DNA of 64,000 nt. It comes from Clostridiales bacterium. Lineage in GTDB: Bacteria > Bacillota > Clostridia > Lachnospirales > WQUN01. The first letter of the stretch is position 1. The number at the start of each line of letters is the position of its first letter. Where the stretch lies: contig JAITSQ010000010.1 of the NCBI GenBank assembly GCA_031287685.1, forward strand, positions 1 through 64,000, read 5' to 3'. This document shows positions 1-64,000 of the stretch, one piece after another. The notes below the pieces were generated by a model. The model did no database searches and had not been told where the DNA came from. It saw only the letters and a list, made by a program, of their open reading frames with translations. A program made the position numbers and the translations under genes.

Positions 1-63
1 TACCGCGTTAGGCTTCTTTGCGTAAGCAGCGCGGTTAAATATCATAAGTTTGGCAATAAATAT

Positions 64-750
64 ATGATTTCCGAAAAGACGTTGCTTGAATACTTTGGTG
101 AATTAAACGGCTGGAAAAACGCGGAAACACTTACAGAATACGCCAATCCTGCGGTTACGGCGTGGACGGAAAGCAGATCGTCCGTTCAACGACAAAAGAT
201 GAACACCGCGGTGGAGGAGGCGGCGATGATGCGGCTGCTCTCGCTCCCCGCGGATTTTTTAATGGTTACGGCGCGGGGGAACTCGCCAACAGGACGAATA
301 ATATAAACAATCTGTGCCAAACGCTGCTGGACGCGGCGCTGTCCACGGGGCTTGGCGCGGTTTTCTCGCTTGTGCATATAACGCAGATTTTTCACCACGC
401 GCCCGCGCTACTTGTTATCCTTACGACGGTTATATTCTCGCTTGCGTCCGCCTTCGCGCGGACAAAAATTTCCCTGCGCGGTATGGAAGCCGCCTCCAAA
501 GAATCGGGGCTGACCTACGCGCTTATTTCGGGAGTGCAGAAGCTGAGGCTCTCTGGTTCGGAGAAACGCGCCCTCGCCAAATAGGGCGGAGGTTTATACA
601 AAAAAGGCGAGGCTGCTTTACGACCCGCCTGTGTTCCTTAAATTAAACGCCGTGATTACGACGGCGATTGGACTCGCCGGCACAATCGTTATGTACTATA
701 CCGCGGCGGGCGGGAAATTCGCGGAGCTTGTGGAGCGCCAGCAATTATGA
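64..750 (+). pseudogene. NHLM-type bacteriocin/peptide ABC exporter, degraded fragment
   Basis: The remains of the membrane domain of an NHLM-family (nitrile-hydratase-leader-microcin) ABC exporter can be read only by changing frame. One frame gives AAMMRLLSLPADF up to about 260. A second carries GYGAGELANRTNNINNLC, STGLGAVFSLVHI and SGLTYALISGVQKLRLSG up to the TAG at 582-584. The third resumes with AEVYTKKARLLYDPPVFLKL and GLAGTIVMYYTAAGG and stops at TGA 748-750. At the second break the local sequence is what a one-base insertion in AKWAEVY would give. No peptidase domain or ATPase is present, so both ends are lost. The first 110 bases (64-175) are open but I do not recognise them; they may be joined foreign sequence. 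Family assignment is from remembered motif similarity. It cannot make a working exporter. Confidence 0.72.
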
Positions 751-756
751 TATAAT
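728..756 (+). promoter_or_regulatory. Sigma-A-like promoter for the STAS gene
   Basis: TTGTGG at 728-733, a 17 bp spacer and a perfect TATAAT at 751-756. It overlaps the tail of the exporter pseudogene and lies about 30 bp before the STAS start codon, so the regulator genes can be transcribed independently of the wreck upstream. Confidence 0.55.
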
Positions 757-784
757 TATTAAAAGTATTCGGGAGGATTAAATA

Positions 785-1090
785 ATGACCTTGACAATCA
801 CCAAAAACAAAACCGAGAACTGCTGCGTACTATCGCTTGCGGGGCGCATTGACACAACGACCGCGCTGGAGCTTCAGCCGGAACTCGAGCAGGCGATTGA
901 CGAAAATAAGAAAGTGGCGCTGGACTTTGCCGAGGCCGCCTATGTGTCAAGCGCGGGGCTTCGCGTTATACTCGCGGGCGAAAAGCGGGCGAAAGCGCGC
1001 GGGAGCGTTATGACGCTTATAAACGTATCGAAGGACATAATGGAAGTTTTCGATATGACGGGGTTTACGGACATATTGAAATTCGAGTAA
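785..1090 (+). CDS. STAS-domain anti-sigma factor antagonist (RsbV/SpoIIAA type)
   Basis: A 101-residue single STAS domain. Proteins of this family bind an RsbW-type kinase when unphosphorylated and release its sigma-factor (or other) partner; the kinase phosphorylates a serine just before the conserved GL and a PP2C phosphatase removes it. Here the site is VSSAGLRVIL, with Ser55/Ser56 as candidates. The start has a good GGAGG Shine-Dalgarno at 772-776. The RsbW-like kinase follows on the same strand and a SpoIIE-type phosphatase faces it from the other side, so all three parts of a partner switch lie within 3.2 kb. No sigma-factor gene is present in the window, so the output is unknown. Confidence 0.9.
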   Translation: MTLTITKNKTENCCVLSLAGRIDTTTALELQPELEQAIDENKKVALDFAEAAYVSSAGLRVILAGEKRAKARGSVMTLINVSKDIMEVFDMTGFTDILKFE

Positions 1091-1287
1091 AATAAGCGCC
1101 GGAGGTATACTCCTTGGCGAGCTTAAAGCCGCGCTTGCCCGCGAGGATTTCGCGATACAGCCATTTCAGTTTTCAAACGGATTTGCCGCGCGCACCATTA
1201 GGCTGGCCGCGCAAGTGAGGAATCCGCGCGGTATCGCGGCAAAGGACCGCGAGCAAGTTTAATTTTAAACCGTCAAGGAGTATGAGA
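1091..1287. other. Spacer with a 53-codon open stretch, no gene assigned
   Basis: Between the STAS and kinase genes one plus-strand frame (1101-1262) is open for 53 codons but has no ATG, GTG or TTG start placed with a ribosome site. A GGAGG at 1101-1105 precedes a TTG at 1114 in a different frame that runs only 34 codons. I do not recognise either product. This may be a decayed gene or chance in GC-rich DNA. Confidence 0.35.
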
Positions 1288-1683
1288 ATGAAAGAACTGC
1301 GGATCGAAGCTAAAACCGAAAATTTGGAAACCGTCCTGGATTTCGTGGAAACCGCGCTTGAGGGCGTTTCTATGAAGCGGCTGAATCAAATACTGATTGC
1401 CGTTGAGGAAGTTTTTGTCAATATCGCCAATTACGCCTACAGCCCTAACTCGGGTGAAGCGTTGATACTTGCGTCTGTCGGCGATTTCGTCATTATTGAA
1501 TTCGAGGACAGCGGCGTCCCGTATAATCCTTTGGAGCGGGAAGCGCCTGATATGGCCCTGCGCGCCGAAGACCGCGTAATCGGGGGGCTGGGCATACATA
1601 TGATCCGGAATTTGATGGACGAAGTGACCTATCGCCGCGACGGAAATAAAAATATTCTGACAATTAAAAAAGAAAAATCTTAG
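1288..1683 (+). CDS. RsbW/SpoIIAB-type anti-sigma serine kinase
   Basis: A 131-residue GHKL/HATPase_c_2 protein. The N box reads EEVFVNIANYAY, the G1 box DSGVPYNPL and the G2 box GGLGIHMIRNLMDEV, which together form the ATP pocket of RsbW-type kinases. The start at 1288 is preferred over an ATG six bases upstream because AAGGAG at 1275-1280 is correctly spaced for it. It would phosphorylate the STAS protein encoded just before it and sequester a sigma factor or another target. The gene ends at a palindromic repeat that separates it from the convergent phosphatase gene. RsbW and SpoIIAB themselves cannot be told apart here, and the target is not identifiable. Confidence 0.88.
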   Translation: MKELRIEAKTENLETVLDFVETALEGVSMKRLNQILIAVEEVFVNIANYAYSPNSGEALILASVGDFVIIEFEDSGVPYNPLEREAPDMALRAEDRVIGGLGIHMIRNLMDEVTYRRDGNKNILTIKKEKS

Positions 1684-1730
1684 AGTTTTGGTTTGCCTGA
1701 AAAGATTCAGGCAACCAAAGTCTCCTTCTT
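1684..1730. repeat. Palindromic unit between convergent genes (possible terminator)
   Basis: GGTTTGCCTGAA and TTCAGGCAACC pair around a short loop. The outer arms AGTTTT and AAAGTCTCCTTCTT match the shared arms of the palindromic family in reverse orientation. It sits exactly between the kinase stop and the end of the PP2C gene, so it could terminate both transcripts. Confidence 0.7.
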
Positions 1731-1754
1731 TATGGTTCATTAAAAGCGCTGTAT

Positions 1755-3941
1755 CTATTCATTACGCTCCGTTATTTTCAGCGCTAACATTGTAATGTCG
1801 TCCGCTTGCTCCGCGCCGGACGCGAAACGCTCAACTTCCGCCTGTATGCCTGTTATCAGCTTTTGCGGCGCGTCCTCGCGCCCCGCGTTAAAAGCTCGCA
1901 TCAGCCGGGCCTCCGAAAAAAGTTCGCCGCCGCCATTCGCCGCCTCCGTCACGCCGTCCGTATACATAAACAGCGTATCTCCCGGCGCAAGCGTAGTTTC
2001 TTCTTGAGTATAAACCGTGTCCTCCATACCCGCCAGCACAAAGCCGGGGCGGCTTGAGCGCAGCCATTCGCCTTGCCCGGTGTTTTTTGGCTCTTGGCGC
2101 CGAGCCAAAAAGCCCCCTTCTTCCCCGCCGCCGCGCCTTATAATCGGCGGGTTATGTCCCGCGTTTACATATGAAAACCTGCCTGTGCTGATTTCGAGGT
2201 ATCCCATAAACACCGTGACAAACATACAGGTATCGTTGTTTTCGCAAAGCGACGCGTTCACGATTTCAAACACTCGTTTTGGAGACCACCCGCCAAGCTG
2301 AGCGATGTTTTTAAGCAATGTGCGCGCGACCACCATAAACATCGCGGCCGGTATGCCCTTGCCGGAAACGTCCGCTATCAGCACCGCCAAATGGTCGTCG
2401 TCCGTCATAAAAAAATCGTAAAAATCGCCGCCGACCGCTTTGGCGGGTTTCATTACCGCGTACATTTCCGGGAACAGGCTGAAATTACGCGGCAGCATAG
2501 AAGACTGTATCGCGCCCGCTATTTTAAGCTCCGCGCGTTCGCGCGCCTCGATGATGGCGGCGCGTTCAGCTTCTGTAATGTAGTCCTTCAGGCTGCGCGC
2601 CATTTTGTTTACAGAGGCGGCAAGCGTCCCAATCTCATCTTCCGCGCGGATATTAATCTCCTCGTCCAAAAATCCGTTAGCTATGCGTAAAACACCCTCC
2701 TGAAGCTGCGTGATCGGGCGCGTAATGGTTTTTGAAAACTTAATTGAAAACGCGATGATTACGCAAAAAGACAGCAGAAATACGGCAAAAAATTTAAGCA
2801 TAATTTTATTAATCGCCTTATCGAAAACCCGCGTCGTTCCGTCTTTTAGATTAGTTATCTGCGCTTCCATAATATGCTTTGTAACCTCCGTCTCTCTGAC
2901 GGGCAGCACAAAGCATATGCTCCAGTTTAAGGTTTTAAGGGGATAATAGGCGGCGTACACAAGTTCTTCGTCTATCTTCAGTTTGCGTAACCCGGACTTT
3001 CCGGAGGTCATCTCGGACGCCAGCGCCCTGAGTTCCTCGTTGGGGCTGTTGAGATAGTCTTCTCCCGTTACGGCGCCGTCGCCGCGGGCTGTCAAATTAC
3101 TGTTCGAGCGCTGATTTATAATCGCTTGCCCTCGGCTGTCCAGCAAAAAGGCGTACCCCTTCGCTCCTACCTCAGCATATCTTACTATGCCGTCTATTTC
3201 CGAGAGCATCGCGTCTGTGCCAGCGACTCCGCGAAAAATTTTCTCCTCGCCGCGAAGCTCGTAAATCGGCACGCTGCAGGTGATTTCCGCGCCGTATCCG
3301 TCTGAATAGTTCACAATCTCGCTCCAATACGCCGCGCCGGATTTTTTCGCGCCCTCATACCAATAACGCGCGCGCGGGTCGTAGCCGCGCAGCGGCGCGG
3401 CGGCGGCGGGATCTGAGTCCACCGCTATAAAACTGCCTTTTTCCGTGCCTATATAGCTTGCGATTATCGGTGAGTTTTCCTTCAAAACCGGGATCAGAGC
3501 GCCGCGAATGTTGCCCATAAGCAGCAGTTCCTCCCGCGCGTCCTCCCCCCCCTCTGGGGACAGGCTGTAACGCACGTTCTCCGAGGCGTCCAGGGCGTCT
3601 TGCCAGTTTGTGAGCGGCGCCGGCGCGTATTCCTTTTCGTGGGAATAAATGTAGGACGCGCTTTTCGCGACCGTCTCGCTTTGACGCTGAACCTTTTGCA
3701 GTTCGCTATCTACAAGCGCGACGCATTGTTCCGCGACTGTCCGCAGCGTATCAATCGCATGAGCCCTGTATATGGAAAACGTTTCCTCCGACATCTCCTG
3801 ACTAAGCTCGTTTATGTTGCCGATTGCGCTGTCGCGCATATTAAACGCGCCTATTATGCTGAATACGCCAAGAAACAGCAAACCGCTTAATGATATCGCT
3901 GAAATTATCCCCATTATTCTTAATTTGATGCTCTTTTTCAC
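1755..3941 (-). CDS. Membrane sensor PP2C phosphatase (Cache-HAMP-SpoIIE)
   Basis: A 728-residue receptor phosphatase. One membrane segment lies at about residues 9-32 (IMGIISAISLSGLLFLGVF), followed by a long extracytoplasmic Cache-like sensor to about 375, a second membrane segment (KFFAVFLLSFCVIIAFSI), a HAMP domain, a short helical linker and a C-terminal PP2C/SpoIIE domain. Metal-binding motifs are visible: GGDFYDFF, ADVSGKG and ADDITMLAL. It should dephosphorylate a STAS protein, and one is encoded 665 bp away. The start is a GTG with an AGGGGG about 12 bases upstream, a loose fit. It begins 31 bp after the Sfp-type gene and is probably co-transcribed with the NRPS. A 50 bp palindromic repeat is embedded in frame at residues 607-623, just after the conserved NAGHNPP. 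Confidence 0.9.
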   Translation of the reverse strand: MKKSIKLRIMGIISAISLSGLLFLGVFSIIGAFNMRDSAIGNINELSQEMSEETFSIYRAHAIDTLRTVAEQCVALVDSELQKVQRQSETVAKSASYIYSHEKEYAPAPLTNWQDALDASENVRYSLSPEGGEDAREELLLMGNIRGALIPVLKENSPIIASYIGTEKGSFIAVDSDPAAAAPLRGYDPRARYWYEGAKKSGAAYWSEIVNYSDGYGAEITCSVPIYELRGEEKIFRGVAGTDAMLSEIDGIVRYAEVGAKGYAFLLDSRGQAIINQRSNSNLTARGDGAVTGEDYLNSPNEELRALASEMTSGKSGLRKLKIDEELVYAAYYPLKTLNWSICFVLPVRETEVTKHIMEAQITNLKDGTTRVFDKAINKIMLKFFAVFLLSFCVIIAFSIKFSKTITRPITQLQEGVLRIANGFLDEEINIRAEDEIGTLAASVNKMARSLKDYITEAERAAIIEARERAELKIAGAIQSSMLPRNFSLFPEMYAVMKPAKAVGGDFYDFFMTDDDHLAVLIADVSGKGIPAAMFMVVARTLLKNIAQLGGWSPKRVFEIVNASLCENNDTCMFVTVFMGYLEISTGRFSYVNAGHNPPIIRRGGGEEGGFLARRQEPKNTGQGEWLRSSRPGFVLAGMEDTVYTQEETTLAPGDTLFMYTDGVTEAANGGGELFSEARLMRAFNAGREDAPQKLITGIQAEVERFASGAEQADDITMLALKITERNE
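2073..2122 (-). repeat. Palindromic unit inserted in frame in the PP2C gene
   Basis: The plus strand reads GCCCGGTGTTTTTTGGCTC, a short loop, GAGCCAAAAAGCCCCCTTCTT: the arms of the palindromic family with a GGCTC/GAGCC core. Translated in the phosphatase frame it gives GGFLARRQEPKNTG, a different frame from the NRPS copies. The reading frame continues intact on both sides. Confidence 0.85.
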
Positions 3942-3972
3942 GCGAGGTCATCCCCCTCTCGGCCGGTATCGG

Positions 3973-4569
3973 CTAAAACAGCGCAATATCGGGTTCGGCG
4001 ACAATACTCTCTTTCGCCGCGCACACGGTCATAGCATAGCCGGGGAACAGTTTATGAAAGCCGAAAAACCGCGCCGCCGTCTCTGAATTATACTTGAACA
4101 AACTCTCTTTCTCCGTCCACAGCCGGAAGAACATCGCGGACTGCCGTTCCGCCTCGCGCGCCAATAACGCTCTCGCTTCCTCAGCGGTGAAACAGCGCGC
4201 CGCTATGTCAAATTCAGCGTCGGTAAGCGGCTTTACCCGCTCCACGTCTATCCCGACCTTCCCGCTTTCGCAAAACGCCGCCGCCGCGACGCTCCCGCTG
4301 TGCGACAGGCTTACGCGTATTCGCGGCAGCGCCGCGAAGCGGGGCGCGCCTTTGGCGTCATAAGTGAATCCGCTCGTCCGCTCCCTCAAGCCTAAGCGCG
4401 ACAAATAAACGTCGCAAAGCAAACCAACGCCGAGCGAAAGCGCGCGGTCCTTCGGGAAGCGATAACGCCCGGCGCGCAGCTGCCTGACTTGCGAGAGCGC
4501 GCGCAGCCTTTCGGCAAACGCGCTCTCGTCCAACAGCGGCGTGACGTCGGCGGCAATCACGCTAACCAT
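3973..4569 (-). CDS. Sfp-type 4'-phosphopantetheinyl transferase
   Basis: A 198-residue enzyme that converts apo carrier proteins to the holo form by moving phosphopantetheine from CoA to the conserved serine. Diagnostic motifs are GIDVERV (Asp108, Glu110) and WTEKESLFKY (Lys154, Glu155), plus SLSHSG near residue 88. It is slightly shorter than Sfp, with a reduced C-terminus. It starts one base after the stop of the adenylate-forming ligase, implying translational coupling, and is in the NRPS operon, so its obvious substrates are the three carrier domains of that synthetase. It could also serve other carrier proteins. Confidence 0.93.
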   Translation of the reverse strand: MVSVIAADVTPLLDESAFAERLRALSQVRQLRAGRYRFPKDRALSLGVGLLCDVYLSRLGLRERTSGFTYDAKGAPRFAALPRIRVSLSHSGSVAAAAFCESGKVGIDVERVKPLTDAEFDIAARCFTAEEARALLAREAERQSAMFFRLWTEKESLFKYNSETAARFFGFHKLFPGYAMTVCAAKESIVAEPDIALF

Positions 4570-4570
4570 A

Positions 4571-5944
4571 TCATTCTTCCTTTAACGTCGCGCGGAACTT
4601 CCCTCCCGCGGTGCGGATAAACGGTTCCGACGACAGCGTTACCCGCGCCGTCAGCCCGTTGCTTTCTATCACCTTCTGCAAATAATTTCTGAGGTTCTCG
4701 CCGACCGCCGCCCACTCATATCCGTGTTCCGCCTCCATACGTATCTCCAGCGCGCCGTTTAACTTCTGGATGAACTGCGCCGCGCCGCACCCTTCAATAT
4801 CTAACGCCGCGAGCATCATCACGGTCGGGGAAATCGGAATCCTCCGCCCATCCGCCTCGAAGGTCAGAATCTCCTCCTCTCGCCCGCGCAATTCAATAAA
4901 CGGCAGGTTAAGCCCGCAGCCGCACGGCTCGTCGTGCCATATCACCTTATCGGTCAGCCGGTATCGGATGACTGGCTGCACCAAATTCGCCAGATTCGTA
5001 ATCAGCACGCCGTTTGAAAGCGCGCCGGGCGGGGTTGGGCGGTTGTCGCCGTCCACGGGTTCGACTATAACCCAGTCGCTGTTGACGTGCATATGTCCCT
5101 TGGGGCAGCTCATGGCGATTTCGCCGCCCTCGGTAGAACAATAATTGTTAAGAACGGGGCAGCCGAAAGTCTTCATAAGCAATTGGCGGCTGTCTTCGGT
5201 CAGCTGTTCTGCGGAGCAGGCGATATATTTAGGCGCTATGTCAAGCCGCCCCGCTTGTTTGGACGGCGCCAGAGTGAGCATGGCGGAGGGATAACAGGCG
5301 ATGGCGTCAGGCTGAAACTCATTCAGGCGGCGCTCCATTTCGTGAAGCGGGGTATCCACGGGGATAAGCAGGAGATTATCCTCCTTGCCTATGGCTTTCA
5401 GCTGCTCTCGCGTTCTCAAATAGGAGAGGTAGGCGGAGTGGAAACCCTTGTTTGAAATTATGGCGCAGACCTTCATATCCCGCGCGGCTTTAAGCCCTTT
5501 TACCTCCTTCAGGCAGGCTCCCCCAAGGTACCGCTGAGACATCAGCGCGCCGTGAACCGCGCCGTGCCTGTCGTCACGGAGCAGCATCAGCGGGTCGCCC
5601 GTCGTGCCTGAGGTCGTCATCGCCTTGTAGCCCTTGAAGGATTTGGCGAGGTTGGCGAAGTCGGTCACGAAAGCGCGCAACTCCGCGCCTTTTATTTCGC
5701 GGTCCGTCACCCAGTCGTCAAAGCGCGCCGTCAGTTCCGAACGAAGCGTGACGGGAATATCCGCCAAGCCGGGCGTATCAGATAAGCCGCGGTATTTTTC
5801 TTTGAAATACGGCGAGTTGCTCCGCGCGTAGGCCACAAGCTCGCGCAGACGCTCAAGCTGCAGTTCGTCTATCCGCTCGCGCGAAAGACCGGTCGCGTCC
5901 GAGACCAGTTTGTCCGCCTCCCGCTGGGAAAGGTTAAGCGGCAT
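4571..5944 (-). CDS. Stand-alone adenylate-forming ligase, PaaK/CapK-like
   Basis: A 457-residue member of the phenylacetate-CoA ligase branch of the ANL superfamily. It has the phosphate-binding loop TTSGTTGDPL, a YCSTEGGE motif in place of the YGPTE of NRPS domains, and the hinge RYRLTDKV. I moved the start to ATG 5944 because GGAGGA lies directly before it; an upstream in-frame ATG at 5962 lacks this. In biosynthetic clusters such enzymes activate an acid for transfer to CoA or a carrier protein. Lying between the NRPS and the Sfp-type gene, it may supply an acyl or aryl starter, fitting the unusual first adenylation domain. The substrate cannot be read. Confidence 0.82.
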   Translation of the reverse strand: MPLNLSQREADKLVSDATGLSRERIDELQLERLRELVAYARSNSPYFKEKYRGLSDTPGLADIPVTLRSELTARFDDWVTDREIKGAELRAFVTDFANLAKSFKGYKAMTTSGTTGDPLMLLRDDRHGAVHGALMSQRYLGGACLKEVKGLKAARDMKVCAIISNKGFHSAYLSYLRTREQLKAIGKEDNLLLIPVDTPLHEMERRLNEFQPDAIACYPSAMLTLAPSKQAGRLDIAPKYIACSAEQLTEDSRQLLMKTFGCPVLNNYCSTEGGEIAMSCPKGHMHVNSDWVIVEPVDGDNRPTPPGALSNGVLITNLANLVQPVIRYRLTDKVIWHDEPCGCGLNLPFIELRGREEEILTFEADGRRIPISPTVMMLAALDIEGCGAAQFIQKLNGALEIRMEAEHGYEWAAVGENLRNYLQKVIESNGLTARVTLSSEPFIRTAGGKFRATLKEE

Positions 5945-6001
5945 ATTAGCTCCTCCGTTCATATTTTAGACCTCTTTCGAAACTCTGATTTCTGTTAAAA
6001 T

Positions 6002-9000
6002 TTAATCAAAATACCCTAACCCGCTAATACTTCCCGCAAAATCGGCAAGATATTTATCCGACGTGAGCGGCCACTTGAACCCAAGGCGTAACAGCGCCTG
6101 CGAGGTATAGCGGTTGTCCGCGCCGATTACGGTCATCTCTTTTTCGCCCGGCGAGTTTTGATAGGCGATCAGAGCGGACAGCTTCTTGACTTTCTTAGCG
6201 TCCTGAACCGCCTTGCTGTAGGCGCGGGCAAACTCCTCGCGCTCGCACGGCTTTACGTCAATGCCGCTCTCGTTCAGCACAGACACCACATCGCCCATAT
6301 ACACGCTGTGGTCGTTGTACGCGTGAAACACGGTACACTCTTTAGGAGTGACGGCAAGTTTGAGGATAGCCGCCGCCGTGCAGTCAATGGGCGAAAACTC
6401 AACCTCTCTCGCCATATCGCCGTAGGGGATACAGCCTAAAATGTGAAACGCCCGCAGCCGCCCGAGGAAGCTGTTTGTGTTGAAATTAGCCTGAAACTCG
6501 CCGTCCTCCGAACGCGCCATAAGGTTGCCCACGCGTATCACCTTAGCGTCCAAACCCTCCAGCGCCGCCTCAAGCACAAGGCGCTCCGCGAGGAACTTGC
6601 TGTTTACATATTTGTTGGACAAATCCTGCCCGAAATACAGCTTTTTTTCATCCAGCAATACGTCCTTGGGCGGATTGCCTCCAACGCTCATGCCCGCGAC
6701 GCTGGTGGTGGATATTTGCACGTATCCGCAGCCCGTCCTCCTGCTGAAAGCCAGCCCGTTTCTCACGCCGCCGATGTTTACGTCCTCGATGTCCGTACCC
6801 GCCGAGAAGTGTTTGACGTTCGCGGCGCAATTAAACAACGTGTCGACGCGTACTTTTTCCAGCTTTTCAAACACCTCCGCGCCGCGAATATCCCCGTCCA
6901 GCACGACAATCCGCGAACCAAACAGCTCGTCAAACGCATCGCTGAAATAATAAAACAGCATATTTTTGAGCCGCGTTTGGGCGGCGAGTTTGCCGCCGCG
7001 CACCACGCAATACGCGACGCCGCCGCAGCTCCGCAAATACTCCCTAAGCAGATGTACGCCCAAAAAGCCTGTCGCGCCTGTTATGCACACATTGCCAACC
7101 TCGCGCCGTTTGCCTTCCAGGAGGGAATCAATTGTGTTAGCCTGAAGCAGCTTGCGAAGCGCGTCATAGTCGTAATTATCAACCGCGTCCGCGGCGCTCG
7201 GCGTTTTTTGCGAACGCTCGCGGCCGCCGCGAAAAGCCGCTTCCTTCGCGTCCGGCGGCGCGGCGTTCGCAAGCAGACCCAGCTCGCGCGGGGTCGGGTT
7301 GTCGAACACGTCGCCGTAGCTTATCTGATATCCTTTGCCGCTTGCTTCAATCGTAACCTGCGTCACAAGCAAAGACGTGCCGCCGATGTCAAAGAAGTTG
7401 TCCTCCGCTCCCACCCGCTCAAGGCCCAGAGCCTTCGCGAAGATAGCGCAGTACGCCTCCTCCGCTTCGGTCGCGGGCGGCGCGTAGTCGTTTAACGCCA
7501 GCAGCTTAGCTTCGGGCAGCGCGCGGAGGTCTATTTTGCCGTTAGGGGTCATAGGCAGGCTGTCCAGCTGCAAATACGCTGTGGGGAGCATATACTTCGC
7601 CAGCGTGAGCGACAGCCGCTGACGCAGTTTGTCGGGCGCGAGGGCTGAGCCGGCGGTGTAGTACGCGCACAAATGCTCCTGTCCGTTTATGCTCTTAATC
7701 AGCGCGACGCTGCGCTTCACTCCCTCGCAAGCGCCCAGCGTGTTCTCGACTTCGCCCAGTTCGATACGCAGTCCGCGCAGTTTCACCTGTCCGTCGTTTC
7801 TGCCCAGTATAACGACTTCCCCGTCGTCTGTCCATTTGGCGATGTCTCCGGATTTATAGTAACGCGCGCCGCCGTAGGCGACAAACCGCTCAGCCGTCAG
7901 TTCGGGCTTATTCAGGTAGCCGCGCCCGACGCCCCTGCCGCCTATCCACAGTTCGCCGACGACTCCCGCCGGAAGCGGGTTGCCGTCTATATCCATAACC
8001 TGCTCCGCGACGCCGTCAACCGGCGCTCCTACCGTCACAACGCCGCTGTCAAGAAGGGGGCTTTTTGGCGGGGCATACATGGCCGCCCGGTTCTCAACCC
8101 GGAGACGCAAGCATTGCGTCGGAGGGCCAGCAAGAAGTTTCACGTTGCAGTCTATTGTTGTTTCGGTCGGACCGTAGCTGTTAAATATTTCCGCGTCCGT
8201 AAGCTCGCGCAGTTTGCCATACAGCCCGCTCGGGAACTTCTCCCCGCCGACCATAAGCATCTTGCAGCCGCCAAGCGCCTTTTTCATATCGGGGTGCTCC
8301 ATATATTGCGTAAGCACGGAGGGAGTCGCCCACAGGAAGTTAGCGCCCGTCCGGAACATAAGCTCCGCCAGCGCGGCGGGGTTGCGCGCCTGCTCCTCGT
8401 CCGCGAGCGCGAGGCTCAACCCGTTAAACAGCGTCATTATGACGTTGCCCGTGAACACGTCAAAGGACACCGTGGTAATGACCGCCGCTCTGCACCTGTG
8501 CCTGACCGCCGCGGCCTGTTGTATGTTGCGCTCAAAGGGCGCCGCCCAGCCCACCGCCGATTTGTGCTCAATCATCACGCCCTTCGGCTTGCCTGTTGAG
8601 CCGGAGGTGTAGATGACGTAGCACAAATTGCCGGGAGCCACGGCGACGCTTGGCCGCGCGGCGTTTGCGTGCGCGAGGAGCTTATCCGCGTCAAGCCCGT
8701 TGCCGAAGGCGTCTTTATTTTTCGCGTCCGTCAGTATATACTTCGCTCCGCTGTCCGCTATGATGTGGTCTATGCGCTCTTTGGGATAGGCGGGGTCTAT
8801 CGGAATGTACGCGCCCCCCGCTTTCAGTATGCCGAGTATCGAAAAAAGCACCCTGCTGTCCCTGGGCAGAAAAAACGCTATACGGTCCTCCGGCTTCACG
8901 CCCAGCTCCAGCAGCGCGTTAGCGACGCGGTTCGCGCCGTCGTTGAGCTGTTCGTAAGTAAACTCTCCGTCCGCGGCAATGAGAGCGACTGCGGAGGGCG

Positions 9001-12000
9001 CGGACGCCGCGTGCCGCTCAAAGAGTTCGTGCAGGGCGGGGGCGGGCAGCGGCTGTTCGGGGCCGCAAAAACTCGCGACGCGTTCAAGCTGTTTCTCCGT
9101 GGCGACCACAAAACCGCCCAGCTGCTTGTCTAAGTTTGCCGCGAACCTCTCCGCCACATGGGCCGCACAGTCCGCGAACGTCCGCATTGTGCTGTCTTTA
9201 AACAGCGACTTGTCATATCTGACCGTAAGCGTGTAACCGCCGGAAGCCTCCCCCACCGAAATATCCACGGGGAACTTCGCGGCGTCCAGCCGCACGGCTT
9301 CCGCCTTTGCCGCCAGGCCGCTGTTCTGTATCACGCCGCCCTGGTACGCGAACATTATTTGAGGTTCGTAAGAGTAGTCGGCGGCAATCCGCGTATACGG
9401 ATACGCCGAATGTTCCATAGTTTCAAGCATAACGCGCTGGACGTCCGCGAGATACCGCCGCGCCGAGCTGGCGGGGGGTATGTCAATCACAAGGGGCAGC
9501 GTTTTCACAAGCATACCCAGATTGCTTTGCAAATGAGCCTTGTCCCTGCCGTTTATGATTGTCGCCAGCCGCGCCTGCCTTACGTTCGCGAAGCGGCTTG
9601 CCGTGTAGCTAACCGCGCCCAGGAACAAGCTGGCGGGAGTGACTGCAAGCTGTTTCAGCGCGCCGGAGAGCTTGTCTTCGGGTATAAACGCGCTCACGCT
9701 CGCGGGCTCGCTCGGTGTTTTTTGGCGGCTGAATCCCCGCCCAAAAGCCCCCTCCTTGCTCGGTGTTTTTTGGCGGCCGAATCCCCGCCCAAAAGCCCCC
9801 TCCTTGCTCGGTGTTTTTTGGCGGCCGAAGCTCCGCCCAAAAGCCCCCTCCTCGCCCGCGTCTTCGGCGGCCGCGTGGTCGGCTGGTATGGCGGTCGCGC
9901 CCTCTCCGTCGCTTAAAAGCGAAACGAAGTACGCTTTCGCGCCGTCGTACTCAGCGTCTCCCTCACGCGGCTCCGCAAGCGATAAGTCAAAACTTGTGAA
10001 GGTTTCCGCTTCAAGAGCCTCGCCCGCCAGCGCCTTTGACAGGTCGCGCAGGAATATGTCCGCGGACGCGCCGTCAAAGATGATGTGGTGGAAGTCCATA
10101 AGCAGATGCACGGCTTTTTCGGTGCGGTACAATTCAACGCGGAACAGCGGCCCCTCAAAAAGGTTGAACGGACGCGCAAAAGCGTCGCGCAGCTTCTCGT
10201 ATTCAGCCTCCGCGACAGAGCCGCAGGGTATTTCAACCGGATATTCGTCCCGCCGCTCCTGACACACCTCGCCGTCTTTCATAACGAGGCGCGTCTTGAT
10301 GTAGGTATGCGCGGCTATGACGGCAAGCGCGGCTTTTTTGAGGTCGTCAAGGCTGGTTTCAGCGTCAAGCTCAAGCGCGAAAGGAATGTTGTACACAACC
10401 GACGCGGGCTGCCTGGCGCAGGCGAAATAAACGCCCAGCTGATTTTGCGTCAAGGGGTATACCTCACGTTTATCAAAGGCCGTCAGCGCGTAGTCGTCGT
10501 TTCGCTCCACCAGCGCTGCGAGTTTTTCTATTGTTTTTTCACGCATTATGTCGGTGGCGGCTATGGTCTTGCCCGTTTGTTTGGTTATCCGCGCCGCGAA
10601 CTTGATAGACGACAGCGACGTCAGCCCCATATACATCAAGTCGTTGGTAATGCCAAGTTCCGTCACGCCGAGAATATCCCGGGCTATGTCAAGCAGCTGT
10701 TTCTGCGCCTCCGTCTGCGGCGGAACCGATTCCTCGGCGGCTACCTCTATCTTCGGCAGTTTCCTTTTGTCAACCTTGCCGTTGGGGGTCAAGGGGATTT
10801 TATCTATTTGCGTAGTCGTCGCCGGCACCATATAAGGCGGCAGTTTTTGCTCAATAAACTGATTGAGCGCCTTTATGTCCACGTCCTTCCGCGACACGAT
10901 ATAAGCGACGGCGCGTTTGCCGCCGCCGGGCGCGTCCTGCGCGACTACGGAAGCCGCCGTTATGTCCGGGTACTGGAGTATGCGCCCCTCGATTTCCGTC
11001 AGCTCCACGCGGAAACCGCGTATCTTTATTTGGAAATCCCGCCGCCCCACAAAGTCAAGGACGCCGTCCGGCAGGAAGCGCGCCACGTCGCCCGTTTTGT
11101 ACATTACCGCCGTCTCTTCGCTTGTCCGGAACGGATTGGGCACAAACTTCTCCGCCGTCAGCTCCGGGCGGTTCAGATAGCCGGGGGACACCTGCCGCCC
11201 GGCTATACATAGTTCGCCCGCCGCGCCGACAGGCGCAAGCTCACCCTGTTTATCAAGCACGTACAGCTCCATATTGGGCAGGGCGCGGCCTACGGGCACG
11301 CGGTCATTTAAGCCCTCCACCTTGAAGAAGCTTGACGCGACGGTACATTCGGTCGGGCCGTAGAGATTGCATAAGCCGTACCCCTTCGGCGGCGCGATAG
11401 GCGTCAGCGTTTCCCCGCCCACCGACAGCGCGCGGAGCGAGCGGTTGTCCATATTCTCCGCGAACGCCCGCCCCATTTGCGTGGTGAGGAACGCCACGGT
11501 GATTTTGTTCCGGTTGTAATAGTCGTTTATGCCCGCCAAATCCAGCCGCGTTTCCTCGGGAATTATGTGCGCCGCGCCGCCGCTGATTAAAGCGGGATAC
11601 ACGTCCATCATAGACGCGTCAAAGCCGAAACTGGCGTAGGCGGCGGCGTTATCCGCTTGCGTCAGCTTGAAATAATTACGGTACCAGGTGCAGTAGTTCA
11701 CTACGTTTTTTTGCGACAGCATAACGCCTTTGGGCGTCCCCGTCGTGCCGGAGGTGTAAAGCAGAATCATTAAGTCGCCGGGCGCGGGCGGGTCCGGCAA
11801 AGCGTCCGCGGGGGGCAGCGCGGCGATATCGCCCGTATACAGATACTCTCCGCTCCCGCCGGTCAGCTCCAGGGCGATTGCTTCGTCTTTGATAATTACA
11901 GCCGCGTTCGCGTCGGAAACCATAAACGACAGGCGCTCCGCGGGGTAGGTCGGGTCAAGCGGGAGATACGCCGCGCCGCTTTTCATAACGCCCAGGGCGC

Positions 12001-15000
12001 ACACCACCATCATTTCGCTCCGATTGATAAGTATGCCCGCGACGCCGCCTTTGCCTATTCCCTTTTGCGCCAAACGCGCGGCCAAACGGTCTGTTAAGTC
12101 GTCAAGGGCGGCGTAGGACAGGACGCGGTCTTTGAACACGACGGCGGCGGCGTCCGGCGCGCTCCGCGCCCGCGCCCGTATTAAATCCACAAGAGTCCTG
12201 TCTATATTTTCATCTGATTTATCGCCGGTAAAATCCTCTAAAATCTGTTTCCTCTGGCGTTCCGGCAGGCGCGCGGCCTCTTGGACGCGCGCGGTTCCGC
12301 CGCGCTCCGTGATGTTTTTGATAACCTCCGTGAATTGTTCGAGCATACCCTCCACGACCGCTCCGTCATAAAGTTTATCTGAATAGCATAGCTCCAGTTT
12401 TATGCTGTCTTCGGAGCGTGTGAACTCAAACACCAAATCCATCGCCAGTTCCTGTCCCTTAACGCTCAGCCTGCTGACGGAAAGCGTCTTCATACGCCGC
12501 GGCGGCAGCTCGCGCAGATAGTTGACGGTCACGTCAAATATAGGGGAGCGGGAGGAGTTGCGCTCCTCCGCGAATTTTGAGACAAGCCTCTCAAAAGGAT
12601 AGGTCTGATGTTTTTGCAATTCATTTTGCAGGTTTGAAACTTCGGACACATAGTCCGCTACCGTCTTGTCAAAAGAGGGTTTGAGCCGCAGCGGGAGCGT
12701 GTTTACAAACATTCCGACCATATCGTCCGTTTCCGGGAGCGTACGCCCGTTCATAGCCGCGCCGATCACCACGTCCTCCGACGCGCAGTATTTGCCCAGT
12801 GTAATGCCTATCGCGGCGGTAAGCAGCGTATATGGCGTAACGCCTAACTTCTTCGCGGTCAGCTCAACCGCCGCCGCGTCAAGCGTTCGCGAGGCCCGCT
12901 CCGACGCGAAGGGCAGAGCGGCGGGGCGCGCGGCGGCGCACGGCATATCATTTTCGGGCACGCCTCCGGCAAACATATTATTGAAAAACGCCTCGCTGTC
13001 CGCGTACTCCTGACGCGCCTCCGCCCACACGGCGTAATCCGTATAATCAAACTGAACGGGCGGCAGAAGCTCGCCGTCGTACAGGCGCGTGAGCGCGTTT
13101 ATCAGCGTACCCGCGCCAGTGGCGTCAATGATGATGTGGTGCATACAAAAGTGTATGGCGCCCGTAAACTCGGACTGCCTAAACAGGTTTACGCGCGCGA
13201 GAGAGGGTTTGCCTATCTCAAAAGGGGTGTTGAGCGCCTTGATTTGAGCGTATATCTCCTCCTCCCGCGCGCAGGGTATTTCGTTGAAGGGCAGAGCTGC
13301 GCCCTCCGCTATCTTGTGCTGATATTCGCCGTCTTCATACACATAATATGAGCGCAGTATGGGGAAGCGCGCCGACAGCTGTTCAAGCGCCGCGGCAAAC
13401 CTTGTTTTGTCAAAGCGGCCTGTGTATTTCAGCGCGAAGTTGACGTTGTACGCTACGGAATCAGGGTGCAGGGTCTGCTCTATCGCCATTTGACGCTCCG
13501 CGAACGTGAGCGGGTACGACGTTCGTCGCGCGGCTTTTTCAAGAGGCCGCGCGTTCTCTTTCAAGACGGCGGCAAGTTTGCGCGGTGTGCGCAGAGTCAG
13601 AATATCGCTCACCGTGATACCGAACGCGGCTAACTCCCTCTGCAGTTTGAGCGCGTTTATCGAGTCGCCTCCCAGAAGGCCGAAGTCGTCCAGCGCGCCT
13701 ATGTTCTCAAGGCCGAGCGTTTTTTCAAACGCTTCGCACACCGCTCTCTCGCGCTCGCCCTCGGGCGGTTCGTAAAGCGTCTTCCATTTCTCCGCGTCGG
13801 GCGGAAGTATGCGGGCGCGGTCAACCTTGCCGTTTGCATTGAGCGGCAGCTCGTCTATCTGCTCCAAAAACGCGGGCAGCATATAATCAGGCAGGAAGGC
13901 GCGGATTGCGTCAAGAACCGCCTTTGGCGGGATTTTCTCTTCAGCCGTGTACACGCCGAACAAACTCGTCTGCCCGTACATATTTTCAAAGCCCTTCACA
14001 ACAGCTTTCTTGATAGGCGCGTACCGCGCCATAGCCGCCTCCACCTCGCCCGGCTCCACGCGGAAACCGCGTACTTTCACCATCCAGTCTTTTCTCTGCA
14101 CATACACGTACTGACCGTCGGAATTGAGATACCCCAAGTCGCCGCTGCGGAACACGCGCTCCCCGTTATACATAACGAACTTTTCCGCCGTCAGCTCCGG
14201 GAGATTGAGGTAGCCCTCCGCTATCTGTCCCGCGAGATACAGTTCTCCCGTTTCTCCTTGCGGCACTTCGTTCATATCGTCGTCTAATATGTAAACTTTG
14301 CTGCCGCCTGTGGGCCGCCCGATGGGAGTGCTGTCCGCATACAGCCGGTCTACTGTAAACGCGGAGATTGAACCGCAGGACTCGCTTGAGCCATAGCCGT
14401 TAACTAAAACAGGATGTTCACTGTAAACGCCAGCGAGCTTTTCAGAACCAACCCCGATTAAACGCAACAAGCCGCCCGTGGCGGCAAGAAACGGCGGCAA
14501 GGCCTGCGGAGGAATAAAAGCGGCGGTTATGCCGTTTTGCTTGGCGTAAGCGGCAAGCAGCCCAATATCTTTCCGAACGGCGTCGGAAGCGATATGCAGC
14601 GTCGCGCCGACAGCGACCAATTTCAGCGCGGCGGGTACGGACGCGACAAAGGAAAAGGGAGCGATAGAGAGGAATATGTCTGTGTTTAAGAAAAAACTGC
14701 TGTCTGTCAGCGCCATAGCTACTGAGCGATGCGACAGCAGTACGCCTTTGGGGTTGCCCGTCGAGCCTGACGTGTATACGACAAGCGCAAGGTCTTCGGG
14801 TTTAGCTTGGTCTATATCAAGAAGCGGCGCGCGCTCGGCGGGAGGGTTCATATGCTCCGCCGTCCACGCGTAGTCAACAAGAAAATCCGCCTTTATGTCG
14901 CTCATTATAAACTCGCGCCGCGCCTCCGGATAGGACGGCTCTATGAAGCAATAAGCCGCCCCGGCGCGCAACGCGCCGATTATCGCGACGACCGCCTCGT

Positions 15001-15187
15001 TGCAGCGGTCCATACTTATGGGAATGATATCGCCCTTGCCCAGCCCTTTGCCGCGCAGCGCGCTCGCGACGCCGGCGGAGCGCTTCCGCAGTTCGTCATA
15101 AGTAACGCTCTCGTTATTATATACCAACGCGGCTTTTGTTCCGTGCGCGCTTGCGCTTGATAAAAACTGCTCGATAAAAGTATTCAT
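6002..15187 (-). CDS. Three-module NRPS with terminal reductase (A-T-C-A-T-C-A-T-R)
   Basis: A 3061-residue synthetase. Order by residue: A1 about 1-465, T1 (LLGGDSINAL, Ser509), C1 555-965 (HHIIIDATG), A2 1000-1480 (LLYTSGTTGTPKG, NLYGPTE, Lys in TPNGKVDK), T2 (MGLTSLSSI, Ser1524), C2 1577-2000 (HHIIFDG), A3 about 2020-2560 (YTSGSTGKPKG, SYGPTETT), T3 (FFDIGGTSLL, Ser2605), then an NAD(P)-binding thioester reductase from about 2695 (GATGFLG 2704-2710; YVNSK). Reductive release predicts a three-unit peptide aldehyde or derived alcohol/cyclic imine. A1 has Val181 (FSFVAS) where FDAS is expected, so it probably loads something other than an alpha-amino acid. Palindromic repeats are inserted in frame at residues 1779-1826, 2351-2380 and 2648-2664. 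No thioesterase, epimerase or exporter is encoded nearby. Confidence 0.95.
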   Translation of the reverse strand: MNTFIEQFLSSASAHGTKAALVYNNESVTYDELRKRSAGVASALRGKGLGKGDIIPISMDRCNEAVVAIIGALRAGAAYCFIEPSYPEARREFIMSDIKADFLVDYAWTAEHMNPPAERAPLLDIDQAKPEDLALVVYTSGSTGNPKGVLLSHRSVAMALTDSSFFLNTDIFLSIAPFSFVASVPAALKLVAVGATLHIASDAVRKDIGLLAAYAKQNGITAAFIPPQALPPFLAATGGLLRLIGVGSEKLAGVYSEHPVLVNGYGSSESCGSISAFTVDRLYADSTPIGRPTGGSKVYILDDDMNEVPQGETGELYLAGQIAEGYLNLPELTAEKFVMYNGERVFRSGDLGYLNSDGQYVYVQRKDWMVKVRGFRVEPGEVEAAMARYAPIKKAVVKGFENMYGQTSLFGVYTAEEKIPPKAVLDAIRAFLPDYMLPAFLEQIDELPLNANGKVDRARILPPDAEKWKTLYEPPEGERERAVCEAFEKTLGLENIGALDDFGLLGGDSINALKLQRELAAFGITVSDILTLRTPRKLAAVLKENARPLEKAARRTSYPLTFAERQMAIEQTLHPDSVAYNVNFALKYTGRFDKTRFAAALEQLSARFPILRSYYVYEDGEYQHKIAEGAALPFNEIPCAREEEIYAQIKALNTPFEIGKPSLARVNLFRQSEFTGAIHFCMHHIIIDATGAGTLINALTRLYDGELLPPVQFDYTDYAVWAEARQEYADSEAFFNNMFAGGVPENDMPCAAARPAALPFASERASRTLDAAAVELTAKKLGVTPYTLLTAAIGITLGKYCASEDVVIGAAMNGRTLPETDDMVGMFVNTLPLRLKPSFDKTVADYVSEVSNLQNELQKHQTYPFERLVSKFAEERNSSRSPIFDVTVNYLRELPPRRMKTLSVSRLSVKGQELAMDLVFEFTRSEDSIKLELCYSDKLYDGAVVEGMLEQFTEVIKNITERGGTARVQEAARLPERQRKQILEDFTGDKSDENIDRTLVDLIRARARSAPDAAAVVFKDRVLSYAALDDLTDRLAARLAQKGIGKGGVAGILINRSEMMVVCALGVMKSGAAYLPLDPTYPAERLSFMVSDANAAVIIKDEAIALELTGGSGEYLYTGDIAALPPADALPDPPAPGDLMILLYTSGTTGTPKGVMLSQKNVVNYCTWYRNYFKLTQADNAAAYASFGFDASMMDVYPALISGGAAHIIPEETRLDLAGINDYYNRNKITVAFLTTQMGRAFAENMDNRSLRALSVGGETLTPIAPPKGYGLCNLYGPTECTVASSFFKVEGLNDRVPVGRALPNMELYVLDKQGELAPVGAAGELCIAGRQVSPGYLNRPELTAEKFVPNPFRTSEETAVMYKTGDVARFLPDGVLDFVGRRDFQIKIRGFRVELTEIEGRILQYPDITAASVVAQDAPGGGKRAVAYIVSRKDVDIKALNQFIEQKLPPYMVPATTTQIDKIPLTPNGKVDKRKLPKIEVAAEESVPPQTEAQKQLLDIARDILGVTELGITNDLMYMGLTSLSSIKFAARITKQTGKTIAATDIMREKTIEKLAALVERNDDYALTAFDKREVYPLTQNQLGVYFACARQPASVVYNIPFALELDAETSLDDLKKAALAVIAAHTYIKTRLVMKDGEVCQERRDEYPVEIPCGSVAEAEYEKLRDAFARPFNLFEGPLFRVELYRTEKAVHLLMDFHHIIFDGASADIFLRDLSKALAGEALEAETFTSFDLSLAEPREGDAEYDGAKAYFVSLLSDGEGATAIPADHAAAEDAGEEGAFGRSFGRQKTPSKEGAFGRGFGRQKTPSKEGAFGRGFSRQKTPSEPASVSAFIPEDKLSGALKQLAVTPASLFLGAVSYTASRFANVRQARLATIINGRDKAHLQSNLGMLVKTLPLVIDIPPASSARRYLADVQRVMLETMEHSAYPYTRIAADYSYEPQIMFAYQGGVIQNSGLAAKAEAVRLDAAKFPVDISVGEASGGYTLTVRYDKSLFKDSTMRTFADCAAHVAERFAANLDKQLGGFVVATEKQLERVASFCGPEQPLPAPALHELFERHAASAPSAVALIAADGEFTYEQLNDGANRVANALLELGVKPEDRIAFFLPRDSRVLFSILGILKAGGAYIPIDPAYPKERIDHIIADSGAKYILTDAKNKDAFGNGLDADKLLAHANAARPSVAVAPGNLCYVIYTSGSTGKPKGVMIEHKSAVGWAAPFERNIQQAAAVRHRCRAAVITTVSFDVFTGNVIMTLFNGLSLALADEEQARNPAALAELMFRTGANFLWATPSVLTQYMEHPDMKKALGGCKMLMVGGEKFPSGLYGKLRELTDAEIFNSYGPTETTIDCNVKLLAGPPTQCLRLRVENRAAMYAPPKSPLLDSGVVTVGAPVDGVAEQVMDIDGNPLPAGVVGELWIGGRGVGRGYLNKPELTAERFVAYGGARYYKSGDIAKWTDDGEVVILGRNDGQVKLRGLRIELGEVENTLGACEGVKRSVALIKSINGQEHLCAYYTAGSALAPDKLRQRLSLTLAKYMLPTAYLQLDSLPMTPNGKIDLRALPEAKLLALNDYAPPATEAEEAYCAIFAKALGLERVGAEDNFFDIGGTSLLVTQVTIEASGKGYQISYGDVFDNPTPRELGLLANAAPPDAKEAAFRGGRERSQKTPSAADAVDNYDYDALRKLLQANTIDSLLEGKRREVGNVCITGATGFLGVHLLREYLRSCGGVAYCVVRGGKLAAQTRLKNMLFYYFSDAFDELFGSRIVVLDGDIRGAEVFEKLEKVRVDTLFNCAANVKHFSAGTDIEDVNIGGVRNGLAFSRRTGCGYVQISTTSVAGMSVGGNPPKDVLLDEKKLYFGQDLSNKYVNSKFLAERLVLEAALEGLDAKVIRVGNLMARSEDGEFQANFNTNSFLGRLRAFHILGCIPYGDMAREVEFSPIDCTAAAILKLAVTPKECTVFHAYNDHSVYMGDVVSVLNESGIDVKPCEREEFARAYSKAVQDAKKVKKLSALIAYQNSPGEKEMTVIGADNRYTSQALLRLGFKWPLTSDKYLADFAGSISGLGYFD
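7196..7246 (-). repeat. Palindromic unit in the T3-reductase linker of the NRPS
   Basis: A 51 bp unit with the family arms (GCTCGGCGTTTTTTGCG and GCGAAAAGCCGCTTCCTT on the plus strand) and a GC-rich core. It encodes KEAAFRGGRERSQKTPS in the flexible linker between the last carrier domain and the reductase. It is in the same reading frame as the tandem copies in C2. Confidence 0.8.
8050..8136 (-). repeat. Longer palindromic element inside adenylation domain 3
   Basis: The plus strand begins AAGAAGGGGGCTTTTTGGCG and continues with GGCCGCCCGGTTCTCAACC and CGGAGACGC, matching almost base for base the element at 22055-22106 and partly the one near 49615. It adds about 28 residues (residues 2351-2380) between core motifs A5 and A6 without breaking the frame. 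The flanking protein, CNVKLL and DSGVVTVGAPVDG, reads as normal A-domain sequence. Confidence 0.8.
9710..9853 (-). repeat. Three tandem 48 bp palindromic units in NRPS domain C2
   Basis: Three head-to-tail copies of exactly 48 bp start at 9710, 9758 and 9806. Each has arms GCTCGGTGTTTTTTGGCGG and CCGCCCAAAAGCCCCCTCC. They encode 16-residue repeats of the form KEGAFGRGFGRQKTPS at residues 1779-1826, in the linker between the two lobes of the second condensation domain. Copies differ by single bases. Confidence 0.92.
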
Positions 15188-15233
15188 AAATTATCTCCTA
15201 TGTCAAGGATTTCTTCGGCTCGGCGGATGAAAA

Positions 15234-15275
15234 CATAACAGTATAGATTTTACCACAATGTTATGTCGCTGTCAA
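15234..15275 (-). promoter_or_regulatory. NRPS operon promoter with palindromic operator-like site
   Basis: On the minus strand, a perfect TTGACA (15270-15275), a 17 bp spacer and TAAAAT (15247-15252) lie about 60 bp before the NRPS start. CATAACA and TGTTATG (15234-15240 and 15259-15265) form a 7+7 bp inverted repeat that brackets the -10 box, as a repressor site would. An AGGAG ribosome site precedes the ATG. No candidate repressor gene is adjacent. Confidence 0.7.
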
Positions 15276-15402
15276 GAAATTACAGCAAATCAAATCCGTC
15301 CGGGCCAAGTCATACCGGCATCCCGGCAAGGCGGAACAACTCCGGAGCAAGGCTTATAGCTCCTTCGTTCTTCAAGCCCTCAAAAGTTCTTTCTATCCGC
15401 CG
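15276..15402. other. Intergenic stretch, nothing recognised
   Basis: Between the NRPS promoter and the end of the DUF445 gene. I see no coding potential, clear terminator or repeat arms. Confidence 0.4.
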
Positions 15403-16317
15403 TCATCGCCCGATAAACAGCGGCAAAAGCCCGATTACCCCTCCCAAAATCCCTCCCAGATAGGTAATCGCGGACAATTCCTTTTTCGTCACGGATAAAA
15501 TCAGCTTCTCGGCTGTTTCGATGTCTAAGGCGTTTATTTGCTCTTTCGTGAGTTCGCGCACGTCAATCGCGTCCGCGATTATCGGCGCGGCCGTTTTAAG
15601 CGCCGCCGAAACCGCGCCGGAAAACGCCTTTTTCATCCCCGCGCGCTGGCTTTCCGAAAATTTCCCCCAATATTCCCCTATCGTCCGCTCATCTTCATAC
15701 AACTTTTTTTCGATGAAATTTTCGCCTATAATTTCCGTTATTTTCGCGCTTAAGTCGCCCGTCGCGGCGCCGCGCTCAAGATAATCAAAAACCGCGGCTT
15801 TTATGCCATAATACGCCTTGTCCTTATTTATAAACGCGCCCGCGATGCCGCCGACGCTCGCGTCGATAAGGCGTGAAAGCGCGGCCTTCAGACGTTCCTC
15901 CAATTCCGGATTCGCGTCTTTGTTTTCGAGCAGGAACTCCGCAAGTCTTGGAATATTCCCCTCTATGAGCCTCCCCGCGGCCCCTTTCGGGATAAATTTT
16001 CGCGCCGTATCCCCGACGGTCGCCCGGCTTTCTATTACGTTTGAAAAAACGCGCTCGGCCAGCCCGCCGGCCGCCTTATCTCCCGTAAGGGCCGCCGCCA
16101 GCACCTCTCCGTTCAGGAGCCGGCTCCCGACCACCTCCGCCACCTTTTCCGCCAGCCGCCCCCGCTCTTTCGGGATAATCCCCGGCGTAAACGGCAGCTT
16201 TACGCCGAAAACGCGCACCTCCCCGCGCGGGCGGAAAAGCATTTTCACGGCCAGCCAGTTTGTAAAATATCCTATGAGCGCCCCAAGAAGCGGCAATAAA
16301 ATAATGTCGCTGTTCAT
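15403..16317 (-). CDS. DUF445 family membrane protein (YheB-like)
   Basis: A 304-residue DUF445 protein. The N-terminus PLLGALIGYFTNWLAVKMLF is the characteristic start, followed by LPFTPGIIPKERGRLA; a second hydrophobic segment near the C-terminus (ITYLGGILGGVIGLLPLFI) anchors the other end. Related YheB in Bacillus subtilis is a membrane protein of poorly defined role. The gene lies between the NRPS promoter region and the CDF transporter on the same strand. Function is not inferable. Confidence 0.85.
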   Translation of the reverse strand: MNSDIILLPLLGALIGYFTNWLAVKMLFRPRGEVRVFGVKLPFTPGIIPKERGRLAEKVAEVVGSRLLNGEVLAAALTGDKAAGGLAERVFSNVIESRATVGDTARKFIPKGAAGRLIEGNIPRLAEFLLENKDANPELEERLKAALSRLIDASVGGIAGAFINKDKAYYGIKAAVFDYLERGAATGDLSAKITEIIGENFIEKKLYEDERTIGEYWGKFSESQRAGMKKAFSGAVSAALKTAAPIIADAIDVRELTKEQINALDIETAEKLILSVTKKELSAITYLGGILGGVIGLLPLFIGR

Positions 16318-16381
16318 CTCGAATTGTCCCTCCCGGCTTCTTTCCTTGAAAGCCCGCCCGCTGTTTTTTCCGCGATGATTT

Positions 16382-17251
16382 CTATCGCGGGTTTACGTGC
16401 ACCATACAGTGCTTCGCGTTAAACCCCGTTTCCACCGCGTTATGTACGCTCTCCGCGATTCTATGCGCTTCGTTCAGCGAAATCTCCCCGTCCGCCGAGA
16501 TTTCCACGTCAACATATATTTTATCGGCAAAGGTGCGTATTTTGAGCAAATCCACCGATATGACGCCGCTCTGAGCAAGCGCCGCGGTGCGCACCCCCTC
16601 CACGACGGACCGCTCGGGCGCCTTGTCCGTCAGCTTCCCGGCCGCCTCTCTGAAAATGTCAAGCGAGGCTTTCAGTATGAATCCGCATATCACGACGCTC
16701 GCCAGAGGGTCAAGCTCCGGAAAGCCGCACCGCGTCCCCAAAACCCCCGAGAAGCTGCCGATTGATGAAAACGCGTCGCTCCTGTGGTCCCACGCGGAGG
16801 CCATCATTGCCTGCGAACCCGTTTCTATGGCTATTTTCCGCGTATAGCGGAACATTAACTCCTTTACCGCCACGGATACGGCCGCCGCCGCCAGGGCAAA
16901 GGCGGACGGGGGTTCCGCAACCTCGTTCCTGATAAGCCGCAGCACGCCGGCGTATCCTATCCAAAGCCCCGTCACCGCAAGCAATACCGCCAGAATCAGC
17001 GCCGCCACGCTCTCAAACCGCTCGTGGCCGTACTGGTGGTCGTCGTCAGTTTCCTTGCCCGCGGCCCTCACGCCGATAATCACTATAACCGTGCTGAAAA
17101 CGTCGCTCATCGAGTGCGCTGCGTCGGAAACCATCGCGGACGAATGGCCCAGGACGCCCGCCAAAAGTTTCAGCGCGGACAGGGCGGCGTTGACAATAAT
17201 AGTTATAACGGAAGCGCGCGTGGCTATATACGCGTTTGTTTCCTTAGTCAT
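16382..17251 (-). CDS. Cation diffusion facilitator (CDF) metal efflux transporter
   Basis: A 289-residue CDF transporter with the usual six hydrophobic segments and a C-terminal cytoplasmic domain. Metal-site motifs are SDAAHSMSDVFST in the second segment and GHERFESVAA, with a DHRSDAFSSIGSF pair in the fifth. Family members export Zn2+, Mn2+, Fe2+ or Co2+ against protons; the metal is not decidable here. The C-terminal region ends in HCMVHVNP, common in this family. GGAG lies correctly before the ATG. Three palindromic units separate it from ftsH, so it may not share a transcript with that gene. Confidence 0.9.
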   Translation of the reverse strand: MTKETNAYIATRASVITIIVNAALSALKLLAGVLGHSSAMVSDAAHSMSDVFSTVIVIIGVRAAGKETDDDHQYGHERFESVAALILAVLLAVTGLWIGYAGVLRLIRNEVAEPPSAFALAAAAVSVAVKELMFRYTRKIAIETGSQAMMASAWDHRSDAFSSIGSFSGVLGTRCGFPELDPLASVVICGFILKASLDIFREAAGKLTDKAPERSVVEGVRTAALAQSGVISVDLLKIRTFADKIYVDVEISADGEISLNEAHRIAESVHNAVETGFNAKHCMVHVNPR

Positions 17252-17279
17252 ATTACTCCGCCCTTTCTGTCTGTACGCC

Positions 17280-17436
17280 GCTCGGCGTTTTTTCGCGCCT
17301 AATGCCGCGCGAAAAAGCCGCCTCCTTGCCCGGCGTTTTACGCCGCCTTTAAAAAATTTAGGCCGCGCAAAGCCCCCTCCTTGCCCGGCGTTTTACGCGC
17401 CTATAAAAAATTTAGCCCGCGCAAAGCCCCCTCCTC
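17280..17436. repeat. Three tandem palindromic units with divergent cores
   Basis: Units at 17280-17327, 17328-17382 and 17383-17436 in the same orientation. All begin GCYCGGCGTTTT and end AAGCCSCCTCCTT or a close variant. The cores differ: one contains CGCGCCTAATGCCGCGCG, while the others contain TTTAAAAAATTTA-type inner sequences flanked by GC-rich arms. They occupy most of the gap between the ftsH stop and the CDF start. Confidence 0.8.
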
Positions 17437-17477
17437 GCCCGGCAAGCCCGCGCGTTTTCGGCCGCAAGCTCGGGGCG

Positions 17478-19373
17478 CTAATCCGTCTTTACCTTAACGT
17501 CCGGGTTCGTCCTCCGCAAAATCTCTACAAATTCGTCCCCGGTGAGCGTCTCCTTATCGCACAAAAACTTGGAGATGTTGTCAAGCGCCTCCCGGTTTTC
17601 CCGCAGAAGCTCCCGCGCGCGTTTGTAGCAGGAGCCAAGAATCTTGCGGACCTCCTCGTCCTCCAGGGCGTAGGTCGCGTCCGAACAGGTGGAGACGCGC
17701 CGCGCGTCAAGATACTTGTTCTCCACAATTTCAAGGCTCATCAGGCCGAGCGCGTCGGTCATGCCGTATTGCGCCACCATACGCCGGGCCAGGCTCGTGG
17801 CCCGCTCTATGTCGTTGGCCGCGCCGGTCGTGCTCTGGTTGAAAACCTCTTCTTCCGCGGCGCGCCCCGCCAGGAAGGTCGTGATTTCGTCGAATATTTC
17901 GTCCCTCGTCATTATGAAGCGTTCCTCGTCCTCGGCGTTCAGGACATAGCCGAGGGTCCCTTTGGTGCGCGGAACGATTGTTATTTTCTGCACCGGCTTG
18001 GAATTTTTTACCAGTACGGAGGCAAGGGCGTGGCCCACTTCGTGATACGCCACGAGTTTCTTGTCTTTTTCCGTAAGAATCCGGTCTTTTTTCTCCTTGC
18101 CGGCAATTACGACCTCCACCGCCTCAATCAAGTCCTCTTGGGAAATCGCGGGGCGGCCTTTCTTGACCGCCAGGAGCGCGGCTTCGTTGACCATATTGGC
18201 CAAATCCGCGCCCGACGCGCCGGGCGTCAGCACGGCGATTTTTTTCAAATCAACGTTCGCGCCGGTTTTAACCTTCTGCGCGTGGACAGCCAGGATTTCC
18301 TCCCGCCCCTTGAGGTCGGGTTTCTCCACGACAATCCGGCGGTCGAAGCGGCCCGGCCGCAGGAGCGCCTTGTCGAGCACGTCCGGGCGGTTCGTCGCCG
18401 CCAGAACCACAATCCCCTTAGAAGCGTCAAAGCCGTCCATCTGGGAAAGCAGCTGGTTGAGCGTCTGGTCGCGCTCGTCGTTGCCGCTGCCGTCCCGGCT
18501 TTTGCCTATCGCGTCAACCTCGTCTATGAAAATTATGCAGGGGACGTTGGCCTGGGCCTGCTTAAACAGCGCGCGGACGCGGCTTGCGCCCACGCCGACG
18601 AACATTTCCACAAAATCCGAGCCGGACAGGGAGAAAAACGCCGACTTCGCCTCCCCTGCGACGGCCTTGGCGAGCAAGGTCTTGCCCGTGCCCGGAGGGC
18701 CGACGAGCAGCGCGCCTTTGGGCTGCTTCGCCCCGATTTCCGTATATTTACCCGGGTTATGGAGAAAATCGACGATTTCCTCAAGAGATTCCTTGGCCTC
18801 CGCCTGGCCGGCCACATCCTTGAAAGTAACGCCTGTCCGCTTCTCCATATTCGCCTTAAAGCTCGACACGGACTGCATAAAGCTGCCGCCGCGCCCGTCC
18901 ATCTTACTGCTCATATTATGCATAATAAGCGCGAAAAAGACGTAGATAGCCAAAAGAGGCAGCATCCACGAGAGGACCGCGCTTAAAACCGGGTTCATAT
19001 GCTCGTAGGGGTTGCTGAACTCCACCCCGCTTTTCGCCAGCTTTTCCACAAGGTTCGGGTCGTTCAGATAACCCGTGTAATACTTAATATCGTTCGGGCG
19101 GTACCCGTACATTATACGCAGGAGGTTCTCATACTCGGCGGGCAAGCCCGTTTTGGGTTTGTCCGCCGACTCGTCCCGCGCGGGGGTGATGATTATCCTT
19201 TCGGGGTAGAGGTCAACTTTCTGAATCTTGCCTTCGTCGATCATCTTAAGAAAGGCGTTGTAGCTTATTTTTTCAAGGCCGCGCGCCTGCTGCGCCAGGC
19301 TGAGGTTGACAGCCATAAGCGTGAACAGGGATACGGATATTATGATGATTATAAGGCTTCGTTTGTTTTTCAT
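17478..19373 (-). CDS. ftsH: ATP-dependent zinc metalloprotease FtsH
   Basis: A 631-residue membrane AAA+ protease that degrades misfolded membrane proteins and short-lived regulators. N-terminal membrane segment at residues 6-24, an extracytoplasmic domain, a second membrane segment near 132-151, the AAA domain with GPPGTGKT (215-222), IIFIDEVDAIG and ATNRPDVLD, then the M41 protease with zinc motif HEVGH. Length and order are typical. A palindromic unit lies just upstream, at 19405-19460. In B. subtilis ftsH lies near tilS/hpt; that neighbourhood is not conserved here. Confidence 0.97.
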   Translation of the reverse strand: MKNKRSLIIIIISVSLFTLMAVNLSLAQQARGLEKISYNAFLKMIDEGKIQKVDLYPERIIITPARDESADKPKTGLPAEYENLLRIMYGYRPNDIKYYTGYLNDPNLVEKLAKSGVEFSNPYEHMNPVLSAVLSWMLPLLAIYVFFALIMHNMSSKMDGRGGSFMQSVSSFKANMEKRTGVTFKDVAGQAEAKESLEEIVDFLHNPGKYTEIGAKQPKGALLVGPPGTGKTLLAKAVAGEAKSAFFSLSGSDFVEMFVGVGASRVRALFKQAQANVPCIIFIDEVDAIGKSRDGSGNDERDQTLNQLLSQMDGFDASKGIVVLAATNRPDVLDKALLRPGRFDRRIVVEKPDLKGREEILAVHAQKVKTGANVDLKKIAVLTPGASGADLANMVNEAALLAVKKGRPAISQEDLIEAVEVVIAGKEKKDRILTEKDKKLVAYHEVGHALASVLVKNSKPVQKITIVPRTKGTLGYVLNAEDEERFIMTRDEIFDEITTFLAGRAAEEEVFNQSTTGAANDIERATSLARRMVAQYGMTDALGLMSLEIVENKYLDARRVSTCSDATYALEDEEVRKILGSCYKRARELLRENREALDNISKFLCDKETLTGDEFVEILRRTNPDVKVKTD

Positions 19374-19404
19374 TGTTTTTTCCCTCGGCGCGGCGCTTAG
19401 TTTT

Positions 19405-19460
19405 GGTCGGTGTTTTTAGTTGTCTAAAAAGATTTAGACGACTAAACCCCCCTCCTTCTT
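19405..19460. repeat. Palindromic unit with TTGTCTAAA core
   Basis: Reverse-orientation unit GGTCGGTGTTTTTAG, then TTGTCTAAA and TTTAGACGA arms, then CTAAACCCCCCTCCTTCTT. It lies between the galT stop and the ftsH start and may act as a terminator for galT. The same TTGTCTAAA core recurs at 49557 and 50060. Confidence 0.75.
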
Positions 19461-19465
19461 GGCCG

Positions 19466-20407
19466 TCAGTTTTTGTTGTCTATTAGCCGGCTCAGCTCTT
19501 CTTTAGCTTTTTCGGGCGGGACTGAATTTATGTAACACCCGGTCGAAAACTCAAACCCGGCGACATTCCCCACCCGCGGGATGATTTGCACGAAGAAATG
19601 GCCGTTTTTCAGGCGCTCGTCGCAGTCTCCCGCGGGGGCGTTCTGCAGGCAGATGTTATAGGAAAGCCCCGGTTTAAGCGTATTCAGCGCCTTCACGCAT
19701 TTTTTGATTAAGGCGGCCAAGTGCCGCAGGTCGTCGTCGCTGAAGGCGCAAAGGTCTGAAGTGTGCTTTTTCGGCATAATGTCAACCATATGAGTGTACG
19801 CGGAGGCCCACGGGCAGTGCGCTATAAACTTCTCGTTTTCCGCTATGGCAAACAAGTGCCCGGATTCGTACCGGTCGCAGAGGAAGCATTTACCCATTTT
19901 TTCACGGTAGTCCGCGAAGTTTGACTGAATTTTCCACTGCATTTCCGGAAGAAAGGACAGCGCGAAAATCTGCCAGTGGCTGTGCTCAATGCTCGCGCCG
20001 GCCGCCGCGCCCTCGTTTTTCATCACCTGCACGTATTTCACGCGCGGATTGCGCGAAAAGAACGTGCAGCGCGAACGCGCGGCAAGCAGCGTCTCGTACA
20101 CGTCCACGGGCTTGAAATCGGCGAAGCGGAGCGCGTGCTCCTCCGTGTCCACGATGACCTCGTGAAAGCCGTACCCGCTGGCCGAATCCTCCGTAAAGGC
20201 GGGGTATTTATTCGGAAAGACGCGCACGGCGTTTTTGGAGTAAACCACGCTCGGGGTCATATGCGCGTTTTTCGGGCAGAACGGGCAGCTGTCCGCGTCC
20301 GTCTCCTGAGGCAGGTTTCTGGTTTCAAAGAAAATAGGGCGCAGAGAGCGTTCGTCCGCTATGGTAACATAAGTTCCGGTCAAAAAATCCCGTCTTATTT
20401 CAGGCAT
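19466..20407 (-). CDS. galT: Galactose-1-phosphate uridylyltransferase
   Basis: A 313-residue HIT-superfamily nucleotidyltransferase that exchanges UMP between UDP-glucose and galactose-1-phosphate in the Leloir pathway, or a close relative acting on other sugar phosphates. Zinc-site cysteines are in CPFCPKN (Cys41, Cys44) and the active site is HSHWQ (His142, His144), with uridylylated His144 by analogy. It is 16 bp downstream of the solute-binding lipoprotein gene and probably co-transcribed with it. galK and galE are not in the window, so the exact substrate is inferred from the family. Confidence 0.88.
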   Translation of the reverse strand: MPEIRRDFLTGTYVTIADERSLRPIFFETRNLPQETDADSCPFCPKNAHMTPSVVYSKNAVRVFPNKYPAFTEDSASGYGFHEVIVDTEEHALRFADFKPVDVYETLLAARSRCTFFSRNPRVKYVQVMKNEGAAAGASIEHSHWQIFALSFLPEMQWKIQSNFADYREKMGKCFLCDRYESGHLFAIAENEKFIAHCPWASAYTHMVDIMPKKHTSDLCAFSDDDLRHLAALIKKCVKALNTLKPGLSYNICLQNAPAGDCDERLKNGHFFVQIIPRVGNVAGFEFSTGCYINSVPPEKAKEELSRLIDNKN

Positions 20408-20423
20408 AGGAAAATCCTTCCAA

Positions 20424-21971
20424 TCATTGTTTTTGAGCGATATACCAGTTTTTCAGGTCTCCGTAAGGGTTATTTATATACGAAGTATTGTACCCGTAAA
20501 TCTTTTTGTCGAGCAGGAGCGCCTGCTTGCGGAAACACAGGCCGTACAGCGGCAAATCCTCCGCGCAGCGTTTCTGGACTTTCGACAGGGCGGCCCGGAG
20601 TTCGCCCTCGTTCAGAGCGTAAAACGCGTCCTGGAGCGCCGCGTCGGTTTCCTCGTCGGAATAGCGAAAAAAATTACCGGACGAATGGAGCGCGAAAGTC
20701 AAATCCGGGAACGGCGAAAGGTTCAGCCCTCCGACAAAAATATCATAATTTCCGGAATTTATTTTCGCCTTATAATCCTCAAAGGGCAAGGTTTCAATCG
20801 TGGCCTCCGCCCCCGCCTTGCCGAGGTTTTCCTTGAGGGTTTCGGCGATTTTGACGCGCTCGGGGTTCTCCTCGTTCGTCAAGACGCGCACGGAGAGCTT
20901 CGCGCCGTTTTCCGCGTGTTTGGAGAAAACCTCCCCGGCGGCCGCAGTGTCGAAAGGAAGCTCCGGCAAATCCGGCGAATAAGCCCACGAGGCGGGGTGC
21001 ACCGGCGCGGCGGCCAGGTCGGCGTAGCCAAGATAAACGCTGTTGACATATTCAAGCCGATTGACGCACATAGCCGCCGCGCGGCGAAGCTCCGCCTCCT
21101 TGAACGCGCCGGCGCAGTTAAAGCCGATGAAGTCGAAATAAGTAGTGTTGACGGGGTTTTCCCGCGCTTCCTTGGCCCCCCGGTATTTGCCCCAGACGGA
21201 CATATCCGCCGGGAGCGCGTCCGTCACGCCCTGGTCGAAGGAGTAGAGGTCGGTCTCAAGGTCCGGCGTTATTATTACTTTAACGGCGGAAATATACGGC
21301 CTCCAGTCGTCCTCCCGCGCGGCCAGCGAAAGCTCCTGGTCGAACGACGCGAATTTATAAGGGCCGCTGCCCACGGGCTTCATATCCGCCTCGGAGCCGG
21401 CCTTCGCCCCTTTGTAATAATGCTCCGGAATCAGCGGGAACACGAAGCTGTACTTGTTTCCGCTGAAATTTTTGGCGAAGCGCACCTCCACCTGATTGTC
21501 TGAAAGCGCGGAACACCCGTCGATATTCTGAACGCAGGGCTTATAGACCGCGCCGTCCGGGGCGGCTTTAAGCGCGTTCACGGTGAATATAAAATCCGCC
21601 GCCGTCACCGGCTCGCCGTCGTGCCACCTGGCCGCGCGCAGGGAGACGACCGCCGAAAGGCCGTCCGGGGCCGTTTCAACGGACTCCGCCAGCGCGGGGC
21701 TTAAGCTGAAGTCTTGCCCGACGTTAAAAAGCGGCTCAAAAACAAGCAGCAAGATTTTATCTACGGAAGCGTCCTCGTTCAGAACAGGATTGAGCGTGGC
21801 CGGGCGGCGCATAGACAGGCTGATTTCCCCCCCGGGCGCGGGCGGCGGCGGGGTCTCGGTATCCGCCTCCGCGGCTGGCGCGGCGGCTGGGAGCGGCGCG
21901 TTTTCGGCGGTTCTGGCGCACGCGGACAGGACTAAAAGCGCGGCCGCGAGAATTAATAACCTTTTTTTCAT
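20424..21971 (-). CDS. ABC transporter solute-binding lipoprotein, family 5
   Basis: A 515-residue peptide/nickel-type extracellular solute-binding protein. A lipoprotein signal ends in LLVLSAC, placing the acylated Cys at residue 18, followed by a low-complexity Ala/Pro linker. Family features include LNPVLNEDASVDKILLLVFE near the start, LSPALAESVETAPDG and WHDGEPVTAADFIFTVNAL. Such proteins deliver oligopeptides or other ligands to a membrane ABC permease, but no permease or ATPase gene is adjacent, so it is an orphan here. GAGAGGAT precedes the ATG. The end of a MITE-like element lies 25 bp upstream and could supply part of its promoter (TATAAA at the element edge). Confidence 0.9.
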   Translation of the reverse strand: MKKRLLILAAALLVLSACARTAENAPLPAAAPAAEADTETPPPPAPGGEISLSMRRPATLNPVLNEDASVDKILLLVFEPLFNVGQDFSLSPALAESVETAPDGLSAVVSLRAARWHDGEPVTAADFIFTVNALKAAPDGAVYKPCVQNIDGCSALSDNQVEVRFAKNFSGNKYSFVFPLIPEHYYKGAKAGSEADMKPVGSGPYKFASFDQELSLAAREDDWRPYISAVKVIITPDLETDLYSFDQGVTDALPADMSVWGKYRGAKEARENPVNTTYFDFIGFNCAGAFKEAELRRAAAMCVNRLEYVNSVYLGYADLAAAPVHPASWAYSPDLPELPFDTAAAGEVFSKHAENGAKLSVRVLTNEENPERVKIAETLKENLGKAGAEATIETLPFEDYKAKINSGNYDIFVGGLNLSPFPDLTFALHSSGNFFRYSDEETDAALQDAFYALNEGELRAALSKVQKRCAEDLPLYGLCFRKQALLLDKKIYGYNTSYINNPYGDLKNWYIAQKQ

Positions 21972-21995
21972 TGTCAGTATCCTCTCGATATTTAT

Positions 21996-22490
21996 ACTAC
22001 AGCCGTTCTTACTTGAAAAAGGCTGAAAGCGAGAACGAAACGCGCGGCAAGCAGGTGGCTTTTTGGCGGGGCAGACACGGCCGCCCGGTTCTCAACCCGG
22101 AGACGCGTTTAGGTTTTGCGCGGGCGCGAACGTTTGCGGCGGCTTTTTCGCGAAGCGAAAATAGCGGGAGCAAGAAGGTGGCTTTTTCGGGCGGCTTTAA
22201 GCCCGAAAAAACACCGAGCAAGAAGGGGGCTTTTTCGAGCGGCTTTAAGCTCGAAAAAACGCCGAGCAAGAAGGGGGCTTTTTCGGCAGGCATTAGTGCC
22301 GAAAAAACACCGAGCAAATGTGGGGAAGCCGAAGGCGTGTTTAGTGTTCGCGCGGGCACGAACGTTTGCGACAGCTTTTTCGCGAAGCGAAAATAGCGGA
22401 AACAAACGCGGAGAACCGCCAAAAAACACCGACCATCAGGCGCGTTTCGGGCGACGCTTAAAGCTTATTTTCAAGTTGAACGGCTGTAGT
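21996..22490. mobile_element. MITE-like element with ACTACAGCCGTTC inverted ends
   Basis: ACTACAGCCGTTC at 21996-22008 and its perfect complement at 22478-22490 bracket 495 bp; the match extends inward as ACTTGAAAA/TTTTCAAG with one base of slippage. The interior carries no credible gene. It contains the GGCCGCCCGGTTCTCAACC segment shared with 8050-8136, two TTTTCGCGAAGCGAAAA hairpins and three tandem palindromic units. Minus-strand translation through the right end supplies the last codons and stop of the transglycosylase gene. No transposase is encoded. Confidence 0.8.
22171..22316. repeat. Three tandem palindromic units with compensating stems
   Basis: Forward units at about 22171-22219, 22220-22266 and 22267-22316. 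Arms are nearly identical (AAGAAGGKGGCTTTTT and AAAAAACRCCGAGC). The stems are CGGGC/GCCCG, CGAGC/GCTCG and CGGCA/TGCCG, around loops GGCTTTAA, GGCTTTAA and GGCATTAG. Base changes on one side are matched on the other, so pairing itself is conserved. Confidence 0.92.
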
Positions 22491-23055
22491 TGTATACGTA
22501 CTTGAACATCAGCCGATACGCTTTGGCGGCTTTCTTGACTTTTTTCACATAATTCTCGGTTTCCTTGAAGGGAATCGCGTCGAGCCGCCTGCCGTCGGCG
22601 CTGTATTTTTTATCGGCCAGCCACTTGGCCACGTTTCCGCTGCCGCCGTTGTAGGCCGCCAGAGCCAAATCGACGTCCCCTTCGTACTGTTTGAGCAGAC
22701 GGCTTATGTACCAGCAGCCGATTTCAATATTAAAGCGCGGCTCGAAAATCCGCTCGTAGGAATAATCCGGCAGGCCGGCTTCGGACGCGCCCCAGTCCGC
22801 GGTGGGCTGGCGCAGCTGCATCAGCCCGCTGGCCCCCTTGGAGGAGACGGCGCGCTCTCGGAAGCGGCTCTCGGTATTTATGACCGCGCACACGAAAGCC
22901 TCCTCAAGGCCGTATTTTCCCGCCATTTCCGCTATGACCGCCTCGTGCCGGAGCGGATACATTCTCCTCGCGGCCAGAAGCGCGGCAAGGGAGGCCAGGG
23001 CGCAGACAAGAAGCGGCGCGGTAATTTTAACGATTTTGCGGATTTTAGGCGGCAT
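22471..23055 (-). CDS. Soluble lytic transglycosylase (SLT domain, membrane-anchored)
   Basis: A 194-residue peptidoglycan-cleaving enzyme. One N-terminal membrane segment (residues 10-30) is followed by a family-23 lysozyme-like domain: catalytic Glu62 in NTESRF, SSKGASGLMQL, and the AYNGGSGNV motif. It cuts the MurNAc-GlcNAc bond with 1,6-anhydro product formation, outside the cytoplasmic membrane. It follows coaE by 19 bp in a polA-coaE-slt order also seen in other Clostridia. The last residues (YNYSRST) and stop codon are encoded by the terminal repeat of the adjoining MITE-like element, so the original C-terminus was probably slightly different. Confidence 0.9.
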   Translation of the reverse strand: MPPKIRKIVKITAPLLVCALASLAALLAARRMYPLRHEAVIAEMAGKYGLEEAFVCAVINTESRFRERAVSSKGASGLMQLRQPTADWGASEAGLPDYSYERIFEPRFNIEIGCWYISRLLKQYEGDVDLALAAYNGGSGNVAKWLADKKYSADGRRLDAIPFKETENYVKKVKKAAKAYRLMFKYVYNYSRST

Positions 23056-23074
23056 CTGTTCATTCCTTCGCGAA

Positions 23075-23707
23075 TTACAGGAGAGTTCTTGACAGTTCGT
23101 CCGTCACGGCGACGGCAAGCTCCCCCACTCCGCCGTTGTTTTCGAGCACGAAGTCGGCGTAGGGTTTCAGCTCGTCCTCAGCCCTCTGGGAGGATATGCG
23201 CGCCCTGGCCTCGCTTTCGGAGAGGTTGTCGCGCAGGGTTATGCGGGCGGATTTAGTCTCAAACGGGCTTATTATAAGCCACACGCGGTCGCACCGTTTA
23301 TGCAGGCCCGCTTCTATAAGAAGCGGCACGTCCATTACTATAAGCCGCTTCCCGCGCGCGCGCAGGCTTTCAAGCTCCGCCAGCATACGCTCTATGATGT
23401 ACCTGTGGGTGATTTCGGTATGCCTCCGGAGCTTATCCCGGTCGGAAAACACAAGCCGCGCCACTTTTTTCCGGTCGATTTCCCCGTCGGGCAGGAGGAT
23501 TTCCCGCCCGAAAAGCTCCGTGACCTCCGCGTGAGCGGGCGACGTTTTGAGCAGAACCCCGTGGCCTATTTTATCCGCGTCTATTATCGCGCAGGGCAGG
23601 CCGAGCCGCCGCGCGGCGAAATCCGCCGCTATCTCGCACGCTAAACTTTTGCCGCTTCCGGAATTGCCGGTGACGCCTATAACGACGGCCGCTTCATTTT
23701 GTGTCAT
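23075..23707 (-). CDS. coaE: Dephospho-CoA kinase
   Basis: A 210-residue P-loop kinase for the last step of CoA synthesis, phosphorylating the 3'-hydroxyl of dephospho-CoA. The Walker A loop is GVTGNSGSGKS at residues 11-21; IDADKIGHGVL and VMDVPLLIEAGLH are typical family motifs. An ATG 15 bases further upstream is also in frame, but the 23707 start gives the normal family length. It overlaps the end of polA by 14 bp, so it is translated from the same message. CoA supply also feeds the Sfp-type enzyme in this window, though no regulatory link is visible. Confidence 0.93.
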   Translation of the reverse strand: MTQNEAAVVIGVTGNSGSGKSLACEIAADFAARRLGLPCAIIDADKIGHGVLLKTSPAHAEVTELFGREILLPDGEIDRKKVARLVFSDRDKLRRHTEITHRYIIERMLAELESLRARGKRLIVMDVPLLIEAGLHKRCDRVWLIISPFETKSARITLRDNLSESEARARISSQRAEDELKPYADFVLENNGGVGELAVAVTDELSRTLL

Positions 23708-26405
23708 ACCAACTATCCCCATAATAAATGTCTACAGGCAGAGGCACGGACAGCGCGACGCAGTTCTCCATCTCCTCCCGGAGCAGGGACTCCGCCTCCG
23801 CAAGCTCGTCCCGCCGCGCCTCAAGCAGAAGCTCGTCGTGAATCTGCAGTATAAGGCGGGATTTAAGCCCGCGCGCGGACAGAGCCGCGTGCACGCGCAC
23901 CATCGCCGTTTTTATTATGTCCGCAGCGCTGCCCTGAACAGGCGCGTTCATAGCCGCCCGCTCCCCGAAGCTCCGCTCGTGAAAATTCCTCGACGAAAGC
24001 TCCGGTATGGGCCGCCGTCTCCCGAAAATCGTCACGGCGCTGCCCGTCCGCCGGGCGCTTTCCACGGCGCCGTCAAGAAAAGCCTTTATTTTCGGGTACG
24101 CCTCAAAATAGCCCTTTATATAATTATCGGCTTCAGCGGAGCTTATGCGCAGACCGTCCGCCAGCGAAAAGGCGCTCATGCCGTAAATTATGCCGAAATT
24201 GACCGCTTTGGCGCGGCTGCGCTGTTCCCCCGTGACGGACTCAAACGGAACGCGGAACACCTGCGAGGCCGTCAGGCGGTGGATGTCCATATTGTTTCTG
24301 AACGCGTCCGCAAGGGCCGGGTCTCCCGCCATATGCGCCAGCACGCGAAGCTCAATCTGGCTGTAGTCGGCGCTCATAAGGAGGCTGTCCGGCCGGCTCG
24401 GGATGAACGCGCGCCGAAGCTCCCGCCCAAGGGGGGAGCGCACCGGGATATTCTGAAGGTTCGGCTCCGACGAGCTTATGCGCCCTGTGGAGGCCGCCGT
24501 CTGGTTGAAGCTGCTGTGGATTTTGCCGTCCTCCCGTATAACCGCCGAAAGGCCGTCCGCGTAGGTTGACTTAAGTTTGGTTAAAGTCCGGTATTCGAGG
24601 ACCTTGCCGACAATCGGGTCTTTCCCGGCTATTTTTTCGAGCGTGTCCGCGGAGGTGGAATATCCGGCTTGGGTTTTCTTCGCCTTGCCGGGGCCGCGCA
24701 GGCCCATTTTCTCAAACAGAATCACGCCGAGCTGCGCCGGGGAGTTTATGTTGAACTCCTCCCCCGCAAGCTCGTGGATTTCGCGGACAAGCCGCTGTAT
24801 ATCCGCGCTCACGCGGCTTCCGAAAGAGTTCAGCTCTTCCGCCGAAACGGCGATTCCGGTAAGCTCCATATCCGCCAGAACCTCCGCCAGCGGCAGCTCA
24901 ATTTCATAATAAAGGCGGCGCAGGCCGTTCCGCTCAAGCGCTTCGCGCAGAAGCGGCTCCACGCGCAGGAGTATTTCGGCGTTTTTCATATAAATCCCGG
25001 AAATTTCCTCCGGGCCGATTTCGGAGAGCTTCTTTTTTCCGCGCCCTTTGCCTATAATTTCAGGGAGGGTCGTATGGCTTTCGTTGAGAAAATTAAACGA
25101 AAGGTCTCCGTAATCGTAAAAACTTTTTGAGCCGTCCAGGACGTACGCGGCCAAGTGCGCGTCAAAGTCCGCGTTTTTCAAGAGGATTCCGCGTTTTTTC
25201 AGCAGGCTCGCGTATTTTTTGAGGTTCAGCAGGGTCTTGCGGGCCTTTCCCTCAAAAAACGGCTTGACCGCCTCCCAGAAGTCGGTTTCGGAAAGCCCCT
25301 CGTCGGTAAGGCCGCGCCGGAGCTTTATAAATATCCGGTCCCCGGGGGCGGCGAGCGCCAGCCCCAGAAGCTCCCCCTCCGCTTCCGCTACGGAGACGGC
25401 GGCGCGCTCGTATCCCAGGAAACGGGCGGCGGCTTCCTTCGCGCGGGTTATTTCCGTGATTACCTCTGAATTTCCGGGCGCGGGGGGCGGCGCCTCTTTT
25501 TTCTCCAGGATTTCTGCGGGAAGCTCGGCTTCCGGGCGGAATTTTTCAAGCAGGCTGCGGAAACCAAGCCGCGCGATTTCGTTGAAAGAATCTTCATTAA
25601 ACGGGCTGTCCAGCCGAGTTTCTTCTAAATTAAAGTCAATCGGGACGTCGGTGACTATCTTGGAAAGCTCGAAGCTCTGACGCGCCTGCTCCGCGTATTG
25701 CCGGAGGTTTTCGGAAAGTTTTTTCTGGGGAATATCGGCGGCGTTCGCGAGCGCCGTCTCCAAATCGCCGAATTCACGAATGAGCTTGACGGCGGTTTTT
25801 TCGCCTATTCCGGGCACTCCGGGGATGTTGTCCGAGGAATCGCCCATAAGCGCCTTTACGTCTATATACGCGCGCGGGGTCACTCCGAGCCGCTCCTCCA
25901 CGTCCTTGCCCCAATAATCCTCATTGACGGTCTTGCCGCCTTTGGTTTTGGGAATCCGCACAAGCACGCGGTCGGAAGCCAGCTGAAGCATATCCCTGTC
26001 CCCGGAGAGGATAACGGCGGAAAGCCCCGCTTCGGAGGCTTTCGCGGCGAGCGTGCCCAGAAGGTCGTCCGCCTCAAACCCCGGAAGCTCAAAGGTTTTG
26101 ATATTCATTTTGGCCAAAAGCGCCTTCAGCAGGCCGAACTGCGGCGTAAGCTCCGGCGGCTGGGGCCGGCGCGTCCCCTTGTATTCCGGAAACATTTTAT
26201 GTCGGAAAGTTTTCGCCTTAACGTCAAACGCCGCCGCGAGGTAAGAAAAATCCCCCTTTTCAAGCGTCCGCAGCAGGATATTCAAAAAGCCGTACACCGC
26301 GCCCGTGTACTCCCCGTCTTTATTCGTAAAGGACGGCATGGCGTAAAACGCGCGGTTCAGTATGCTGTTTCCGTCTATAAGCAGAATTTCCCCGGTTTTT
26401 TCCAT
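23694..26405 (-). CDS. polA: DNA polymerase I
   Basis: A 903-residue family-A polymerase for Okazaki-fragment processing and repair. The N-terminal 5'-3' exonuclease has LIDGNSILNRAFYA, GFEADDLLGTLA and GDSSDNIPGVPGIGEKTA. The polymerase domain has SADYSQIELRVLAHM, RSRAKAVNFGIIYGMS and QIHDELLLE. The middle 3'-5' exonuclease fold appears catalytically dead: the expected D-x-E is replaced by VSVAEAEGE and the second aspartate motif is missing, as in many Gram-positive PolA proteins. Proofreading is therefore unlikely. It heads a polA-coaE-slt operon. Confidence 0.97.
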   Translation of the reverse strand: MEKTGEILLIDGNSILNRAFYAMPSFTNKDGEYTGAVYGFLNILLRTLEKGDFSYLAAAFDVKAKTFRHKMFPEYKGTRRPQPPELTPQFGLLKALLAKMNIKTFELPGFEADDLLGTLAAKASEAGLSAVILSGDRDMLQLASDRVLVRIPKTKGGKTVNEDYWGKDVEERLGVTPRAYIDVKALMGDSSDNIPGVPGIGEKTAVKLIREFGDLETALANAADIPQKKLSENLRQYAEQARQSFELSKIVTDVPIDFNLEETRLDSPFNEDSFNEIARLGFRSLLEKFRPEAELPAEILEKKEAPPPAPGNSEVITEITRAKEAAARFLGYERAAVSVAEAEGELLGLALAAPGDRIFIKLRRGLTDEGLSETDFWEAVKPFFEGKARKTLLNLKKYASLLKKRGILLKNADFDAHLAAYVLDGSKSFYDYGDLSFNFLNESHTTLPEIIGKGRGKKKLSEIGPEEISGIYMKNAEILLRVEPLLREALERNGLRRLYYEIELPLAEVLADMELTGIAVSAEELNSFGSRVSADIQRLVREIHELAGEEFNINSPAQLGVILFEKMGLRGPGKAKKTQAGYSTSADTLEKIAGKDPIVGKVLEYRTLTKLKSTYADGLSAVIREDGKIHSSFNQTAASTGRISSSEPNLQNIPVRSPLGRELRRAFIPSRPDSLLMSADYSQIELRVLAHMAGDPALADAFRNNMDIHRLTASQVFRVPFESVTGEQRSRAKAVNFGIIYGMSAFSLADGLRISSAEADNYIKGYFEAYPKIKAFLDGAVESARRTGSAVTIFGRRRPIPELSSRNFHERSFGERAAMNAPVQGSAADIIKTAMVRVHAALSARGLKSRLILQIHDELLLEARRDELAEAESLLREEMENCVALSVPLPVDIYYGDSWYDTK

Positions 26406-26467
26406 AAAAGTCCCTTAGTAAGAAAGTAATAACTTATTATATCAGAAAGCCGCCGCCGTGTCTACTC

Positions 26468-26496
26468 TTGATTAATCGAAAAAAAAATGTTACAAT
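26468..26496 (+). promoter_or_regulatory. Sigma-A-like promoter for the nucleotidyltransferase gene
   Basis: TTGATT (26468-26473), 17 bp with an A tract, TACAAT (26491-26496). It lies 44 bp before the ATG at 26540, which has a GGAGG ribosome site. Confidence 0.65.
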
Positions 26497-26539
26497 TAAT
26501 AATAACTAAAAATAAATTAAAGCACGGAGGAAGCCAGTA

Positions 26540-27520
26540 ATGAAAAAACCTGTACTTGTAATAATGGCGGCTGGCCTGGGGAGCCGGTTCGGCGGCCTTA
26601 AGCAGCTTGAGGCGGTAGGCCCCTCGGGAGAGGTCATAATGGACTACTCGATTTTCGACGCAAAACGCGCGGGCTTTGAAAAGGTCGTTTTTATAATAAA
26701 GCGCGAGGACGAAAGCGAGTTTAAGAAAACCGTCGGAAACCGGGCGGCGGAGCAGCTGGAGGTGGAGTACGCGTATCAGGAGCTTACCGACGTCCCGAAA
26801 GGGTTCGCGGCGCCGGCGGGGCGGGTCAAACCCTGGGGAACCACGCACGCCGTCCTTGCCGCGCGAAGCGCCGTCAAGGAGAGCTTTGCCGTTATAAACG
26901 CGGATGATTATTACGGGCTGAACGCGTTTGTTATGGTATATAATTTTTTGGTAAACCCGCCGGAGGACACTCGGAAGCAGCATTACGTGATGGCGGGCTA
27001 TTATCTGGAAAAAACCCTGTCGGACCACGGCGCGGTGACGCGCGGCGTCTGCGAGGGCGACGGGAGCGGCCGCCTTACGCGCATTACGGAGTGCTCCGGG
27101 ATAGAGCGGAGCGGCAAAGGGAGCAAAATGACGGACAAAAAGGGCAACCTTGTGGAAATCCCGCCGGGGGTCGTCGTTTCGATGAACTTCTGGGGCTTTG
27201 AGAACGGCGTGTTTAAGCACCTTCAGAACGATTTTGAGCAGTTTATAAAATATAAGGGCCAGGAGGACCCGGACGCGGAGTGCCTCCTGCCCGCCTCTAT
27301 CGGAGAGCTTATAATGAACGGAATCGGCGACGTGCGGGTGCTTTCGACAAAGGAGGAGTGGCACGGCATTACTTATAAAGAGGACTTGCCGAGCGTTAAA
27401 GCGGCCCTGGCGGCCAAGCACAAGGCGGAGATATACCCCTCGCCCCTCTGGAAAAAAGACGACGCGCACGCCGTAAAGCGGTTGGTGTACGACGGCAATA
27501 CGGACGGAGAGGAAGTGTAG
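26540..27520 (+). CDS. Sugar-phosphate nucleotidyltransferase family protein
   Basis: A 326-residue NTP-transferase. The N-terminal nucleotide-binding signature is MAAGLGSRFGGLKQL (residues 9-23), with metal-binding INADDYYG further on. The family transfers NMP to a sugar phosphate to make an NDP-sugar, but this subgroup, with GTTHAVLAA and FWGFENGVF, is not clearly GlmU-, RmlA- or GalU-type. It is a single-gene unit with its own promoter and a terminator just after the stop. No glycan genes flank it, so the sugar is unknown. Confidence 0.82.
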   Translation: MKKPVLVIMAAGLGSRFGGLKQLEAVGPSGEVIMDYSIFDAKRAGFEKVVFIIKREDESEFKKTVGNRAAEQLEVEYAYQELTDVPKGFAAPAGRVKPWGTTHAVLAARSAVKESFAVINADDYYGLNAFVMVYNFLVNPPEDTRKQHYVMAGYYLEKTLSDHGAVTRGVCEGDGSGRLTRITECSGIERSGKGSKMTDKKGNLVEIPPGVVVSMNFWGFENGVFKHLQNDFEQFIKYKGQEDPDAECLLPASIGELIMNGIGDVRVLSTKEEWHGITYKEDLPSVKAALAAKHKAEIYPSPLWKKDDAHAVKRLVYDGNTDGEEV

Positions 27521-27530
27521 GAAACACACT

Positions 27531-27562
27531 AAAAGAAGCCTCCTTCCCGGGGGCTTCTTTGG
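27531..27562 (+). terminator. Rho-independent terminator
   Basis: AAAAGAAGCC and GGCTTCTTT form a stem around TCCTTCCCGGG just after the nucleotidyltransferase stop. The convergent RDD gene ends 16 bp beyond, so it may serve both directions. Confidence 0.75.
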
Positions 27563-27577
27563 CAAACGCGCCGGAAA

Positions 27578-28339
27578 TCAGTATTTTCCCTGATTTTCCG
27601 TCATTATTTCACGAAGGACGTCCTCCGTGAAATAATACTCGCCGAAATCCTTGAATTTCTGCGAAAAATATACGCGGAAGCGGCTTTTGACGAAAAGCCC
27701 CTCGTCCTTAAACTCGTCTTTACGGTCGAAAAACTCCCTCAGCAGGAGGTATTCCTCTTCGGAAAGCGGGAAACGAGGCTCCGGCCCGGCGGAAATTTCC
27801 GGAAAAAGCTCCGGGGCTTTTATTCCGGCGTATTTATTTTCGCCTATTACGATAGTGCCGGCGGCTATATCCCCAAGGCGCTTGCATTTTTTATTAAAGA
27901 GAATCATCACCGCGCCGACGCCGAAAAAATCCACTATAAAGCGGATTATGTTGCGGATGAGGGACTGCCGGAGGGTTATGGGCATACCGTTGTCGCGTAT
28001 TACGCGCAGACCGAGGAGCTTCTTGCCGAGGGTGCGCCCGCCGAAGGCCGTCTCCGCCGCCACAAAATAAAGATAATATATGGCAAAAGCGCCCAAGACG
28101 ACGACCGCCCAGAAATTCGGCGCCATTGAGAACGAATCTGCGCCGCCATAAGAAAGAATCGCGAGATAAGCGAAGCCGTGCGGCCCGTAAAAGGCGAACA
28201 GCGTAACCGCGAAAAATACGGCTATGGCGGCGAACTGCAGGAGCATATCGACAAAAGCGGCGGCAAGCCGGCTGCCGGCCCCCGCCAGGCGGTACTCAAT
28301 CTCTATATTGTCAGGCGTGATAATTGTGGTATAATTCAT
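27578..28339 (-). CDS. RDD family membrane protein
   Basis: A 253-residue RDD-domain membrane protein. GAGSRLAAAFVDMLLQ gives the defining Arg and Asp, and the FGGRTLGKKLLGLRV block with DIAAGTIVI is characteristic. Three or four membrane segments are visible. I place the start at 28339, preceded by AAAGGA, rather than at an upstream ATG that would run through the divergent gene's start. It diverges from the SpoIIM-like gene with 37 bp between starts. RDD and SpoIIM-like proteins commonly accompany MoxR/DUF58 operons; here that operon is 4.5 kb downstream. Molecular role unknown. Confidence 0.85.
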   Translation of the reverse strand: MNYTTIITPDNIEIEYRLAGAGSRLAAAFVDMLLQFAAIAVFFAVTLFAFYGPHGFAYLAILSYGGADSFSMAPNFWAVVVLGAFAIYYLYFVAAETAFGGRTLGKKLLGLRVIRDNGMPITLRQSLIRNIIRFIVDFFGVGAVMILFNKKCKRLGDIAAGTIVIGENKYAGIKAPELFPEISAGPEPRFPLSEEEYLLLREFFDRKDEFKDEGLFVKSRFRVYFSQKFKDFGEYYFTEDVLREIMTENQGKY

Positions 28340-28376
28340 TATAAATCCTTTCCGTAATATGTATTGGAGGTTTCGT

Positions 28377-29342
28377 ATGCTTTCGCGCGATGAGTTTATA
28401 AACAGAAATATCGAGGCTTGGCGGAAACTGGAGGAGTACAACAAAAAACTTGAGAAAAAAAGCGTCTCGAAGCTCTCCCGGCTAGAAATCAGGGAATACG
28501 CCGGCCTTCTGCGCTCCGCCTCCCACCACCTGTCGCTGGCGCGGACTTATTACGCGGGGGACAGGTGCGTCGAGTACCTCAACCGCCTCACGGGAAGCGC
28601 CGCCACCCGCTTTTTCGTCGGGGAAAAGACGAAAATAACGGATTTCACCCGCTATTTTACGGAGACTTTCCCGCGCCTGGTTCGCAAGTATTTCAAGTAC
28701 TGCGCGGCGGCGTTCGCGTTTTTTACGCTTGGCGCGCTGTTCGCCGTCCTGCTGACCAGGATTGACCCCGCGTACTTAAGCTACTTTGTGCCGCGGGATT
28801 TAATCGAGAATAACAACCTCGGCGGCGACCCGCTCTCGGCGGACGCGTCGGCTTATTTTTTTGAATCGTCGTATATTATGACCAACAATATTTATGTGTG
28901 CGCCCTGGCCATCGTTTACGGGCTTTTCGCCGGGTGCGGCACGCTCTGGGTCCTGCTGCAGAACGGGGCCGTGCTCGGCGGCATATACGCTATGGTGAAA
29001 ATTTACAATCTCGACGAGGTGCGCTTCTGGTCTCTTATACTGCCGCATGGGTTTACGGAGCTTTTCGCCATCTTCGTGAGCGGCGGCGCGGGCCTGCTCA
29101 TCGGGAAGAGCCTGCTCATACCGGGCAATCTAACGCGCGGCGGAAGCCTCGTAAAGGGCGCGAAGGAAGCGTTCCTCTTCGTGCCGGGCGTGGCGGTGAT
29201 GCTTGTTATCGCAGGGCTTATCGAAGGCTTTTTCACGCCGCTGGCCGTGGCGGAGGACTGGCTTAAAATAGCCTTCTCCGCGGTAACGGCGGTTCTGCTG
29301 GCCGTTTATTTCGGCTTCTGCGGGCGGAAAAATCGGGATTAA
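28377..29342 (+). CDS. SpoIIM-like (DUF95) integral membrane protein
   Basis: A 321-residue membrane protein resembling stage II sporulation protein M. The soluble N-terminus LSRDEFINRNIEAWRKLEEY is the usual opening of the DUF95 subgroup that pairs with RDD proteins; several membrane segments follow, with LILPHGFTELFAIFVSGGAGL conserved. The start at 28377 has GGAGG at 28366-28370; an upstream ATG does not. Because of its RDD partner and the nearby MoxR/DUF58 set, I think it belongs to that membrane system rather than to forespore engulfment, but sporulation cannot be excluded. Confidence 0.82.
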   Translation: MLSRDEFINRNIEAWRKLEEYNKKLEKKSVSKLSRLEIREYAGLLRSASHHLSLARTYYAGDRCVEYLNRLTGSAATRFFVGEKTKITDFTRYFTETFPRLVRKYFKYCAAAFAFFTLGALFAVLLTRIDPAYLSYFVPRDLIENNNLGGDPLSADASAYFFESSYIMTNNIYVCALAIVYGLFAGCGTLWVLLQNGAVLGGIYAMVKIYNLDEVRFWSLILPHGFTELFAIFVSGGAGLLIGKSLLIPGNLTRGGSLVKGAKEAFLFVPGVAVMLVIAGLIEGFFTPLAVAEDWLKIAFSAVTAVLLAVYFGFCGRKNRD

Positions 29343-29358
29343 GCTAAGCCAAGCGCGT

Positions 29359-29982
29359 TCAGCCGTCGTATTCCTCAAGCGCGCTCCTTATGTCCTCCCG
29401 CAGAAACCCCCGCCCGGTCAGGTAAGAAACGGCTTTATACCGCTCGTCCCTGTCCTCCTTATCCTCCGCGCCGAAGCCCCGGCGGCGGAGGATTTTTGTT
29501 ATAACCTCCTGTAAATCCACGCTTTCCAGGGCTTCTTCTATCGCCGGAGCTATAAGCTCCCGCCGCACGCCTTTCCGGGCCAGTTCAAAGGCTATTTTTC
29601 TGTTCCCGAAGCCCTTCAGGTTAAACGAGTCGGCGGCGTAGCGCGAGGCGAACGCCGCGTCGTCAAGATATTTGTATTTGCGGAGGAAGCGGATTAATTT
29701 ATTTATCACGTCCTCCCCGAAGCCCTTTTCGGAGAGGTAGAGGCGCGTTTCCCCCTCGCTCCTGTCCCGGTAGGAGAGGTATCGCATTGCCGCCGCGTTC
29801 GCCTTAACCAGGATAAGCTCGCCGACAATTTTATCATACAGCTCCCGGGTGATAGTCTCGCCAGCCGCCAGGCCGTACCGGGCGCGCTCCGCCTCCGTCA
29901 TCCCGAAGGCGAAGGCCCCGTCTATAAACACCGAAATCCGGCCCGGCTGCCTGACCTGCGGCTTTATATCGGTAATTTCCAT
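29359..29982 (-). CDS. recX: RecX family regulatory protein
   Basis: A 207-residue RecX protein built of three-helix repeats. Diagnostic segments are ALRYLSYRDRSEGETRLYL-like AMRYLSYRDRSEGETRLYL, KYLDDAAFASRYAAD and GNRKIAFELARKGV. RecX binds RecA filaments and modulates strand exchange. recA is not in the window. The gene begins 3 bp after the HtrA-type protease stop and is probably co-transcribed with it. It converges with the SpoIIM-like gene with only 16 bp between stops. Confidence 0.9.
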   Translation of the reverse strand: MEITDIKPQVRQPGRISVFIDGAFAFGMTEAERARYGLAAGETITRELYDKIVGELILVKANAAAMRYLSYRDRSEGETRLYLSEKGFGEDVINKLIRFLRKYKYLDDAAFASRYAADSFNLKGFGNRKIAFELARKGVRRELIAPAIEEALESVDLQEVITKILRRRGFGAEDKEDRDERYKAVSYLTGRGFLREDIRSALEEYDG

Positions 29983-29985
29983 AAA

Positions 29986-31458
29986 TTAAAACGTCTTTGA
30001 GGCGGGCTTGTCGGTAAGGACGGCGCGGAGCGTCGTCGCCCCCTTGCCCATACGGTATACCTTTACCTCAACCTCTTTACCCACCTCGCACTCTCCCACA
30101 AGCTCCGTAGCCTGCTTCGCGTCAAGGACCGGCTTGCCGTCGAAGCCGGTTATAATGTCGTTCGCGCGGATTCCGGCTTTTTCGGCGGGGGAATTTTTTG
30201 AGACGGACATCACCATCGCGCCTATAGCCGGCAGGTTGTACATTTTCGCCGTCTCCTCGTCAAGCGTCTGCAGCATTACGCCGAGGAAAGCCTTCGGGGT
30301 CCTGTTGCGCAGGCGCTCTATTATCGGCTTGGCTTCGTCTATCGTTATGCTGTAGGCCGTCCCCTCCACCGCGTAATACTTGAATTTGGCGGTGTTTATG
30401 GCCACCACCTCGCCGCTTGAGTTTATGAGCGGACCGCCGGAGTTGCCTGGGTTTATGGCCGCGTCCGTCTGGAGCACGGTGAGGCTCAGGCCGTCCACGT
30501 TAATATCCCGGTTTTTGGCGCTGACTATGCCCATCGTGGCGCTGTTGCCCTCTCCCAGCGCGTTGCCTATGGCGAAAACGGTCTGCCCCACTTTTATATC
30601 CCCGGAGGAGCCGAAACGCGCCTTCACGACGGATTTAACGCCTTTTTCCGCCGCGTCTTTTTTTGAAAGGCTGATTACGGCCAAATCCGCGCTTTCCTCC
30701 GCGCCCACGAGGGAAGCGGGTATAAGCCCGCTGCCCTCGATCGACGCGCCCACCTGGTCCGCGCCGGAAACCACGTGATAATTAGTGACGATATATATGT
30801 TGTCCGCGTCCTCGTCAAAAATTATGCCGGAGCCTTGTCCGTCTTTCGCGTCGTCCTCTTGAAAGAAGCCGCCGGCCCGGGCGTTTACCGTGGAGGTTAT
30901 GCAGACGACCGCCGGCTCCACGGAGCCGATAACGCCGGAAAAATCAAACCCAAGCCCAGGCTCAGACGGCGCGGAGGCGCTCTGCCGGGAGTTGGTGGTG
31001 AAAGCGAACACCGTGTCCTCCGCCTGGCTCGCGCCGGCGGCGCCGCGCGCGCCGCCCCCCTCAAGTTTGTATTTGGCGTAAGCCGCGCCCGCGCCGATAA
31101 AAAGCCCGGCCAGCGGAGCGGCTATAACAGCCGCGGCGCACGCCACAATAAGGTTGCGTTTGAAACGCGCCTTGATTTTCTTGTCGGTTTCGTGCTTGAC
31201 GGTTTCAAGGTAAAAACCGTCCTGGCCGTTTTCCCGCGCGTCTCGGGCGGGTTCAGCGGGCGGCCGCTCCCCGGCGAAAAGGTTCCCGTCCGAGAGGGGC
31301 GTTCCCTCCGCGCCGTCCGCCGTAAAAACCGGCGACGCCTCCGGCAGCGCGTCCGCCGGGCTTTGGCCCGGGCTTGAGGCCAGGTTCTGGCTGATTTCGC
31401 GCTGTATGCGGTTAAACTCGTCGTCTCCGCCGGGTTCGTACTGATTATATTCGCTCAT
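29986..31458 (-). CDS. HtrA/DegP-type serine protease, first of a pair
   Basis: A 490-residue S1C protease with a membrane anchor. A hydrophilic cytoplasmic N-terminus of about 100 residues, rich in Pro, Ala and Glu, is followed by one membrane segment (LIVACAAAVIAAPLAGLFIG), a trypsin-like domain with the triad TNYHVVS, SADLAVISL and NPGNSGGPL, and a single PDZ domain (AEKAGIRANDIITGFDG). It would act on misfolded proteins outside the membrane. GGAGG lies before the ATG. A short AGAGCAATTCC-type MITE separates it from the second protease gene; its GCTATA end lies just upstream of the ribosome site. Confidence 0.93.
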   Translation of the reverse strand: MSEYNQYEPGGDDEFNRIQREISQNLASSPGQSPADALPEASPVFTADGAEGTPLSDGNLFAGERPPAEPARDARENGQDGFYLETVKHETDKKIKARFKRNLIVACAAAVIAAPLAGLFIGAGAAYAKYKLEGGGARGAAGASQAEDTVFAFTTNSRQSASAPSEPGLGFDFSGVIGSVEPAVVCITSTVNARAGGFFQEDDAKDGQGSGIIFDEDADNIYIVTNYHVVSGADQVGASIEGSGLIPASLVGAEESADLAVISLSKKDAAEKGVKSVVKARFGSSGDIKVGQTVFAIGNALGEGNSATMGIVSAKNRDINVDGLSLTVLQTDAAINPGNSGGPLINSSGEVVAINTAKFKYYAVEGTAYSITIDEAKPIIERLRNRTPKAFLGVMLQTLDEETAKMYNLPAIGAMVMSVSKNSPAEKAGIRANDIITGFDGKPVLDAKQATELVGECEVGKEVEVKVYRMGKGATTLRAVLTDKPASKTF

Positions 31459-31479
31459 AAAATAATCCTCCTGTCGGGA

Positions 31480-31568
31480 TATAGCGATTCCGTTTGAAAT
31501 AAGCCGCGTTCCTCGCCGGAAACGCGTTTCTTTCTCGAAACCGGCAAGTCAAACATGGAATTGCTCTA
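31480..31568. mobile_element. Short MITE-like element, AGAGCAATTCC family
   Basis: TATAGCGATTCCGTTTGA (31480-31497) and TCAAACATGGAATTGCTCTA (31549-31568) are near-complementary ends of an 89 bp non-coding element lying between the two HtrA-type genes. The same ends occur at 49432-49935, 53790-53892 and 58901-58977. Confidence 0.8.
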
Positions 31569-31570
31569 AA

Positions 31571-32755
31571 TTAAAATTTATTCGCGGGTTCGCGCTTGCC
31601 GAGGACGATGCTCACCGTCGTCGTCCTATCCGCGCCGTTGCGGTAGAGGGTCAGGGCGGCGGTTTCGCCGACCGCCGTTTTGGAGATAGCCTCCGTCAGC
31701 TGATCCTGCGTTTCGACGCGGCTCCCGTTAAACTCGGTGATGAGGTCGCCGGAGCGCACGCCGCCCTCCGCCGCGCCGGAACCGGGCACGACCTCCGACA
31801 CGTAAAGCCCCGTTGACGGCAGTCCGTACAGCTCCTTCGTGCGCGCGTCCACCTCCGCGAGGAGCACGCCGAGATAAGGCGTGGCCTTGCCGCGCTGGTT
31901 CATTATGTCGTCCACTATTGACTTGACCTTTTTCGACGGGATGCTGTAACCCATACCCTCGACGGCGAAAGCGGCCAGTTTGGCCGTGTTGATTCCCACC
32001 ACCTGGCAGGCCGAGTTAACCAGCGCCCCGCCGGAGTTTCCCGGGTTTATGGCCGCGTCGGTCTGTATAGCGGAGAGCATAGCGCCGCTTTCCGTCTCAA
32101 AATCCTTGCCGAGCGCGCTTATAATGCCCTCCGTGGCGGATTTGCCCTCCCCGTAGGAGTTGCCTATGGCTATGACGCGTTCGCCGACCTCCAACTTATC
32201 CGAATCCCCGAAGCTGGCGATGGAATAATCGGTGATTCCGGCTTTTTTGAGGTTTTCCAAAGAAACGGAAATGACGGCTATGTCGTTTGCCGAATCAGAG
32301 CCGACGAAGTTGGCGGCGGCGGAGTTTTTGTCGTCAACGGAGACGGAGACCTCCGAAGCGCCGTTAATAACGTGATTATTTGTAACGATGTAAACGCTGC
32401 CGTCGTCGCGGGAGAAAATAACGCCGGAGCCGGCGGACTCAAGCTGGCGGGAGGGCGCCCTCCACCCGCCGAAATACGGGGTGGTTTCGCTCTTGACGTT
32501 AATGCTGACGACGGAGTTGGCCGCGCCCTTTACTATAGACACGGAGTCCCCCCCGCCCTGGGCGGAGGAAATCATAAACTCCCGCTCGCCGAAGCCTGAA
32601 ACGGCCCGCGAGGGGACGTCTCGCTCCGCGGCGGTATAACCCGTTTGCGGGGCCAGCCCGCCCGTCCTTGGCGCGAACAGGCCCCCCGCGCGCCAGCCCG
32701 CGCCGAAAGACGCGGAAACTACGCAAATTGCCATAAGTACTTTGAACGCCTTCAT
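31571..32755 (-). CDS. HtrA/DegP-type serine protease, second of a pair
   Basis: A 394-residue S1C protease with an N-terminal signal anchor (residues 5-22), the triad motifs TNNHVIN, ANDIAVISV and NPGNSGGAL, and one C-terminal PDZ domain (AAEGGVRSGDLITEFNG). It lacks the long cytoplasmic head of its neighbour but shares layout and core motifs, so the two are probably tandem paralogues. A TATAAT at 32806-32811 (minus strand) may be its -10 box, though no good -35 is present. Its stop lies 2 bp from the MITE end. The start has AAGGAGGTATTTTT ahead of it. Confidence 0.93.
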   Translation of the reverse strand: MKAFKVLMAICVVSASFGAGWRAGGLFAPRTGGLAPQTGYTAAERDVPSRAVSGFGEREFMISSAQGGGDSVSIVKGAANSVVSINVKSETTPYFGGWRAPSRQLESAGSGVIFSRDDGSVYIVTNNHVINGASEVSVSVDDKNSAAANFVGSDSANDIAVISVSLENLKKAGITDYSIASFGDSDKLEVGERVIAIGNSYGEGKSATEGIISALGKDFETESGAMLSAIQTDAAINPGNSGGALVNSACQVVGINTAKLAAFAVEGMGYSIPSKKVKSIVDDIMNQRGKATPYLGVLLAEVDARTKELYGLPSTGLYVSEVVPGSGAAEGGVRSGDLITEFNGSRVETQDQLTEAISKTAVGETAALTLYRNGADRTTTVSIVLGKREPANKF

Positions 32756-32861
32756 TAAAAATACCTCCTTAAAGAGAATTAAGCGGTTTTATATGCCTGA
32801 CTTAAATTATACACGCCGCTTTTTAATAAAATATTACGAAATTGTAAATTTTACGAGCCGA

Positions 32862-32890
32862 TTGATTTTTTTGCCGATAAGTGCTATACT
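32862..32890 (+). promoter_or_regulatory. Sigma-A-like promoter of the MoxR/DUF58 operon
   Basis: TTGATT (32862-32867), 17 bp, TATACT (32885-32890). It overlaps the most upstream possible GTG of the next gene, showing that translation must begin further down. Confidence 0.6.
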
Positions 32891-32907
32891 TTGAAACGGT
32901 GATTATT

Positions 32908-33981
32908 GTGCGAAAATTTTTCAGAATGAACATGGCGGAGACTTTGGATAAAGTTTTCGACGTCTACAAGGCCTCCTTCAAGAGGCAGTGCCTGCGGGTT
33001 ATGCTCGCCGGGGCGGTTACCGGCGGGGTGACGGCGGTGTTCGCGATAGTGGCGTCGCTTGTATTAGTTAGCTACAGCCTGCGCTCCGGCGCGGGTATCG
33101 GAATGAGCGACGCGGTTCCGCCGGAGTTTATTTTTGTGGCGCTTCTTGGCGCGGCCGTGTATACGTGGCTTTTCGGAATGAATATGACGGCTAATCTGAT
33201 TATCTGCGAGGACGCTCTGCGGGGCCGCAAAAGCGGCTTCGGCCGGACTTTTCAGGCGGCCTGGCGCGGGAACCTGCGGGCGTTTACCGCTTACGGCATG
33301 CTCGTTCTGCGCTTTATCCCGCCGTTTCTGGCGGGGTGGGCCGTGTTCACCGTGTTTCTGGTAATATATATCTTCGCCGCCGACTTGAGCATCGCCGGGG
33401 CCAGCGGCCCTTTCGCCCCGCTCGCGAGCGTTTATGACACGTTTTTGCGCGACGATTCGCTGTCGGGCGTTTTCGCCGCCGCGTTTATCGCCGTATCCGC
33501 CGGGGTGTCCGCGTGGCTCCTGCGCGTGGCGGCGGCGACTTATCTGACCGTGCCGTCGGCGGTTTACGAGAAAATGCGCGGCTTTTCCGCTATGAAGCGC
33601 TCGAAGGAGCTGACGGCGGGGCGGCTTAAGGCAATCGCCGGGCTGATTACGATGTGGCTTCTGGTGAAATACGCCGTCAGCGGGAGCTTGTCCGGCGTGT
33701 TCGCGGTTATAGCTATGCTTCTCGGAGGACTGCAGAAATTATTTATGCGGGCGGGGATTCACCAGCAGACCTCCGCGATGGCGAGTATGTTCGTAATGTC
33801 CGTCTCCACGCTGATTATCGAGCCGCTTTCGGGCATAATGCTCTCGGTGGCGTATTTTAACGAGCGTGTCAGGCTGGAGGGCCTTGATTTGGCGTACGCC
33901 ATAGAGGATTTATACTGGAAAAACAAGGAAAAGGCGCGGACGGAAAAAATCGCGGAAACTTTACCGGGGGGCGGCTTATGA
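32908..33981 (+). CDS. Polytopic membrane protein, first gene of the MoxR operon
   Basis: A protein of about 357 residues with several long hydrophobic segments (LRVMLAGAVTGGVTAVFAIVA, FIFVALLGAAVYTWLFGM, FLVIYIFAA, LSGIMLSVAYFNERV). I do not recognise a named enzyme family; it resembles the glycerophosphodiesterase-like membrane domain proteins that head similar operons. GTG 32908 has a weak GGTGAT site and ATG 32926 has none; both lie after the promoter, so the exact start is open. It overlaps the next gene by 4 bp (ATGA), so it is part of a five-gene operon ending in DUF58. Role unknown. Confidence 0.65.
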   Translation: MRKFFRMNMAETLDKVFDVYKASFKRQCLRVMLAGAVTGGVTAVFAIVASLVLVSYSLRSGAGIGMSDAVPPEFIFVALLGAAVYTWLFGMNMTANLIICEDALRGRKSGFGRTFQAAWRGNLRAFTAYGMLVLRFIPPFLAGWAVFTVFLVIYIFAADLSIAGASGPFAPLASVYDTFLRDDSLSGVFAAAFIAVSAGVSAWLLRVAAATYLTVPSAVYEKMRGFSAMKRSKELTAGRLKAIAGLITMWLLVKYAVSGSLSGVFAVIAMLLGGLQKLFMRAGIHQQTSAMASMFVMSVSTLIIEPLSGIMLSVAYFNERVRLEGLDLAYAIEDLYWKNKEKARTEKIAETLPGGGL

Positions 33982-34655
33982 CAGACGAGGCGTTAAAAAC
34001 TTTCGACGAGGCCTTCGCGGAGGTCTCCGCGCGGCATAAATACGATGTTCTGGCGGGCCGGGCGCCCGATTTCAAAAAGCGTATCGCCGACACTCTTCAG
34101 GAGATTTACGACCGCTTCATAAAGCCGATTTTCGACGGCGGCCAGCGCGGGGGCGAACACGCGGGCGGCTTCGGGCCGGACTTATTCTCCCTGCGGGATA
34201 TATTTCTGGCCGCCGCCGTATTGATTCTGGCGGTTTCGCTTATACTGATGCTTCGCGGGCGGAGCGCCAGAAAGAAGCGCGAGCGCGAAATAGAGGAGAT
34301 TTTAAGCGACCTGCGCGACAAAAACGTGACTTACGGCGAGCTTTTGCGGCAGTCCCGCAAGCTGGCGGGGGACGGGGATTTTCGGGGCGCCTCCCGGCTT
34401 GACTATATCGCCGTTTTGTGGGTCCTGAACGAAAAGAACATAATAACGCTGGCGGATTTTAAGACGAATAACCGCCTCAAAGAGGAGATTAAGGCGAAGG
34501 CGCCGCGCTTTTACGCGGATTTCGCCGAAATAGCCGAGAATTTCAACTGCCTGTGGTTCGGGCATAAACTGACGAACGCGGAGAGATACGGGGTTTTGCG
34601 GCGCAAAGCCGAAGAAATTATAGCGGGGGTTTCGGATAATGAAAAAGCGGCGTAA
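33978..34655 (+). CDS. DUF4129 domain protein
   Basis: A 225-residue protein with one membrane segment in the middle (IFLAAAVLILAVSLILML) and a C-terminal cytoplasmic DUF4129-like domain (RQSRKLAGDGDFRGASRLDYIAVLWVLNE..., ending near NCLWFGHKL). It is translationally coupled to the genes on both sides. DUF4129 proteins are standard members of MoxR/DUF58 operons and are thought to assist an uncharacterised membrane or cell-envelope process. Confidence 0.78.
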   Translation: MTDEALKTFDEAFAEVSARHKYDVLAGRAPDFKKRIADTLQEIYDRFIKPIFDGGQRGGEHAGGFGPDLFSLRDIFLAAAVLILAVSLILMLRGRSARKKREREIEEILSDLRDKNVTYGELLRQSRKLAGDGDFRGASRLDYIAVLWVLNEKNIITLADFKTNNRLKEEIKAKAPRFYADFAEIAENFNCLWFGHKLTNAERYGVLRRKAEEIIAGVSDNEKAA

Positions 34656-35688
34656 TATCGCGGTTCTGGTTATAGCCGCGCTGTTTCTGGCGGTTTCGAC
34701 TTTCCTTTTCACGATGTTTAACCTGACCCCGGAAAATCCGGATTATACGGTTTTTTCGACGGACGCGAAGGGCGCTTCCCTGCTTTACGACACGCTTCAG
34801 GCCACGGGGCGCGGCCTGGGGATAGCCTACGAGCACATAAGGCCGGAGGTTATTGACGACGGCGTGCAGATAATCATAGAGCCGGACGTTAAATACACAA
34901 CCGACGGGGACATCGAGGATATTATAAAATACGCGGAGAACGGCGGCTCCGTTATGTATTTTACGGACAGACCGGAGCTTCCGCTGAACCTTATGATTAT
35001 GCAGGGGTTCGGCAAGAGCCGTATTGAGCGGCGGGGCGACGCTGTGCTTGTGGAGACGGGGAGCGGGCATATTTTCCTGGCCCCGGCCGCCGCCGTGACG
35101 AACGAGGCGCTGATCAAGGATCAAAAAATCGGCGGTTTCGCCTGCGACATTATCGACAAATTTGACGAAGGCGGCGGGATTTGGGTCAACGAGTCGTACC
35201 ACGGGTACAGTATGGAGCCTGACATTTGGGACGTCGCGCCCCAGCGCTTGAAAAACGTCGTCTATCAGCTGTGCGCGGCGGCGGCGCTGACAGTGTTTTA
35301 CCTCGGGCGGCGCTTCGGACGCGCGGCGCCGTATTATGAGGAGACGGAGCGCGTGGAGAACGAATACCTGCTCCAGCTGGCGGCTATTTTTGAGCGGGCG
35401 GGCAACGGCTTCGTCGTCTATGAAACGGATTTGGAGAGCTTTCTCCGCGCGGCTTCTCTGCGGCTGGGCCTGGCGTGGCCGGAGGGTTTGACGCCCGCGG
35501 AGAAGGAAGCGGCCGCGCGCCGGCTGGCGGCGGAATGGAAAACGCGGGAAATCCCGCTGTTTGACGAGTTCACACAAGCAATATCATATAAAGAAAGCGA
35601 TTTTAACACAAAAACTCCGGCGGGCGTAAACAGGCTCCATAACGCGCAGGGCAGACTGCGGAAATTAGAGGAAGCCGCGGGACTATAG
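34639..35688 (+). CDS. DUF4350 domain membrane protein
   Basis: A 349-residue protein with an N-terminal membrane helix (IAVLVIAALFLAVSTFLF), an extracytoplasmic region starting TVFSTDAKGASLLYDTLQATG, typical of DUF4350, and a second helix near residue 220 (LCAAAALTVFYLGRRFGRA) followed by a cytoplasmic tail. It overlaps DUF4129 by 17 bp and precedes moxR by 10 bp. The gene set DUF4129-DUF4350-MoxR-DUF58 is widespread. Function unknown. Confidence 0.8.
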   Translation: MKKRRNIAVLVIAALFLAVSTFLFTMFNLTPENPDYTVFSTDAKGASLLYDTLQATGRGLGIAYEHIRPEVIDDGVQIIIEPDVKYTTDGDIEDIIKYAENGGSVMYFTDRPELPLNLMIMQGFGKSRIERRGDAVLVETGSGHIFLAPAAAVTNEALIKDQKIGGFACDIIDKFDEGGGIWVNESYHGYSMEPDIWDVAPQRLKNVVYQLCAAAALTVFYLGRRFGRAAPYYEETERVENEYLLQLAAIFERAGNGFVVYETDLESFLRAASLRLGLAWPEGLTPAEKEAAARRLAAEWKTREIPLFDEFTQAISYKESDFNTKTPAGVNRLHNAQGRLRKLEEAAGL

Positions 35689-35698
35689 GAGGTAAATT

Positions 35699-36649
35699 AT
35701 GGAAACGGGATACACCAAAGCTCTGGCCGACAAAATCAAAGAACAGCTCGGCAAGGTGGTAATCAACCAGGAAAATATGACGAATTTCGGCCTTACGGCG
35801 ATTTTTTCGGGCGGGCACGTGCTTATAGAGGGCCTGCCGGGCTTGGCCAAGACGCTCTGGGCGCGGTGCGCGGCGAAAACCATAAGCGCGGATTTCCGGC
35901 GCGTGCAGTTCACGTCCGACCTTATGCCTTCGGACATTTTGGGCACGAATATTTTTGATATGTCGAGGTCCGAGTTTACGCTGAAAAAAGGCCCTCTGTT
36001 CACCAATCTTTTCCTGGCGGACGAGATTAACCGCACGCCGCCGAAAACTCAGTCCGCGCTCCTTGAGGTAATGGAAGAAAAATCCATAACTATAGACGGC
36101 GTGACGCACAGGCTTCCTCCGCCGTTTATAGTTTTCGCCACGCAGAACCCGGTGGAGTTCGAGGGGACGTACCCCCTGCCGGAGGCGGTGCTTGACCGGT
36201 TCTGCATGAAGCTGCTGATTGACTATCCGGGGGTCGCCGCGGAGAAGCAGGTGCTCTTGATGCACGGGCAGGGCTTCAAAACGGATAACCTCGACCGGGT
36301 GGAAACGGTCTGCTCCCCGGAGGAGGTCCTGCGCTGCCAGGAGGAAACGGACGCGGTGACGGTTGACGACGGCATATATAACTATATAATAAGCATTGTC
36401 GAGACGACGCGGCGCGTCAGCTCCGTGGCCGTGGGCGCGTCGCCGCGCGGCTCCGTGGCGCTGCTGCTGGCCTCAAAGGTCTACGCCGCCATTCAAGGGC
36501 GGGATTTTGTGACCCCGGACGACGTGCGCGACCTGGCCGCGCCCGTGCTCCGCCACCGCGTTATTCTTAAGCCGGAGGCGGAGATTGACGGCTTGAAAAC
36601 GGATAAGGTTATTGAGAATATACTTTCACACGTGAAAGTGCCAAGATAG
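35699..36649 (+). CDS. MoxR-family AAA+ ATPase
   Basis: A 316-residue AAA+ chaperone-like ATPase. Walker A is GLPGLAKT (residues 45-52), Walker B FLADEINR, followed by the conserved TPPKTQSALLEVMEE, FATQNPVEFEGTYPLPEAVLDRF and a C-terminal lid. MoxR proteins act with VWA/DUF58 proteins in metal insertion or complex assembly. Its immediate neighbours are DUF4350 upstream and DUF58 downstream, with 10 and 11 bp gaps. An AGGAGG site precedes the ATG. Confidence 0.93.
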   Translation: METGYTKALADKIKEQLGKVVINQENMTNFGLTAIFSGGHVLIEGLPGLAKTLWARCAAKTISADFRRVQFTSDLMPSDILGTNIFDMSRSEFTLKKGPLFTNLFLADEINRTPPKTQSALLEVMEEKSITIDGVTHRLPPPFIVFATQNPVEFEGTYPLPEAVLDRFCMKLLIDYPGVAAEKQVLLMHGQGFKTDNLDRVETVCSPEEVLRCQEETDAVTVDDGIYNYIISIVETTRRVSSVAVGASPRGSVALLLASKVYAAIQGRDFVTPDDVRDLAAPVLRHRVILKPEAEIDGLKTDKVIENILSHVKVPR

Positions 36650-36660
36650 GCGGGGTTTTA

Positions 36661-37965
36661 ATGGGCGTTACCAAAAAATTCATAATATCGGCGCTTATCG
36701 CGCTGCCCTTTTTGGCGGCGCTCCCGAACGGGGGGAGCGCGGCGTTTTTCGCGCTGTTTAACGCCGCGCTCGTTTTGACGGCGCTTGTTGACTTTTTCCG
36801 GACGCCGTCCGCGAAATCTCTCGTTATAACGCGAGAGCCTTATGACAAGCTGTTTTTCAAGGCGCGGAACACCGTGCGGTTCACCGTGCGCAACGCTTCG
36901 GACAAACCGCTTAAAATCGCCCTGAAAGACCAGATTCCCGATTTTCACTTCGTTACCGGGGATTGCGGGAATATGACGCGCGTAGTCCCCCCGCACGAGG
37001 AGGAGGAGTTTTCTTACGAGGTCTCGCCGGGCAAGCGCGGGAGCTTTATGTTTCCCGCGGTTTATGTAAAAATAGAGAGCCTCTGGGGCTTTTGCTTTAA
37101 ATTCGGCAGGGTTTCCCTGCCGATGGATTTTAAGGTGTATCCCAACCTGAAAGATTTGGGCAGGTACCGCCTGCTGATGACGAAAAGCGTGCGGCTTGAG
37201 AGCGGGCGGCGCGTCATAAACACAAAAGGTCAGGGAACGGAGTTTGAGAGCCTGCGCGAGTATGTCGAGGGGGACGACTGCCGAAAACTCAGCCACACGG
37301 CGTCGGCCCGCGCTCGGAAGCTCATAATTAACCAGTTTGAGGCGGAGAAAAATCAGATAGTCTTCGCGATGATAGACGCGGGCCGGGCGATGAGCTATAC
37401 GCTGAAAGGCTATAAAAAGCTCGATTACGCCATAAACGCCGCGCTGGTGCTTTCGGACATAGTGAACGGCAGGGGCGACAAAACCGGGCTTGTCGTGTTC
37501 GGTAAGGAGGTTTCGGCGTATATCCCGCCGGGGAAAGGCGCGGGGCACAGGAACGAGCTTATGGAGGCGTTGTATCACGTGGCGGATTCAAAGGACACCC
37601 CGGACTACGCGGAGGCGTTCCGCCAGCTCGTGACGCGGCAGAAGCGCCGGGGGATTGTGTTTATTTTCACGGATTTTGAGACGGACGTGGAGCTGGCGGA
37701 TTTTGCCGCGCAAGCGCGGCTTCTGCGCACGCGTCATATACCCGTCGTGGTGCTTATGAAAAATGACTCCGTGCTGAAAATGGCGGCGGAAGCCGGGCCA
37801 GGGTCGTCCTACCGCCGCTCCGTCGCGCGGGAATATCTTGAGAAGCGGGAAAAATTCAAGCGGACGCTGAATTTAAGCGGGGTCGTATGCGTCGAGAGCG
37901 ACAGCGAGGATTTCGCTCTCGACACGGTGAATAATTATTTGAGGATTAAAGCGAAAATGGGGTGA
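36661..37965 (+). CDS. DUF58 domain protein (MoxR partner)
   Basis: A 434-residue protein with an N-terminal hydrophobic pair (FIISALIALPFLAALP and FFALFNAALVLTALVDFF), an Ig-like middle and a vWA-like DUF58 domain. The defining segment is LREYVEGDDCRKLSHTASAR, followed by FAMIDAGRAM with a DxGxxM variant of the MIDAS loop. It ends the MoxR operon and converges with the M50-type gene 16 bp away. Confidence 0.9.
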   Translation: MGVTKKFIISALIALPFLAALPNGGSAAFFALFNAALVLTALVDFFRTPSAKSLVITREPYDKLFFKARNTVRFTVRNASDKPLKIALKDQIPDFHFVTGDCGNMTRVVPPHEEEEFSYEVSPGKRGSFMFPAVYVKIESLWGFCFKFGRVSLPMDFKVYPNLKDLGRYRLLMTKSVRLESGRRVINTKGQGTEFESLREYVEGDDCRKLSHTASARARKLIINQFEAEKNQIVFAMIDAGRAMSYTLKGYKKLDYAINAALVLSDIVNGRGDKTGLVVFGKEVSAYIPPGKGAGHRNELMEALYHVADSKDTPDYAEAFRQLVTRQKRRGIVFIFTDFETDVELADFAAQARLLRTRHIPVVVLMKNDSVLKMAAEAGPGSSYRRSVAREYLEKREKFKRTLNLSGVVCVESDSEDFALDTVNNYLRIKAKMG

Positions 37966-37980
37966 CTAAGAATAGAGGGG

Positions 37981-38982
37981 TCATGGGCTGAACGGGTCTG
38001 CCGGCTCCTCCGCGAATTTTTTCTCCAGCTCCCGTATCATCTCCGCGTTCATATGGATGGTTCCTTTGCTTATGGAGGAAGCGGCGCGGGCCTTGGCCCG
38101 GTCGAGCAGTTTCAGCGCGGACTCCCGGTCCCGCTCAATAAAATATTTCGCGGCGGCGGCAATGTCCGCGGCGGGCGTATTTTTCGCGTTCAGAAAGCGG
38201 CGCACGCGTTTATCGCCGTAAAGCTCCTTTGCCCGCCCAAAGTCCGGCTCCTTGACCAAATAATAATACAGCGCCCGAGCGCGGCCCGCCACCTGATACC
38301 CAACGGGGAGGCGGTCAAGCGGCAGGTTTTCCAACAGGGCGACGCTTTCGGCGGCGCGGCCCAAGTCCCACAAACGGTCGGCTTCTAACAAGACGGTATA
38401 CGCCACGAGATGATTCGACAAATTCGCGTCCGGCGGCAGCGCGAAGTCCCCTTCGGCGTAATCCCTCGGGCGCTTGCCGTTCACGCATTCGTAGTTCGCC
38501 TGAAGCATAATATACATACCGCGCGCGGCGGCCGGGGATTCAAGCGCGTAACGGATGTTAAGCCCGTCGTTAGTCATCCCGCCCATTCTAAACGGCAGTA
38601 GGTTCATAATCCCCATAAACAGGTTTATATAAACGCCCGCGTTGAACAGGCGGCTTCCAGGGCTTCCCTTGGCGCAGGCCGCGAAAGCCGCGAAAAAGCC
38701 CGCCGCGAAAATAAAATTCATAAGCCCGCCGCCGGCGTTATACAGCACGAAGGGGAACTTTTCGCCCTTTGGCGGCGCCATAAGGCATTGTCCGACGAAG
38801 GGGCCTTTGCGGCGCTTAAAGACAATCCGCCCGCCGTCCCGCATCCAAATATAAGAAAAAACGCGGAACGAAACAAAACTATACCCCGTCAGCAGGCCGA
38901 ATAGCAGATGCCCGGCTTCGTGGATAATTATGGAGATAACAAATTGAGCGTAGGTAAATAAATAAATTTGCGCGAATCTCAT
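37981..38982 (-). CDS. M50-like intramembrane zinc metalloprotease
   Basis: A 333-residue membrane protein. The start at 38982 overlaps the fmt stop (ATGA); a longer reading frame running back into fmt is not credible. The first helix carries IIIHEAGHLL, an HExxH zinc motif inside a membrane segment, and NLLPFRMGGMTNDGLN provides the distal Asp-Gly motif, both hallmarks of site-2-type proteases. The C-terminal 150 residues look like a helical-repeat domain. Proteases of this kind cut membrane-bound regulators. It is the last gene of the yicC-to-fmt block; Clostridia often place a zinc metallopeptidase after fmt. Confidence 0.82.
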   Translation of the reverse strand: MRFAQIYLFTYAQFVISIIIHEAGHLLFGLLTGYSFVSFRVFSYIWMRDGGRIVFKRRKGPFVGQCLMAPPKGEKFPFVLYNAGGGLMNFIFAAGFFAAFAACAKGSPGSRLFNAGVYINLFMGIMNLLPFRMGGMTNDGLNIRYALESPAAARGMYIMLQANYECVNGKRPRDYAEGDFALPPDANLSNHLVAYTVLLEADRLWDLGRAAESVALLENLPLDRLPVGYQVAGRARALYYYLVKEPDFGRAKELYGDKRVRRFLNAKNTPAADIAAAAKYFIERDRESALKLLDRAKARAASSISKGTIHMNAEMIRELEKKFAEEPADPFSP

Positions 38983-39905
38983 ATCAGCTTGTCCCCGATT
39001 TTTACTTTGTGTCCGCGGGCGAAGGCCGCGCCGCTCATTCGCTTGCCGGAGGCGGGCTGCACCTCCGAAAGGACGAGCGCGCCGTCCGGCGTTTTTACGG
39101 TTATTCCGCCGCCGCTTATATTTATTATGGTTCCGTTTTCGGCGCTTTCTCCGCAATCGGCGGTTAAAGCCTCCCAAATTTTCAGCTTTTCGCCGTTTAT
39201 CTCCGCGAAGCCCGAATCCCGAGGGGAGAGCGCGCGGATTAGATTGCGTAAATCCCGGGCGGGCCGGCTGAAATCAAGCCGCCCGGCGTCCTTGCCGAGC
39301 ATATGGGCGTAGGTGGCCGCCGCTTCGTCCTGCGGAGTGAAAACGGCGCGCCCCGCCTCAACAAGTTCTAACGCCTCTATGAGCGCCTCCGCGCCGAGTT
39401 TGCCGAGCTTTTCAAACATTCCTCCCGCCGTGTCCGAATCCTCTATCGGGGCTTCGCGGGAAAGGAGCGCGGGTCCTGTGTCAAGGCCCTTTTCCATTTT
39501 CATAATGGTGACGCCGGTTTTTTCCCGCCCGTCCATAATAGCGCGCTGAATCGGCGCCGCCCCGCGATACTCAGGCAGGAGCGACGCGTGGACGTTAAAA
39601 CAGCCGTATTTCGGCATTTCAAGGATTTCCTCCGATAAAATCTGGCCATACGCGGCCACGGCGAAAACGTCCGCCTCCGGCGCGAGCCGGCGAAGCTCAC
39701 CGGCGGACTCGCGCAGGCGAGCGGGCTGGAAAACGGGTATGCCGAGCCGCTCGGCAAGCTCCTTAACCGGCGGGGCGGTCATTACTTTCTTGCGCCCGGC
39801 GGGCTTGTCCGGCTGGGTGACGGCCAGTATCACGCTATGCCGCTCATTAAGTATCCGCAGGGTTTCGAGCGCGAAACCGGGCGTGCCCATAAAAACTATT
39901 TTCAA
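38979..39905 (-). CDS. fmt: Methionyl-tRNA formyltransferase
   Basis: A 308-residue enzyme that formylates initiator Met-tRNA using 10-formyl-THF. It starts MKIVFMGTPGFAL and has the active-site segment NVHASLLPEYRGAAPI plus DTGPAL. The C-terminal OB-like domain is present. It starts immediately after the def stop (0 bp gap), the usual def-fmt arrangement, and overlaps the M50-type gene by 4 bp. Confidence 0.97.
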   Translation of the reverse strand: MKIVFMGTPGFALETLRILNERHSVILAVTQPDKPAGRKKVMTAPPVKELAERLGIPVFQPARLRESAGELRRLAPEADVFAVAAYGQILSEEILEMPKYGCFNVHASLLPEYRGAAPIQRAIMDGREKTGVTIMKMEKGLDTGPALLSREAPIEDSDTAGGMFEKLGKLGAEALIEALELVEAGRAVFTPQDEAAATYAHMLGKDAGRLDFSRPARDLRNLIRALSPRDSGFAEINGEKLKIWEALTADCGESAENGTIINISGGGITVKTPDGALVLSEVQPASGKRMSGAAFARGHKVKIGDKLI

Positions 39906-40385
39906 TCAATCGTCCTCCTCGTCGTCCTCTTTTGTGCGCAGACGAAAATTCCGGGCTTTATCGCGGTAAAGCACGCCGTTTAAATGGTCTACCTCGTGCG
40001 ATATTATCACGGCCAGCCGCCCCTCCGCGGACATCTCCGCGCGCGTGCCGTCCGTTTTGGTAAAGGCGACGGTCAGCTTTTCCGGCCGCGTCACCGTGCC
40101 TATCATACCAGGTATGGAAAGACAGGCCTCCTCCGCGTCCTGGCTGCCCTCCTCCAACTGAATCTCCGGGTTTATCATTTGAAAAAGCTCGTCCTCGTGG
40201 TCTATGACTATGAGCCGTTTCAGGACGCCCACCTGCGGCGCGGCCAAGCCGGCGCCCTTGCTGTTTTTCATAGTGTCCACCATGTCGCCGAGCAGAGTTT
40301 TCACGTTTTCCGTTATATCCGCCACAGGGCGCGATTTCCGGCGAAGCAGCTCGTCGCCGTCCACTCTTAAATTACGCAAAGCCAT
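39906..40385 (-). CDS. def: Peptide deformylase
   Basis: A 159-residue metallohydrolase that removes the N-formyl group from new proteins. All three motifs are present: GAGLAAPQVG (44-53), EEACLSIPG with metal ligand Cys88, and HEVDHLNG with His130, Glu131 and His134. EACLS replaces the common EGCLS, a normal variant. The C-terminus is a short acidic tail (EDDEEDD). Confidence 0.97.
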   Translation of the reverse strand: MALRNLRVDGDELLRRKSRPVADITENVKTLLGDMVDTMKNSKGAGLAAPQVGVLKRLIVIDHEDELFQMINPEIQLEEGSQDAEEACLSIPGMIGTVTRPEKLTVAFTKTDGTRAEMSAEGRLAVIISHEVDHLNGVLYRDKARNFRLRTKEDDEEDD

Positions 40386-40413
40386 TGAGGTTCTCTCCGT
40401 TTCAGACTGAATC

Positions 40414-42618
40414 TTAATGTATCCGCATAGGATTTGGCGTAAGGGAGACCATCACGCCGTCAAAATTTTCATATTTACGAAGCTTTTCGGCGCAAAATAG
40501 CGTAAACGCCGTCAGTTTTTCTTCGTCTTTGGATTTTATTATGAGCTTGTGCCTGTAGTTTCCTTTTATTTTCGACACAATGGCCGCGGACGGACCCACA
40601 AGCTCGAAAAGCCCGTTTTTATTATATCGCCGCATAATTTCCGCCAGTTTATGAAGAAGCGATATTATCTTGCGCTCGTCCGGCCCGGTAAACAGAACCT
40701 CAAAGAGGAACGCGTAAGGCGGATAACCCATTTGGGCGCGCGCGGCCGTCTCGTGGGCGTAAAAACCGGCGTAATCGTGGTTTTTGGCGTAGGACACGGC
40801 GTAATGCTCCGGGTTATAGGCCTGGATATAAACCGTGCCGGGAAGCTCCGCCCGCCCCGCCCGCCCGGCCGCCTGCGTCAGGAGCTGAAAAGTCTCCTCC
40901 GCGCCCCGAAAATCCCCTATGTTAAGGGAAATATCCGCGCAGACCACGCCCACAAGGGTCACGTTCGGATAGTCAAGGCCCTTGGCTATCATCTGCGTGC
41001 CGATTAAAATATCGGCCTCCCGCCGGCGAAACGCCGAAAGGATTTCCTCGTGGGCGTTTTTTCGACTTGTGGTGTCCGCGTCCATACGCAGAACGCGCGC
41101 CTCCGGAAAAGCCTCGCGCAGCGCGGCTTCTACTTTTTGCGTCCCCGCGCCGAAATATTTTATATACTTCGAGCCGCACACGGGGCAGTTCTGCGGGATT
41201 TGCTCCGTTTTTCCGCAGTAGTGGCACATAAGCCTGTTCGCGTACAGGTGATATGTATAGTTTACGTTACAATCGGCGCAGCCAAGGGCCTCGCCGCATT
41301 TCCGGCAGGACACGAAGGTCGAGTGTCCGCGCCGGTTGAGAAAAAGTATCGCCTGTTCCTTTCGGGCGAGCGCGCCGGCGATAGCCTTTGATAAATCCCG
41401 GCTGAAAATCGAGGCGTTTCCGGAGGCCAGCTCCAGCCGCATATCGCGGATAAAAACCTCCGGCATTTTGCGGTTGACGCGCTCCGAAAGCTCCACAAGG
41501 TCAATCTCTCCGTTTTTCGCCGCGAAATAGGTTTCAAGGGAGGGCGTGGCGGAGCCGAGCACGAGCTGCGCGCCCTTTTTTTCGCATATAAACCGCGCTA
41601 TTTCCCGCGCGTGATATTTGGGCGAAAGCTCGGATTTATAGGAATGTTCGTGCTCCTCGTCGATTATGACGCAGCCGACGTTCGAGAAAGGCGCGAAAAG
41701 AGCCGAGCGCGGCCCTATCATTACGGAAACTTCGCCCTCCCGCGCGCGCTCCCACTGGTCGAAACGCTCCCCCGCCGAAAGCCGGGAGTGCGTCACGGCG
41801 ACCTTCTCCCCGAAGCGGCCCAGGAAAACGCTCACGGTCTGCGGCGTGAGGGAGATTTCCGGCACGAGCATAACGGCGGACTTCCCCGCGCGGAGCGCCG
41901 CGTCTATAAGCCGCATATACACCTCCGTCTTGCCGCTGCCCGTCACGCCGTAAAGCAGCGTCGGCCGGAGGTTCCCCGCTAGGGTTTTTCCGGTTATGAA
42001 ATCAAGCGCCGCCCGCTGGCCGGAGTTCAGCTCGAAAGGCGGGACGGGGGCGCCCGGCGGTTTTGGCGTTACCTCCCGGCGGACGGCGCGCTCCTCCGGC
42101 GTAAGCATACCCTTTGAAATCATATTGCCGACGACGGAGGGGGATATGGAAAGCCGCATACGAAGCTCGTCCGCGAAAGCCCCGCCGCCGCTCTCCTTTA
42201 AGAGCGCGGTTACTCGCTTCTGCGCGTCGGTTTTCGGCGGCGCGTCTCCCAGAGACACGTATTTTTTCGTCCGGGCAAGCCCGCGACGGAGCTTTATTCC
42301 ATACGGGATAACGCAGGAAAGGCAGGACGAAAGCGTCGAAAAATATTTTCCGCGCATAAAAAACGCAAGCTCAAGCATATCCGGGCTTATGACCGGATAG
42401 TCGTCGAGCGGCTCAAGAACCGACTTTATTTTATCGTCGGGCAGACCGGCGGTTTCGGCCTCGGAGATTATATACCCCTCGCGCCGCGCGTTGCTTTTCC
42501 CGAAAGGGACGGCCACGCGGAAACCCGGGCCGATTTTCATTCCGTCGGGCATTTTATAGGTAAACACGCGGTCGATTTCCTTCGCCGGCGACGAAATAAT
42601 GACGCTCGCGTAAAGCAT
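40414..42618 (-). CDS. priA: Primosomal replication restart helicase PriA
   Basis: A 734-residue 3'-5' helicase that reloads the replisome at stalled forks. The N-terminal DNA-binding domain begins YASVIISSPAKEIDRVFTY; helicase motifs are LLYGVTGSGKTEVY, DEEHEHSYK and QAAGRAGR. The zinc-binding insert has the expected paired cysteines (CRKC, CADC, CHYC, CPVC). It starts 2 bp after rpoZ. coaBC, which lies between rpoZ and priA in B. subtilis, is absent. Confidence 0.97.
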   Translation of the reverse strand: MLYASVIISSPAKEIDRVFTYKMPDGMKIGPGFRVAVPFGKSNARREGYIISEAETAGLPDDKIKSVLEPLDDYPVISPDMLELAFFMRGKYFSTLSSCLSCVIPYGIKLRRGLARTKKYVSLGDAPPKTDAQKRVTALLKESGGGAFADELRMRLSISPSVVGNMISKGMLTPEERAVRREVTPKPPGAPVPPFELNSGQRAALDFITGKTLAGNLRPTLLYGVTGSGKTEVYMRLIDAALRAGKSAVMLVPEISLTPQTVSVFLGRFGEKVAVTHSRLSAGERFDQWERAREGEVSVMIGPRSALFAPFSNVGCVIIDEEHEHSYKSELSPKYHAREIARFICEKKGAQLVLGSATPSLETYFAAKNGEIDLVELSERVNRKMPEVFIRDMRLELASGNASIFSRDLSKAIAGALARKEQAILFLNRRGHSTFVSCRKCGEALGCADCNVNYTYHLYANRLMCHYCGKTEQIPQNCPVCGSKYIKYFGAGTQKVEAALREAFPEARVLRMDADTTSRKNAHEEILSAFRRREADILIGTQMIAKGLDYPNVTLVGVVCADISLNIGDFRGAEETFQLLTQAAGRAGRAELPGTVYIQAYNPEHYAVSYAKNHDYAGFYAHETAARAQMGYPPYAFLFEVLFTGPDERKIISLLHKLAEIMRRYNKNGLFELVGPSAAIVSKIKGNYRHKLIIKSKDEEKLTAFTLFCAEKLRKYENFDGVMVSLTPNPMRIH

Positions 42619-42620
42619 AC

Positions 42621-43184
42621 TTATAAATCGTCCTCCGGGCCGGGGGCCTCGGCGGAGCCAAGGGAATCGCTGTAGGAGTCCTCTTTCTCAAGGTCGTCTA
42701 TAGCGCGGAAGCCGTCCCGCAAAATGTCGTCCTCGCCGCGCTCCCGCTCGTCGCCGGAAATCGGGGCAAACTCGTCCTCGTCAAAATCCTCCGGCTGTTC
42801 GAGCTTGTTAAGGTCAAGTATTTCGTCGGGCTCCTCCGGTTCGTCGAAAACTTCCTCAAAATCCTCAAAATCGTCAAGCTCGTCCTCCAGGTCAAGACTC
42901 AGGGAAACGCGGGCGAGAGCGGCTTTGGCGTGCGCCCGCTCCAGCGGGTCGGCGATTGCCGCGCCGGATTTGATTTTGATTTTCCCCGCGGCTATTTCAC
43001 GCACGGCGATTGAGACCGCCTTGTCCGAAAGACGGTGGGAGACGAGGGCGGGCTTGCCGTCAACAAGCTCCCGCGCGCGTTTGGCGGTGGCGACGACCAC
43101 GCTGTACCGGCTGGTGATTTTGTCGTCCGCCTCCGCGTCGGCGTTCAGAATGTCCAGAAGTTCCGCATAAGATGGATGAAGCAT
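42621..43184 (-). CDS. rpoZ: RNA polymerase omega subunit with long acidic tail
   Basis: A 187-residue protein whose first 90 residues are a standard omega subunit (SRYSVVVATAKRARELVDG, KAVSIAVREIAAGKI). Omega supports RNA polymerase assembly. The remaining roughly 95 residues, starting at DLEDELDDFEDFEEVF, are very rich in Asp and Glu with few basic residues and are absent from ordinary omega proteins of 65-90 residues. The tail is in the same continuous frame up to the TAA two bases before priA. Location between gmk and priA supports the assignment. An AAGGAG site precedes the ATG. Confidence 0.9.
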   Translation of the reverse strand: MLHPSYAELLDILNADAEADDKITSRYSVVVATAKRARELVDGKPALVSHRLSDKAVSIAVREIAAGKIKIKSGAAIADPLERAHAKAALARVSLSLDLEDELDDFEDFEEVFDEPEEPDEILDLNKLEQPEDFDEDEFAPISGDERERGEDDILRDGFRAIDDLEKEDSYSDSLGSAEAPGPEDDL

Positions 43185-43237
43185 TTTGACATCTCCTTTG
43201 AGCTTGAGCTTGACTTGGGCCTGGCTTGGCTTGGTGT

Positions 43238-43834
43238 TTAAGTAAGCAGCTTACTTTCTATTCCGGGGCCGCGGCAGGTTCGCAGCGCCTCCGCGCGGGT
43301 TATGCTCTCAAGGTCCGCCACGGCTTTGTCCAGGTCTTCGTTGACGACGATATAATCGTATCGCGGGACGGCCTTTAACTCCTCTACGGCAATGGCGGCG
43401 CGGCGCTCTATCTCCTCCGGGCTGTCGCCGCGCAGGCTGAGCCTTTTTTTAAGCTCCGCCGCCGACGGCGGCGCGAGAAACACCGAAAAATAAGGTTTTT
43501 TGTAAAAATCCATTATTTTAAGCGCTCCCTGCACATCTATTTCGAGGATTACGTTTTTGCCGAGCCGCAGGCGGCGCTCGACGTTTTCAATCGGCGTGCC
43601 GTAGAAATTATCGTTATAGGCGGCGTACTCAAAAAAGGCGTTTTGGGCGATCAGCCGCTCAAACTCGGCCTTTTCGGTGAAATGATAATGCGTCCCGTCG
43701 ATTTCGCCGGGGCGCGGCGGCCGCGTCGTGCGGGAGACGGACAGCTCAAAATCGGGGTTTTCAAGCAGACGCTTGACTATCGTGCCTTTTCCTGTGCCGG
43801 AAGGGCCTGATATAATTATTAACATACCGAGCAT
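43238..43834 (-). CDS. gmk: Guanylate kinase
   Basis: A 198-residue enzyme that phosphorylates GMP to GDP. The P-loop is SGPSGTGKGT, with SVSRTTRPPRPGEIDGTHYHF for GMP binding and ILEIDVQGA. The start at 43834 has AAGGA at a good distance. Standard size; the place between remA and rpoZ is conserved in Bacillota. Confidence 0.97.
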   Translation of the reverse strand: MLGMLIIISGPSGTGKGTIVKRLLENPDFELSVSRTTRPPRPGEIDGTHYHFTEKAEFERLIAQNAFFEYAAYNDNFYGTPIENVERRLRLGKNVILEIDVQGALKIMDFYKKPYFSVFLAPPSAAELKKRLSLRGDSPEEIERRAAIAVEELKAVPRYDYIVVNEDLDKAVADLESITRAEALRTCRGPGIESKLLT

Positions 43835-43853
43835 AACTATTCCTTCTTCCGTT

Positions 43854-44047
43854 GAGCCTGTTCAATATCTCGCTTTTGACGGATTTTCGAGCGGATTTTC
43901 CGCTAGGCAAACCAGGCGCGAGCGCAGCTCCCCGCATTGGCTTCGCCAAAGCTCGTGACTTGCGCATCGGGTGCGCAAGCGAGCGCCTATGAAGCATGGC
44001 GGAAAATCCGCCGAAAAGACGTTGAAATAGAGATGTTGAACAGGCTC
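43854..44047. mobile_element. MITE-like element with GAGCCTGTTCAA inverted ends
   Basis: GAGCCTGTTCAATATCTC (43854-43871) and GAGATGTTGAACAGGCTC (44030-44047) are inverted copies with 17 of 18 positions matching, bracketing 194 bp between gmk and remA. A second inverted pair, CGGATTTTCCGC and GCGGAAAATCCG, lies inside, and GCGCAAGCGAGCGC-type sequences fill the middle. No open frame of note. The right end directly abuts the remA stop codon. Confidence 0.82.
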
Positions 44048-44308
44048 TTAGTCGCTTTCCTGGGTTCCGCCTTCCGTTTCGTGAATCCTGCCGGCTATGG
44101 TCTCCGGATTGAGAGAGGAAAGGAGAACCTTTCCGCAGTCGGTGAGGATTACGGAGCGGGTGCGCCGTCCGAAAGTGGCGTCAACCAGATTTTTTTCGTC
44201 CCGCGCGTCCTGGATAAGCCGCTTCATCGGCGCGGATTCCGGGCTGACGACGGCCACCACGCGCCGCGCCGCCGCAAGGCTGCCGAAACCTATGTTTATA
44301 AGCCGCAC
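44048..44308 (-). CDS. remA: RemA/DUF370 family DNA-binding regulator
   Basis: An 86-residue protein nearly colinear with B. subtilis RemA, with [34 protein letters not shown] and [15 protein letters not shown]. RemA assembles rings on DNA and activates matrix operons; in Clostridia it is kept at this locus even where matrix genes are lacking. It lies 38 bp after yicC. The stop codon is immediately followed by a MITE-like element that separates it from gmk. Confidence 0.92.
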
Positions 44309-44346
44309 TTTTATATCCCTCCTCGCCCTTTTTTGCCGCTCCCTCG

Positions 44347-45213
44347 TTATTCCACATTCTGCGCCTGTTCGCGTATTTTCTCGATTTCATTTTTGAGAAG
44401 GAGAGCAAGGCGCGTCAGCTCAATATCGCTTGATTTGGCGGCTATTGTGTTTGCCTCCCGGTTCATTTCCTGCGCAAGGAAGTCAAGCTTGCGCCCGACC
44501 GGCCCGGTTTCCCGCAAAATTTCGCGCATCTGGTTTATGTGGCTTTTAAGGCGGGAGACCTCCTCGTCAACGGCGGATTTATCCGCAAGGAGCGCCGCCT
44601 CGGTCAGAATCCGCGCTTCGTCGAGACCCCTCCCGGAAAGCAATTCGGAAATTTTCTCGGTGAGCCGCGCCAGGCGCTTCTTTTCGGCTTCGGGCATAAT
44701 TTCCTCTATTCGGGAGACGAAGCCCGACATATTGTCAAGATTCAGCGACATATCGGCGGAAAGGGCGGCGCCCTCCGTCTCCCGCGCCTCGCTCAGGCTG
44801 TCCGCGGCGCGGGAAAGAGCGCCGAAAAGCGCGTCCTTGAGCGGGAGCGGGTCCTCCCCTCCGGTTTTTTCGCAAAACCCGACCGCGCCCGGCATCTTCA
44901 GAAGCTCATACGCCGTCACGTCCCAAGTTGAGCCGCACATCAGCGCGGTTTCACGCACGGCCTCTATGTAGGCTCTGATAAGCGGCTTATTCAGCGTGAA
45001 CGCCGTGGGCGGGGTTTCGGCCATATTTACCCGTAAATCGACCCGCCCCCGCGCTATTTTCCGCGACAGAAGCCGCCGAGCCTCGTCCTCAAAAGACTCC
45101 AGCGCGCGCGGGAGCTTGACGGATATATCCAGATACCTGTGGTTGACGCTTTTCACGCTTACGGAAATCCCCGAATCATCGGAGGCCGCCGCGTATCCCG
45201 TCATACTTCGCAT
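44347..45213 (-). CDS. yicC: YicC-family endoribonuclease
   Basis: A 288-residue YicC protein. The start RSMTGYA and early [14 protein letters not shown] are family signatures, as is the C-terminal [19 protein letters not shown]. YicC proteins are now described as RNA endonucleases that act on small RNAs. It opens the yicC-remA-gmk-rpoZ-priA-def-fmt block, a conserved arrangement in Bacillota. The Glu-rich middle is typical. Confidence 0.93.
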
Positions 45214-45315
45214 ACAAACACCGCCCCGCCTTTACGTCTTTGCCAAGTTTTTTTATTATAGCATAAACCGCTTTTCGGGGCAACATAAATTTAGCTCGAA
45301 TTTAATTGAATTTAC

Positions 45316-45344
45316 TTGCAAACCGGCGCGAAAATTGTTACACT
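45316..45344 (+). promoter_or_regulatory. Possible promoter for the C39-like protease gene
   Basis: TTGCAA (45316-45321), 17 bp, TACACT (45339-45344). A TATAAT follows shortly after (45350-45355), so the exact -10 is uncertain. The gene starts at 45373. Confidence 0.4.
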
Positions 45345-45372
45345 ATATAATATAATGCGGAGGGGATTGCTT

Positions 45373-46344
45373 ATGAAAAAAGCGGCTTTAATACTGACGG
45401 CGCTTTCGGCGGCCGGAGCGGTCTGGTGCGCCGGGCTTTATTTTCAGGTTGTGGCGGAGGCGAAGGAAGTCCCGAAAGACCCGGTCCTGTCGAGCGTTTC
45501 CGGCGCGGCCGCGCGTTCCCTCGCGAAAGAGACCGGAAAAGCGGCGGTGGAAGCCGATAATTATATGGAAGAAATAATTAAAAAGAATGGGTTTTACGCC
45601 AACGGCGCGGACGGACTTCTGCAAATCCCCAATATAGCCGTGTTTTTCGCCGAAAACCCGGATTTTGACGAGGATATTTATTATAAGGGCAACGAAACCC
45701 CGGCGCTGGGCGGCGGCCATACCCCCCGAGGCTCGGCGAAAATATCCGGCGTGCCGCTCATAGCGCAGAACCCGGAGCTTCCGAGAGGCTGCGAGGTGAC
45801 GAGCCTGACAATGCTGATTCAGCGGGCGGGCCTTAAAAGCGCGGAAATAGGCTCGGATAAGCTGAGCCTTGCCGCCGCGGTTAAAAAGACCGAAAGAACC
45901 TCCTGGACCGAGGGGGGGCGCGTCGTCCGCGCTAACCCGAACGACGGTTTTGTCGGCGATATGTATAATATGAGCAGAGCCGGGTACGGCGTGTATCACG
46001 CGCCGGTTTACGAGCTTCTCGCCCGGTTTTCGCCGGAACGCGCGATAGACGTCACCGGCGCGCCGTTTGAGCGGCTGCTCTGGCTTGTGGAACAAGATAT
46101 GCCCGTGTGGGTCGTGACCAACTCAACGCACAGGCCGCTCCCCGCTTCGGAGTTTGAAACCTGGGAAACGCACTCCGGCCCGGTCAAAATCACCTGGAAA
46201 GAGCACGCCGTGCTTATAACGGGGTACGACGAAAATTTTATATATTTCAACGACCCTCTGCTGGCGTACTCAAAGGCGCCGAGGGAGGGGTTCCGGGCGG
46301 CCTGGCTCCAGATGGGAGCGCAGGCGGTGAGCCTCAACCCATAG
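45373..46344 (+). CDS. Secreted C39-like cysteine peptidase
   Basis: A 323-residue exported protein with an N-terminal signal sequence (KKAALILTALSAAGAVWCAG), a helical linker and a Peptidase_C39_2 domain. The catalytic cysteine is in ELPRGCEVTSLTML (Cys140) and the histidine is in EHAVLITGYDENFIYFNDPL, with Asp nearby. Domains of this kind occur in wall-associated proteins of Bacillota. I moved the start to 45373, which has GGAGGGG before it. It is a single-gene unit and the substrate is unknown. Confidence 0.8.
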   Translation: MKKAALILTALSAAGAVWCAGLYFQVVAEAKEVPKDPVLSSVSGAAARSLAKETGKAAVEADNYMEEIIKKNGFYANGADGLLQIPNIAVFFAENPDFDEDIYYKGNETPALGGGHTPRGSAKISGVPLIAQNPELPRGCEVTSLTMLIQRAGLKSAEIGSDKLSLAAAVKKTERTSWTEGGRVVRANPNDGFVGDMYNMSRAGYGVYHAPVYELLARFSPERAIDVTGAPFERLLWLVEQDMPVWVVTNSTHRPLPASEFETWETHSGPVKITWKEHAVLITGYDENFIYFNDPLLAYSKAPREGFRAAWLQMGAQAVSLNP

Positions 46345-46469
46345 CCGAACCGGCGCGGCTTGGCTTGGCTGTCGCGTTCCGTAAAATGTAACGGTTTTGT
46401 AGTTGTATTTTGTCCGCGGATAATGCACAATAAGCGTAAGAAGCCAATAAGTTAATAATTAGGATGTGT

Positions 46470-46494
46470 TCACATAAGCGGCGGCTTTATGTGA
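46470..46494. promoter_or_regulatory. Hairpin upstream of the amine-oxidase-like gene
   Basis: TCACATAA and TTATGTGA pair across GCGGCGGCT, 28 bp before the start codon at 46523. A weak promoter (TTGTAT 46403-46408, 17 bp, CACAAT 46426-46431) lies upstream, so the hairpin would be in the 5' leader. Confidence 0.35.
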
Positions 46495-46522
46495 GCGCCC
46501 CCTGGGAAAACAGAGGTAATGT

Positions 46523-47488
46523 ATGAGACGATACGCCGTTTTTTTGTTTATTTGCGTTTTTTTATTTTTCCCGAACGAAGCCCGGGCCGACGGCCCGACC
46601 GTTTCAGTCTCCGCCAACACCCTTCCGGAGAACGCGGAAATAGCCGTTTCCGGCTCTATTCCTTACGTGAACATCTCGGGGCGCAGCGCGGAAACGAACG
46701 CTTTCAAGGAAAAAATCAACGACAAAATCCAGGGCGCGGCGCGGTCGAAAATCGACGAAGCCATAAAATCCCGCGCGAAGGCCATATCGTTTTACAGGTA
46801 TGATTTTAAGCCTGGCGGCGGAGACATTATAAATATAGTTATTTACGCGGAAATATCAAGCGGGAATATGGCGCGGAGAGAAGCCGCAAGCGTCGTTTTT
46901 GATAAAAAAGAGCAGAAAATCCTGGGCATAAACGACGTCGTGGGCGCGAACGGCGCGAAGCTGGCCTCGGCTTATGTAAACTCGCTCCGCAAGAAATCCC
47001 CCTCGAAATACGTTTCGAGCTTTTCCGGAATTTCCGACGGGCACGATTTTTTCGTCACGGGGAACGAGCTTCAGATTCTTTTCGATTCTTACGCGCTGAC
47101 CAAGGGAAACTCGGAAATTGAGATCGTGAAAATCCCTCTGTCGGCGTTCCGCTCCTTCAAGCTTCAGCTTGAGGGGGAGGATATGCCGGCGAACAACCTG
47201 GCGCCGCTCCTGCCGCTCCGGGACGTGGCTGAGAATTTCGGCTTCAGCGTGGAGTGGAAAGGCGCCGGCCAGCCTATCTCGGTGTCGCGAGGGAGCTTTG
47301 AGACAAGCGTCACGATTGGCGTAAACGAATATCTTAAAGGCTCCGCCGTTATCAAACTCGAGTCCGCCCCGGCGTCGCACAACGGCGCGACCTACGTGCC
47401 GATTACGTTTTTTGAGGAAGTGCTGGGCCTAAGTTATTATGTTGACGAAAACGGGGAGGCCACGGTGTCGGAGCTTGTTATGGATTGA
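46523..47488 (+). CDS. Secreted protein, DUF4163/DUF3298-like plus copper amine oxidase N-domain
   Basis: A 321-residue secreted protein. Signal peptide residues 1-22 (FLFICVFLFFPNEARA). The middle (PYVNISGRSAETNAFKEKIN to about 215) looks like a DUF4163/DUF3298 pair. The C-terminus (LLPLRDVAENFGFSVEWKG, ITFFEEVLGLSYYV) is a copper-amine-oxidase N-terminal-like domain, a common wall-associated fold in Clostridia. No metal or catalytic residues are evident, so the role is probably binding, not catalysis. AGAGGTA precedes the ATG. Confidence 0.75.
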   Translation: MRRYAVFLFICVFLFFPNEARADGPTVSVSANTLPENAEIAVSGSIPYVNISGRSAETNAFKEKINDKIQGAARSKIDEAIKSRAKAISFYRYDFKPGGGDIINIVIYAEISSGNMARREAASVVFDKKEQKILGINDVVGANGAKLASAYVNSLRKKSPSKYVSSFSGISDGHDFFVTGNELQILFDSYALTKGNSEIEIVKIPLSAFRSFKLQLEGEDMPANNLAPLLPLRDVAENFGFSVEWKGAGQPISVSRGSFETSVTIGVNEYLKGSAVIKLESAPASHNGATYVPITFFEEVLGLSYYVDENGEATVSELVMD

Positions 47489-47512
47489 AAAACGGATAGA
47501 ATATCGCTAAAT

Positions 47513-47604
47513 AAAAACCGCGCGTCGCTAAGAACGAGTCTTTGGTTTGTCCGAATCCCTTTTGACAAGCCAAGCCCCGCAGGCTAAGCGACCGCGGTTT
47601 TTTT
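47513..47604. terminator. Bidirectional terminator with a palindromic unit in its loop
   Basis: AAAAACCGCGCGTCGCTAAG (47513-47532) pairs with CTAAGCGACCGCGGTTTTTT (47584-47603), ending in a T run, between two convergent genes. The loop (47536-47579) contains GGTTTGTC and GACAAGCC flanked by TCTTT and AAGCCCC, a palindromic unit of the family in shortened form. Confidence 0.7.
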
Positions 47605-47610
47605 GCCGCG

Positions 47611-49395
47611 TTAAGCGTCCTTCGCGCGCTTCGCCGCAGCGAAGCCCAGCCCAAGCACGGCGTACCAGATTGTCGTCACCCCGACGGACGAATCCGTGAA
47701 GGCCATTCCGATAATCCCGGCGACGCCCGCGCAGAAGCACCCAAGGGCGACCCCGAAAAAAGTCCGTTCGCCGTCGCTGTCCGTTTTGCCGGAAAGGACG
47801 GCTTTAGCCGTGCCGGCGAGGAAAAACGCGTAAAGGCAAAACAGGGCGGCGAGCGATATCGCGCCGGTATTGACGAAGGTTTGCAGATACGCGCTTTTCG
47901 GCTGGATGACGCTGGCGTAAGGGTTGCCCATATACCGCGTCTTGCCGAGAATATCGTCCTGCGGGAAGTCGAACGCGAAGCAGTCCGGACCCGCTCCGGT
48001 CACAATGCGCTTCGGCAGGAGCGGCAGGGTTCTGTTCCATATATAGCCGCGGCCGCCGAACGCGGTTTCCTTAAAAAGGCTGGCGGAGGGGTATTCCTCA
48101 TAAAGGTCGGTGTAAAACCCGTCGAAACTGAGCGGATAAACCGCCCCGTGCGTGTATTGCAGCATAATATAGAGCGGCTGGCCGTTTTCGGCCATAACGC
48201 CGCGGAAATCCACAAAACATATATTTGACGCCTGGGAAAGCAAGGTAACGTCAACCGCGCCGTTTACCCCGGCGTATTCCGCCGCTTTTGAACCGTCCGC
48301 CCCCGGCGTGAGCTTCATAAGTTTGCCGTTTTCAACATAAAAACCCGAATCTCCGGAATACGCGACAATAACGTCGCCAGCGGAGGTGGAGACGACCGCG
48401 CGGTCTTTCAAGACGGAAATGTCCTTAAGGAAAAAGTCCTCCGAGCCGAACGGTTTGAAGCCGCGCGCGGCGATAAGGACGATAAGCGCGGCCGCCGGAA
48501 TAGACAGAAAGTACAGCGCGCGCCTCTTGACGGCGTTCGCTTTCTTTTCGCGGAGGGCAAGGAGGCCCAACCCCGCCGCGCTTGACGCGATAAACGGGTA
48601 AAGGCCTTGCGGCGCGCCGATAAGGCATATAGCCAGCAGCACGGAGGCGATTATGCTTAAGGCCCGCGCCGCCGATTTCCTGGCGGCGGCCGCGAAACAC
48701 ACGAAAAGCGGCAGGAGGAACGAGGCGTAAAGCCCCGTCCGCGCCGAATCCCCGAAAGTGGCGTAAACGCGGCCGACGGCCATATCGGAAATTTGCTTGA
48801 TCTGCTCGACCGGGCATATAATCCCCTTTATAAAAGGAAGCGAAAATATATCGAAGCCGAAGGTCTGCAGCGCGCCCGCGAAGCCCGCGCCCACCGCCCC
48901 CGCCGCCAGCACGCCCACGGCGGCTTTCGCCAAGGCGGCGGATTTAACGAAGCCGCGCATTTTCGCGAATACGACCGTATAGGAGATAAGGACGAAAATA
49001 TTCTCAAAGCTGTAGGCTATGCCCGTCGCCTGAACGAGGGGGTAGCGCGTCTCGAAAAGAGCCGAAAGCCCGGCGAAAATAAGGTATATCCACAAGGCGC
49101 GGGTTCCCTTTCCGCCGGCGCCGGCTATAATGCTCCTGCGCATAGCGGCGGGGCTTTCCGTAAAGGCGTTCGAGAGGAAAAGAAGCGCCGCCCCGGCTAT
49201 AAGCAGCCCCGACTTATAGAACGTGAAAAGGTCGCGCACCATGCCGGACTGGACCAACCAAGCCTCGTCGTTGTTGGCGACGCGCCCGTGCAGGAGCGTC
49301 GCCAGCGGCATTACCGCGAGGATTAGGATAAAGCTGATAAAATGAACCCTTTCCGTGAGTGTCAAGCCTGAAAACAAACGCTTTGCCCGGCTCAT
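47611..49395 (-). CDS. O-antigen ligase/Wzy-like polytopic membrane protein
   Basis: A 594-residue membrane protein with about a dozen hydrophobic segments and a large hydrophilic insert (residues about 315-440) predicted outside the membrane. RGYIWNRTLPLLPKRIVTGAGPDCF resembles the conserved periplasmic loop of O-antigen ligase-like (Wzy_C) proteins, which polymerise or transfer lipid-linked glycans. The insert (KDRAVVSTSAGDVIVAYSGDSG and beyond) looks like beta-strand sequence and is not usual for the family. No glycosyltransferase genes flank it. Substrate unknown. Confidence 0.65.
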   Translation of the reverse strand: MSRAKRLFSGLTLTERVHFISFILILAVMPLATLLHGRVANNDEAWLVQSGMVRDLFTFYKSGLLIAGAALLFLSNAFTESPAAMRRSIIAGAGGKGTRALWIYLIFAGLSALFETRYPLVQATGIAYSFENIFVLISYTVVFAKMRGFVKSAALAKAAVGVLAAGAVGAGFAGALQTFGFDIFSLPFIKGIICPVEQIKQISDMAVGRVYATFGDSARTGLYASFLLPLFVCFAAAARKSAARALSIIASVLLAICLIGAPQGLYPFIASSAAGLGLLALREKKANAVKRRALYFLSIPAAALIVLIAARGFKPFGSEDFFLKDISVLKDRAVVSTSAGDVIVAYSGDSGFYVENGKLMKLTPGADGSKAAEYAGVNGAVDVTLLSQASNICFVDFRGVMAENGQPLYIMLQYTHGAVYPLSFDGFYTDLYEEYPSASLFKETAFGGRGYIWNRTLPLLPKRIVTGAGPDCFAFDFPQDDILGKTRYMGNPYASVIQPKSAYLQTFVNTGAISLAALFCLYAFFLAGTAKAVLSGKTDSDGERTFFGVALGCFCAGVAGIIGMAFTDSSVGVTTIWYAVLGLGFAAAKRAKDA

Positions 49396-49431
49396 AAGGA
49401 ACGCCTCTTTCCGACAGGTGAAATAATATAC

Positions 49432-49935
49432 TAGAGCAATTCCATGTTTGACTTGCCGCTTTCGAGCCGGAAATCGCGGGCAAGAAGGCGGCTTTTTCGG
49501 CAGGCATTAGTGCCGAAAAAACGCCGAGCAAGAAGGTGGCTTTTTCGGCAGGCCAACTTGCTCGGTGTTTTGGATTGTCTAAAAAGATTTAGACAATCCA
49601 AAGCCCCCTTCTTGGCCGCCCGGTTTTAACCCGGAGACGCGTTTAGGTTTTGTGCGGGCACGAGCATTTGCGGCAGCTTTTTCGCAGAGCGAAAATAGCG
49701 AGAGCAAATGTGGGGAGGCACAAAACCTGCGTCGAAGGGTTTTTAACCCGAAGGCGTGTTTAGTGTTCGCGCGGCTTTAGGCGCGAACATTGCGCCGGAG
49801 GGCCAGCAAGCGGAGCTTGCGAGAGGGCATTAGTGCCGAAAAAACGCCGAGCAAGAAGGTGGCTTTCATTTGTCCAAACTTGTTTTAGACAAACGAAAAC
49901 GCCCTGCGCAGCTTATGTCAAACGGAATTGCTATA
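49432..49935. mobile_element. 504 bp MITE-like element packed with palindromic units
   Basis: TAGAGCAATTCCATGTTTGAC at the left end and GTCAAACGGAATTGCTATA (49917-49935) at the right end are near-complementary. Inside are a forward unit (49481-49529), a truncated one (to 49555), a reversed unit with TTGTCTAAA core (49557-49614), the GGCCGCCCGGTTTTAACCC segment shared with 22081 and 8090, nested arms GGTTTTGTGC...GCACAAAACC, and a final unit with TTTGTCCAAACTTG (49855-49902). No credible gene. Confidence 0.82.
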
Positions 49936-50176
49936 TAAATGATTTTAATACATAAATCATCATTTTTCAAGGAGAAGTTTCGGTAAATTCTAAGAGAGAT
50001 TTTTTTCTCGGCTTTACGCGTGCCGGCGCGAATAATTTATAGTAGAATAATTTAACGGACAAGAAGGGGGCTTTTAGTTGTCTAAATCCTGTTAGATGAC
50101 TAAAAACACCGAGCAAATCCGCGCCCCGTTTATCGCGGCCGTTATACGCCGAGGCGGAAGCGGGTGAGTTTTTTTC
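49936..50176. other. Leader region upstream of pfkA
   Basis: Between the MITE-like element and the pfkA promoter. It holds AT-rich sequence, one palindromic unit (50060-50115, listed separately) and no open frame with a start and ribosome site. Confidence 0.5.
50060..50115. repeat. Stand-alone palindromic unit, forward
   Basis: CAAGAAGGGGGCTTTTAG, TTGTCTAAA, loop, TTAGATGAC, TAAAAACACCGAGCA. It is complete, with both arms, and not part of a larger element, which helps define the unit's limits. Confidence 0.85.
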
Positions 50177-50205
50177 TTGACCTAGGGCGCGAGGTATGGT
50201 ACAAT
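50177..50205 (+). promoter_or_regulatory. Sigma-A-like promoter of pfkA
   Basis: TTGACC (50177-50182), 17 bp, TACAAT (50200-50205), 49 bp before the pfkA ATG. Confidence 0.7.
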
Positions 50206-50254
50206 AAGTAAAAATATGCGCGGGTACCCCGCGCGAGATTACGGAGGAGCTAAT

Positions 50255-51346
50255 ATGAGCAAAAAAATAGGCGTACTTACCGGGGGAGGAGACGCTCCGG
50301 GTCTTAACGCGGTTATTTACGCGCTTGTGCGCGCCTGCATCTCTCGTTACGGTTATGAGCTTATCGGCTACAAATTCGGCTACAGGGGCCTTTACAACAA
50401 CGATTTCGTGCCGCTTGACCTCGCCGCCACGTCGGGCATACTCCACAGAGGCGGAACTATACTTTACAGCTCCAACAAAGACAACCTGTTCGACTACACG
50501 GTTATGGAAAACGGCGTGCCTGTTAAAAGAGACGTTTCCGGCATCGCCATAGAAAATATGAAAAAAGAGGGCGTTGACGTGCTCTGTGTGCTCGGCGGCG
50601 ACGGAACGCTGACCTCAGCCAGGGATTTTGCCCGCGCGGGCGTCAACGTAATCGGCATACCGAAGACCATAGATAACGACCTGGGCGCCACGGAGGCGAC
50701 TTTCGGCTTTGACACCGCCGTAAATATAGTTACGGAGAACCTTGGCCGGCTCCACACCACCGCCGAGTCTCACCAGCGCATAATGGTGGTGGAGGTTATG
50801 GGCCGGAGCGCGGGGTGGATCGCGCTGCACTCCGGCATCGCCGGGTCCGCGGACGTTATAATTATCCCGGAAATCCCCTACAGCATTGACAGCATCGTTA
50901 ATAAAATCCGTGAGCGCGACCAGTCGGGCAAGCCGTTCACGGTTATTGTCGTGTGCGAGGGCGCGGTCGATAAGTCCGGTCAGTCCGTCGTGGGCAAAAT
51001 AGTTAAGGACAGCCCGGACCCCGTGCGTTTCGGCGGCGTGGCGGCGAAAATCGCCCACGAGCTTGAGCTGAGGATGCACTCCGACCATGAGGTGCGTTAT
51101 TGCACGCTTGGCCATATCCAGCGCGGCGGGGACACTTCCGCGGCCGACCGTATACTTTCGGTGCGCTACGGCGTGGCGGCGGCGGAGCTTATCGCCGAAG
51201 AGAAATTCGGCAATATGATTTGCCTGCGCGGCGGCAAAATGTGCCATATAAGCCTTGAGGACGTCATAGGCTCAAACAAGCAGGTTGACCCCAAGGGGGA
51301 ATACGTGAATATCGCCAAGAGCCTCGGGGTATCCTTCGCGGAGTAA
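50255..51346 (+). CDS. pfkA: 6-phosphofructokinase
   Basis: A 363-residue PFK that phosphorylates fructose-6-phosphate in glycolysis. GGDGT (114-118) carries the glycine linked to ATP use, while PKTIDND (136-142) has the lysine usual in pyrophosphate-dependent enzymes; this combination is found in the longer 'mixed' PFK group, most of which use ATP. MGRSAGWIALH and IIPEIPY are further group markers. The start at 50255 has GGAGGAG ahead; an upstream in-frame ATG does not. It leads a pfkA-pta-ackA stretch of central metabolism. Confidence 0.95.
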   Translation: MSKKIGVLTGGGDAPGLNAVIYALVRACISRYGYELIGYKFGYRGLYNNDFVPLDLAATSGILHRGGTILYSSNKDNLFDYTVMENGVPVKRDVSGIAIENMKKEGVDVLCVLGGDGTLTSARDFARAGVNVIGIPKTIDNDLGATEATFGFDTAVNIVTENLGRLHTTAESHQRIMVVEVMGRSAGWIALHSGIAGSADVIIIPEIPYSIDSIVNKIRERDQSGKPFTVIVVCEGAVDKSGQSVVGKIVKDSPDPVRFGGVAAKIAHELELRMHSDHEVRYCTLGHIQRGGDTSAADRILSVRYGVAAAELIAEEKFGNMICLRGGKMCHISLEDVIGSNKQVDPKGEYVNIAKSLGVSFAE

Positions 51347-51382
51347 AAGCTGATTAAATATATTTTAGGAAAGGTGATTAGA

Positions 51383-52375
51383 ATGGGGTTTTTAGACACT
51401 ATTAAAGACAGGGCGCGCGCCGCCAAAAAAACGATAGTCCTTCCCGAAACTTTCGACCCCCGCACGACGGAGGCGGCGGTTAAGGCGCTTGAACAGGGAA
51501 TCGCCAACCTCCTGCTTATCGGGAACAAGGACGAAATCACCGCCAAAACGAACGGCGATTTGTCGAAAGCCGAATTTATCGACCCGGCGGATTTTGATAA
51601 AATGCCCGAACTCGCGCGAACGCTTTATGAACTGCGCAAGTCAAAGGGTATGACGGAGGCGGAGGCGGAAAAGCTCCTTAAAACCGACCCGCTTTACTTG
51701 GGGGTAATGCTCGTGAAAGCTGGCATAGCCGACGGTATGGTGGCGGGCGCGGCCAACGCCACGGCGGACGTCCTGCGCCCGTCGCTCCAGATACTTAAGA
51801 CCGCGCCGGGGACGAAGCTTGTTTCGGCGTTTTTCCTGATGGTGGTGCCGAATTGCGAGTACGGAGCCGACGGCGTGTTCGTGTACGCGGATTCCGGCCT
51901 GAACCAGAACCCAAACGCCGAGGAGCTGGCGGCGATTGCGCAAAGCTCCGCGAAGTCGTTTGAGCTGCTCACGGGCAAGGAGCCTGTCGTGGCGATGCTT
52001 TCGCACTCGACCAAGGGCAGCGCCAAGCACGCCGACGTGGATAAAGTCGTCGAAGCGGCGCGCCTCGCCAAAGAACAGGCCCCGAACCTCAAGCTCGACG
52101 GCGAGTTTCAGCTTGACGCGGCCATCGTCCCCTCTATCGGGGAGAAAAAGGCCCCCGGGAACTCCGTGGCGGGCAAGGCGAACGTGCTTATTTTCCCGGA
52201 CCTTGACGCGGGCAATATCGGCTATAAGCTGACCGAGCGCCTGGCGAAGGCGGAGGCCTACGGCCCGGTTACGCAGGGCATAGCGAAGCCTGTGAACGAC
52301 CTTTCCCGAGGGTGCTCCGCCGACGATATTGTGGGCGTAGTGGCGATTACGGCGGTGCAGGCCAGCGCGAACTAG
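51383..52375 (+). CDS. pta: Phosphate acetyltransferase
   Basis: A 330-residue enzyme interconverting acetyl-CoA and acetyl phosphate. Short Pta form without the N-terminal regulatory domains. Family segments include KKTIVLPETFDPRTTEAA, GMVAGAANATADVLRPSLQI and MLSHSTKGSAKH. It lies 36 bp after pfkA and 60 bp before ackA, giving the acetate fermentation branch in one place. I take ATG 51383, which has AAAGGTGA ahead, over a GTG 9 bases upstream. Confidence 0.96.
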   Translation: MGFLDTIKDRARAAKKTIVLPETFDPRTTEAAVKALEQGIANLLLIGNKDEITAKTNGDLSKAEFIDPADFDKMPELARTLYELRKSKGMTEAEAEKLLKTDPLYLGVMLVKAGIADGMVAGAANATADVLRPSLQILKTAPGTKLVSAFFLMVVPNCEYGADGVFVYADSGLNQNPNAEELAAIAQSSAKSFELLTGKEPVVAMLSHSTKGSAKHADVDKVVEAARLAKEQAPNLKLDGEFQLDAAIVPSIGEKKAPGNSVAGKANVLIFPDLDAGNIGYKLTERLAKAEAYGPVTQGIAKPVNDLSRGCSADDIVGVVAITAVQASAN

Positions 52376-52435
52376 CGAAGCCCCGCGCGGCGGCTGTTAT
52401 ATTAAAAACACATTAAAAAGCGGGTGTATGAAATT

Positions 52436-53626
52436 ATGAAAATTCTGGTATTGAACTGCGGAAGCTCTTCCCTGAAGTATCAGCTTTTTGATATGGATAA
52501 TGAGGAAGTCCTCGCCAAAGGGCTTTGTGAGCGAATCGCCATAGACGGCTCGATTCTGAAACATTCCCCGACGGGCAAGGAAAAGTTTGAGCTTAAAACG
52601 CCGATGAAAGACCATAACGACGCTATCGCGGCGGTGGTGGACGCGCTTCTCGACAAGACGCACGGCGTTATCTCCGATATTTCAGAGGTGAACGCCGTCG
52701 GGCACAGGGTCGTCCATGGCGGCGAAGCGTTCACGAAATCCGTCATAATCGACGGCGCGGTGAAAAAAGCAATCTCGGAGTGCGCGCAAATCGCGCCGCT
52801 GCACAACCCGCCCAACCTTATGGGGATTGAGGCGTGTGAGCGCCTTATGAAAAACACGCCTCAGACGGCGGTTTTCGACACGGCCTTTCACCAGACAATG
52901 CCGCCGAAAGCCTATCTTTACGCCATTCCGTATGAACTGTACGACAAGCATAAGGTGCGCAAATACGGCTTTCACGGCACGAGCCACAAGTACGTCTCCG
53001 AGCGGGCGGCCGCCGTTCTTGGGAAGCCCCTTGAGAGCCTCAAAATAATCACTTGCCATCTTGGCAACGGAGCCTCCGTCTGCGCCGTGGACGGCGGGAA
53101 ATCCGTCGATACGTCAATGGGCTTTACGCCGCTTGAGGGCCTTGTTATGGGCACGCGGTCGGGCGATATTGACCCCGCCGTGGTTTCCTTTATAATGGAA
53201 AAAGAAGGCAAAACCGCCAAAGAAGTTGAAAATATGCTTAATAAGCAATCCGGCGTTCTGGGCGTGTCGGGCGTGTCGAGCGATTTCCGTGACATCGAGG
53301 ACGCGGAGAGGGGCGGCAATAACCGCGCAAAACTGGCCTTGGAGGGCTTTTATTACCGCGTGGCGAAATACGCCGGGGCCTACGCCGCCGCTATGAACGG
53401 CGCGGACGCGTTCGTCTTTACGGCTGGGCTTGGGGAAAACAGCGCCTCCGCCAGGGCCGCCATATGCGGCTATCTCGGCTTCCTGGGCCTTAAAATTGAC
53501 GCGGATAAAAACTCCGTCCGCGGGCGGGAAATAGACTTCGCGGCGGCGGACTCAAAAGCGCGCGCGCTGGTTATCCCCACAAATGAGGAGTTGGTCATAG
53601 CGCGGGATACGAAGGCGTTGGTGTAA
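52436..53626 (+). CDS. ackA: Acetate kinase
   Basis: A 396-residue ASKHA enzyme making ATP and acetate from acetyl phosphate. It starts [19 protein letters not shown] and has [24 protein letters not shown] (active-site His), [22 protein letters not shown] and TAGLGENSA. Length is standard. It is followed by a strong terminator at 53716-53752, ending the pfkA-pta-ackA unit. Confidence 0.97.
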
Positions 53627-53715
53627 AATAAAAAACGGGGCGTTCGCGCCTGGCTTGGGTTATCGTTTCCGCGGCCATTTTCAAGCGGATTTTAATCAAA
53701 CAGCGGGAAACGCGC

Positions 53716-53752
53716 AAAAAAGCGGAGACGGAACCTTCCTCTCCGCTTTTTA
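53716..53752 (+). terminator. Rho-independent terminator after ackA
   Basis: AAAAAGCGGAGA and TCTCCGCTTTTT form a 12 bp stem with loop CGGAACCTTCC, 90 bp downstream of the ackA stop. Confidence 0.85.
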
Positions 53753-53789
53753 CATTTTAGAGTTAGCTAACGCTTGGGGGAGGAGGCGC

Positions 53790-53892
53790 TAGAGCAATTC
53801 CGTTTGATATTGGCGCTCTTCCGCGCCGAAAACGCGTTAAAGCCCGCGATTTTCAGCTTGAACAACGCCTAATCAAACCTGGAATTGCTCTA
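53790..53892. mobile_element. Short MITE-like element, AGAGCAATTCC family
   Basis: TAGAGCAATTCCGTTTGATA (53790-53809) and TCAAACCTGGAATTGCTCTA (53873-53892) are inverted ends of a 103 bp element between the ackA terminator and the YvyF-like gene. The interior is GC-rich with CGCGCCG-type palindromes and no open frame. Confidence 0.82.
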
Positions 53893-53903
53893 TAACTCCG
53901 GTT

Positions 53904-54137
53904 CTACAGGCTTTCGAGCCGCCCGTTCGCCAAATAACGCATTATCCTGCTCCTCTCCACTCCCGTCGCCGCGGCCGCCTGCGCGGCCGAAGCGCCGCGG
54001 TTATCGCGCACATACTCCCGCACGCGGCGGCACTCCTCCTCCTCCCGTATTACGCAGTCCGGGCAGATTGCGGGAATCCCCGCCTCGTGCTCGAAAACGC
54101 CGCCGCATACAGAGCAGCGAATCCTCCTGCCACCCAT
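53904..54137 (-). CDS. Small zinc-ribbon/HTH protein, YvyF-like
   Basis: A 77-residue protein with two Cys pairs (CSVC and CPDC) forming a zinc ribbon, then EEEECRRVREYVRDNRGASAA and a winged-helix-like segment (AAAATGVERSRIMRYLANGRL). It resembles the small YvyF proteins encoded in flagellar loci of Bacillota (TIGR03826). No flagellar genes are here, so a motility role cannot be assumed. It is 4 bp after the FAD oxidoreductase and probably co-transcribed. A GGGGAGGA site precedes the ATG. Confidence 0.7.
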   Translation of the reverse strand: MGGRRIRCSVCGGVFEHEAGIPAICPDCVIREEEECRRVREYVRDNRGASAAQAAAATGVERSRIMRYLANGRLESL

Positions 54138-54141
54138 AAAA

Positions 54142-55746
54142 TCATCCTCCCCCTATAAGCGCCGCGACCGCCTCCGCCGTTCTTAACCCGTCAATCGCGG
54201 ACGAGACTATGCCGCCCGCGTACCCCGCGCCCTCCCCGCAAGGGAAAAGGCCGCCCAAGGAGGACTGCCGCCCCGCTCCGCGCAGAATCGTCACGGGGGA
54301 GGAGCTTCGCGTCTCCACCCCGGTCAGCGCCGCCTCCGGAAAGGCGAAGCCCGGCGCTTTCGCGTCCATGGCTAAAATGGCTTCCGCCGCCGCGTCCAAA
54401 AATTTCCCGTCGAAAAAATCATAAAAATTCACCGGGACGGCGCCGGGCTTATAGCTTGGGGTAACTTCGCCGAAGCCCGCGCAGTCCCGCCGAGCCAGAA
54501 AATCACCGAGCCGCGCGGCCGGAGCCAGAAAATCACCGCCGCCCGCGCGGAAAGCCGTTTCCTCAAGCTTTCTGGCAAAGTCAAGGCCGTCCAGCGGGCC
54601 TTCCCGGACAAAATCCGCCGGCGCGAGGGAAATCAGAACGGCTGAGTTTGAGTTTTCCGAAGCCCGCGCGAAACGGCTCATACCGTTGACGCACAGGCCG
54701 CCCGCCTCGCTCGCGGCGGCTATAACCTCCCCGCCGGGGCACATACAGAAGGTATAGGCCCCGCGCCCGTCCCGAAGCCGCGCGGACAGCTTGTAATCGG
54801 CGGCGGGAAGTTTCCCCGCGAAGCGCCCGTACATAAGGCGGTCTATATACTCCCGCCGGTGCTCAATTCTAAATCCGGCGGAAAACGGCTTCGCCGCCAT
54901 CTCCGCGCCCTGGGCGCGCAGAGTCCGCGCGGTGTCCCTGGCGGAGTGTCCCGCGGCAAGGACGAACGCGTCCGTTTCGATAAAATATTCGCCGCCCGGT
55001 TCCTCAAGCGCGTAAACCCCGGCCACGCGTCCGCGAAGCAGCTCAAGCCGCGTGAATTTATTGCGGAAGCGGATTTCCCCGCCGAGCCTCTCTATTTCCC
55101 GCCGGATATTCTTGACTATAACGGTCAGGTTGTCCGTGCCTATATGGGGCTTCGCGTCGGTCAGGACCTCCCCCGGCGCGCCGAAATCCGCAAAAGTCCG
55201 CAATACAAACGGAATAAGCGGGTTGTTGGTCCCGCAGGTCAGCTTCCCGTCGGAGAAAGTCCCCGCTCCGCCCTCGCCAAACTGGACGTTGCTTTCCGGG
55301 TCAAGCTCCCCTGTTTCAAAAAACCGGGCCACGTCCCGCGCGCGGGCGTCCGCGTCCCGCCCGCGCTCAAGGATTATCGGCGCGAGGCCCGCCCGCCCAA
55401 GAGCCAGCGCGCAAAAAAGCCCCGCAGGGCCCGCCCCGGCGATTACCGGGCGCGTCCTCCCCGCCGCCGCTTTCTTTATTATAAATTCCGGCGGCTCCGG
55501 CGGGCGGCTTGCGCCCCTAAGCCGGAAAAACCCGTCTTTTTCCGGAAGCAAAAGCTCTATATCCGCCGTTACGACGTAAAGGACGTTCCCTTTATCCCTC
55601 GCGTCGATAGACTTCCTGCGGATAACCGCGGATTTTATATCCGCCGGTCTGATTTTAAGAAGCCTCGCCGCTTTTTTTATAATCCGCGGCGGCTGCGGCG
55701 CGCCGCCCTCCGCCGGGAAGCGCAAATCAGTCAAGCGAATCATCAA
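54142..55746 (-). CDS. FAD-dependent oxidoreductase (COG2509 type)
   Basis: A 534-residue flavoprotein. The N-terminal 90 residues (FIIKKAAAGRTRPV ends it) precede the FAD-binding GAGPAGLFCALALGRAGLAPIILERG. The segments FGEGGAGTFSDGKLTCGTNN, HIGTDNL and FPCGEGAGYAGGIVSSAIDGL are typical of the uncharacterised NAD(P)/FAD-dependent dehydrogenases of COG2509. A second in-frame ATG follows immediately. Substrate unknown; it heads a pair with the YvyF-like gene and starts 24 bp after the CvpA-type gene. Confidence 0.85.
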   Translation of the reverse strand: MMIRLTDLRFPAEGGAPQPPRIIKKAARLLKIRPADIKSAVIRRKSIDARDKGNVLYVVTADIELLLPEKDGFFRLRGASRPPEPPEFIIKKAAAGRTRPVIAGAGPAGLFCALALGRAGLAPIILERGRDADARARDVARFFETGELDPESNVQFGEGGAGTFSDGKLTCGTNNPLIPFVLRTFADFGAPGEVLTDAKPHIGTDNLTVIVKNIRREIERLGGEIRFRNKFTRLELLRGRVAGVYALEEPGGEYFIETDAFVLAAGHSARDTARTLRAQGAEMAAKPFSAGFRIEHRREYIDRLMYGRFAGKLPAADYKLSARLRDGRGAYTFCMCPGGEVIAAASEAGGLCVNGMSRFARASENSNSAVLISLAPADFVREGPLDGLDFARKLEETAFRAGGGDFLAPAARLGDFLARRDCAGFGEVTPSYKPGAVPVNFYDFFDGKFLDAAAEAILAMDAKAPGFAFPEAALTGVETRSSSPVTILRGAGRQSSLGGLFPCGEGAGYAGGIVSSAIDGLRTAEAVAALIGGG

Positions 55747-55770
55747 ATCGCCCCAACGCCATAAATATAA

Positions 55771-56472
55771 TCATATAAACCGCCTCAACACCATGTACAT
55801 AAACAGGTTATTCTTATAGAACAGCCGCGCCAGAACCGAGCCGTCGATAAGCGCCGTAATGTCCGCCGCATTCTTCGGGAAAATTATGAAAACGGCAAGC
55901 ATCGCCGCCCAGTTGAACAGAATCCACAGAAGCACGCCCAGAACGACCCCGCCGGCGCGGTTAAAAGTCTTAAGCACCGGGATTTTCGACGCCAGGCCGA
56001 GAGCGCGGCTGGCCGCCCACAGCGCGGCCGACGTCAGGATAAACACGACCCCCGCCGAGACGACGTTAATGACAAAATCCGCCGCGGCCGCCGAGATATA
56101 GTCCCGAAGGCCGCTGGCGCGAAAAATCCCGTAGACCTCCGGGTTGTTGTTTTTTATAAGCACCTCCGTTATAAACCTTGGCAGGCCGGATTTTTCAATA
56201 AGCCGCGCCTGCGCGTCAAGCCCTCCGCGCGCGGAGTTTGGCGGCAGGACGATATAATTGCCTATGACGCGCCTCAAGCCGCCGTACAGGGCTTCGTTTC
56301 CCGAAACCGCGTCGGCGACGCAGGGGTAAAGCCAGTTCGTCAGGAGCAGGGCCGCGCAGCGCGACGAAAAGTCAAAAAGCGACAGCAAAAGCCCCCGCTT
56401 GTACGAAATATACACAATCACCGCGAAAGAGCCTATTATAAAAACGTCCAAGCCGTTAACATATCCCGCCAA
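55771..56472 (-). CDS. CvpA family membrane protein
   Basis: A 233-residue CvpA-family protein with four hydrophobic segments; the first (VFIIGSFAVIVYISYKRGLL) matches the family opening and the C-terminal part (NRAGGVVLGVLLWILFNWAAML) the closing pair, around a soluble loop. CvpA relatives are linked to colicin V secretion and envelope integrity, but the mechanism is not known. It directly follows the DUF5711 gene (1 bp gap). The pairing is common in Clostridia. Confidence 0.82.
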   Translation of the reverse strand: MAGYVNGLDVFIIGSFAVIVYISYKRGLLLSLFDFSSRCAALLLTNWLYPCVADAVSGNEALYGGLRRVIGNYIVLPPNSARGGLDAQARLIEKSGLPRFITEVLIKNNNPEVYGIFRASGLRDYISAAAADFVINVVSAGVVFILTSAALWAASRALGLASKIPVLKTFNRAGGVVLGVLLWILFNWAAMLAVFIIFPKNAADITALIDGSVLARLFYKNNLFMYMVLRRFI

Positions 56473-56473
56473 G

Positions 56474-57646
56474 TCAGTTTCCTCGTTTCATAACGCGCGC
56501 CCCGCGCTCGTCCAGCACGGCTATAACCCCCGGATTTTCAAGGGGGAGCACCGTTTTCGTGTCAAGCGCCGGGCGGTGCTCCCATATAAGGCGGCCCTTT
56601 GAGTTAAAAAGAGTGTATTTTCCGCCGCTTCCGGCCACGAAATAATCCTTGACCAGCTCAAGACGCGCCGGATCCGGGTAAAAATCGGCGGAGGCGAGCA
56701 GGTTAAGGTTTTTGTCGTAAAACCTGAGCGCCCCCGCCTCCTCCCCTTCCTTGCCCGGAAAAGGCTCCCCCAAGGAAAGCGCGATACTGCCGGAGGCGCT
56801 CACCGCGAAAGACTCCACTGAATTGCCAAGCGGCATTTTCCAGGCGTCCCGCGCGCTCCCGGAGTCCGCCGAGACGTCAAGGCGGGAAAGAGACGCCTCC
56901 GTCAGCACCAGCAGGACGCCCCCGCTCAAGAAACGCAGCCTCGCCGCCAGCTCGTCCTTTATTTCCTCCTGGTAGAATATGCCGTTCGCGGCGTTCTTGC
57001 GCTGCTCCGTGTCGTTGTAAAGCAGCAGCACCTTCGACGACGGCACGGACGAATTCACGTCAAGGAAACTTATGGCCGTCACGGCCGCGTCCGGGGAAAT
57101 ATCCGCCGAGGTGGGGAATACGCCCGGTGAAACGCTGTGATAGGCGTTCATCTGCTCCCCGTCGGGGTTGAGCGCCTCTATCACCGAGCCTTCGCCCTCC
57201 TTGGCTATCACGGCGGCGCAGCCCTTCGGGTTTATGTAAAAACTTAAAATTTTCGACTCGTATGATCTTTTATACATCAGGCCGCCGGGAGAGAAAAGGT
57301 AAAACTGCGTGCCGCCTGTGTCGCACACGCCGACGTACTTCCCGTTCCCCGCGAGCAGCGGCTCCTTGAGCGAATATTCGTAGGGCGCCGACCAGGCCGG
57401 CTTCCCGCCGGAGCAGTATTCCATCCCCTCGCTCGTGGTCAAGTAAAAGCCCTTGGCCCCGTAAGAGTATATACCGGCGCGCTCCCCCTCCGGGATTGGG
57501 TACGCCGCCCCCTCCGACGCGAAATTAGCCCTGTCCGGCGCGTCCGCGCCCGGCAGGGAAAGCCGGAGATAAACCGCCGCCGACACGGCGAGGACAATAA
57601 GCGCGACGATTTTGCCGTAGCTTTTTTCTTTCGTAACTTTAGCCAT
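56474..57646 (-). CDS. DUF5711 family protein
   Basis: A 390-residue protein with one N-terminal membrane helix (VALIVLAVSAAVYLRLSL) and a long outward domain predicted to be a beta-propeller-like fold with repeated strands (YLTTSEGMEYCSGGKP, YLFSPGGLMYKRS, FYDKNLNLLAS). Matches the DUF5711 family in arrangement and neighbours. It lies between GerMN and CvpA-type genes with 1-2 bp gaps, so all are co-transcribed. Function unknown. Confidence 0.78.
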   Translation of the reverse strand: MAKVTKEKSYGKIVALIVLAVSAAVYLRLSLPGADAPDRANFASEGAAYPIPEGERAGIYSYGAKGFYLTTSEGMEYCSGGKPAWSAPYEYSLKEPLLAGNGKYVGVCDTGGTQFYLFSPGGLMYKRSYESKILSFYINPKGCAAVIAKEGEGSVIEALNPDGEQMNAYHSVSPGVFPTSADISPDAAVTAISFLDVNSSVPSSKVLLLYNDTEQRKNAANGIFYQEEIKDELAARLRFLSGGVLLVLTEASLSRLDVSADSGSARDAWKMPLGNSVESFAVSASGSIALSLGEPFPGKEGEEAGALRFYDKNLNLLASADFYPDPARLELVKDYFVAGSGGKYTLFNSKGRLIWEHRPALDTKTVLPLENPGVIAVLDERGARVMKRGN

Positions 57647-57648
57647 TT

Positions 57649-58152
57649 TTAGTCACCGGGTATATCATACCACATATCGCCCGCGTTTGCAATAAGCGTA
57701 CCCTCGGCCAGCGGCCGAAGCTCCCCGTCAATCAGCAGGGTCACGCGCTTAGCGCCGCCGCCCGGCTCAAGAGCGGTCTTTATTATCTGCGCGGCCATTC
57801 TCGTCTCGGCGTAAGAGCCCCGGAAATACAGGATTTCCGGCGACACGTTTATGTAAAGAGTCTCGCCCTCAAGCTCCGCGCCGTAAACGTTCACTCCCTC
57901 CGGGATAAAAAACGCCCCCCGCTCCGCGAAAAACGCCCGCATAAGCTCAAGCGGCCCGGCGCCACGCCCGACGCGGATAAACTTCCTGTAGAACCGGTCG
58001 GACTCCGGGTCGATTAGGCACAGCGGCCGGAAGCCGTCTTTTTCATAACTCGCGGGCACCCGCCCGGCCTCCGCCGTTTCCGGCGCCAAGAGTATGATAA
58101 CCGCGGTTATGGCCAGCGCGCGGCGCAAGGTTTTTTTAATTTCCCCCGGCAT
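57649..58152 (-). CDS. GerMN domain protein
   Basis: A 167-residue exported protein. The N-terminus has a signal segment (LAITAVIILLAPETAEA). The GerMN domain spans about residues 45-155, with ETLYINVSPEILYF and RVTLLIDGELRPLAEGT. GerMN is found in spore-germination GerM and in wall-associated proteins. Start 58152 is preferred (GGGGGGATTTT ahead) over an upstream ATG. It heads the GerMN-DUF5711-CvpA-FAD oxidoreductase-YvyF operon. Confidence 0.8.
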   Translation of the reverse strand: MPGEIKKTLRRALAITAVIILLAPETAEAGRVPASYEKDGFRPLCLIDPESDRFYRKFIRVGRGAGPLELMRAFFAERGAFFIPEGVNVYGAELEGETLYINVSPEILYFRGSYAETRMAAQIIKTALEPGGGAKRVTLLIDGELRPLAEGTLIANAGDMWYDIPGD

Positions 58153-58189
58153 AAAATCCCCCCACACATTAGCAATTTTCAAAATCGTG

Positions 58190-58399
58190 GCTCGGCGTTT
58201 TGAGCTTCCAAGAGAAGCTCAAAGCCACCTTCTTGACTGCCGACGTTCGCGAAAAACGGCTTAAAAACGGTGTTTTTCGGCACTAATGCCCTCTCGCAAG
58301 CTTCGCTTGCTGGCCGGGCGGCCGTGTTGGCCTGCCAAAAAGCCGCCTTCTTGCCCGGTGTTTTTCGGCACTAATGCCTGCCGAAAAGCCACCTTCTTG
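58190..58399. repeat. Cluster of three reverse palindromic units
   Basis: Units at 58190-58235 (core GAGCTTC/GAAGCTC), 58267-58353 (a longer form with TCGGCACTAATGCC, CGCAAGCTTCGCTTGC and GGCCGGGCGGCC) and 58354-58399 (core TCGGCA/TGCCGA). All are in the same orientation and end in the AGCCRCCTTCTTG arm. An open frame of 62 codons running through them (58261-58449, minus) has repeat-derived sequence and no ribosome site; I do not call it a gene. Confidence 0.82.
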
Positions 58400-58654
58400 C
58401 CGCCGATTTTCCGCTCCGCGCCAGTCAACGTTTTGTAAAATTGCTGCAATCACCTCTAATTTTATACCGGAAAGCGAAGCGGCGCAACGCTTTTCGTCCC
58501 CCCTTAAACCTCTCTAAAATACAAAAAAAGACGGTCTCCGTCTGTTTTCGCGCCGCTCGGTGTTTTTTTTACTTGCAGAATCGGAATTGCTTTATGCCGT
58601 CTAAAAGGCTTTAGGCGGCATAAAGTTTCCTTAACTTAAAATTATATTTTGCCC
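58400..58654. repeat. Intergenic region with a half unit and a partial AGAGCAATTCC end
   Basis: 58555-58575 carries one arm of a palindromic unit (GCTCGGTGTTTTTTTTAC), 58581-58594 one end of the AGAGCAATTCC MITE (TCGGAATTGCTTTA), and 58590-58629 a complete hairpin TTTATGCCG...GGCGGCATAAA with AGTTTCCTT. This looks like a unit inserted in, or fused to, a MITE remnant. The rest has no features I can support. Confidence 0.6.
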
Positions 58655-58876
58655 TTAATCGCGTATGGCCGAAACGTCGTCCAGCCGGCTGTAAAAGCTC
58701 AGGCAGTAAAGCCCCGCAAGCCCGATAAAAGCGTACACGATTCTGCTTGCCACCGCGTCCACCCCGCCAAACAGCACGGCTATAAGGTCAAATTGGAAAA
58801 AGCCTATAAGGCCCCAATTTATCGCGCCTATTACTATAAGCGTCAAGGCAAACCAATCGAGCGGTTTAACCCTCAT
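58655..58876 (-). CDS. DUF378 family small membrane protein
   Basis: A 73-residue two-helix membrane protein. WFALTLIVIGAINWGLIGFF is the strongly conserved DUF378 opening, followed by FDLIAVLFGG and a second helix (IVYAFIGLAGLYCLSFY). GGAGGTACC precedes the ATG. A TATAAT-like element in its leader overlaps the GCTATA end of the neighbouring MITE, so that element may supply promoter sequence. Function unknown. Confidence 0.88.
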   Translation of the reverse strand: MRVKPLDWFALTLIVIGAINWGLIGFFQFDLIAVLFGGVDAVASRIVYAFIGLAGLYCLSFYSRLDDVSAIRD

Positions 58877-58900
58877 ACGGTACCTCCTGAAAATTATATT

Positions 58901-58977
58901 TATAGCAATTCCGTTTTACGTAAGCAAAAGCCCTCCGCTAAGCCGCGGTTTCGCGAGCGAAGCGCGGAACTGCTCTA
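58901..58977. mobile_element. Short MITE-like element, AGAGCAATTCC family
   Basis: TATAGCAATTCCGTTTTACG (58901-58920) and GGAACTGCTCTA (58966-58977) are near-complementary ends of a 77 bp element upstream of the DUF378 gene. The interior contains CCGCGGTTTCGCGAGCGAAGCGCGG. Confidence 0.68.
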
Positions 58978-59082
58978 ATGGAAAACCCCGCGCTTTCCTC
59001 AAAAAACGCGCTGAAAGTATTATGCGCGGGCGGCGGGATTTTATCCGCCTCCGGCGAAAATTTCAAACAAGCGCGAATTCTA

Positions 59083-59111
59083 TTGCGTTTTACTTTTAAT
59101 AATAGTATAAT
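59083..59111 (+). promoter_or_regulatory. Sigma-A-like promoter of the ppx-ppk operon
   Basis: TTGCGT (59083-59088), 17 bp, TATAAT (59106-59111). It lies inside the 5' part of a longer possible reading frame, showing that translation must start downstream, most likely at TTG 59221. Confidence 0.65.
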
Positions 59112-59220
59112 AAAGTTGGAAAATTTTATTTACGGAAGCGTTTCCCGGTGCGGAGCCCGCCGACGGAAAACGCCGCGTTTTAGTTTTTTTAAACAAAATA
59201 TTTTCAAGGGGGCGAACCTT

Positions 59221-60789
59221 TTGCCGCGGCCAAAACCAAACGAAAAAACAGATAAACCGGCGAAAAACGCCGAGCCTATGGCGGTTATAGACGTTGGCTC
59301 GAATGAACTTCGCCTGCGCATCGCCGAAAACAAGGGCGGGGTTATGAAGTTTCTTGAGTCCGCGTCCGTGCCGCTTAATTTAGGCGGAGACACCTTCGCC
59401 CACGGCCGCATTTCTTTCGAGAAGCTCGGCCGCGCTTGCGAAATCATCAAAAACTTTCTGACGCTTTCGGCGGATTACGGCGTGTCCCAGTATAAAGTCG
59501 TGGCCACCACCGCCGTGCGCGAGAGCGAAAACCGGGACTATATCCTTGACCAGATTAAAATCAAAACCGGCGTTTCCGTCTCCGTAATTGATGATTCGGA
59601 GGAAAAGCTCTACGTTTATAAACTTATGTCCCACCTGGCGCCGGAGGAGTTTCTTAAATCCGCTATGATGGTCTATACAGGCTCCGGCAACGTCGGCCTC
59701 TCCGTTTGGAGGGACGGGCGCTCCTTTTACAGCGAGAGCGTGAAAATCGGCTCTCTGCGCATAAGCGAGGTTTTCGGCGATATGCAGGATTATTGCTCCT
59801 GTTTCCCGACGCTTGCGGACGATTATATAAAGAGCTATATGTGTCTGCTCGACGGGGATTTTTCGCACAAAATCAAGCACTTCATAACCTCCGGGCAAGA
59901 AATATCGATGATCGCGGACCTGACCGGCGCGGCGTCCGACAGTGGTTTTTATCACATCGAGGCGAAGAAGCTGTCCGCCCTCTTTGAGGAAATCAAGAGC
60001 AAGTCCGTGGAGCGCGTCGCCTCCGATTACGACATATCGGAGGAAAAGGCCGAGGTGCTCCTGCCGGCGCTGTGCATATACCGCGCGCTGCTTAATTTTA
60101 CGGAGGCGGAGGTTATCCTTACGCCGCTCGTTTACCTGACGGACGCGCTTATGTTTGAGATGCTCTATCCCGACCAGTTCTCCCGTATCTCGCGGGAGCT
60201 TGACAAGAGCACCCTGCTTTCGGCGCGCGCCATTTCCGAAAAATTCCGCGACCTCACCGCGCACAGCGCCCTTGTTGAAAAGTTCGCCGTCCAGATTTTT
60301 GATAAACTTAAAAAAATCCACGGTATGGGCAAGCGGGAGAAGCTCCTGCTTCAGACCGCCGCAATCCTCCACGACGTGGGCAAATACGTCAATATAAAGC
60401 ACCACAGCTTCCACTCCCGGAACATAATCTGCGGGTGCGAGATTATCGGGCTGAACGGTCTCGAAAAGGAAATCGTGGCGCAAATCTGCCGTTATCACTC
60501 AAAGACCAGCCCGAACGAAGGGCACGCGGATTACGCGCGCCTGCCGGTGGGCTATAAGGTGCTCGTATCGAAACTGGCGGCCATTTTAAAGCTGGCCGAC
60601 GCGCTTGACCGCGGGCACAACCAGAAGTTTTCCGGCATAGAAGCCGCTCTTAACGACGACGGGCTTGTAATCACCGTCACGACGAGCAAAAACATAGACC
60701 TGGAAATATGGTATTACAGCGAAAAAAGCCGCCTTTTTGAGGAAGTTTTCGGCATAAAGACCGCCGTCCGGCATAAAAAGCCCGTCTGA
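59221..60789 (+). CDS. Ppx/GppA-like phosphatase with HD domain
   Basis: A 522-residue protein. I place the start at TTG 59221, after AAGGGGG and downstream of the promoter; the open frame extends 81 codons further up but that part reads as leader. The N-terminal ASKHA fold has AVIDVGSNELRLRIAE. The expected second phosphate loop (DIGGGSTEL in PPX) reads YTGSGNVGLSVW, so polyphosphate or pppGpp hydrolysis may be lost or altered. The C-terminal HD domain has ILHDVGKY and HHSFHSRNII metal ligands. It precedes ppk1 by 21 bp, so a role in polyphosphate or alarmone turnover is plausible. Confidence 0.8.
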   Translation: MPRPKPNEKTDKPAKNAEPMAVIDVGSNELRLRIAENKGGVMKFLESASVPLNLGGDTFAHGRISFEKLGRACEIIKNFLTLSADYGVSQYKVVATTAVRESENRDYILDQIKIKTGVSVSVIDDSEEKLYVYKLMSHLAPEEFLKSAMMVYTGSGNVGLSVWRDGRSFYSESVKIGSLRISEVFGDMQDYCSCFPTLADDYIKSYMCLLDGDFSHKIKHFITSGQEISMIADLTGAASDSGFYHIEAKKLSALFEEIKSKSVERVASDYDISEEKAEVLLPALCIYRALLNFTEAEVILTPLVYLTDALMFEMLYPDQFSRISRELDKSTLLSARAISEKFRDLTAHSALVEKFAVQIFDKLKKIHGMGKREKLLLQTAAILHDVGKYVNIKHHSFHSRNIICGCEIIGLNGLEKEIVAQICRYHSKTSPNEGHADYARLPVGYKVLVSKLAAILKLADALDRGHNQKFSGIEAALNDDGLVITVTTSKNIDLEIWYYSEKSRLFEEVFGIKTAVRHKKPV

Positions 60790-60810
60790 GCGAGGAGGAT
60801 TTAATTTATT

Positions 60811-62910
60811 ATGGAAGATTCCTTTTACTTCAACCGGGAGCTGAGCTGGCTTGAGTTCAACACCCGCGTTCTGGAGGAAGCCCAGGACAAGACCAACCCC
60901 CTCCTGGAGCGGTTTAAGTTTCTGGCTATAACCGCGTCTAATATGGACGAGTTCTTTATGGTGCGCGTATCCGGCCTTATGGACCAGAAAGCGGCGAAAA
61001 TTCAGAAAAAAGGCCCCTCCCCGAAAGAACAGCTGGCCGCCATAAGCCAGAAGGTTCACGAAATCGTCGAGAAGCAGTACAACTGCCTCAACCGCTCGCT
61101 CCTGCCCTCTCTTGAGAAGGAGGGCGCGTCCGTCCTGAAATACGACGAGCTGAACGCGGAGCAGAAACGCGTCTGCGACGACTACTTCAAGACCACAATA
61201 TACCCCATACTGACCCCGATGGCTGTGGATAAAAGCCGCCCCCTGCCGCTTCTCAACAACCGCTCGCTTAATTTTATCGCCGAGCTTTTCGAGGACGGCG
61301 CGGACTCGGACGAGACCGGCGGCCCAGCCGCCCCGCTTTACGCGCTGGTGCAGGTGCCCACCGTGGTCAAGCGGCTGTTCCCCCTGCCCGATAAAGACGG
61401 CGGCGGCAGGTGCTTTATCCTGCTGGAGGACATAATCCGCTGCCATATCCAGTCCGTCTTTTCGGGGTACACGGTGCGGGACCGCGCCATTTTCCGCATA
61501 ACGAGAGACTCCGACCTTGAGCTGGACGAGGAGGACTCGGCCGACCTCCTGCGCGAGATGGAGAAAAGCGTCAAGCGGCGCAAATGGGGCCTGCCCGTCC
61601 GCCTCGAAATCGAAAAGAAAATGAAAAAATCAAGCCGCAAATATCTGCAGAACCTGCTCAAGCGCGGCGGTGAGGACACTTACGAAATCCCCGGCCCGCT
61701 CGACCTTACCGTATGGTCCTCCCTAGCCTCCGCCGACGCGCTCGAGGGCTACGGGCGGCTCCTGAACCCGCCCATAGCGCCTCAGCCCGTGCCTGAGTTT
61801 TTCGGGCGGGACATTTTTGAGCGCATAAAGGAATCCGACGTGCTGGCGCACCACCCGTACCAGACCTTCGACTGCGTGCTGAACTTCGTCGAGCGCGCGG
61901 CCAAAGACCCGTCCGTGCTGGCCATAAAACAAACGCTTTACCGCGTCTCGGGCGGCTCGCCGATTGTGGCGGCGCTGATGGCGGCGGCGGAAGCCGGCAA
62001 GCAGGTGACTGTTCTTGTGGAGCTTAAGGCCCGCTTTGACGAGGAGAACAACATAAACTGGGCCAAGAAGCTCGAACAGTCCGGCGCGCACGTGGTCTAC
62101 GGCCTGTCCGGGCTTAAGACGCACTGCAAGGTCTGTCTCGTCGTGCGGCGGGAGGACGACGGTATTCACCGTTATATTCATCTTGGCACGGGCAACTACA
62201 ACGACAGCACCGCCCGCTTTTACACCGACCTGGGTTATTTTACCCACAGCGAGGCGCTTGGCTCGGACGTGTCGTCGATGTTCAACCTGCTCACGGGCTA
62301 CGCGAAAAACCAGGACTTCAACAAGCTCTTCGTGGCCCCGTCAAATATGCGCCAGAACTTCATAAAACTAATCGAGCGGGAAACGCGCAACGCCGCCGAG
62401 GGCAAAAAATCCGGCGTCACCGCCAAGCTGAACTCCCTTGTTGACAGAGGCATTATAGACGCGCTCTACGCCGCGTCCCAAGCTGGCGCGCCCGTCCGGC
62501 TCATAGTCCGGGGGGTGTGCTGCCTCCGCGCCGGGATAGCCGGCTTGAGCGAAAATATAAGCGTCCACAGCATAGTTGACCGCTTCCTTGAGCACAGCCG
62601 GATCTACTGCTTCGAGAACGCCGGAAACCCGAAAATTTACCTCTCCAGCGCGGACTGGATGCCCCGCAACCTTGACCGCCGCGTGGAGACGGCCTTCCCC
62701 ATAGAGGACGCGCGGCTGAAAGAAAAAATTACGAAAATTCTCAACATAACCCTTTCGGACACGGCGAAGCTGCGCACGCAGAAGCCGGACGGCAGCTACG
62801 AAAAAATCGACCGGCGCGGAAAAGAGCTTATCCGCTCCCAGATGACGTTTCAGCAAATGGCGGAGGACGAGTGCCGCGAGATATTTGAGGAAGCGGCGCC
62901 AAAATTGTAA
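60811..62910 (+). CDS. ppk1: Polyphosphate kinase 1
   Basis: A 699-residue enzyme that reversibly makes polyphosphate from ATP. It opens with ELSWLEFNTRVLEEAQD and has FLAITASNMDEFFMVRVSGL; the phospholipase-D-like halves carry GLKTHCKVCLVVRRE (the histidine phosphorylated in PPK1 by analogy), YIHLGTGNYND and LSSADWMPRNLDRRVE. Length and order are standard. A GAGGAGG site precedes the ATG. Polyphosphate synthesis (Ppk1) and a Ppx-like protein are thus encoded together. Confidence 0.96.
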   Translation: MEDSFYFNRELSWLEFNTRVLEEAQDKTNPLLERFKFLAITASNMDEFFMVRVSGLMDQKAAKIQKKGPSPKEQLAAISQKVHEIVEKQYNCLNRSLLPSLEKEGASVLKYDELNAEQKRVCDDYFKTTIYPILTPMAVDKSRPLPLLNNRSLNFIAELFEDGADSDETGGPAAPLYALVQVPTVVKRLFPLPDKDGGGRCFILLEDIIRCHIQSVFSGYTVRDRAIFRITRDSDLELDEEDSADLLREMEKSVKRRKWGLPVRLEIEKKMKKSSRKYLQNLLKRGGEDTYEIPGPLDLTVWSSLASADALEGYGRLLNPPIAPQPVPEFFGRDIFERIKESDVLAHHPYQTFDCVLNFVERAAKDPSVLAIKQTLYRVSGGSPIVAALMAAAEAGKQVTVLVELKARFDEENNINWAKKLEQSGAHVVYGLSGLKTHCKVCLVVRREDDGIHRYIHLGTGNYNDSTARFYTDLGYFTHSEALGSDVSSMFNLLTGYAKNQDFNKLFVAPSNMRQNFIKLIERETRNAAEGKKSGVTAKLNSLVDRGIIDALYAASQAGAPVRLIVRGVCCLRAGIAGLSENISVHSIVDRFLEHSRIYCFENAGNPKIYLSSADWMPRNLDRRVETAFPIEDARLKEKITKILNITLSDTAKLRTQKPDGSYEKIDRRGKELIRSQMTFQQMAEDECREIFEEAAPKL

Positions 62911-62935
62911 CCGGCGCCTTTTAGGAGGAAAAATT

Positions 62936-63907
62936 ATGCACTATATAGGCATAGACGCCAGCGGCGCGTATATGCGCCTTGTGGCGGCGGACGACGAAAT
63001 GCGCGTCATCGGCAAACACACAAGCGCCAAAAACCGAGTGGAGCTTCACCACGCCCCGCACGACGCGCCGAAGCCGGGCGGCGGCGAGCGCGTCCGGGAC
63101 AACGCCAGGCGGCTCCTTTTCGAGTTCAACAAGCTGACCAGCACAATGCTGACGGACTGCGCGGGGCTTTGCTTCGGTAGCAACTCCGCCGACTCCCCGG
63201 AAAAGCTCCGGGCGCTCGGCGAAGCCCTGGGCGATTTGGTGGACTGCCCGGTGCTCTTTATAAACAGCGCGCGGATGGTCGTTTCGGCACACACCCGAGG
63301 CGGCGCCGGCGTGGCGCTTTATGCGGGGAACACAGTCTCCGCCTGCGCCGTTTCGGAAGCCGGCGAAAGTTTTAACTGCGGAAGCTACGGCGCGAGGCTT
63401 AGCGACGCGGGCGCGGTGGGCATAGCGCTGGCCGCGGTTAAGGCCGCTCTTTACTCCGCCGACGGCGCGGCCCCGCCCACTCCCCTCACCGGCACAATCC
63501 GGGAGTATTTCCGCCTGCCCGCCCTGCGCGATATTATCGACAAAATCCACAACAACCAGACGGACGACGACGCGCTGGCGGGGGTATCCCTGCTTGTGAA
63601 GCGCGCCGCCGACGAAGGGGACGAAACCTCCCTTGAAATTGAGCGGGCCGCCGCGCGCAGCCTGGCTAAAACCGCCGCCGCCGTGACGCGGCTGGCCGGC
63701 CTGTCCGCCCCCTCCGTGGTCGTCTCCGGCGGGGTGTTCCTGACGAACGAGCGCCTGACGGGCGTCTTCGCGGAGGAGCTTTCCGCGCTCCTGCCCGGGG
63801 CGTCCGCCGCCCCGCTTAAGGAAAAACCCGCCATGGGCGCACTCTACCTGGCTATAAAGGCCGGCGCGGATTACGCCGCCGCGCGCAAAGAAAAGAAAAG
63901 GAAGTAA
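62936..63907 (+). CDS. BadF/BadG/BcrA/BcrD-type ATPase or N-acetylglucosamine-kinase-like protein
   Basis: A 323-residue ASKHA-fold protein. YIGIDASGAYMRLVA is the first phosphate loop; GARLSDAGAVGIALAAVKAAL and VVVSGGVFLTNERLTGVF match the second half of the BadF-type family used by GlcNAc kinase-like proteins. The start at 62936 has AGGAGG ahead and lies 25 bp after the ppk1 stop; a longer frame overlapping ppk1 lacks this. Substrate unknown. Confidence 0.8.
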   Translation: MHYIGIDASGAYMRLVAADDEMRVIGKHTSAKNRVELHHAPHDAPKPGGGERVRDNARRLLFEFNKLTSTMLTDCAGLCFGSNSADSPEKLRALGEALGDLVDCPVLFINSARMVVSAHTRGGAGVALYAGNTVSACAVSEAGESFNCGSYGARLSDAGAVGIALAAVKAALYSADGAAPPTPLTGTIREYFRLPALRDIIDKIHNNQTDDDALAGVSLLVKRAADEGDETSLEIERAAARSLAKTAAAVTRLAGLSAPSVVVSGGVFLTNERLTGVFAEELSALLPGASAAPLKEKPAMGALYLAIKAGADYAAARKEKKRK

Positions 63908-64000
63908 ATGATGAAACTCTCGTTACCCGCGAAAATACTTATATTCATAGCGGCTGCTGCCCTGGTTTCCGCCGGGTTTCCCTCCGCGCGCGCCGGAATC
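63908..64000 (+). CDS. Secreted protein, N-terminal fragment (runs off the window)
   Basis: An open frame starting ATGATG directly after the kinase stop codes for a signal-peptide-like sequence (KLSLPAKILIFIAAAALVSA, then GFPSARA). Only 31 codons are in the window, so no family can be named. Confidence 0.55.
   Translation, partial: MMKLSLPAKILIFIAAAALVSAGFPSARAGI

Follow-up and report, generated by a model that had tools for sequence, protein, structure and literature searches.

The 64,000-nucleotide stretch of Clostridiales DNA analysed here (the window) encodes a three-module nonribosomal peptide synthetase (NRPS) in which an A-T loading module quite probably replaces the acylating starter condensation (C) domain, the expected product being an N-acyl-dipeptide aldehyde. 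The substrate part of this reading is proposed because all nine first adenylation (A1) domains compared, including the one in the window, have lost both the 235 and the 325 amino-acid determinants.

Gene, domain order and operon

The NRPS is encoded on the minus strand by an open reading frame that starts with ATG and, according to the ORF list and its translation, runs for 3061 aa without an internal stop. Pfam detected three AMP-binding domains, three PP-binding domains and one NAD_binding_4 reductase domain; its three Condensation stretches represent two domains, as an insertion splits C2. Pfam and motif positions agree on the order A-T-C-A-T-C-A-T-R with neither a starter C domain nor a thioesterase, as the sequence-only reading had proposed, and its expectation of reductive release also holds, with a terminal R domain that keeps GxxGxxG and YxxxK. 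The carrier serines are intact in the modules. The protein thus has the sequence features of a reductase-terminated NRPS (peptide-aldehyde synthetase), and the R domain predicts that its product is probably released as an aldehyde.

The NRPS forms a four-gene operon with genes for a PaaK-like ligase, a phosphopantetheinyl transferase and a SpoIIE phosphatase, with gaps of 39, 1 and 31 bases. A promoter-like site sits 60 bases 5' of the NRPS start; its pattern occurs at 3 sites in the region, where chance alone would give 0.2. An assembly-wide search found no other NRPS in the 1.88-Mb assembly. The features are as follows.

6002..15187, minus: three-module NRPS, A-T-C-A-T-C-A-T-R (ORF, Pfam, orthologues)
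13802..15187, minus: A1, loading adenylation domain, aa 1-462 (codes, GrsA alignment, model)
13553..13780, minus: T1 carrier domain, Ser509 in LLGGDSI
12239..13522, minus: C1, HHIIIDA at aa 683-689 (Pfam, motif)
10754..12205, minus: A2, code DAMFSGLVAK
10508..10699, minus: T2, MYMGLTSL, Ser1524 (Pfam, motif)
9173..10465, minus: C2 (approximate bounds), HHIIFDG, carrying the repeat insertion
7553..9100, minus: A3 (approximate bounds), code DVGWMGSIDK
7283..7510, minus: T3, FDIGGTSL (Pfam, motif)
6365..7090, minus: R, thioester reductase (PF07993, E 1.3e-30), TGATGFLG and YVNSK
4571-5962, minus: PaaK-like adenylating ligase, 463 aa, directly after the NRPS
3973-4569, minus: Sfp-type phosphopantetheinyl transferase, PPTase (PF01648, E 2.9e-14)
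1755-3941, minus: Cache-HAMP-SpoIIE phosphatase (Pfam)
1282-1683, plus: RsbW-type HATPase, switch kinase (Pfam; 46% to the L018 homologue)
785-1090, plus: STAS anti-anti-sigma-like protein (Pfam)
15247-15275, minus: promoter-like site, TTGACA-17-TAAAAT, TG-extended (pattern match only)

The pocket of A1

Pocket residues were numbered after GrsA, with 10 of the 10 GrsA code residues placed correctly. In this alignment the A1 motif FSFVASVP has Val instead of Asp235; positions 235, 325 and 517 correspond to V181 (DNA 14645-14647), S267 (DNA 14387-14389) and K454, and the full code reads VAPFGGGGSK. The earlier observation of VAS in place of DAS, at the position that holds the alpha-amino group, is therefore confirmed, with no replacement Asp apparent in the 34-position signature. 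The acids of that signature are confined to 213 (D), 303 (E) and the invariant E327. Position 303 is acidic also in A2 and A3 of the same protein, 303 and 327 are acidic in ordinary A domains of the NRPS family too, and D213 has no acidic counterpart in the A1 domains of orthologues; the signature lends no support to an acid having moved into the pocket.

Because it retains Lys517, the A5 Glu and the core motifs, A1 looks like an active adenylation domain. It runs directly into T1, with no ketoreductase between them. The features of aryl-acid (DhbE-like) domains are absent, A1 having NGYGSSES versus QQVxFMAEGL and V235 versus Asn235. An AlphaFold model of A1 built from a 40-row alignment reached a pLDDT of 90.5 (56.6 from an 8-row alignment), and in a comparison with solved structures it was nearest to LgrA and other amino-acid A domains, from which A1 therefore appears to descend. 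Against this model, wild-type LgrA, LgrA P483M (6ulz) and a hydroxy-acid variant of TycA (7ywk) score within 1 Z of one another, a comparison that does not separate substrates. A text search of the literature with the pocket code strings of A2, a relative's A1 and the A2 of L105 matched no NRPS paper.

Orthologues in two lineages

Besides the source genome, ten genomes of the class proved to encode orthologous three-module synthetases, which fall into two lineages with about 51% and about 37% identity to this NRPS over the aligned length. The family is rare: among 398 genomes drawn across the phylum it occurred in one, the source genome itself. In the first lineage, a ligase scan yielded three MAG loci and a class-wide search a fourth. 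At each of these loci (L018, L019, L020/L028 and L038) a MATE exporter gene lies between the orthologous NRPS and the ligase; NRPS identity, measured for three of them, is 51-52%. A PPTase gene is present in 4/4, and SpoIIE and RsbW genes in 3/4. The second lineage, located by searching with A1, belongs to one genus of another family (6 of the 12 genomes there), and the four loci read, L067-L070, share the same 3000-aa architecture with no ligase adjacent. The A1 domains of the two lineages are about 36% identical to each other. The sequence-only reading had pointed to NRPS clusters of gut Clostridia; a gut origin is not established for the source genome, and for the three named relatives, all uncultured MAGs, no habitat is stated.

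Eight orthologues were read, four with and four without an adjacent ligase, which together with the synthetase of the window makes nine A1 domains. GrsA position 235 is aliphatic in all nine (V in the window, I in the eight orthologues) and position 325 is a non-proline residue in all nine (S, C or M, within YG-S/C/M-[ST]E), versus Asp235 in 40/40 and Pro325 in 38/40 of the comparison A domains of the same set. Fisher's test gives p 3e-8 for A1 against the other A domains, a value that ignores relatedness among what are really two lineages. None of the family's A2 and A3 domains shows the joint loss at 235 and 325. By residue count, the GrsA-325 column maps to P483 of LgrA (index 485 of the chain used, whose numbering is shifted by two residues).

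In two of the first-lineage loci the NRPS is immediately preceded by a gene for a membrane acyltransferase of the Acyl_transf_3 type (L018:2082-3170 and L028:1886-2971), which is reduced to its two ends at L019:3337-3479.

Modules 2 and 3 and the predicted product

The GrsA alignment gives the codes DAMFSGLVAK for A2 and DVGWMGSIDK for A3. The A2 domains of both lineages form one clade (support 100/99) with the first A domains of L105 and L109, two homologous two-module reductase synthetases accompanied by PPTase. These align best to residues ~731-3061 of the NRPS, that is, after the loading module, at 35% identity, and each starts with an additional stretch about as long as a C domain, in which the HHxxxDG motif is lacking. 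The synthetase of the window thus has the homologous A-T-C-A-T-R body of the clostridial N-acyl dipeptide-aldehyde NRPSs, but their acylating starter C domain is absent from its N-terminus, where A1-T1 stands instead. The simplest reading of this arrangement is that A1-T1 was placed before a dipeptide-aldehyde synthetase and takes over the acyl-capping job.

Since modules 2 and 3 are homologous to two-module dipeptide-aldehyde synthetases, the product should be a capped dipeptide aldehyde of the form acyl-aa-aa-aldehyde, N-acylated and possibly alpha-ketoacylated. Of the three-unit aldehyde foreseen earlier, the reductive release stands, but the homology of modules 2 and 3 suggests a capped dipeptide rather than a tripeptide. 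The product is probably a protease inhibitor. In the proposed route, A1 would adenylate a carboxylic acid lacking an alpha-amino group and load it onto T1, C1 would couple this acid to the amino acid carried by T2, C2 would couple the T2 unit to the amino acid carried by T3, and R would free the chain as an aldehyde. A keto acid, if loaded, would remain keto because no ketoreductase is present.

Pyrazinones arise from dipeptide aldehydes with a free amine, and the product of AusA, the aureusimine/phevalin synthetase, is such a free-amine dipeptide, which cyclises. A pyrazinone, previously listed among the products to look for, is accordingly unlikely here, because unit 1 would have no free alpha-amine. 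AusA (NF047350) resembles the present NRPS in having modules that end in R, but it is two-module, and the NRPS scores 1643 against NF047350, below the cut-off of 2500.

The C1 motif HHIIIDA, noted before as unusual, is indeed present; however, it is a private point difference and not a hallmark of the family, the orthologues having HHIIMDG, HHILMDG, HHIICDG or HHIVCDG, and it is a conservative change of a structural Gly. In the C-domain tree, which has long branches, C1 is not clearly grouped with starter C domains.

The substrate of A1

The most likely reading is that A1-T1 does the work of the starter C domain by loading a carboxylic acid that is not an amino acid, and the view that the substrate is not an alpha-amino acid is well supported by the pocket comparison. 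The alpha-keto-acid domain StsA combines an aliphatic residue at 235 with a non-Pro residue (M415) at the proline of YGPTE, and its M415P variant is inactive, while the changes P483M/A give LgrA slight activity on keto acids (PMC11253843). A1 resembles keto-acid domains in its hydrophobic 235 and its non-Pro residue at the same proline. It departs from them in having no ketoreductase in its module, which the known keto-acid modules carry, and in sharing only the aliphatic 235 and Gly301 with their published code, V-G-M-(W/T)-(N/I)-G-(A/T/V)-S-x-K (PMC5238615). An alpha-keto acid is therefore a best single guess only; the alternatives would be a hydroxy acid and plain acids of the branched, aryl or fatty type. 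The earlier suggestion of an aryl, fatty, hydroxy or beta-amino acid is upheld as far as a unit other than an alpha-amino acid is concerned, given the loss of 235 and 325 in 9/9, but a beta-amino acid is disfavoured because the solved beta-amino-acid A domains keep Asp at 235 (PMC11253843).

Within the preferred reading, a plain carboxylic acid (branched-chain, aryl or fatty) in place of a keto acid is a serious contender, although we would stop short of calling it probable. The all-Gly pocket (G299, G301, G322, G330) gives room for a bulky chain, module 1 contains no ketoreductase, and the adjacent PaaK-like ligase hints at carboxylic-acid metabolism; in addition, the non-Pro A5 motif YGMTE of the second lineage resembles that of acyl-CoA ligases. 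For an aryl acid, however, the A5 motif QQVxFMAEGL of aryl-acid A domains (PMC11253843) would be expected where A1 has NGYGSSES, and the keto-acid domain AulA activates alpha-methylene acids poorly (PMC5238615), so that the two classes are usually distinct. A different possibility, which we consider improbable, is that the substrate of A1 is an ordinary hydrophobic alpha-amino acid, held without the aid of Asp235, in which case the assembly line would yield a free tripeptide aldehyde. In McyG, Val at 235 (V227) is compatible with activation of L-Phe (PMC11253843), a precedent by which a missing Asp may not strictly exclude an amino acid, and the fold and sequence of A1, nearest to LgrA and its like, and the retained Lys517 point the same way. 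The joint loss of Asp235 and Pro325, found in 9/9 A1 domains but absent from the A2 and A3 domains of the family, argues against it, as do the requirement of StsA for a non-Pro residue in the 325 column (PMC11253843) and the extra C-size region at the start of the two-module homologues, which is read as an acylating C domain.

The PaaK-like ligase

Against TIGR02155 (PaaK phenylacetate-CoA ligase) the ligase scores 28, below the curated cut-off of 646, and its best solved relatives are the PaaK-like ligases 6siw and AjiA1. It was earlier put forward as a possible help in loading A1; this idea finds no support, because at L067-L070 an A1 of the same type occurs where no ligase is adjacent, so that the ligase is dispensable for an A1 of this kind. 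A stronger version, in which the starter acyl-CoA or acyl-AMP comes from the ligase and A1 is a bystander in decay, is in our view very improbable: the ligase does adjoin the NRPS in the operon and, at ~50% identity, recurs in the NRPS clusters of four orthologous loci, but A1 is conserved with all its catalytic motifs, the four second-lineage loci read have such an A1 without the ligase, and ligase homologues at ~35% stand alone elsewhere. As most homologues in the order and class stand alone, they are no marker of the NRPS cluster. The search found no relatives of the ligase on viral contigs. Three tandem PaaK-like ligases related to it are encoded at G417:C273:1982-6359 (L034, L035, L037).

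Regulation and export

The RsbW and STAS genes beside the operon belong to the conserved cluster and, with SpoIIE, complete a partner-switch set; these genes probably form a partner switch that governs production or export. In relatives, the MATE exporter beside the orthologous NRPS has a C-terminal RsbW-like HATPase domain (L018:12149-13921, L068:14827-16608 and equivalents), detected by Pfam in L068 and by tblastn only in L018, and this MATE protein with its RsbW-like tail adjoins the NRPS in L067-L070. The fusion suggests that export is coupled to the SpoIIE/RsbW switch in these relatives. The source genome holds only distant homologues of this exporter (24-27%). Combining these observations with the best guess for the A1 substrate, one may tentatively imagine, as a rather doubtful extension, that a never-reduced alpha-keto acid gives alpha-ketoacyl-dipeptide aldehydes with two electrophilic groups, under a SpoIIE/RsbW/STAS switch that is wired in relatives to a MATE-RsbW exporter.

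A two-module C-A-T-C-A-T-R synthetase in another family (L071:1249-11703) is preceded by a PPTase, a STAS protein and a SpoIIE protein that bears an RsbW-like tail, so the same partner switch adjoins an aldehyde-type NRPS there.

Comparison with known systems

The gut clostridial dipeptide-aldehyde NRPS clusters include that for ruminopeptin of Ruminococcus bromii and the pyrazinone/aldehyde clusters, with the aldehyde as the active form (PMC12327764). At the level of architecture the present NRPS is like them, sharing Clostridia as hosts, amino-acid modules and aldehyde release, but it has in front an A-T loading module without Asp235 and Pro325. With the StsA, CesA1 and PksJ-type modules A1 shares the aliphatic 235 and, in the case of StsA, the non-Pro residue at the YGPTE proline (PMC11253843, PMC5238615); unlike them, it has no ketoreductase, its other pocket residues differ, and its assembly line ends in reductase release and is not a depsipeptide line. 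The aeruginosin synthetase AerA loads a monocarboxylate or keto acid first and then amino acids, and some members of its family end in argininal (PMC10143770). The NRPS would work alike, with the acid first and amino acids after it, whereas AerA has a KR, is cyanobacterial and differs in its later modules and release.

The family is a small, testable set of Clostridia peptide-aldehyde synthetases with an unusual loading module, for which the preferred reading predicts a specific product class, capped dipeptide aldehydes and not pyrazinones. In addition, natural A domains that lack the 235 and 325 determinants and have gained no ketoreductase are useful for learning and engineering A-domain selectivity.

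Private insertions and a dispersed repeat

Compared with its orthologues, the NRPS has three private insertions of more than 3 residues (49, 27 and 17 aa), each placed by the alignment at a loop or linker.

9731-9877, minus: 49-aa insertion in C2, an in-frame array of a dispersed 48-bp repeat
8051-8131, minus: 27-aa insertion in A3 after motif A5, part of which matches the repeat inverted
7190-7240, minus: 17-aa insertion between T3 and R, repeat-like (AAFRGGRERSQKTPSAA), with QKTPS

The 48-bp repeat, which reads KEGAFGRGFGRQKTPS in the NRPS frame, is often tandem and has 46 listed places in the source genome, mostly intergenic, with further copies in the window at 17279-17441 and 22170-22315; it was found in 0/40 of the other, relative genomes searched. 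On one strand the repeat folds into a hairpin that is slightly better than those of shuffled sequences (z about -2). All three insertions look as if they derive from the dispersed repeat, one of them clearly. Palindromic elements insert into bacterial coding genes, and the private insertions of the NRPS may be a similar case.

Elsewhere in the source genome, a region at G000:C14:350-8914 (L114) encodes two adjacent stand-alone condensation-domain proteins alongside three glycosyltransferase-like genes, as well as a 561-aa protein that has, by eye, the look of a GH3-type acid-amido synthetase, and this region is a possible second unusual biosynthetic cluster.

Follow-up and report, generated by a model that had tools for sequence, protein, structure and literature searches.

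The three-copy repeat that lies in frame within an NRPS gene of the analysed window (the whole stretch of DNA under study, 64,000 nucleotides) very probably derives from a mobile 48-bp palindromic element by tandem expansion: the element would have arrived by one insertion and grown by two duplications. The preliminary description had treated the repeated unit as a feature of the NRPS condensation domain; a covariance model built on it instead matched all 150 candidates scored in the host genome, hence at least 150 copies, located between genes, within MITE-like carriers and inside other genes. In two conserved genes (NRPS, in its second condensation domain C2, and PolC) the in-frame insertion is absent from homologues, and the excess over these homologues equals whole units. 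The features of the window are collected in Table 1.

Table 1. Palindromic units and associated features in the window (positions are those of the window).
Feature	Position	Strand	Remarks
NRPS gene, 3061 aa	6002..15187	(-)	Layout A-T-C-A-T-C-A-T-reductase; ORF and domain search
Tandem array of three in-frame palindromic units of 48 bp (48 residues)	9710..9853	(-)	Situated in the loop between the lobes of C2
5' (sense) flank CGCGGGC of the NRPS array	9854..9860	(-)	Complementary to the 3' flank GCCCGCG
3' (sense) flank GCCCGCG of the NRPS array	9701..9707	(-)	Would pair with CGCGGGC into a stem that encloses the array
Second in-frame insertion of this NRPS, located in its third adenylation domain	8018..8137	(-)	Antisense piece of a composite element
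Degenerate unit-like stretch KEAAFRGGRERSQKTPS, linker before the reductase	7196..7246	(-)	Recognised by eye; not reported by the unit's covariance model
One in-frame unit within the gene of a SpoIIE-type phosphatase (1755-3941)	2075..2124	(-)	Other frame, reads EEGGFLARRQEPKNTGQ
Intergenic units and a 54-bp tandem	17280..17443	(-)	TRF, unit model
Intergenic array of three 48-bp units within a larger composite repeat	22156..22405	(+)	TRF, unit model
MITE-like carrier of nested units, bounded by TAGAGCAATTCCATGTTTGA / TCAAACGGAATTGCTATA	49432..49935	(+)	

An in-frame array between the lobes of a condensation domain

The search for tandem repeats in the window (TRF) delimited positions 9710-9852, with a period of 48, 3.0 copies, 96% matches and no indels, which bears out the earlier claim of an exact, in-frame 48-bp array in three copies that is read as three 16-residue repeats. 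In the minus-strand reading the units are EEGAFGRSFGRQKTPS / KEGAFGRGFGRQKTPS / KEGAFGRGFSRQKTPS, and they differ from each other at 3, 4 and 1 bases (pairwise comparisons). The ORF that carries them combines adenylation, carrier and condensation domains with a terminal reductase, and resembles the NCBIfam model of the aureusimine synthetase AusA with a score below the AusA cut-off; its organization is similar to that of an aureusimine synthetase with one extra module and a terminal reductase.

When C2 was aligned with homologues (15 of the 19 homologous loci found, all from public genomes), a 48-column gap opened at the array and accounted for the whole excess of 48 residues. The array columns were empty in 12 of the 15 homologues and held one to four stray residues in the remaining three, while the HHIIFDG motif was intact and situated upstream of the array. 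The phmmer comparison of C2 with 2jgp broke into two stretches (5-210 and 281-456), and solved C domains are split at the same place. The AlphaFold2 model of C2 (16-row alignment, mean pLDDT 78.7) positions the insert (residues 217-264) between a helix of the first lobe (183-197) and a strand (266-274), with pLDDT below 50 over residues 212-264 and mostly above 85 in the outer blocks on both sides. The alignment gap and the modelled position agree with the earlier placement of the array in the linker between the condensation-domain lobes. The insert is thereby predicted to form a disordered loop, which would probably act as a passive linker and leave the condensation domain active.

A repeat native to the C domain was rejected, as it is absent from the C2 homologues (alignment, n=15). 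That a coding repeat was born in the NRPS from its own linker, with a role at the protein level and no relation to the intergenic copies, would account for three nearly identical in-frame copies, but we regard it as extremely improbable: the genome has no fewer than 150 copies of the unit with the same ends, most of them away from long ORFs and some in unrelated proteins, and the C-domain homologues contain no native copy of it.

The array is bounded by CGCGGGC and GAGCCCGCG, and the carriers often have CGCGGGC before their units and CGCG after them; the site in the NRPS may already have been palindromic before the insertion. Folded as single-stranded DNA, the 165-nt array with its flanks was no more stable than shuffled sequences (z -0.95). 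The second insertion in this gene (Table 1) has a close counterpart in the window, as positions 8050-8108 and 22048-22106 are 93% identical.

Synergistaceae stand among the nearest C-domain relatives (two MAGs, with 35 and 34% identity in the C2 alignment) although the host is clostridial by PolC. A Synergistota host, as proposed from the best NRPS relatives, was rejected: the PolC query matched two Synergistaceae genomes weakly (30-32% identity, over part of the length), against 53-62% identity in Ruminococcus, Butyrivibrio and other clostridial genomes (eight named genomes tried). There are hints that the NRPS may have been acquired by horizontal transfer.

A palindromic family dispersed through the host genome

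The units are laid out as GCAAGAAGGNGGC, a hairpin and CRCCGRGC (consensus of the 48-bp element: AAGRAGGNGGC, hairpin, CRCCGRGC). The 10-bp stem was paired in 97.3% of 410 cells (43 aligned units, 41 of them distinct), with four of the ten pairs invariant. Compensatory double changes were registered in 68 cells, compared to 24.8 in shuffles, and the covariation score of the stem (0.398) stood against 0.092 in shuffles and at most 0.083 when the partner was slid by 1-3 columns. Within the draft genome of the host (1.88 Mb, 37 contigs, 97.1% complete), the 144-bp array used as DNA query recovered 46 matches, and a strict-geometry pattern applied to the stretches taken around matches delimited 131 units at distinct places, distributed in 99 arrays (73 single, 20 double and 6 triple). 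Copies of either orientation were found, as well as arrays and copies nested within other copies.

Units were located within about 100 bases of the ends of eight contigs (labelled C2, C5, C8, C16, C25, C27, C31 and C33), some of which end in units (e.g., C33:6-148, C25:24-103, C27:29-110). The draft assembly probably broke at these places because of the repeat family, and array copy numbers may be collapsed in it because contigs often end in units. Hence, the earlier assertion that the NRPS copies are not assembly duplicates stands in part: a simple duplicate is unlikely because the copies differ in sequence, yet the exact copy number is uncertain. An assembly artefact as the full explanation was rejected, since the copies differ and units of this kind are present on many contigs.

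The DNA search detected the family in none of 40 relatives, and the RNA model, run with stricter filters and with 15-20 candidates scored per genome, in none of 294 other genomes of the order and none of the 397 other genomes drawn from the phylum. Six genomes with NRPS relatives were negative in a search run without a positive control, and the exact pattern (which misses variant units, and for which the host's own genome was possibly excluded) had no match in 84,980 species genomes or viral contigs. No second genome of the host genus appeared in any of these searches. The strong covariation described above would also be expected of functional RNA, and the units could be under selection as regulatory sites in RNA or DNA, acting as terminators, stability hairpins or signals for the nucleoid or for replication, with the copies in genes as by-products. 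We consider this quite improbable, considering the presence of units in both orientations, their arrays and mutual nesting, the lack of matches in the other genomes drawn from the phylum, and that Rfam at gathering scores gave no match in the window. A known RNA family was rejected on the same Rfam result.

Many units sit between carrier ends of the types TAGAGCAATTCCATGTTTGA and TCAAACGGAATTGCTATA, which we take to be of IS630 type. Inverted repeats terminate the carriers, with TA at each end; this holds for the carriers and not for the 48-bp unit itself. Units and other palindromes are inserted into each other's loops (e.g., in the carrier at 49432-49935), and at window positions 31568, 49432 and 53892 we noted a MITE-like family whose inner parts are asymmetric and whose ends read TAGAGCAATTCC...GGAATTGCTATA. 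The unit could be a MITE subunit that depends on an IS630/Tc1-mariner-like enzyme, rides in TA-flanked carriers and escapes into genes by recombination. Its association with carriers is in favour of this scenario, as 16 of the 21 paired carriers in the window and stretches L001-L031 contain units (the other five, 80-126 nt long, do not; two further left ends have no mate), and the end motif occurs genome-wide in 39 exact copies (75 with up to 2 mismatches) against a single one for the reversed control. Nevertheless, DDE_3 (PF13358, IS630-type) had no match in the host genome, while it was found in some of 14 control genomes, and no carrier ends lie within 60 bases on either side of the NRPS, PolC and FolC copies, so that we hold this scenario to be possible but doubtful.

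That the unit is a REP-type element whose single-stranded hairpins a RAYT/TnpA HUH transposase mobilises appears unlikely, and less probable than the MITE subunit. REP features (in the available parts of PMC3733652) include short hairpins whose stems compensate, clustering and copies within genes, and insertion beside a short fixed sequence that equals the unit's own end (RGC) would also be in line with such an element. On the other hand, Y1_Tnp (PF01797, HUH/RAYT) had no match in the 97% complete host genome, although 5 of the 14 control genomes were positive, and the alignment reads GGC-TTTTT...AAAAAA-CRCC at the foot of the stem, where a GTAG or CGTC tag is absent. The presence of an HUH or IS630-type transposase in the genome was rejected, given the absence of Y1_Tnp and DDE_3 matches.

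Units in other genes and the probable growth of arrays

Out of 169 units, 45 lie within an ORF that is 150 aa or longer; we read 13 of these ORFs together with PolC (14 in total) and judged the NRPS separately. A homologous protein extends on both sides of the insert in four of the 14 (PolC, FolC, pyridoxamine kinase and SpoIIE) and only before it in one (M15 peptidase), while in another the unit occupies a linker of a protein without family. In the remaining eight the unit is found at one end or the other of the ORF, and these may be start or stop artefacts.

PolC carries two units in frame near its C-terminus, with a 48-bp spacing (L126 2453-2550; C15:15140-15237), and shows there 33 residues opposite 1 in the PolC of G. 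kaustophilus. The insert (32 net residues) is absent from the loci of 22 relatives (21 PolC and one distant paralogue, L169), which stem from a search of 31 genomes (including the host's own) that had a match in 23. The first ten bases of the PolC unit (ACGGAGGCGG) are present in one insert-free relative (L149); the idea of a 10-bp target duplication would fit this pair of loci, and such a duplication was not seen at carrier sites. FolC has one unit near its C-terminus (about +15 net residues over TIGR01499), and the pyridoxamine kinase (L026 1144-2391) holds a nested cluster of several palindromes that amounts to about 136 extra residues (gap of ~160 residues against 24 in the comparison with 3mbh). 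The unit of the SpoIIE-type phosphatase is situated within the catalytic domain, at a place where solved relatives show no clean gap.

Open reading frames were counted in the 130 units whose flanks are complete: four of the six frames are open in 120, 126, 124 and 128 units, and the other two in 25 and 52. Neighbouring units are spaced by 48 bp in 25 of 32 pairs (including the NRPS array and the PolC pair) and by 47 bp in 7; the 47-bp arrays that were looked at (L012, L013 and L028, a small sample) are not among the genes read. Neighbours share their stems far above expectation (mean identity 0.847 vs 0.553 for random pairs, with none of 2000 resamplings as high), and 16 of the 32 neighbour pairs have identical stems, compared to 7.2% of random pairs. 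Judged from these sequences, copying in place is therefore common, in agreement with the earlier suggestion of local duplication after one insertion. The stems of the other 16 pairs differ, so that arrays must also receive new hairpins or have their stems rewritten, and duplication alone is insufficient for all arrays. GC precedes the first unit in 71 of the 99 arrays, and in 67 of them the last unit ends in, or is followed by, GAGC or GGGC; the PolC and SpoIIE units have no GC in front and the junctions are not uniform.

We reason that the array began with one unit, which inserted after an RGC sequence in the inter-lobe loop of C2, at a site that presumably tolerates extra residues, and that two duplications in 48-bp steps, by slippage or unequal recombination, would then have produced the present array. 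Because one period spans 16 codons and the unit lacks stops in four of its six frames, each of these steps would keep the gene open, so that insertions and expansions in surface loops could survive selection. Template switching from arm to arm at replication, or the loss of imperfect copies, is the probable reason why the stems stay perfect. In yeast genes template switching is reported to make the arms identical and to invert the spacer (accessible text of PMC8604942), and an equivalent process could rewrite stems here. One unit (L021 1844-1893), with which this may be compared, keeps its stem intact around a loop of opposite orientation, which looks like an inverted spacer.

A more far-reaching proposal, which we put forward tentatively and with considerable doubt, is that the family might represent a new class of mobile hairpin. 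Such an element would be 48 bp long and have no HUH/IS630 transposase in the genome; it would insert next to its own terminal RGC, build tandem arrays on itself, nest in palindromes and perfect its stems by template switching. It would also colonise loops of essential proteins (PolC), which it would lengthen in 16-residue steps by virtue of its 16-codon period and mostly open frames.

Relation to known coding palindromes

The unit is, as far as nucleotide data can tell, a protein-coding palindromic element, i.e. a palindrome dispersed at many genomic places and also inserted in frame. We file the family among these elements (its translation being predicted), and neither as a Rickettsia palindromic element (RPE) nor as a GTAG/CGTC REP, the latter because the tag was looked for and is absent. 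The phenomenon of coding palindromes is already known, and the literature search returned no account of this family, its host, the 48-bp coding period or the carriers. As the length of the unit matches the codon period and it expands in tandem within genes, the rule that proteins can carry selfish DNA, provided that it keeps the frame and lies in a loop, becomes testable with copy number as the variable, and the NRPS condensation domain and the replicative polymerase offer natural length variants in 16-residue steps.

RPEs were reportedly described by Ogata et al. in 2000 and 2002. They are the model case of palindromes lying in frame in conserved genes, as presented in the available sections of PMC10969869 and PMC2229807, and the present units resemble what these sections describe in being dispersed palindromes, both intergenic and in frame within unrelated conserved genes. 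They differ from RPEs (about 105-150 bp and ten families, in the same sections) in being 48 bp long, a multiple of three, and often tandem, as well as in being nested in MITE-like carriers and in having a PolC-bearing clostridial-type host; likeness and difference are both judged here by description.

According to the accessible portions of PMC3733652, REPs located in ORFs (single or grouped) encode 20-82 residues, including in the DnaE gene of R. conorii, and intragenic GTAG/CGTC REPs are known from Opitutus terrae, Thauera and R. conorii, often in DNA replication and repair genes; a RAYT (Y1_Tnp) gene is expected for the GTAG type, and the CGTC type is said there to lack one. Compared with those portions, the present family shares short hairpins with alternative complementary stems and single or grouped occurrence in ORFs (DnaE there, PolC here). 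It differs from GTAG/CGTC REPs by having no tag, no RAYT-type transposase in the genome and a fixed 48-bp tandem period. The protein-coding palindromes of Wolbachia and Methanocaldococcus jannaschii, with which the family is compared by description (available text of PMC2996958), are likewise coding palindromic repeats outside Rickettsia. The same text presents PARCELs, which are also tandem palindromic repeats that code; they are amphipathic and linked to membrane proteins, whereas the insert described here is predicted to be disordered and several of the proteins that host units are housekeeping enzymes. Coding palindromes, previously found in Rickettsia, Wolbachia, a methanogen and REP-rich genomes, are now met in a PolC-bearing genome of clostridial type.

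Follow-up and report, generated by a model that had tools for sequence, protein, structure and literature searches.

The window analysed here is a stretch of 64,000 nucleotides (C11:1–64000) from a 1.88-Mb genome that is assembled in 37 contigs and is 97% complete (G000). At positions 49432–49935 of the window, a 504-bp composite element lies between two divergent genes, one encoding an unannotated protein of 594 amino acids (reverse strand, start at 49395) and the other a phosphofructokinase (forward strand, start at 50216). The closest named relative of the phosphofructokinase belonged to the 'Defluviitaleaceae' MAG Lab288P3bin199 (77%), and gut Clostridia were among the next matches. This MAG series is of termite-gut origin, and the host is therefore probably an uncultured member of the gut Clostridia.

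The composite is a type A MITE (ends TAGAGCAATTCC) that is flanked by TA, folds as a hairpin over its full length, and holds nested hairpin modules at its tip (Table 1). An earlier note on this DNA had described it as a composite of nested hairpins, and this was borne out by its imperfect terminal inverted repeats with TA at each end and by its fold as single-stranded DNA, which reached −142.3 kcal/mol versus −86.5 ± 4.9 in shuffled sequences (z about −11.4). The palindromic units that the note had counted, at least four in both orientations, are present, one of them split over 49530–49852, as is the longer nested palindrome formed by GGTTTTGTGC and GCACAAAACC. The split is apparent from the loop sequences, as cargo-free alpha loops read GGCAGGC^ATTAGTGCC (^ marks an insertion point), whereas the second alpha unit of the composite reads GGCAGGC^CAAC...GAGGGC^ATTAGTGCC. 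The unit motif occurred 18 times in the window, against 0.11 occurrences expected, and a separate beta-type unit without MITE ends lies at 50061–50111, between the composite and the start of the phosphofructokinase gene.

Table 1. Parts of the composite element and other features carrying hairpin units; positions are those of the window unless a contig is named.
Feature	Position	Strand	Basis or remark
Type A left terminal inverted repeat, TAGAGCAATTCCATGTTTGAC	49432..49452	+	TA at outer edge; 38 paired-end type A MITEs
Left MITE arm, then left half of central octaloop hairpin up to insertion point GGC^ (...AAATCGCGGGC)	49453..49481	+	Empty type A copies
Alpha unit, intact, 48-bp hairpin	49482..49529	+	Covariance-model match 49480–49531, E 2.0e-19
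Second alpha unit, left half, as far as its own loop GGC^	49530..49553	+	
Composite cargo in loop of second alpha unit: modules D, beta, E, and M3	49554..49828	+	~275 bp
Beta unit, alpha frame with different inner hairpin	49560..49613	-	Cargo version without beta reads CCAACACGGCCGCCCGG
Module E, first copy; inner hairpin GGTTTTGTGC/GCACAAAACC (49646–49655/49718–49727) encloses M3	49624..49739	+	
Module M3 (CACGAGCATTTGC...GCAAATGTGGGGAG) in loop of E	49657..49717	+	One family member folds at z −4.4
Module E, second copy, tip loop GGCTTTAG	49740..49802	+	
Module D, right part, hairpin GCAAGCGGAGCTTGC	49803..49825	+	
Split second alpha unit, right half (ATTAGTGCCGAAAAAACGCCGAGC)	49829..49852	+	41-nt exact repeat of 49503–49543 at 49826–49866 (family D2)
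Third unit, alpha frame with another inner hairpin (CATTTGTCC...GACAAACG)	49853..49907	+	
Type A right terminal inverted repeat, GTCAAACGGAATTGCTATA	49917..49935	-	
Type A MITE without cargo, 103 bp, natural pre-insertion allele	53790..53892	-	
Type B MITE, cargo at equivalent tip loop (...CGCGCGGC^386 bp^ATCAGGCGCG...)	21998..22488	+	
Type C MITE, cargo at tip loop, gamma unit in one arm	58169..58447	-	
Three alpha units (3 × 48 bp) in frame in NRPS gene (6002–15187)	9710..9853	-	
Alpha unit in frame in gene with SpoIIE phosphatase domain (1755–3941)	2078..2122	-	Open frame and domain
PolC gene with two in-frame alpha units, just upstream of C-terminal helix-hairpin-helix part	G000:C15:14002-15447 (L177:3-1448)		

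The alpha unit is a 48-bp hairpin whose structure is maintained by covariation. In its stem, 98.5% of pair cells were paired, versus 83.7% in shuffles, and 64 cells had double-sided changes, versus 24 in shuffles. There is almost no variation in the outer frame (GGNGGCTTTTT...AAAAACRCC), an unpaired GC included, whereas compensated changes occur in the five inner pairs. The loop of 8 nt is mostly GGCNNTAR and is of the same kind as the loops at the MITE tips. The reading of the earlier note would have been refuted by a lack of further copies, or of interior sharing, elsewhere in the genome. Both were found: the genome contained 114 stretches matching the composite, 66 matching the element at 22 kb (21998–22488), at least 152 compact units detected with the alpha covariance model (E ≤ 4.1e-11 for those listed), and, in the 355 kb surveyed below, three MITE end types with shared modules. 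The units were 45–55 bp long (alpha 48, beta 54, gamma 45, beta2 55), and a supposed rule that every unit length is divisible by three was dropped on account of beta2. Unit ends of the form AAGRAGGNGGC...ACRCCGRGC recurred in 158 unit arrays, 77 of which were outside paired-end MITEs, some possibly belonging to decayed or cut MITEs. The alpha loop GGCATTAG was itself split by larger cargo at GGC^ATTAG, and M3 was found in both alpha loops and E loops; the nesting is therefore recursive, because the tip of alpha carries a MITE-like loop that can be split in turn. In one alpha unit (G000:C22:47850-47888), the tip loop was inverted relative to the frame, reading TTACTGCC for GGCAGTAA, as though the tip had turned over inside the palindrome. 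A hairpin unit was present within 600 bp of 16 of the 20 contig ends examined, a biased sample in that the ends had been fetched because of matches, and the repeats therefore probably break the assembly of this genome. A tRNA scan returned nothing, nor did a DNA pattern scan of genome contigs, a set from which this genome is possibly absent, and viral contigs contained no exact match to the core or alpha patterns.

Terminal repeats were paired in a survey of 355 kb of the genome (~19%), chosen around the matches. The survey yielded 76 paired-end MITEs (38 of type A, 6 of type B, and 32 of type C), which formed a growth series from 78 to 716 bp. Type B is the end type of the element at 21998–22488, and type C ends read TATAGCAATTTT. 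As in other MITEs, the elements are short, have imperfect terminal inverted repeats, occur in many copies, and contain no transposase gene. TA was present at both ends of nearly all copies, and no orthologous empty chromosomal site was seen. Across the whole genome, TADAGCAATTYY ends occurred 168 times, versus 12 for the reversed control. Intact empty copies were about 101 bp in length and the shorter ones were deletion derivatives. An 89-bp type A MITE at window positions 31480–31568 lacks the octaloop centre, apparently through an internal deletion.

When the three types were aligned on their centres, the central cargo in all of them began after the GGC of the 8-nt tip loop, GGC^NTTAR, and this insertion point held wherever both flanks were preserved, point changes aside. 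The empty centres are hairpins with the loop GGCTTTAA, GGCTTCAA, or GGCATTAG, that of type B being a reconstruction; no empty type B allele was found among the six type B MITEs of the surveyed 355 kb. Empty type A copies (C11:53790–53892 and C7:30307–30408) read AAATCGCGGGC^TTYAACGCG. Several type A elements, the composite among them, lack the right half of the centre, and their insertion point is therefore visible from one side only. The central cargo measured 0, 47/48, 94/95, 141, and so on up to 562 bp, and many of these lengths are multiples of 47 or 48. Specifically, the type A tip AAATCGCGGGC^TTCAACGCG contained inserts of 0, 47, 95, 141, 143, and 214 bp; the type B tip AAACGCGCGGC^ATTAGGCGCG, inserts of 48, 101, and 386 bp; and the type C tip AAATCGGCGGC^TTTAAGCCG, inserts of 0, 47, 48, 89, 94, 95, 101, 133, 180, 196, 205, 252, 300, 378, 514, and 562 bp.

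The same modules were distributed across the three end types. Alpha was present in 25 of 38 type A, 4 of 6 type B, and 22 of 32 type C MITEs, with one to four units in tandem inside MITEs with A, B, or C ends. M3 was found in four type A, two type B, and seven type C MITEs, and E in four, one, and eight, respectively. The earlier note had observed that the composite shares its interior with the element at 22 kb despite their different ends, and this agrees with the alignment, in which 49614–49707 matched at 89%, in addition to the units. The note had also proposed that units invade MITEs, and this proposal is supported by MITE families that occur both empty and filled in this one genome, by the GGC^ site, and by the occurrence of units outside MITEs, including in frame within genes.

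Judging from alignments with solved relatives (PolC, pyridoxal kinase, and NRPS) and from reading frames (the other genes), units occur in frame within coding genes. Residues 381–413 of PolC, which correspond to two alpha units (33 extra residues), have no counterpart in the Geobacillus PolC, and the alignment resumes on both sides. The pyridoxal kinase gene contains a whole nest that is open throughout and places ~140 extra residues between the two segments that align with a solved relative. The NRPS units contribute 48 residues (3 × 16) between two matched parts of a condensation domain; the NRPS itself is 3061 amino acids long and contains three stretches each of the AMP-binding and condensation types, followed at the C-terminus by a NAD_binding_4 domain of the reductase type. 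In-frame units also occur in genes for a VanY-like peptidase and a ComEA-like protein, on the basis of an open frame and a domain only.

The alpha covariance model found no alpha in 60 relatives, and one beta-like unit was detected in the relative G044 (L165). This unit, from a related genus, lies beside an empty MITE (L165:1500-1660) that shares all 28 nt of its core with type C of the present genome. A search of 40 relatives with the whole composite gave two weak matches only (L081 and L082). The MITE core (GAAAATCGNNGGCTTNAANNCGTTTTTC, with three or fewer mismatches) was found in 13 of 38 family genomes, including the present one; G042 had 35 copies and G044 had 20. At least two single matches (L236 and L242) were not MITE-like. 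In most of the other matches inspected, the core was in the middle of a hairpin, in a MITE of ~101–104 bp with TA edges and with terminal repeats that differed between genera. The MITEs of the relatives are empty and share the core but not the ends. Across nine MITE types in the family, the core was 83% and the arms 47% identical, the core value being inflated because the MITEs were retrieved by their core, and 26 of 38 pairs kept pairing through double changes. The identity between the type C core of the present genome and that of G044 (28 of 28 positions) was not forced by the search.

Taken together, the composite is probably a non-autonomous, TA-flanked hairpin MITE that grew from its tip, as modules inserted after the GGC of an 8-nt loop and then nested in one another. 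The host MITE forms one long hairpin with a small hairpin at its centre, the 8-nt loop of which is GGCNTNAR, and small mobile hairpin modules, chiefly alpha and its variants, would insert after the GGC of this loop. Alpha, which may move as a defined unit, and module E have a loop of that kind of their own, and larger cargo (D, M3) is present in those loops. Repeated loop insertion together with tandem duplication of alpha would generate nested composites, which presumably then spread as MITEs of three end types. A trans-acting recombinase would recognize the extruded hairpin, either single-stranded or cruciform, or its loop, which would thereby act as the target signal. The earlier note had not foreseen that the tip loops of guest and host are alike in kind, so that each insertion would offer a new landing site.

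Module insertion at the tip has to be weighed against an exchange of interiors, in which modules would have entered a single MITE type on one occasion, with homologous recombination or gene conversion then carrying copies into the other types and the MITEs amplifying them. The copies within a type are clearly related, many type C elements keep the order of the composite (alpha, D with beta, E, alpha-GAT, beta2, gamma), and parts of the composite's cargo are 92–98% identical to the cargo of type C elements. However, each of the types A, B, and C has its own sequence on either side of the insertion point, which would provide little homology for exchange, and units with defined ends also occur outside MITEs and in genes. 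We consider this explanation unlikely. The suggestion in the earlier note that MITEs have exchanged interiors is tenable for particular copies, but wholesale exchange is not needed.

Another explanation involves no transposase: cruciform tips would be cut (e.g., by SbcCD), and hairpin fragments captured via GC microhomology, or the arms would be rebuilt by template switching during replication. Such growth is consistent with the presence of module families with unrelated ends (alpha, D, E, and M3) at hairpin tips, and tip cleavage with capture accounts better for the unrelated ends of D, E, and M3. The inverted loop of the unit at C22:47850 and the arms that remain palindromic as their sequence changes point in the same direction. 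Nevertheless, alpha and its variants keep precise ends throughout the 158 arrays, including those at non-tip sites, which random capture would not predict, and transposase-free growth appears still less likely. It is very unlikely that the hairpins are maintained as structured RNA (terminators, mRNA stabilizers, or regulatory RNA) and that the composite is a structured transcript, as, despite the strong folds, the covariation, and the location between divergent gene starts, the window gave no Rfam covariance-model match at the gathering threshold, the units are used in both orientations and in coding locations, and no U-run follows them, for which reason a role as intrinsic terminators was set aside.

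In the favoured explanation, insertion at the tip is claimed solely for the MITE centres and module loops, because a general rule that all units insert at hairpin tips was only weakly true across 74 distinct contexts. Units were also found in MITE arms (gamma at AGTC^CACG, beta2 at CGCG^AACG, and one alpha at TTC^AAGCC), inside M3 (GAGAGC^AAATG), and elsewhere, often at C^AAR. The inverted flanks around reconstructed sites averaged 4.01 versus 3.48 in shuffles, above all 300 shuffles but a modest excess (74 distinct contexts). Some insertions are bordered by repeats of 3 bp, namely ACG for PolC, GAG for the NRPS gene, and AAG for one in a type A MITE arm, and others are not. Because copies within one MITE family are related rather than independent, the independent tip insertions may be few, about one per host type (A, B, C, the alpha loop, and the E loop).

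Searches of the genome for IS630, Y1, reverse transcriptase, and IS110 enzymes gave no good candidate for the recombinase. DDE_3 (IS630) was absent from the genome, although its loss from the assembly is possible at 97% completeness, and was also absent from five relatives with core MITEs (G042, G044, G047, G007, and G041). Y1 (RAYT, PF01797) had no match in the genome, whereas control genomes were positive. IS110 was rejected, as its sole trace is a fragment at a contig end; this truncated IS110-type transposase reading frame (L307:1410-1583) directly abuts a beta-like hairpin unit at the end of contig C37. Reverse transcriptase was likewise rejected, as the only RVT_1 match in the genome (G000:C36:1122-1529; L306:600-2225) is a defence-associated RT of 541 amino acids that matches Drt4 (E 1e-196).

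A further, tentative possibility is that the loops are self-propagating sites, at which a recombination system recognizes the extruded GGCNTNAR loop and inserts hairpins bearing the same loop, with the elements growing recursively from the tip; the conserved part of the host MITE superfamily would be this core hairpin and the terminal repeats would diverge between genera, the opposite of ordinary MITEs. The copies described here (empty, with one, two, or three units, and the nested composite) form a readable series of intermediates for how small bacterial palindromic elements turn mosaic, an open question for BOX, BIME, and Correia-type elements. They suggest a loop-targeted, self-renewing insertion process. 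The 16-codon unit in frame in PolC bears on how selfish hairpins become protein sequence, and, because MITEs across the family have the core in common but not the ends, it can be tested which of the two determines mobility.

The composite resembles several known systems in part. A full-text search of a limited literature library returned no description of small hairpins nesting in a shared loop, which is weak evidence. IS630-derived MITEs such as RUP similarly have TA edges, imperfect terminal inverted repeats, a length of ~100 bp, a single hairpin, and no gene; however, no DDE_3 was found in the present genome, G042, or G044, and here the core is more alike than the ends. The GTAG or CGTC end tag of REP/REPIN sequences with RAYT was not found, the unit ends being AAGRAGG and CRCCGRGC. 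IS elements of the IS3 and IS110 families (IS1397, ISKpn1, IS621, and ISPpu9) target REP or palindromic units (PMC1525189) and thus likewise insert into small palindromic repeats, but these IS elements encode proteins, whereas here the guest is a tiny hairpin that brings its own target loop. Rickettsia palindromic elements are palindromic, mobile, and found in frame inside protein-coding genes (PMC10969869). The in-frame insertion in coding genes is similar by description, but these elements are about 150 bp long, whereas the present units are 45–55 bp, tandem, and nested in MITEs, have variable, co-varying arms, and occur in a Clostridia genome. The repetitive or double hairpin elements of fungal and sponge mitochondria are likewise small hairpins with repeated insertion, also in tandem and, with the frame preserved, in genes (PMC2800124); their loops vary and their stems are conserved, and the available part of that source mentions no nesting at a conserved loop.

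The closest parallel is BOX of Streptococcus pneumoniae and S. suis (boxA-boxBn-boxC, with boxE/boxF ends in S. suis), in which, compared by description, distinct end modules likewise surround variable tandem interior modules. In the elements described here, by contrast, modules nest in each other's loops, a single kind of tip loop is common to the three end types, and units are additionally found outside MITEs and inside genes; insertion of boxB into loops is not described in the available part of the BOX source (PMC3049150). According to the same part, S. suis BOX has two different end pairs around the same boxB modules (PMC3049150), which makes it a direct precedent for the enclosure of a single kind of interior module by two types of end.
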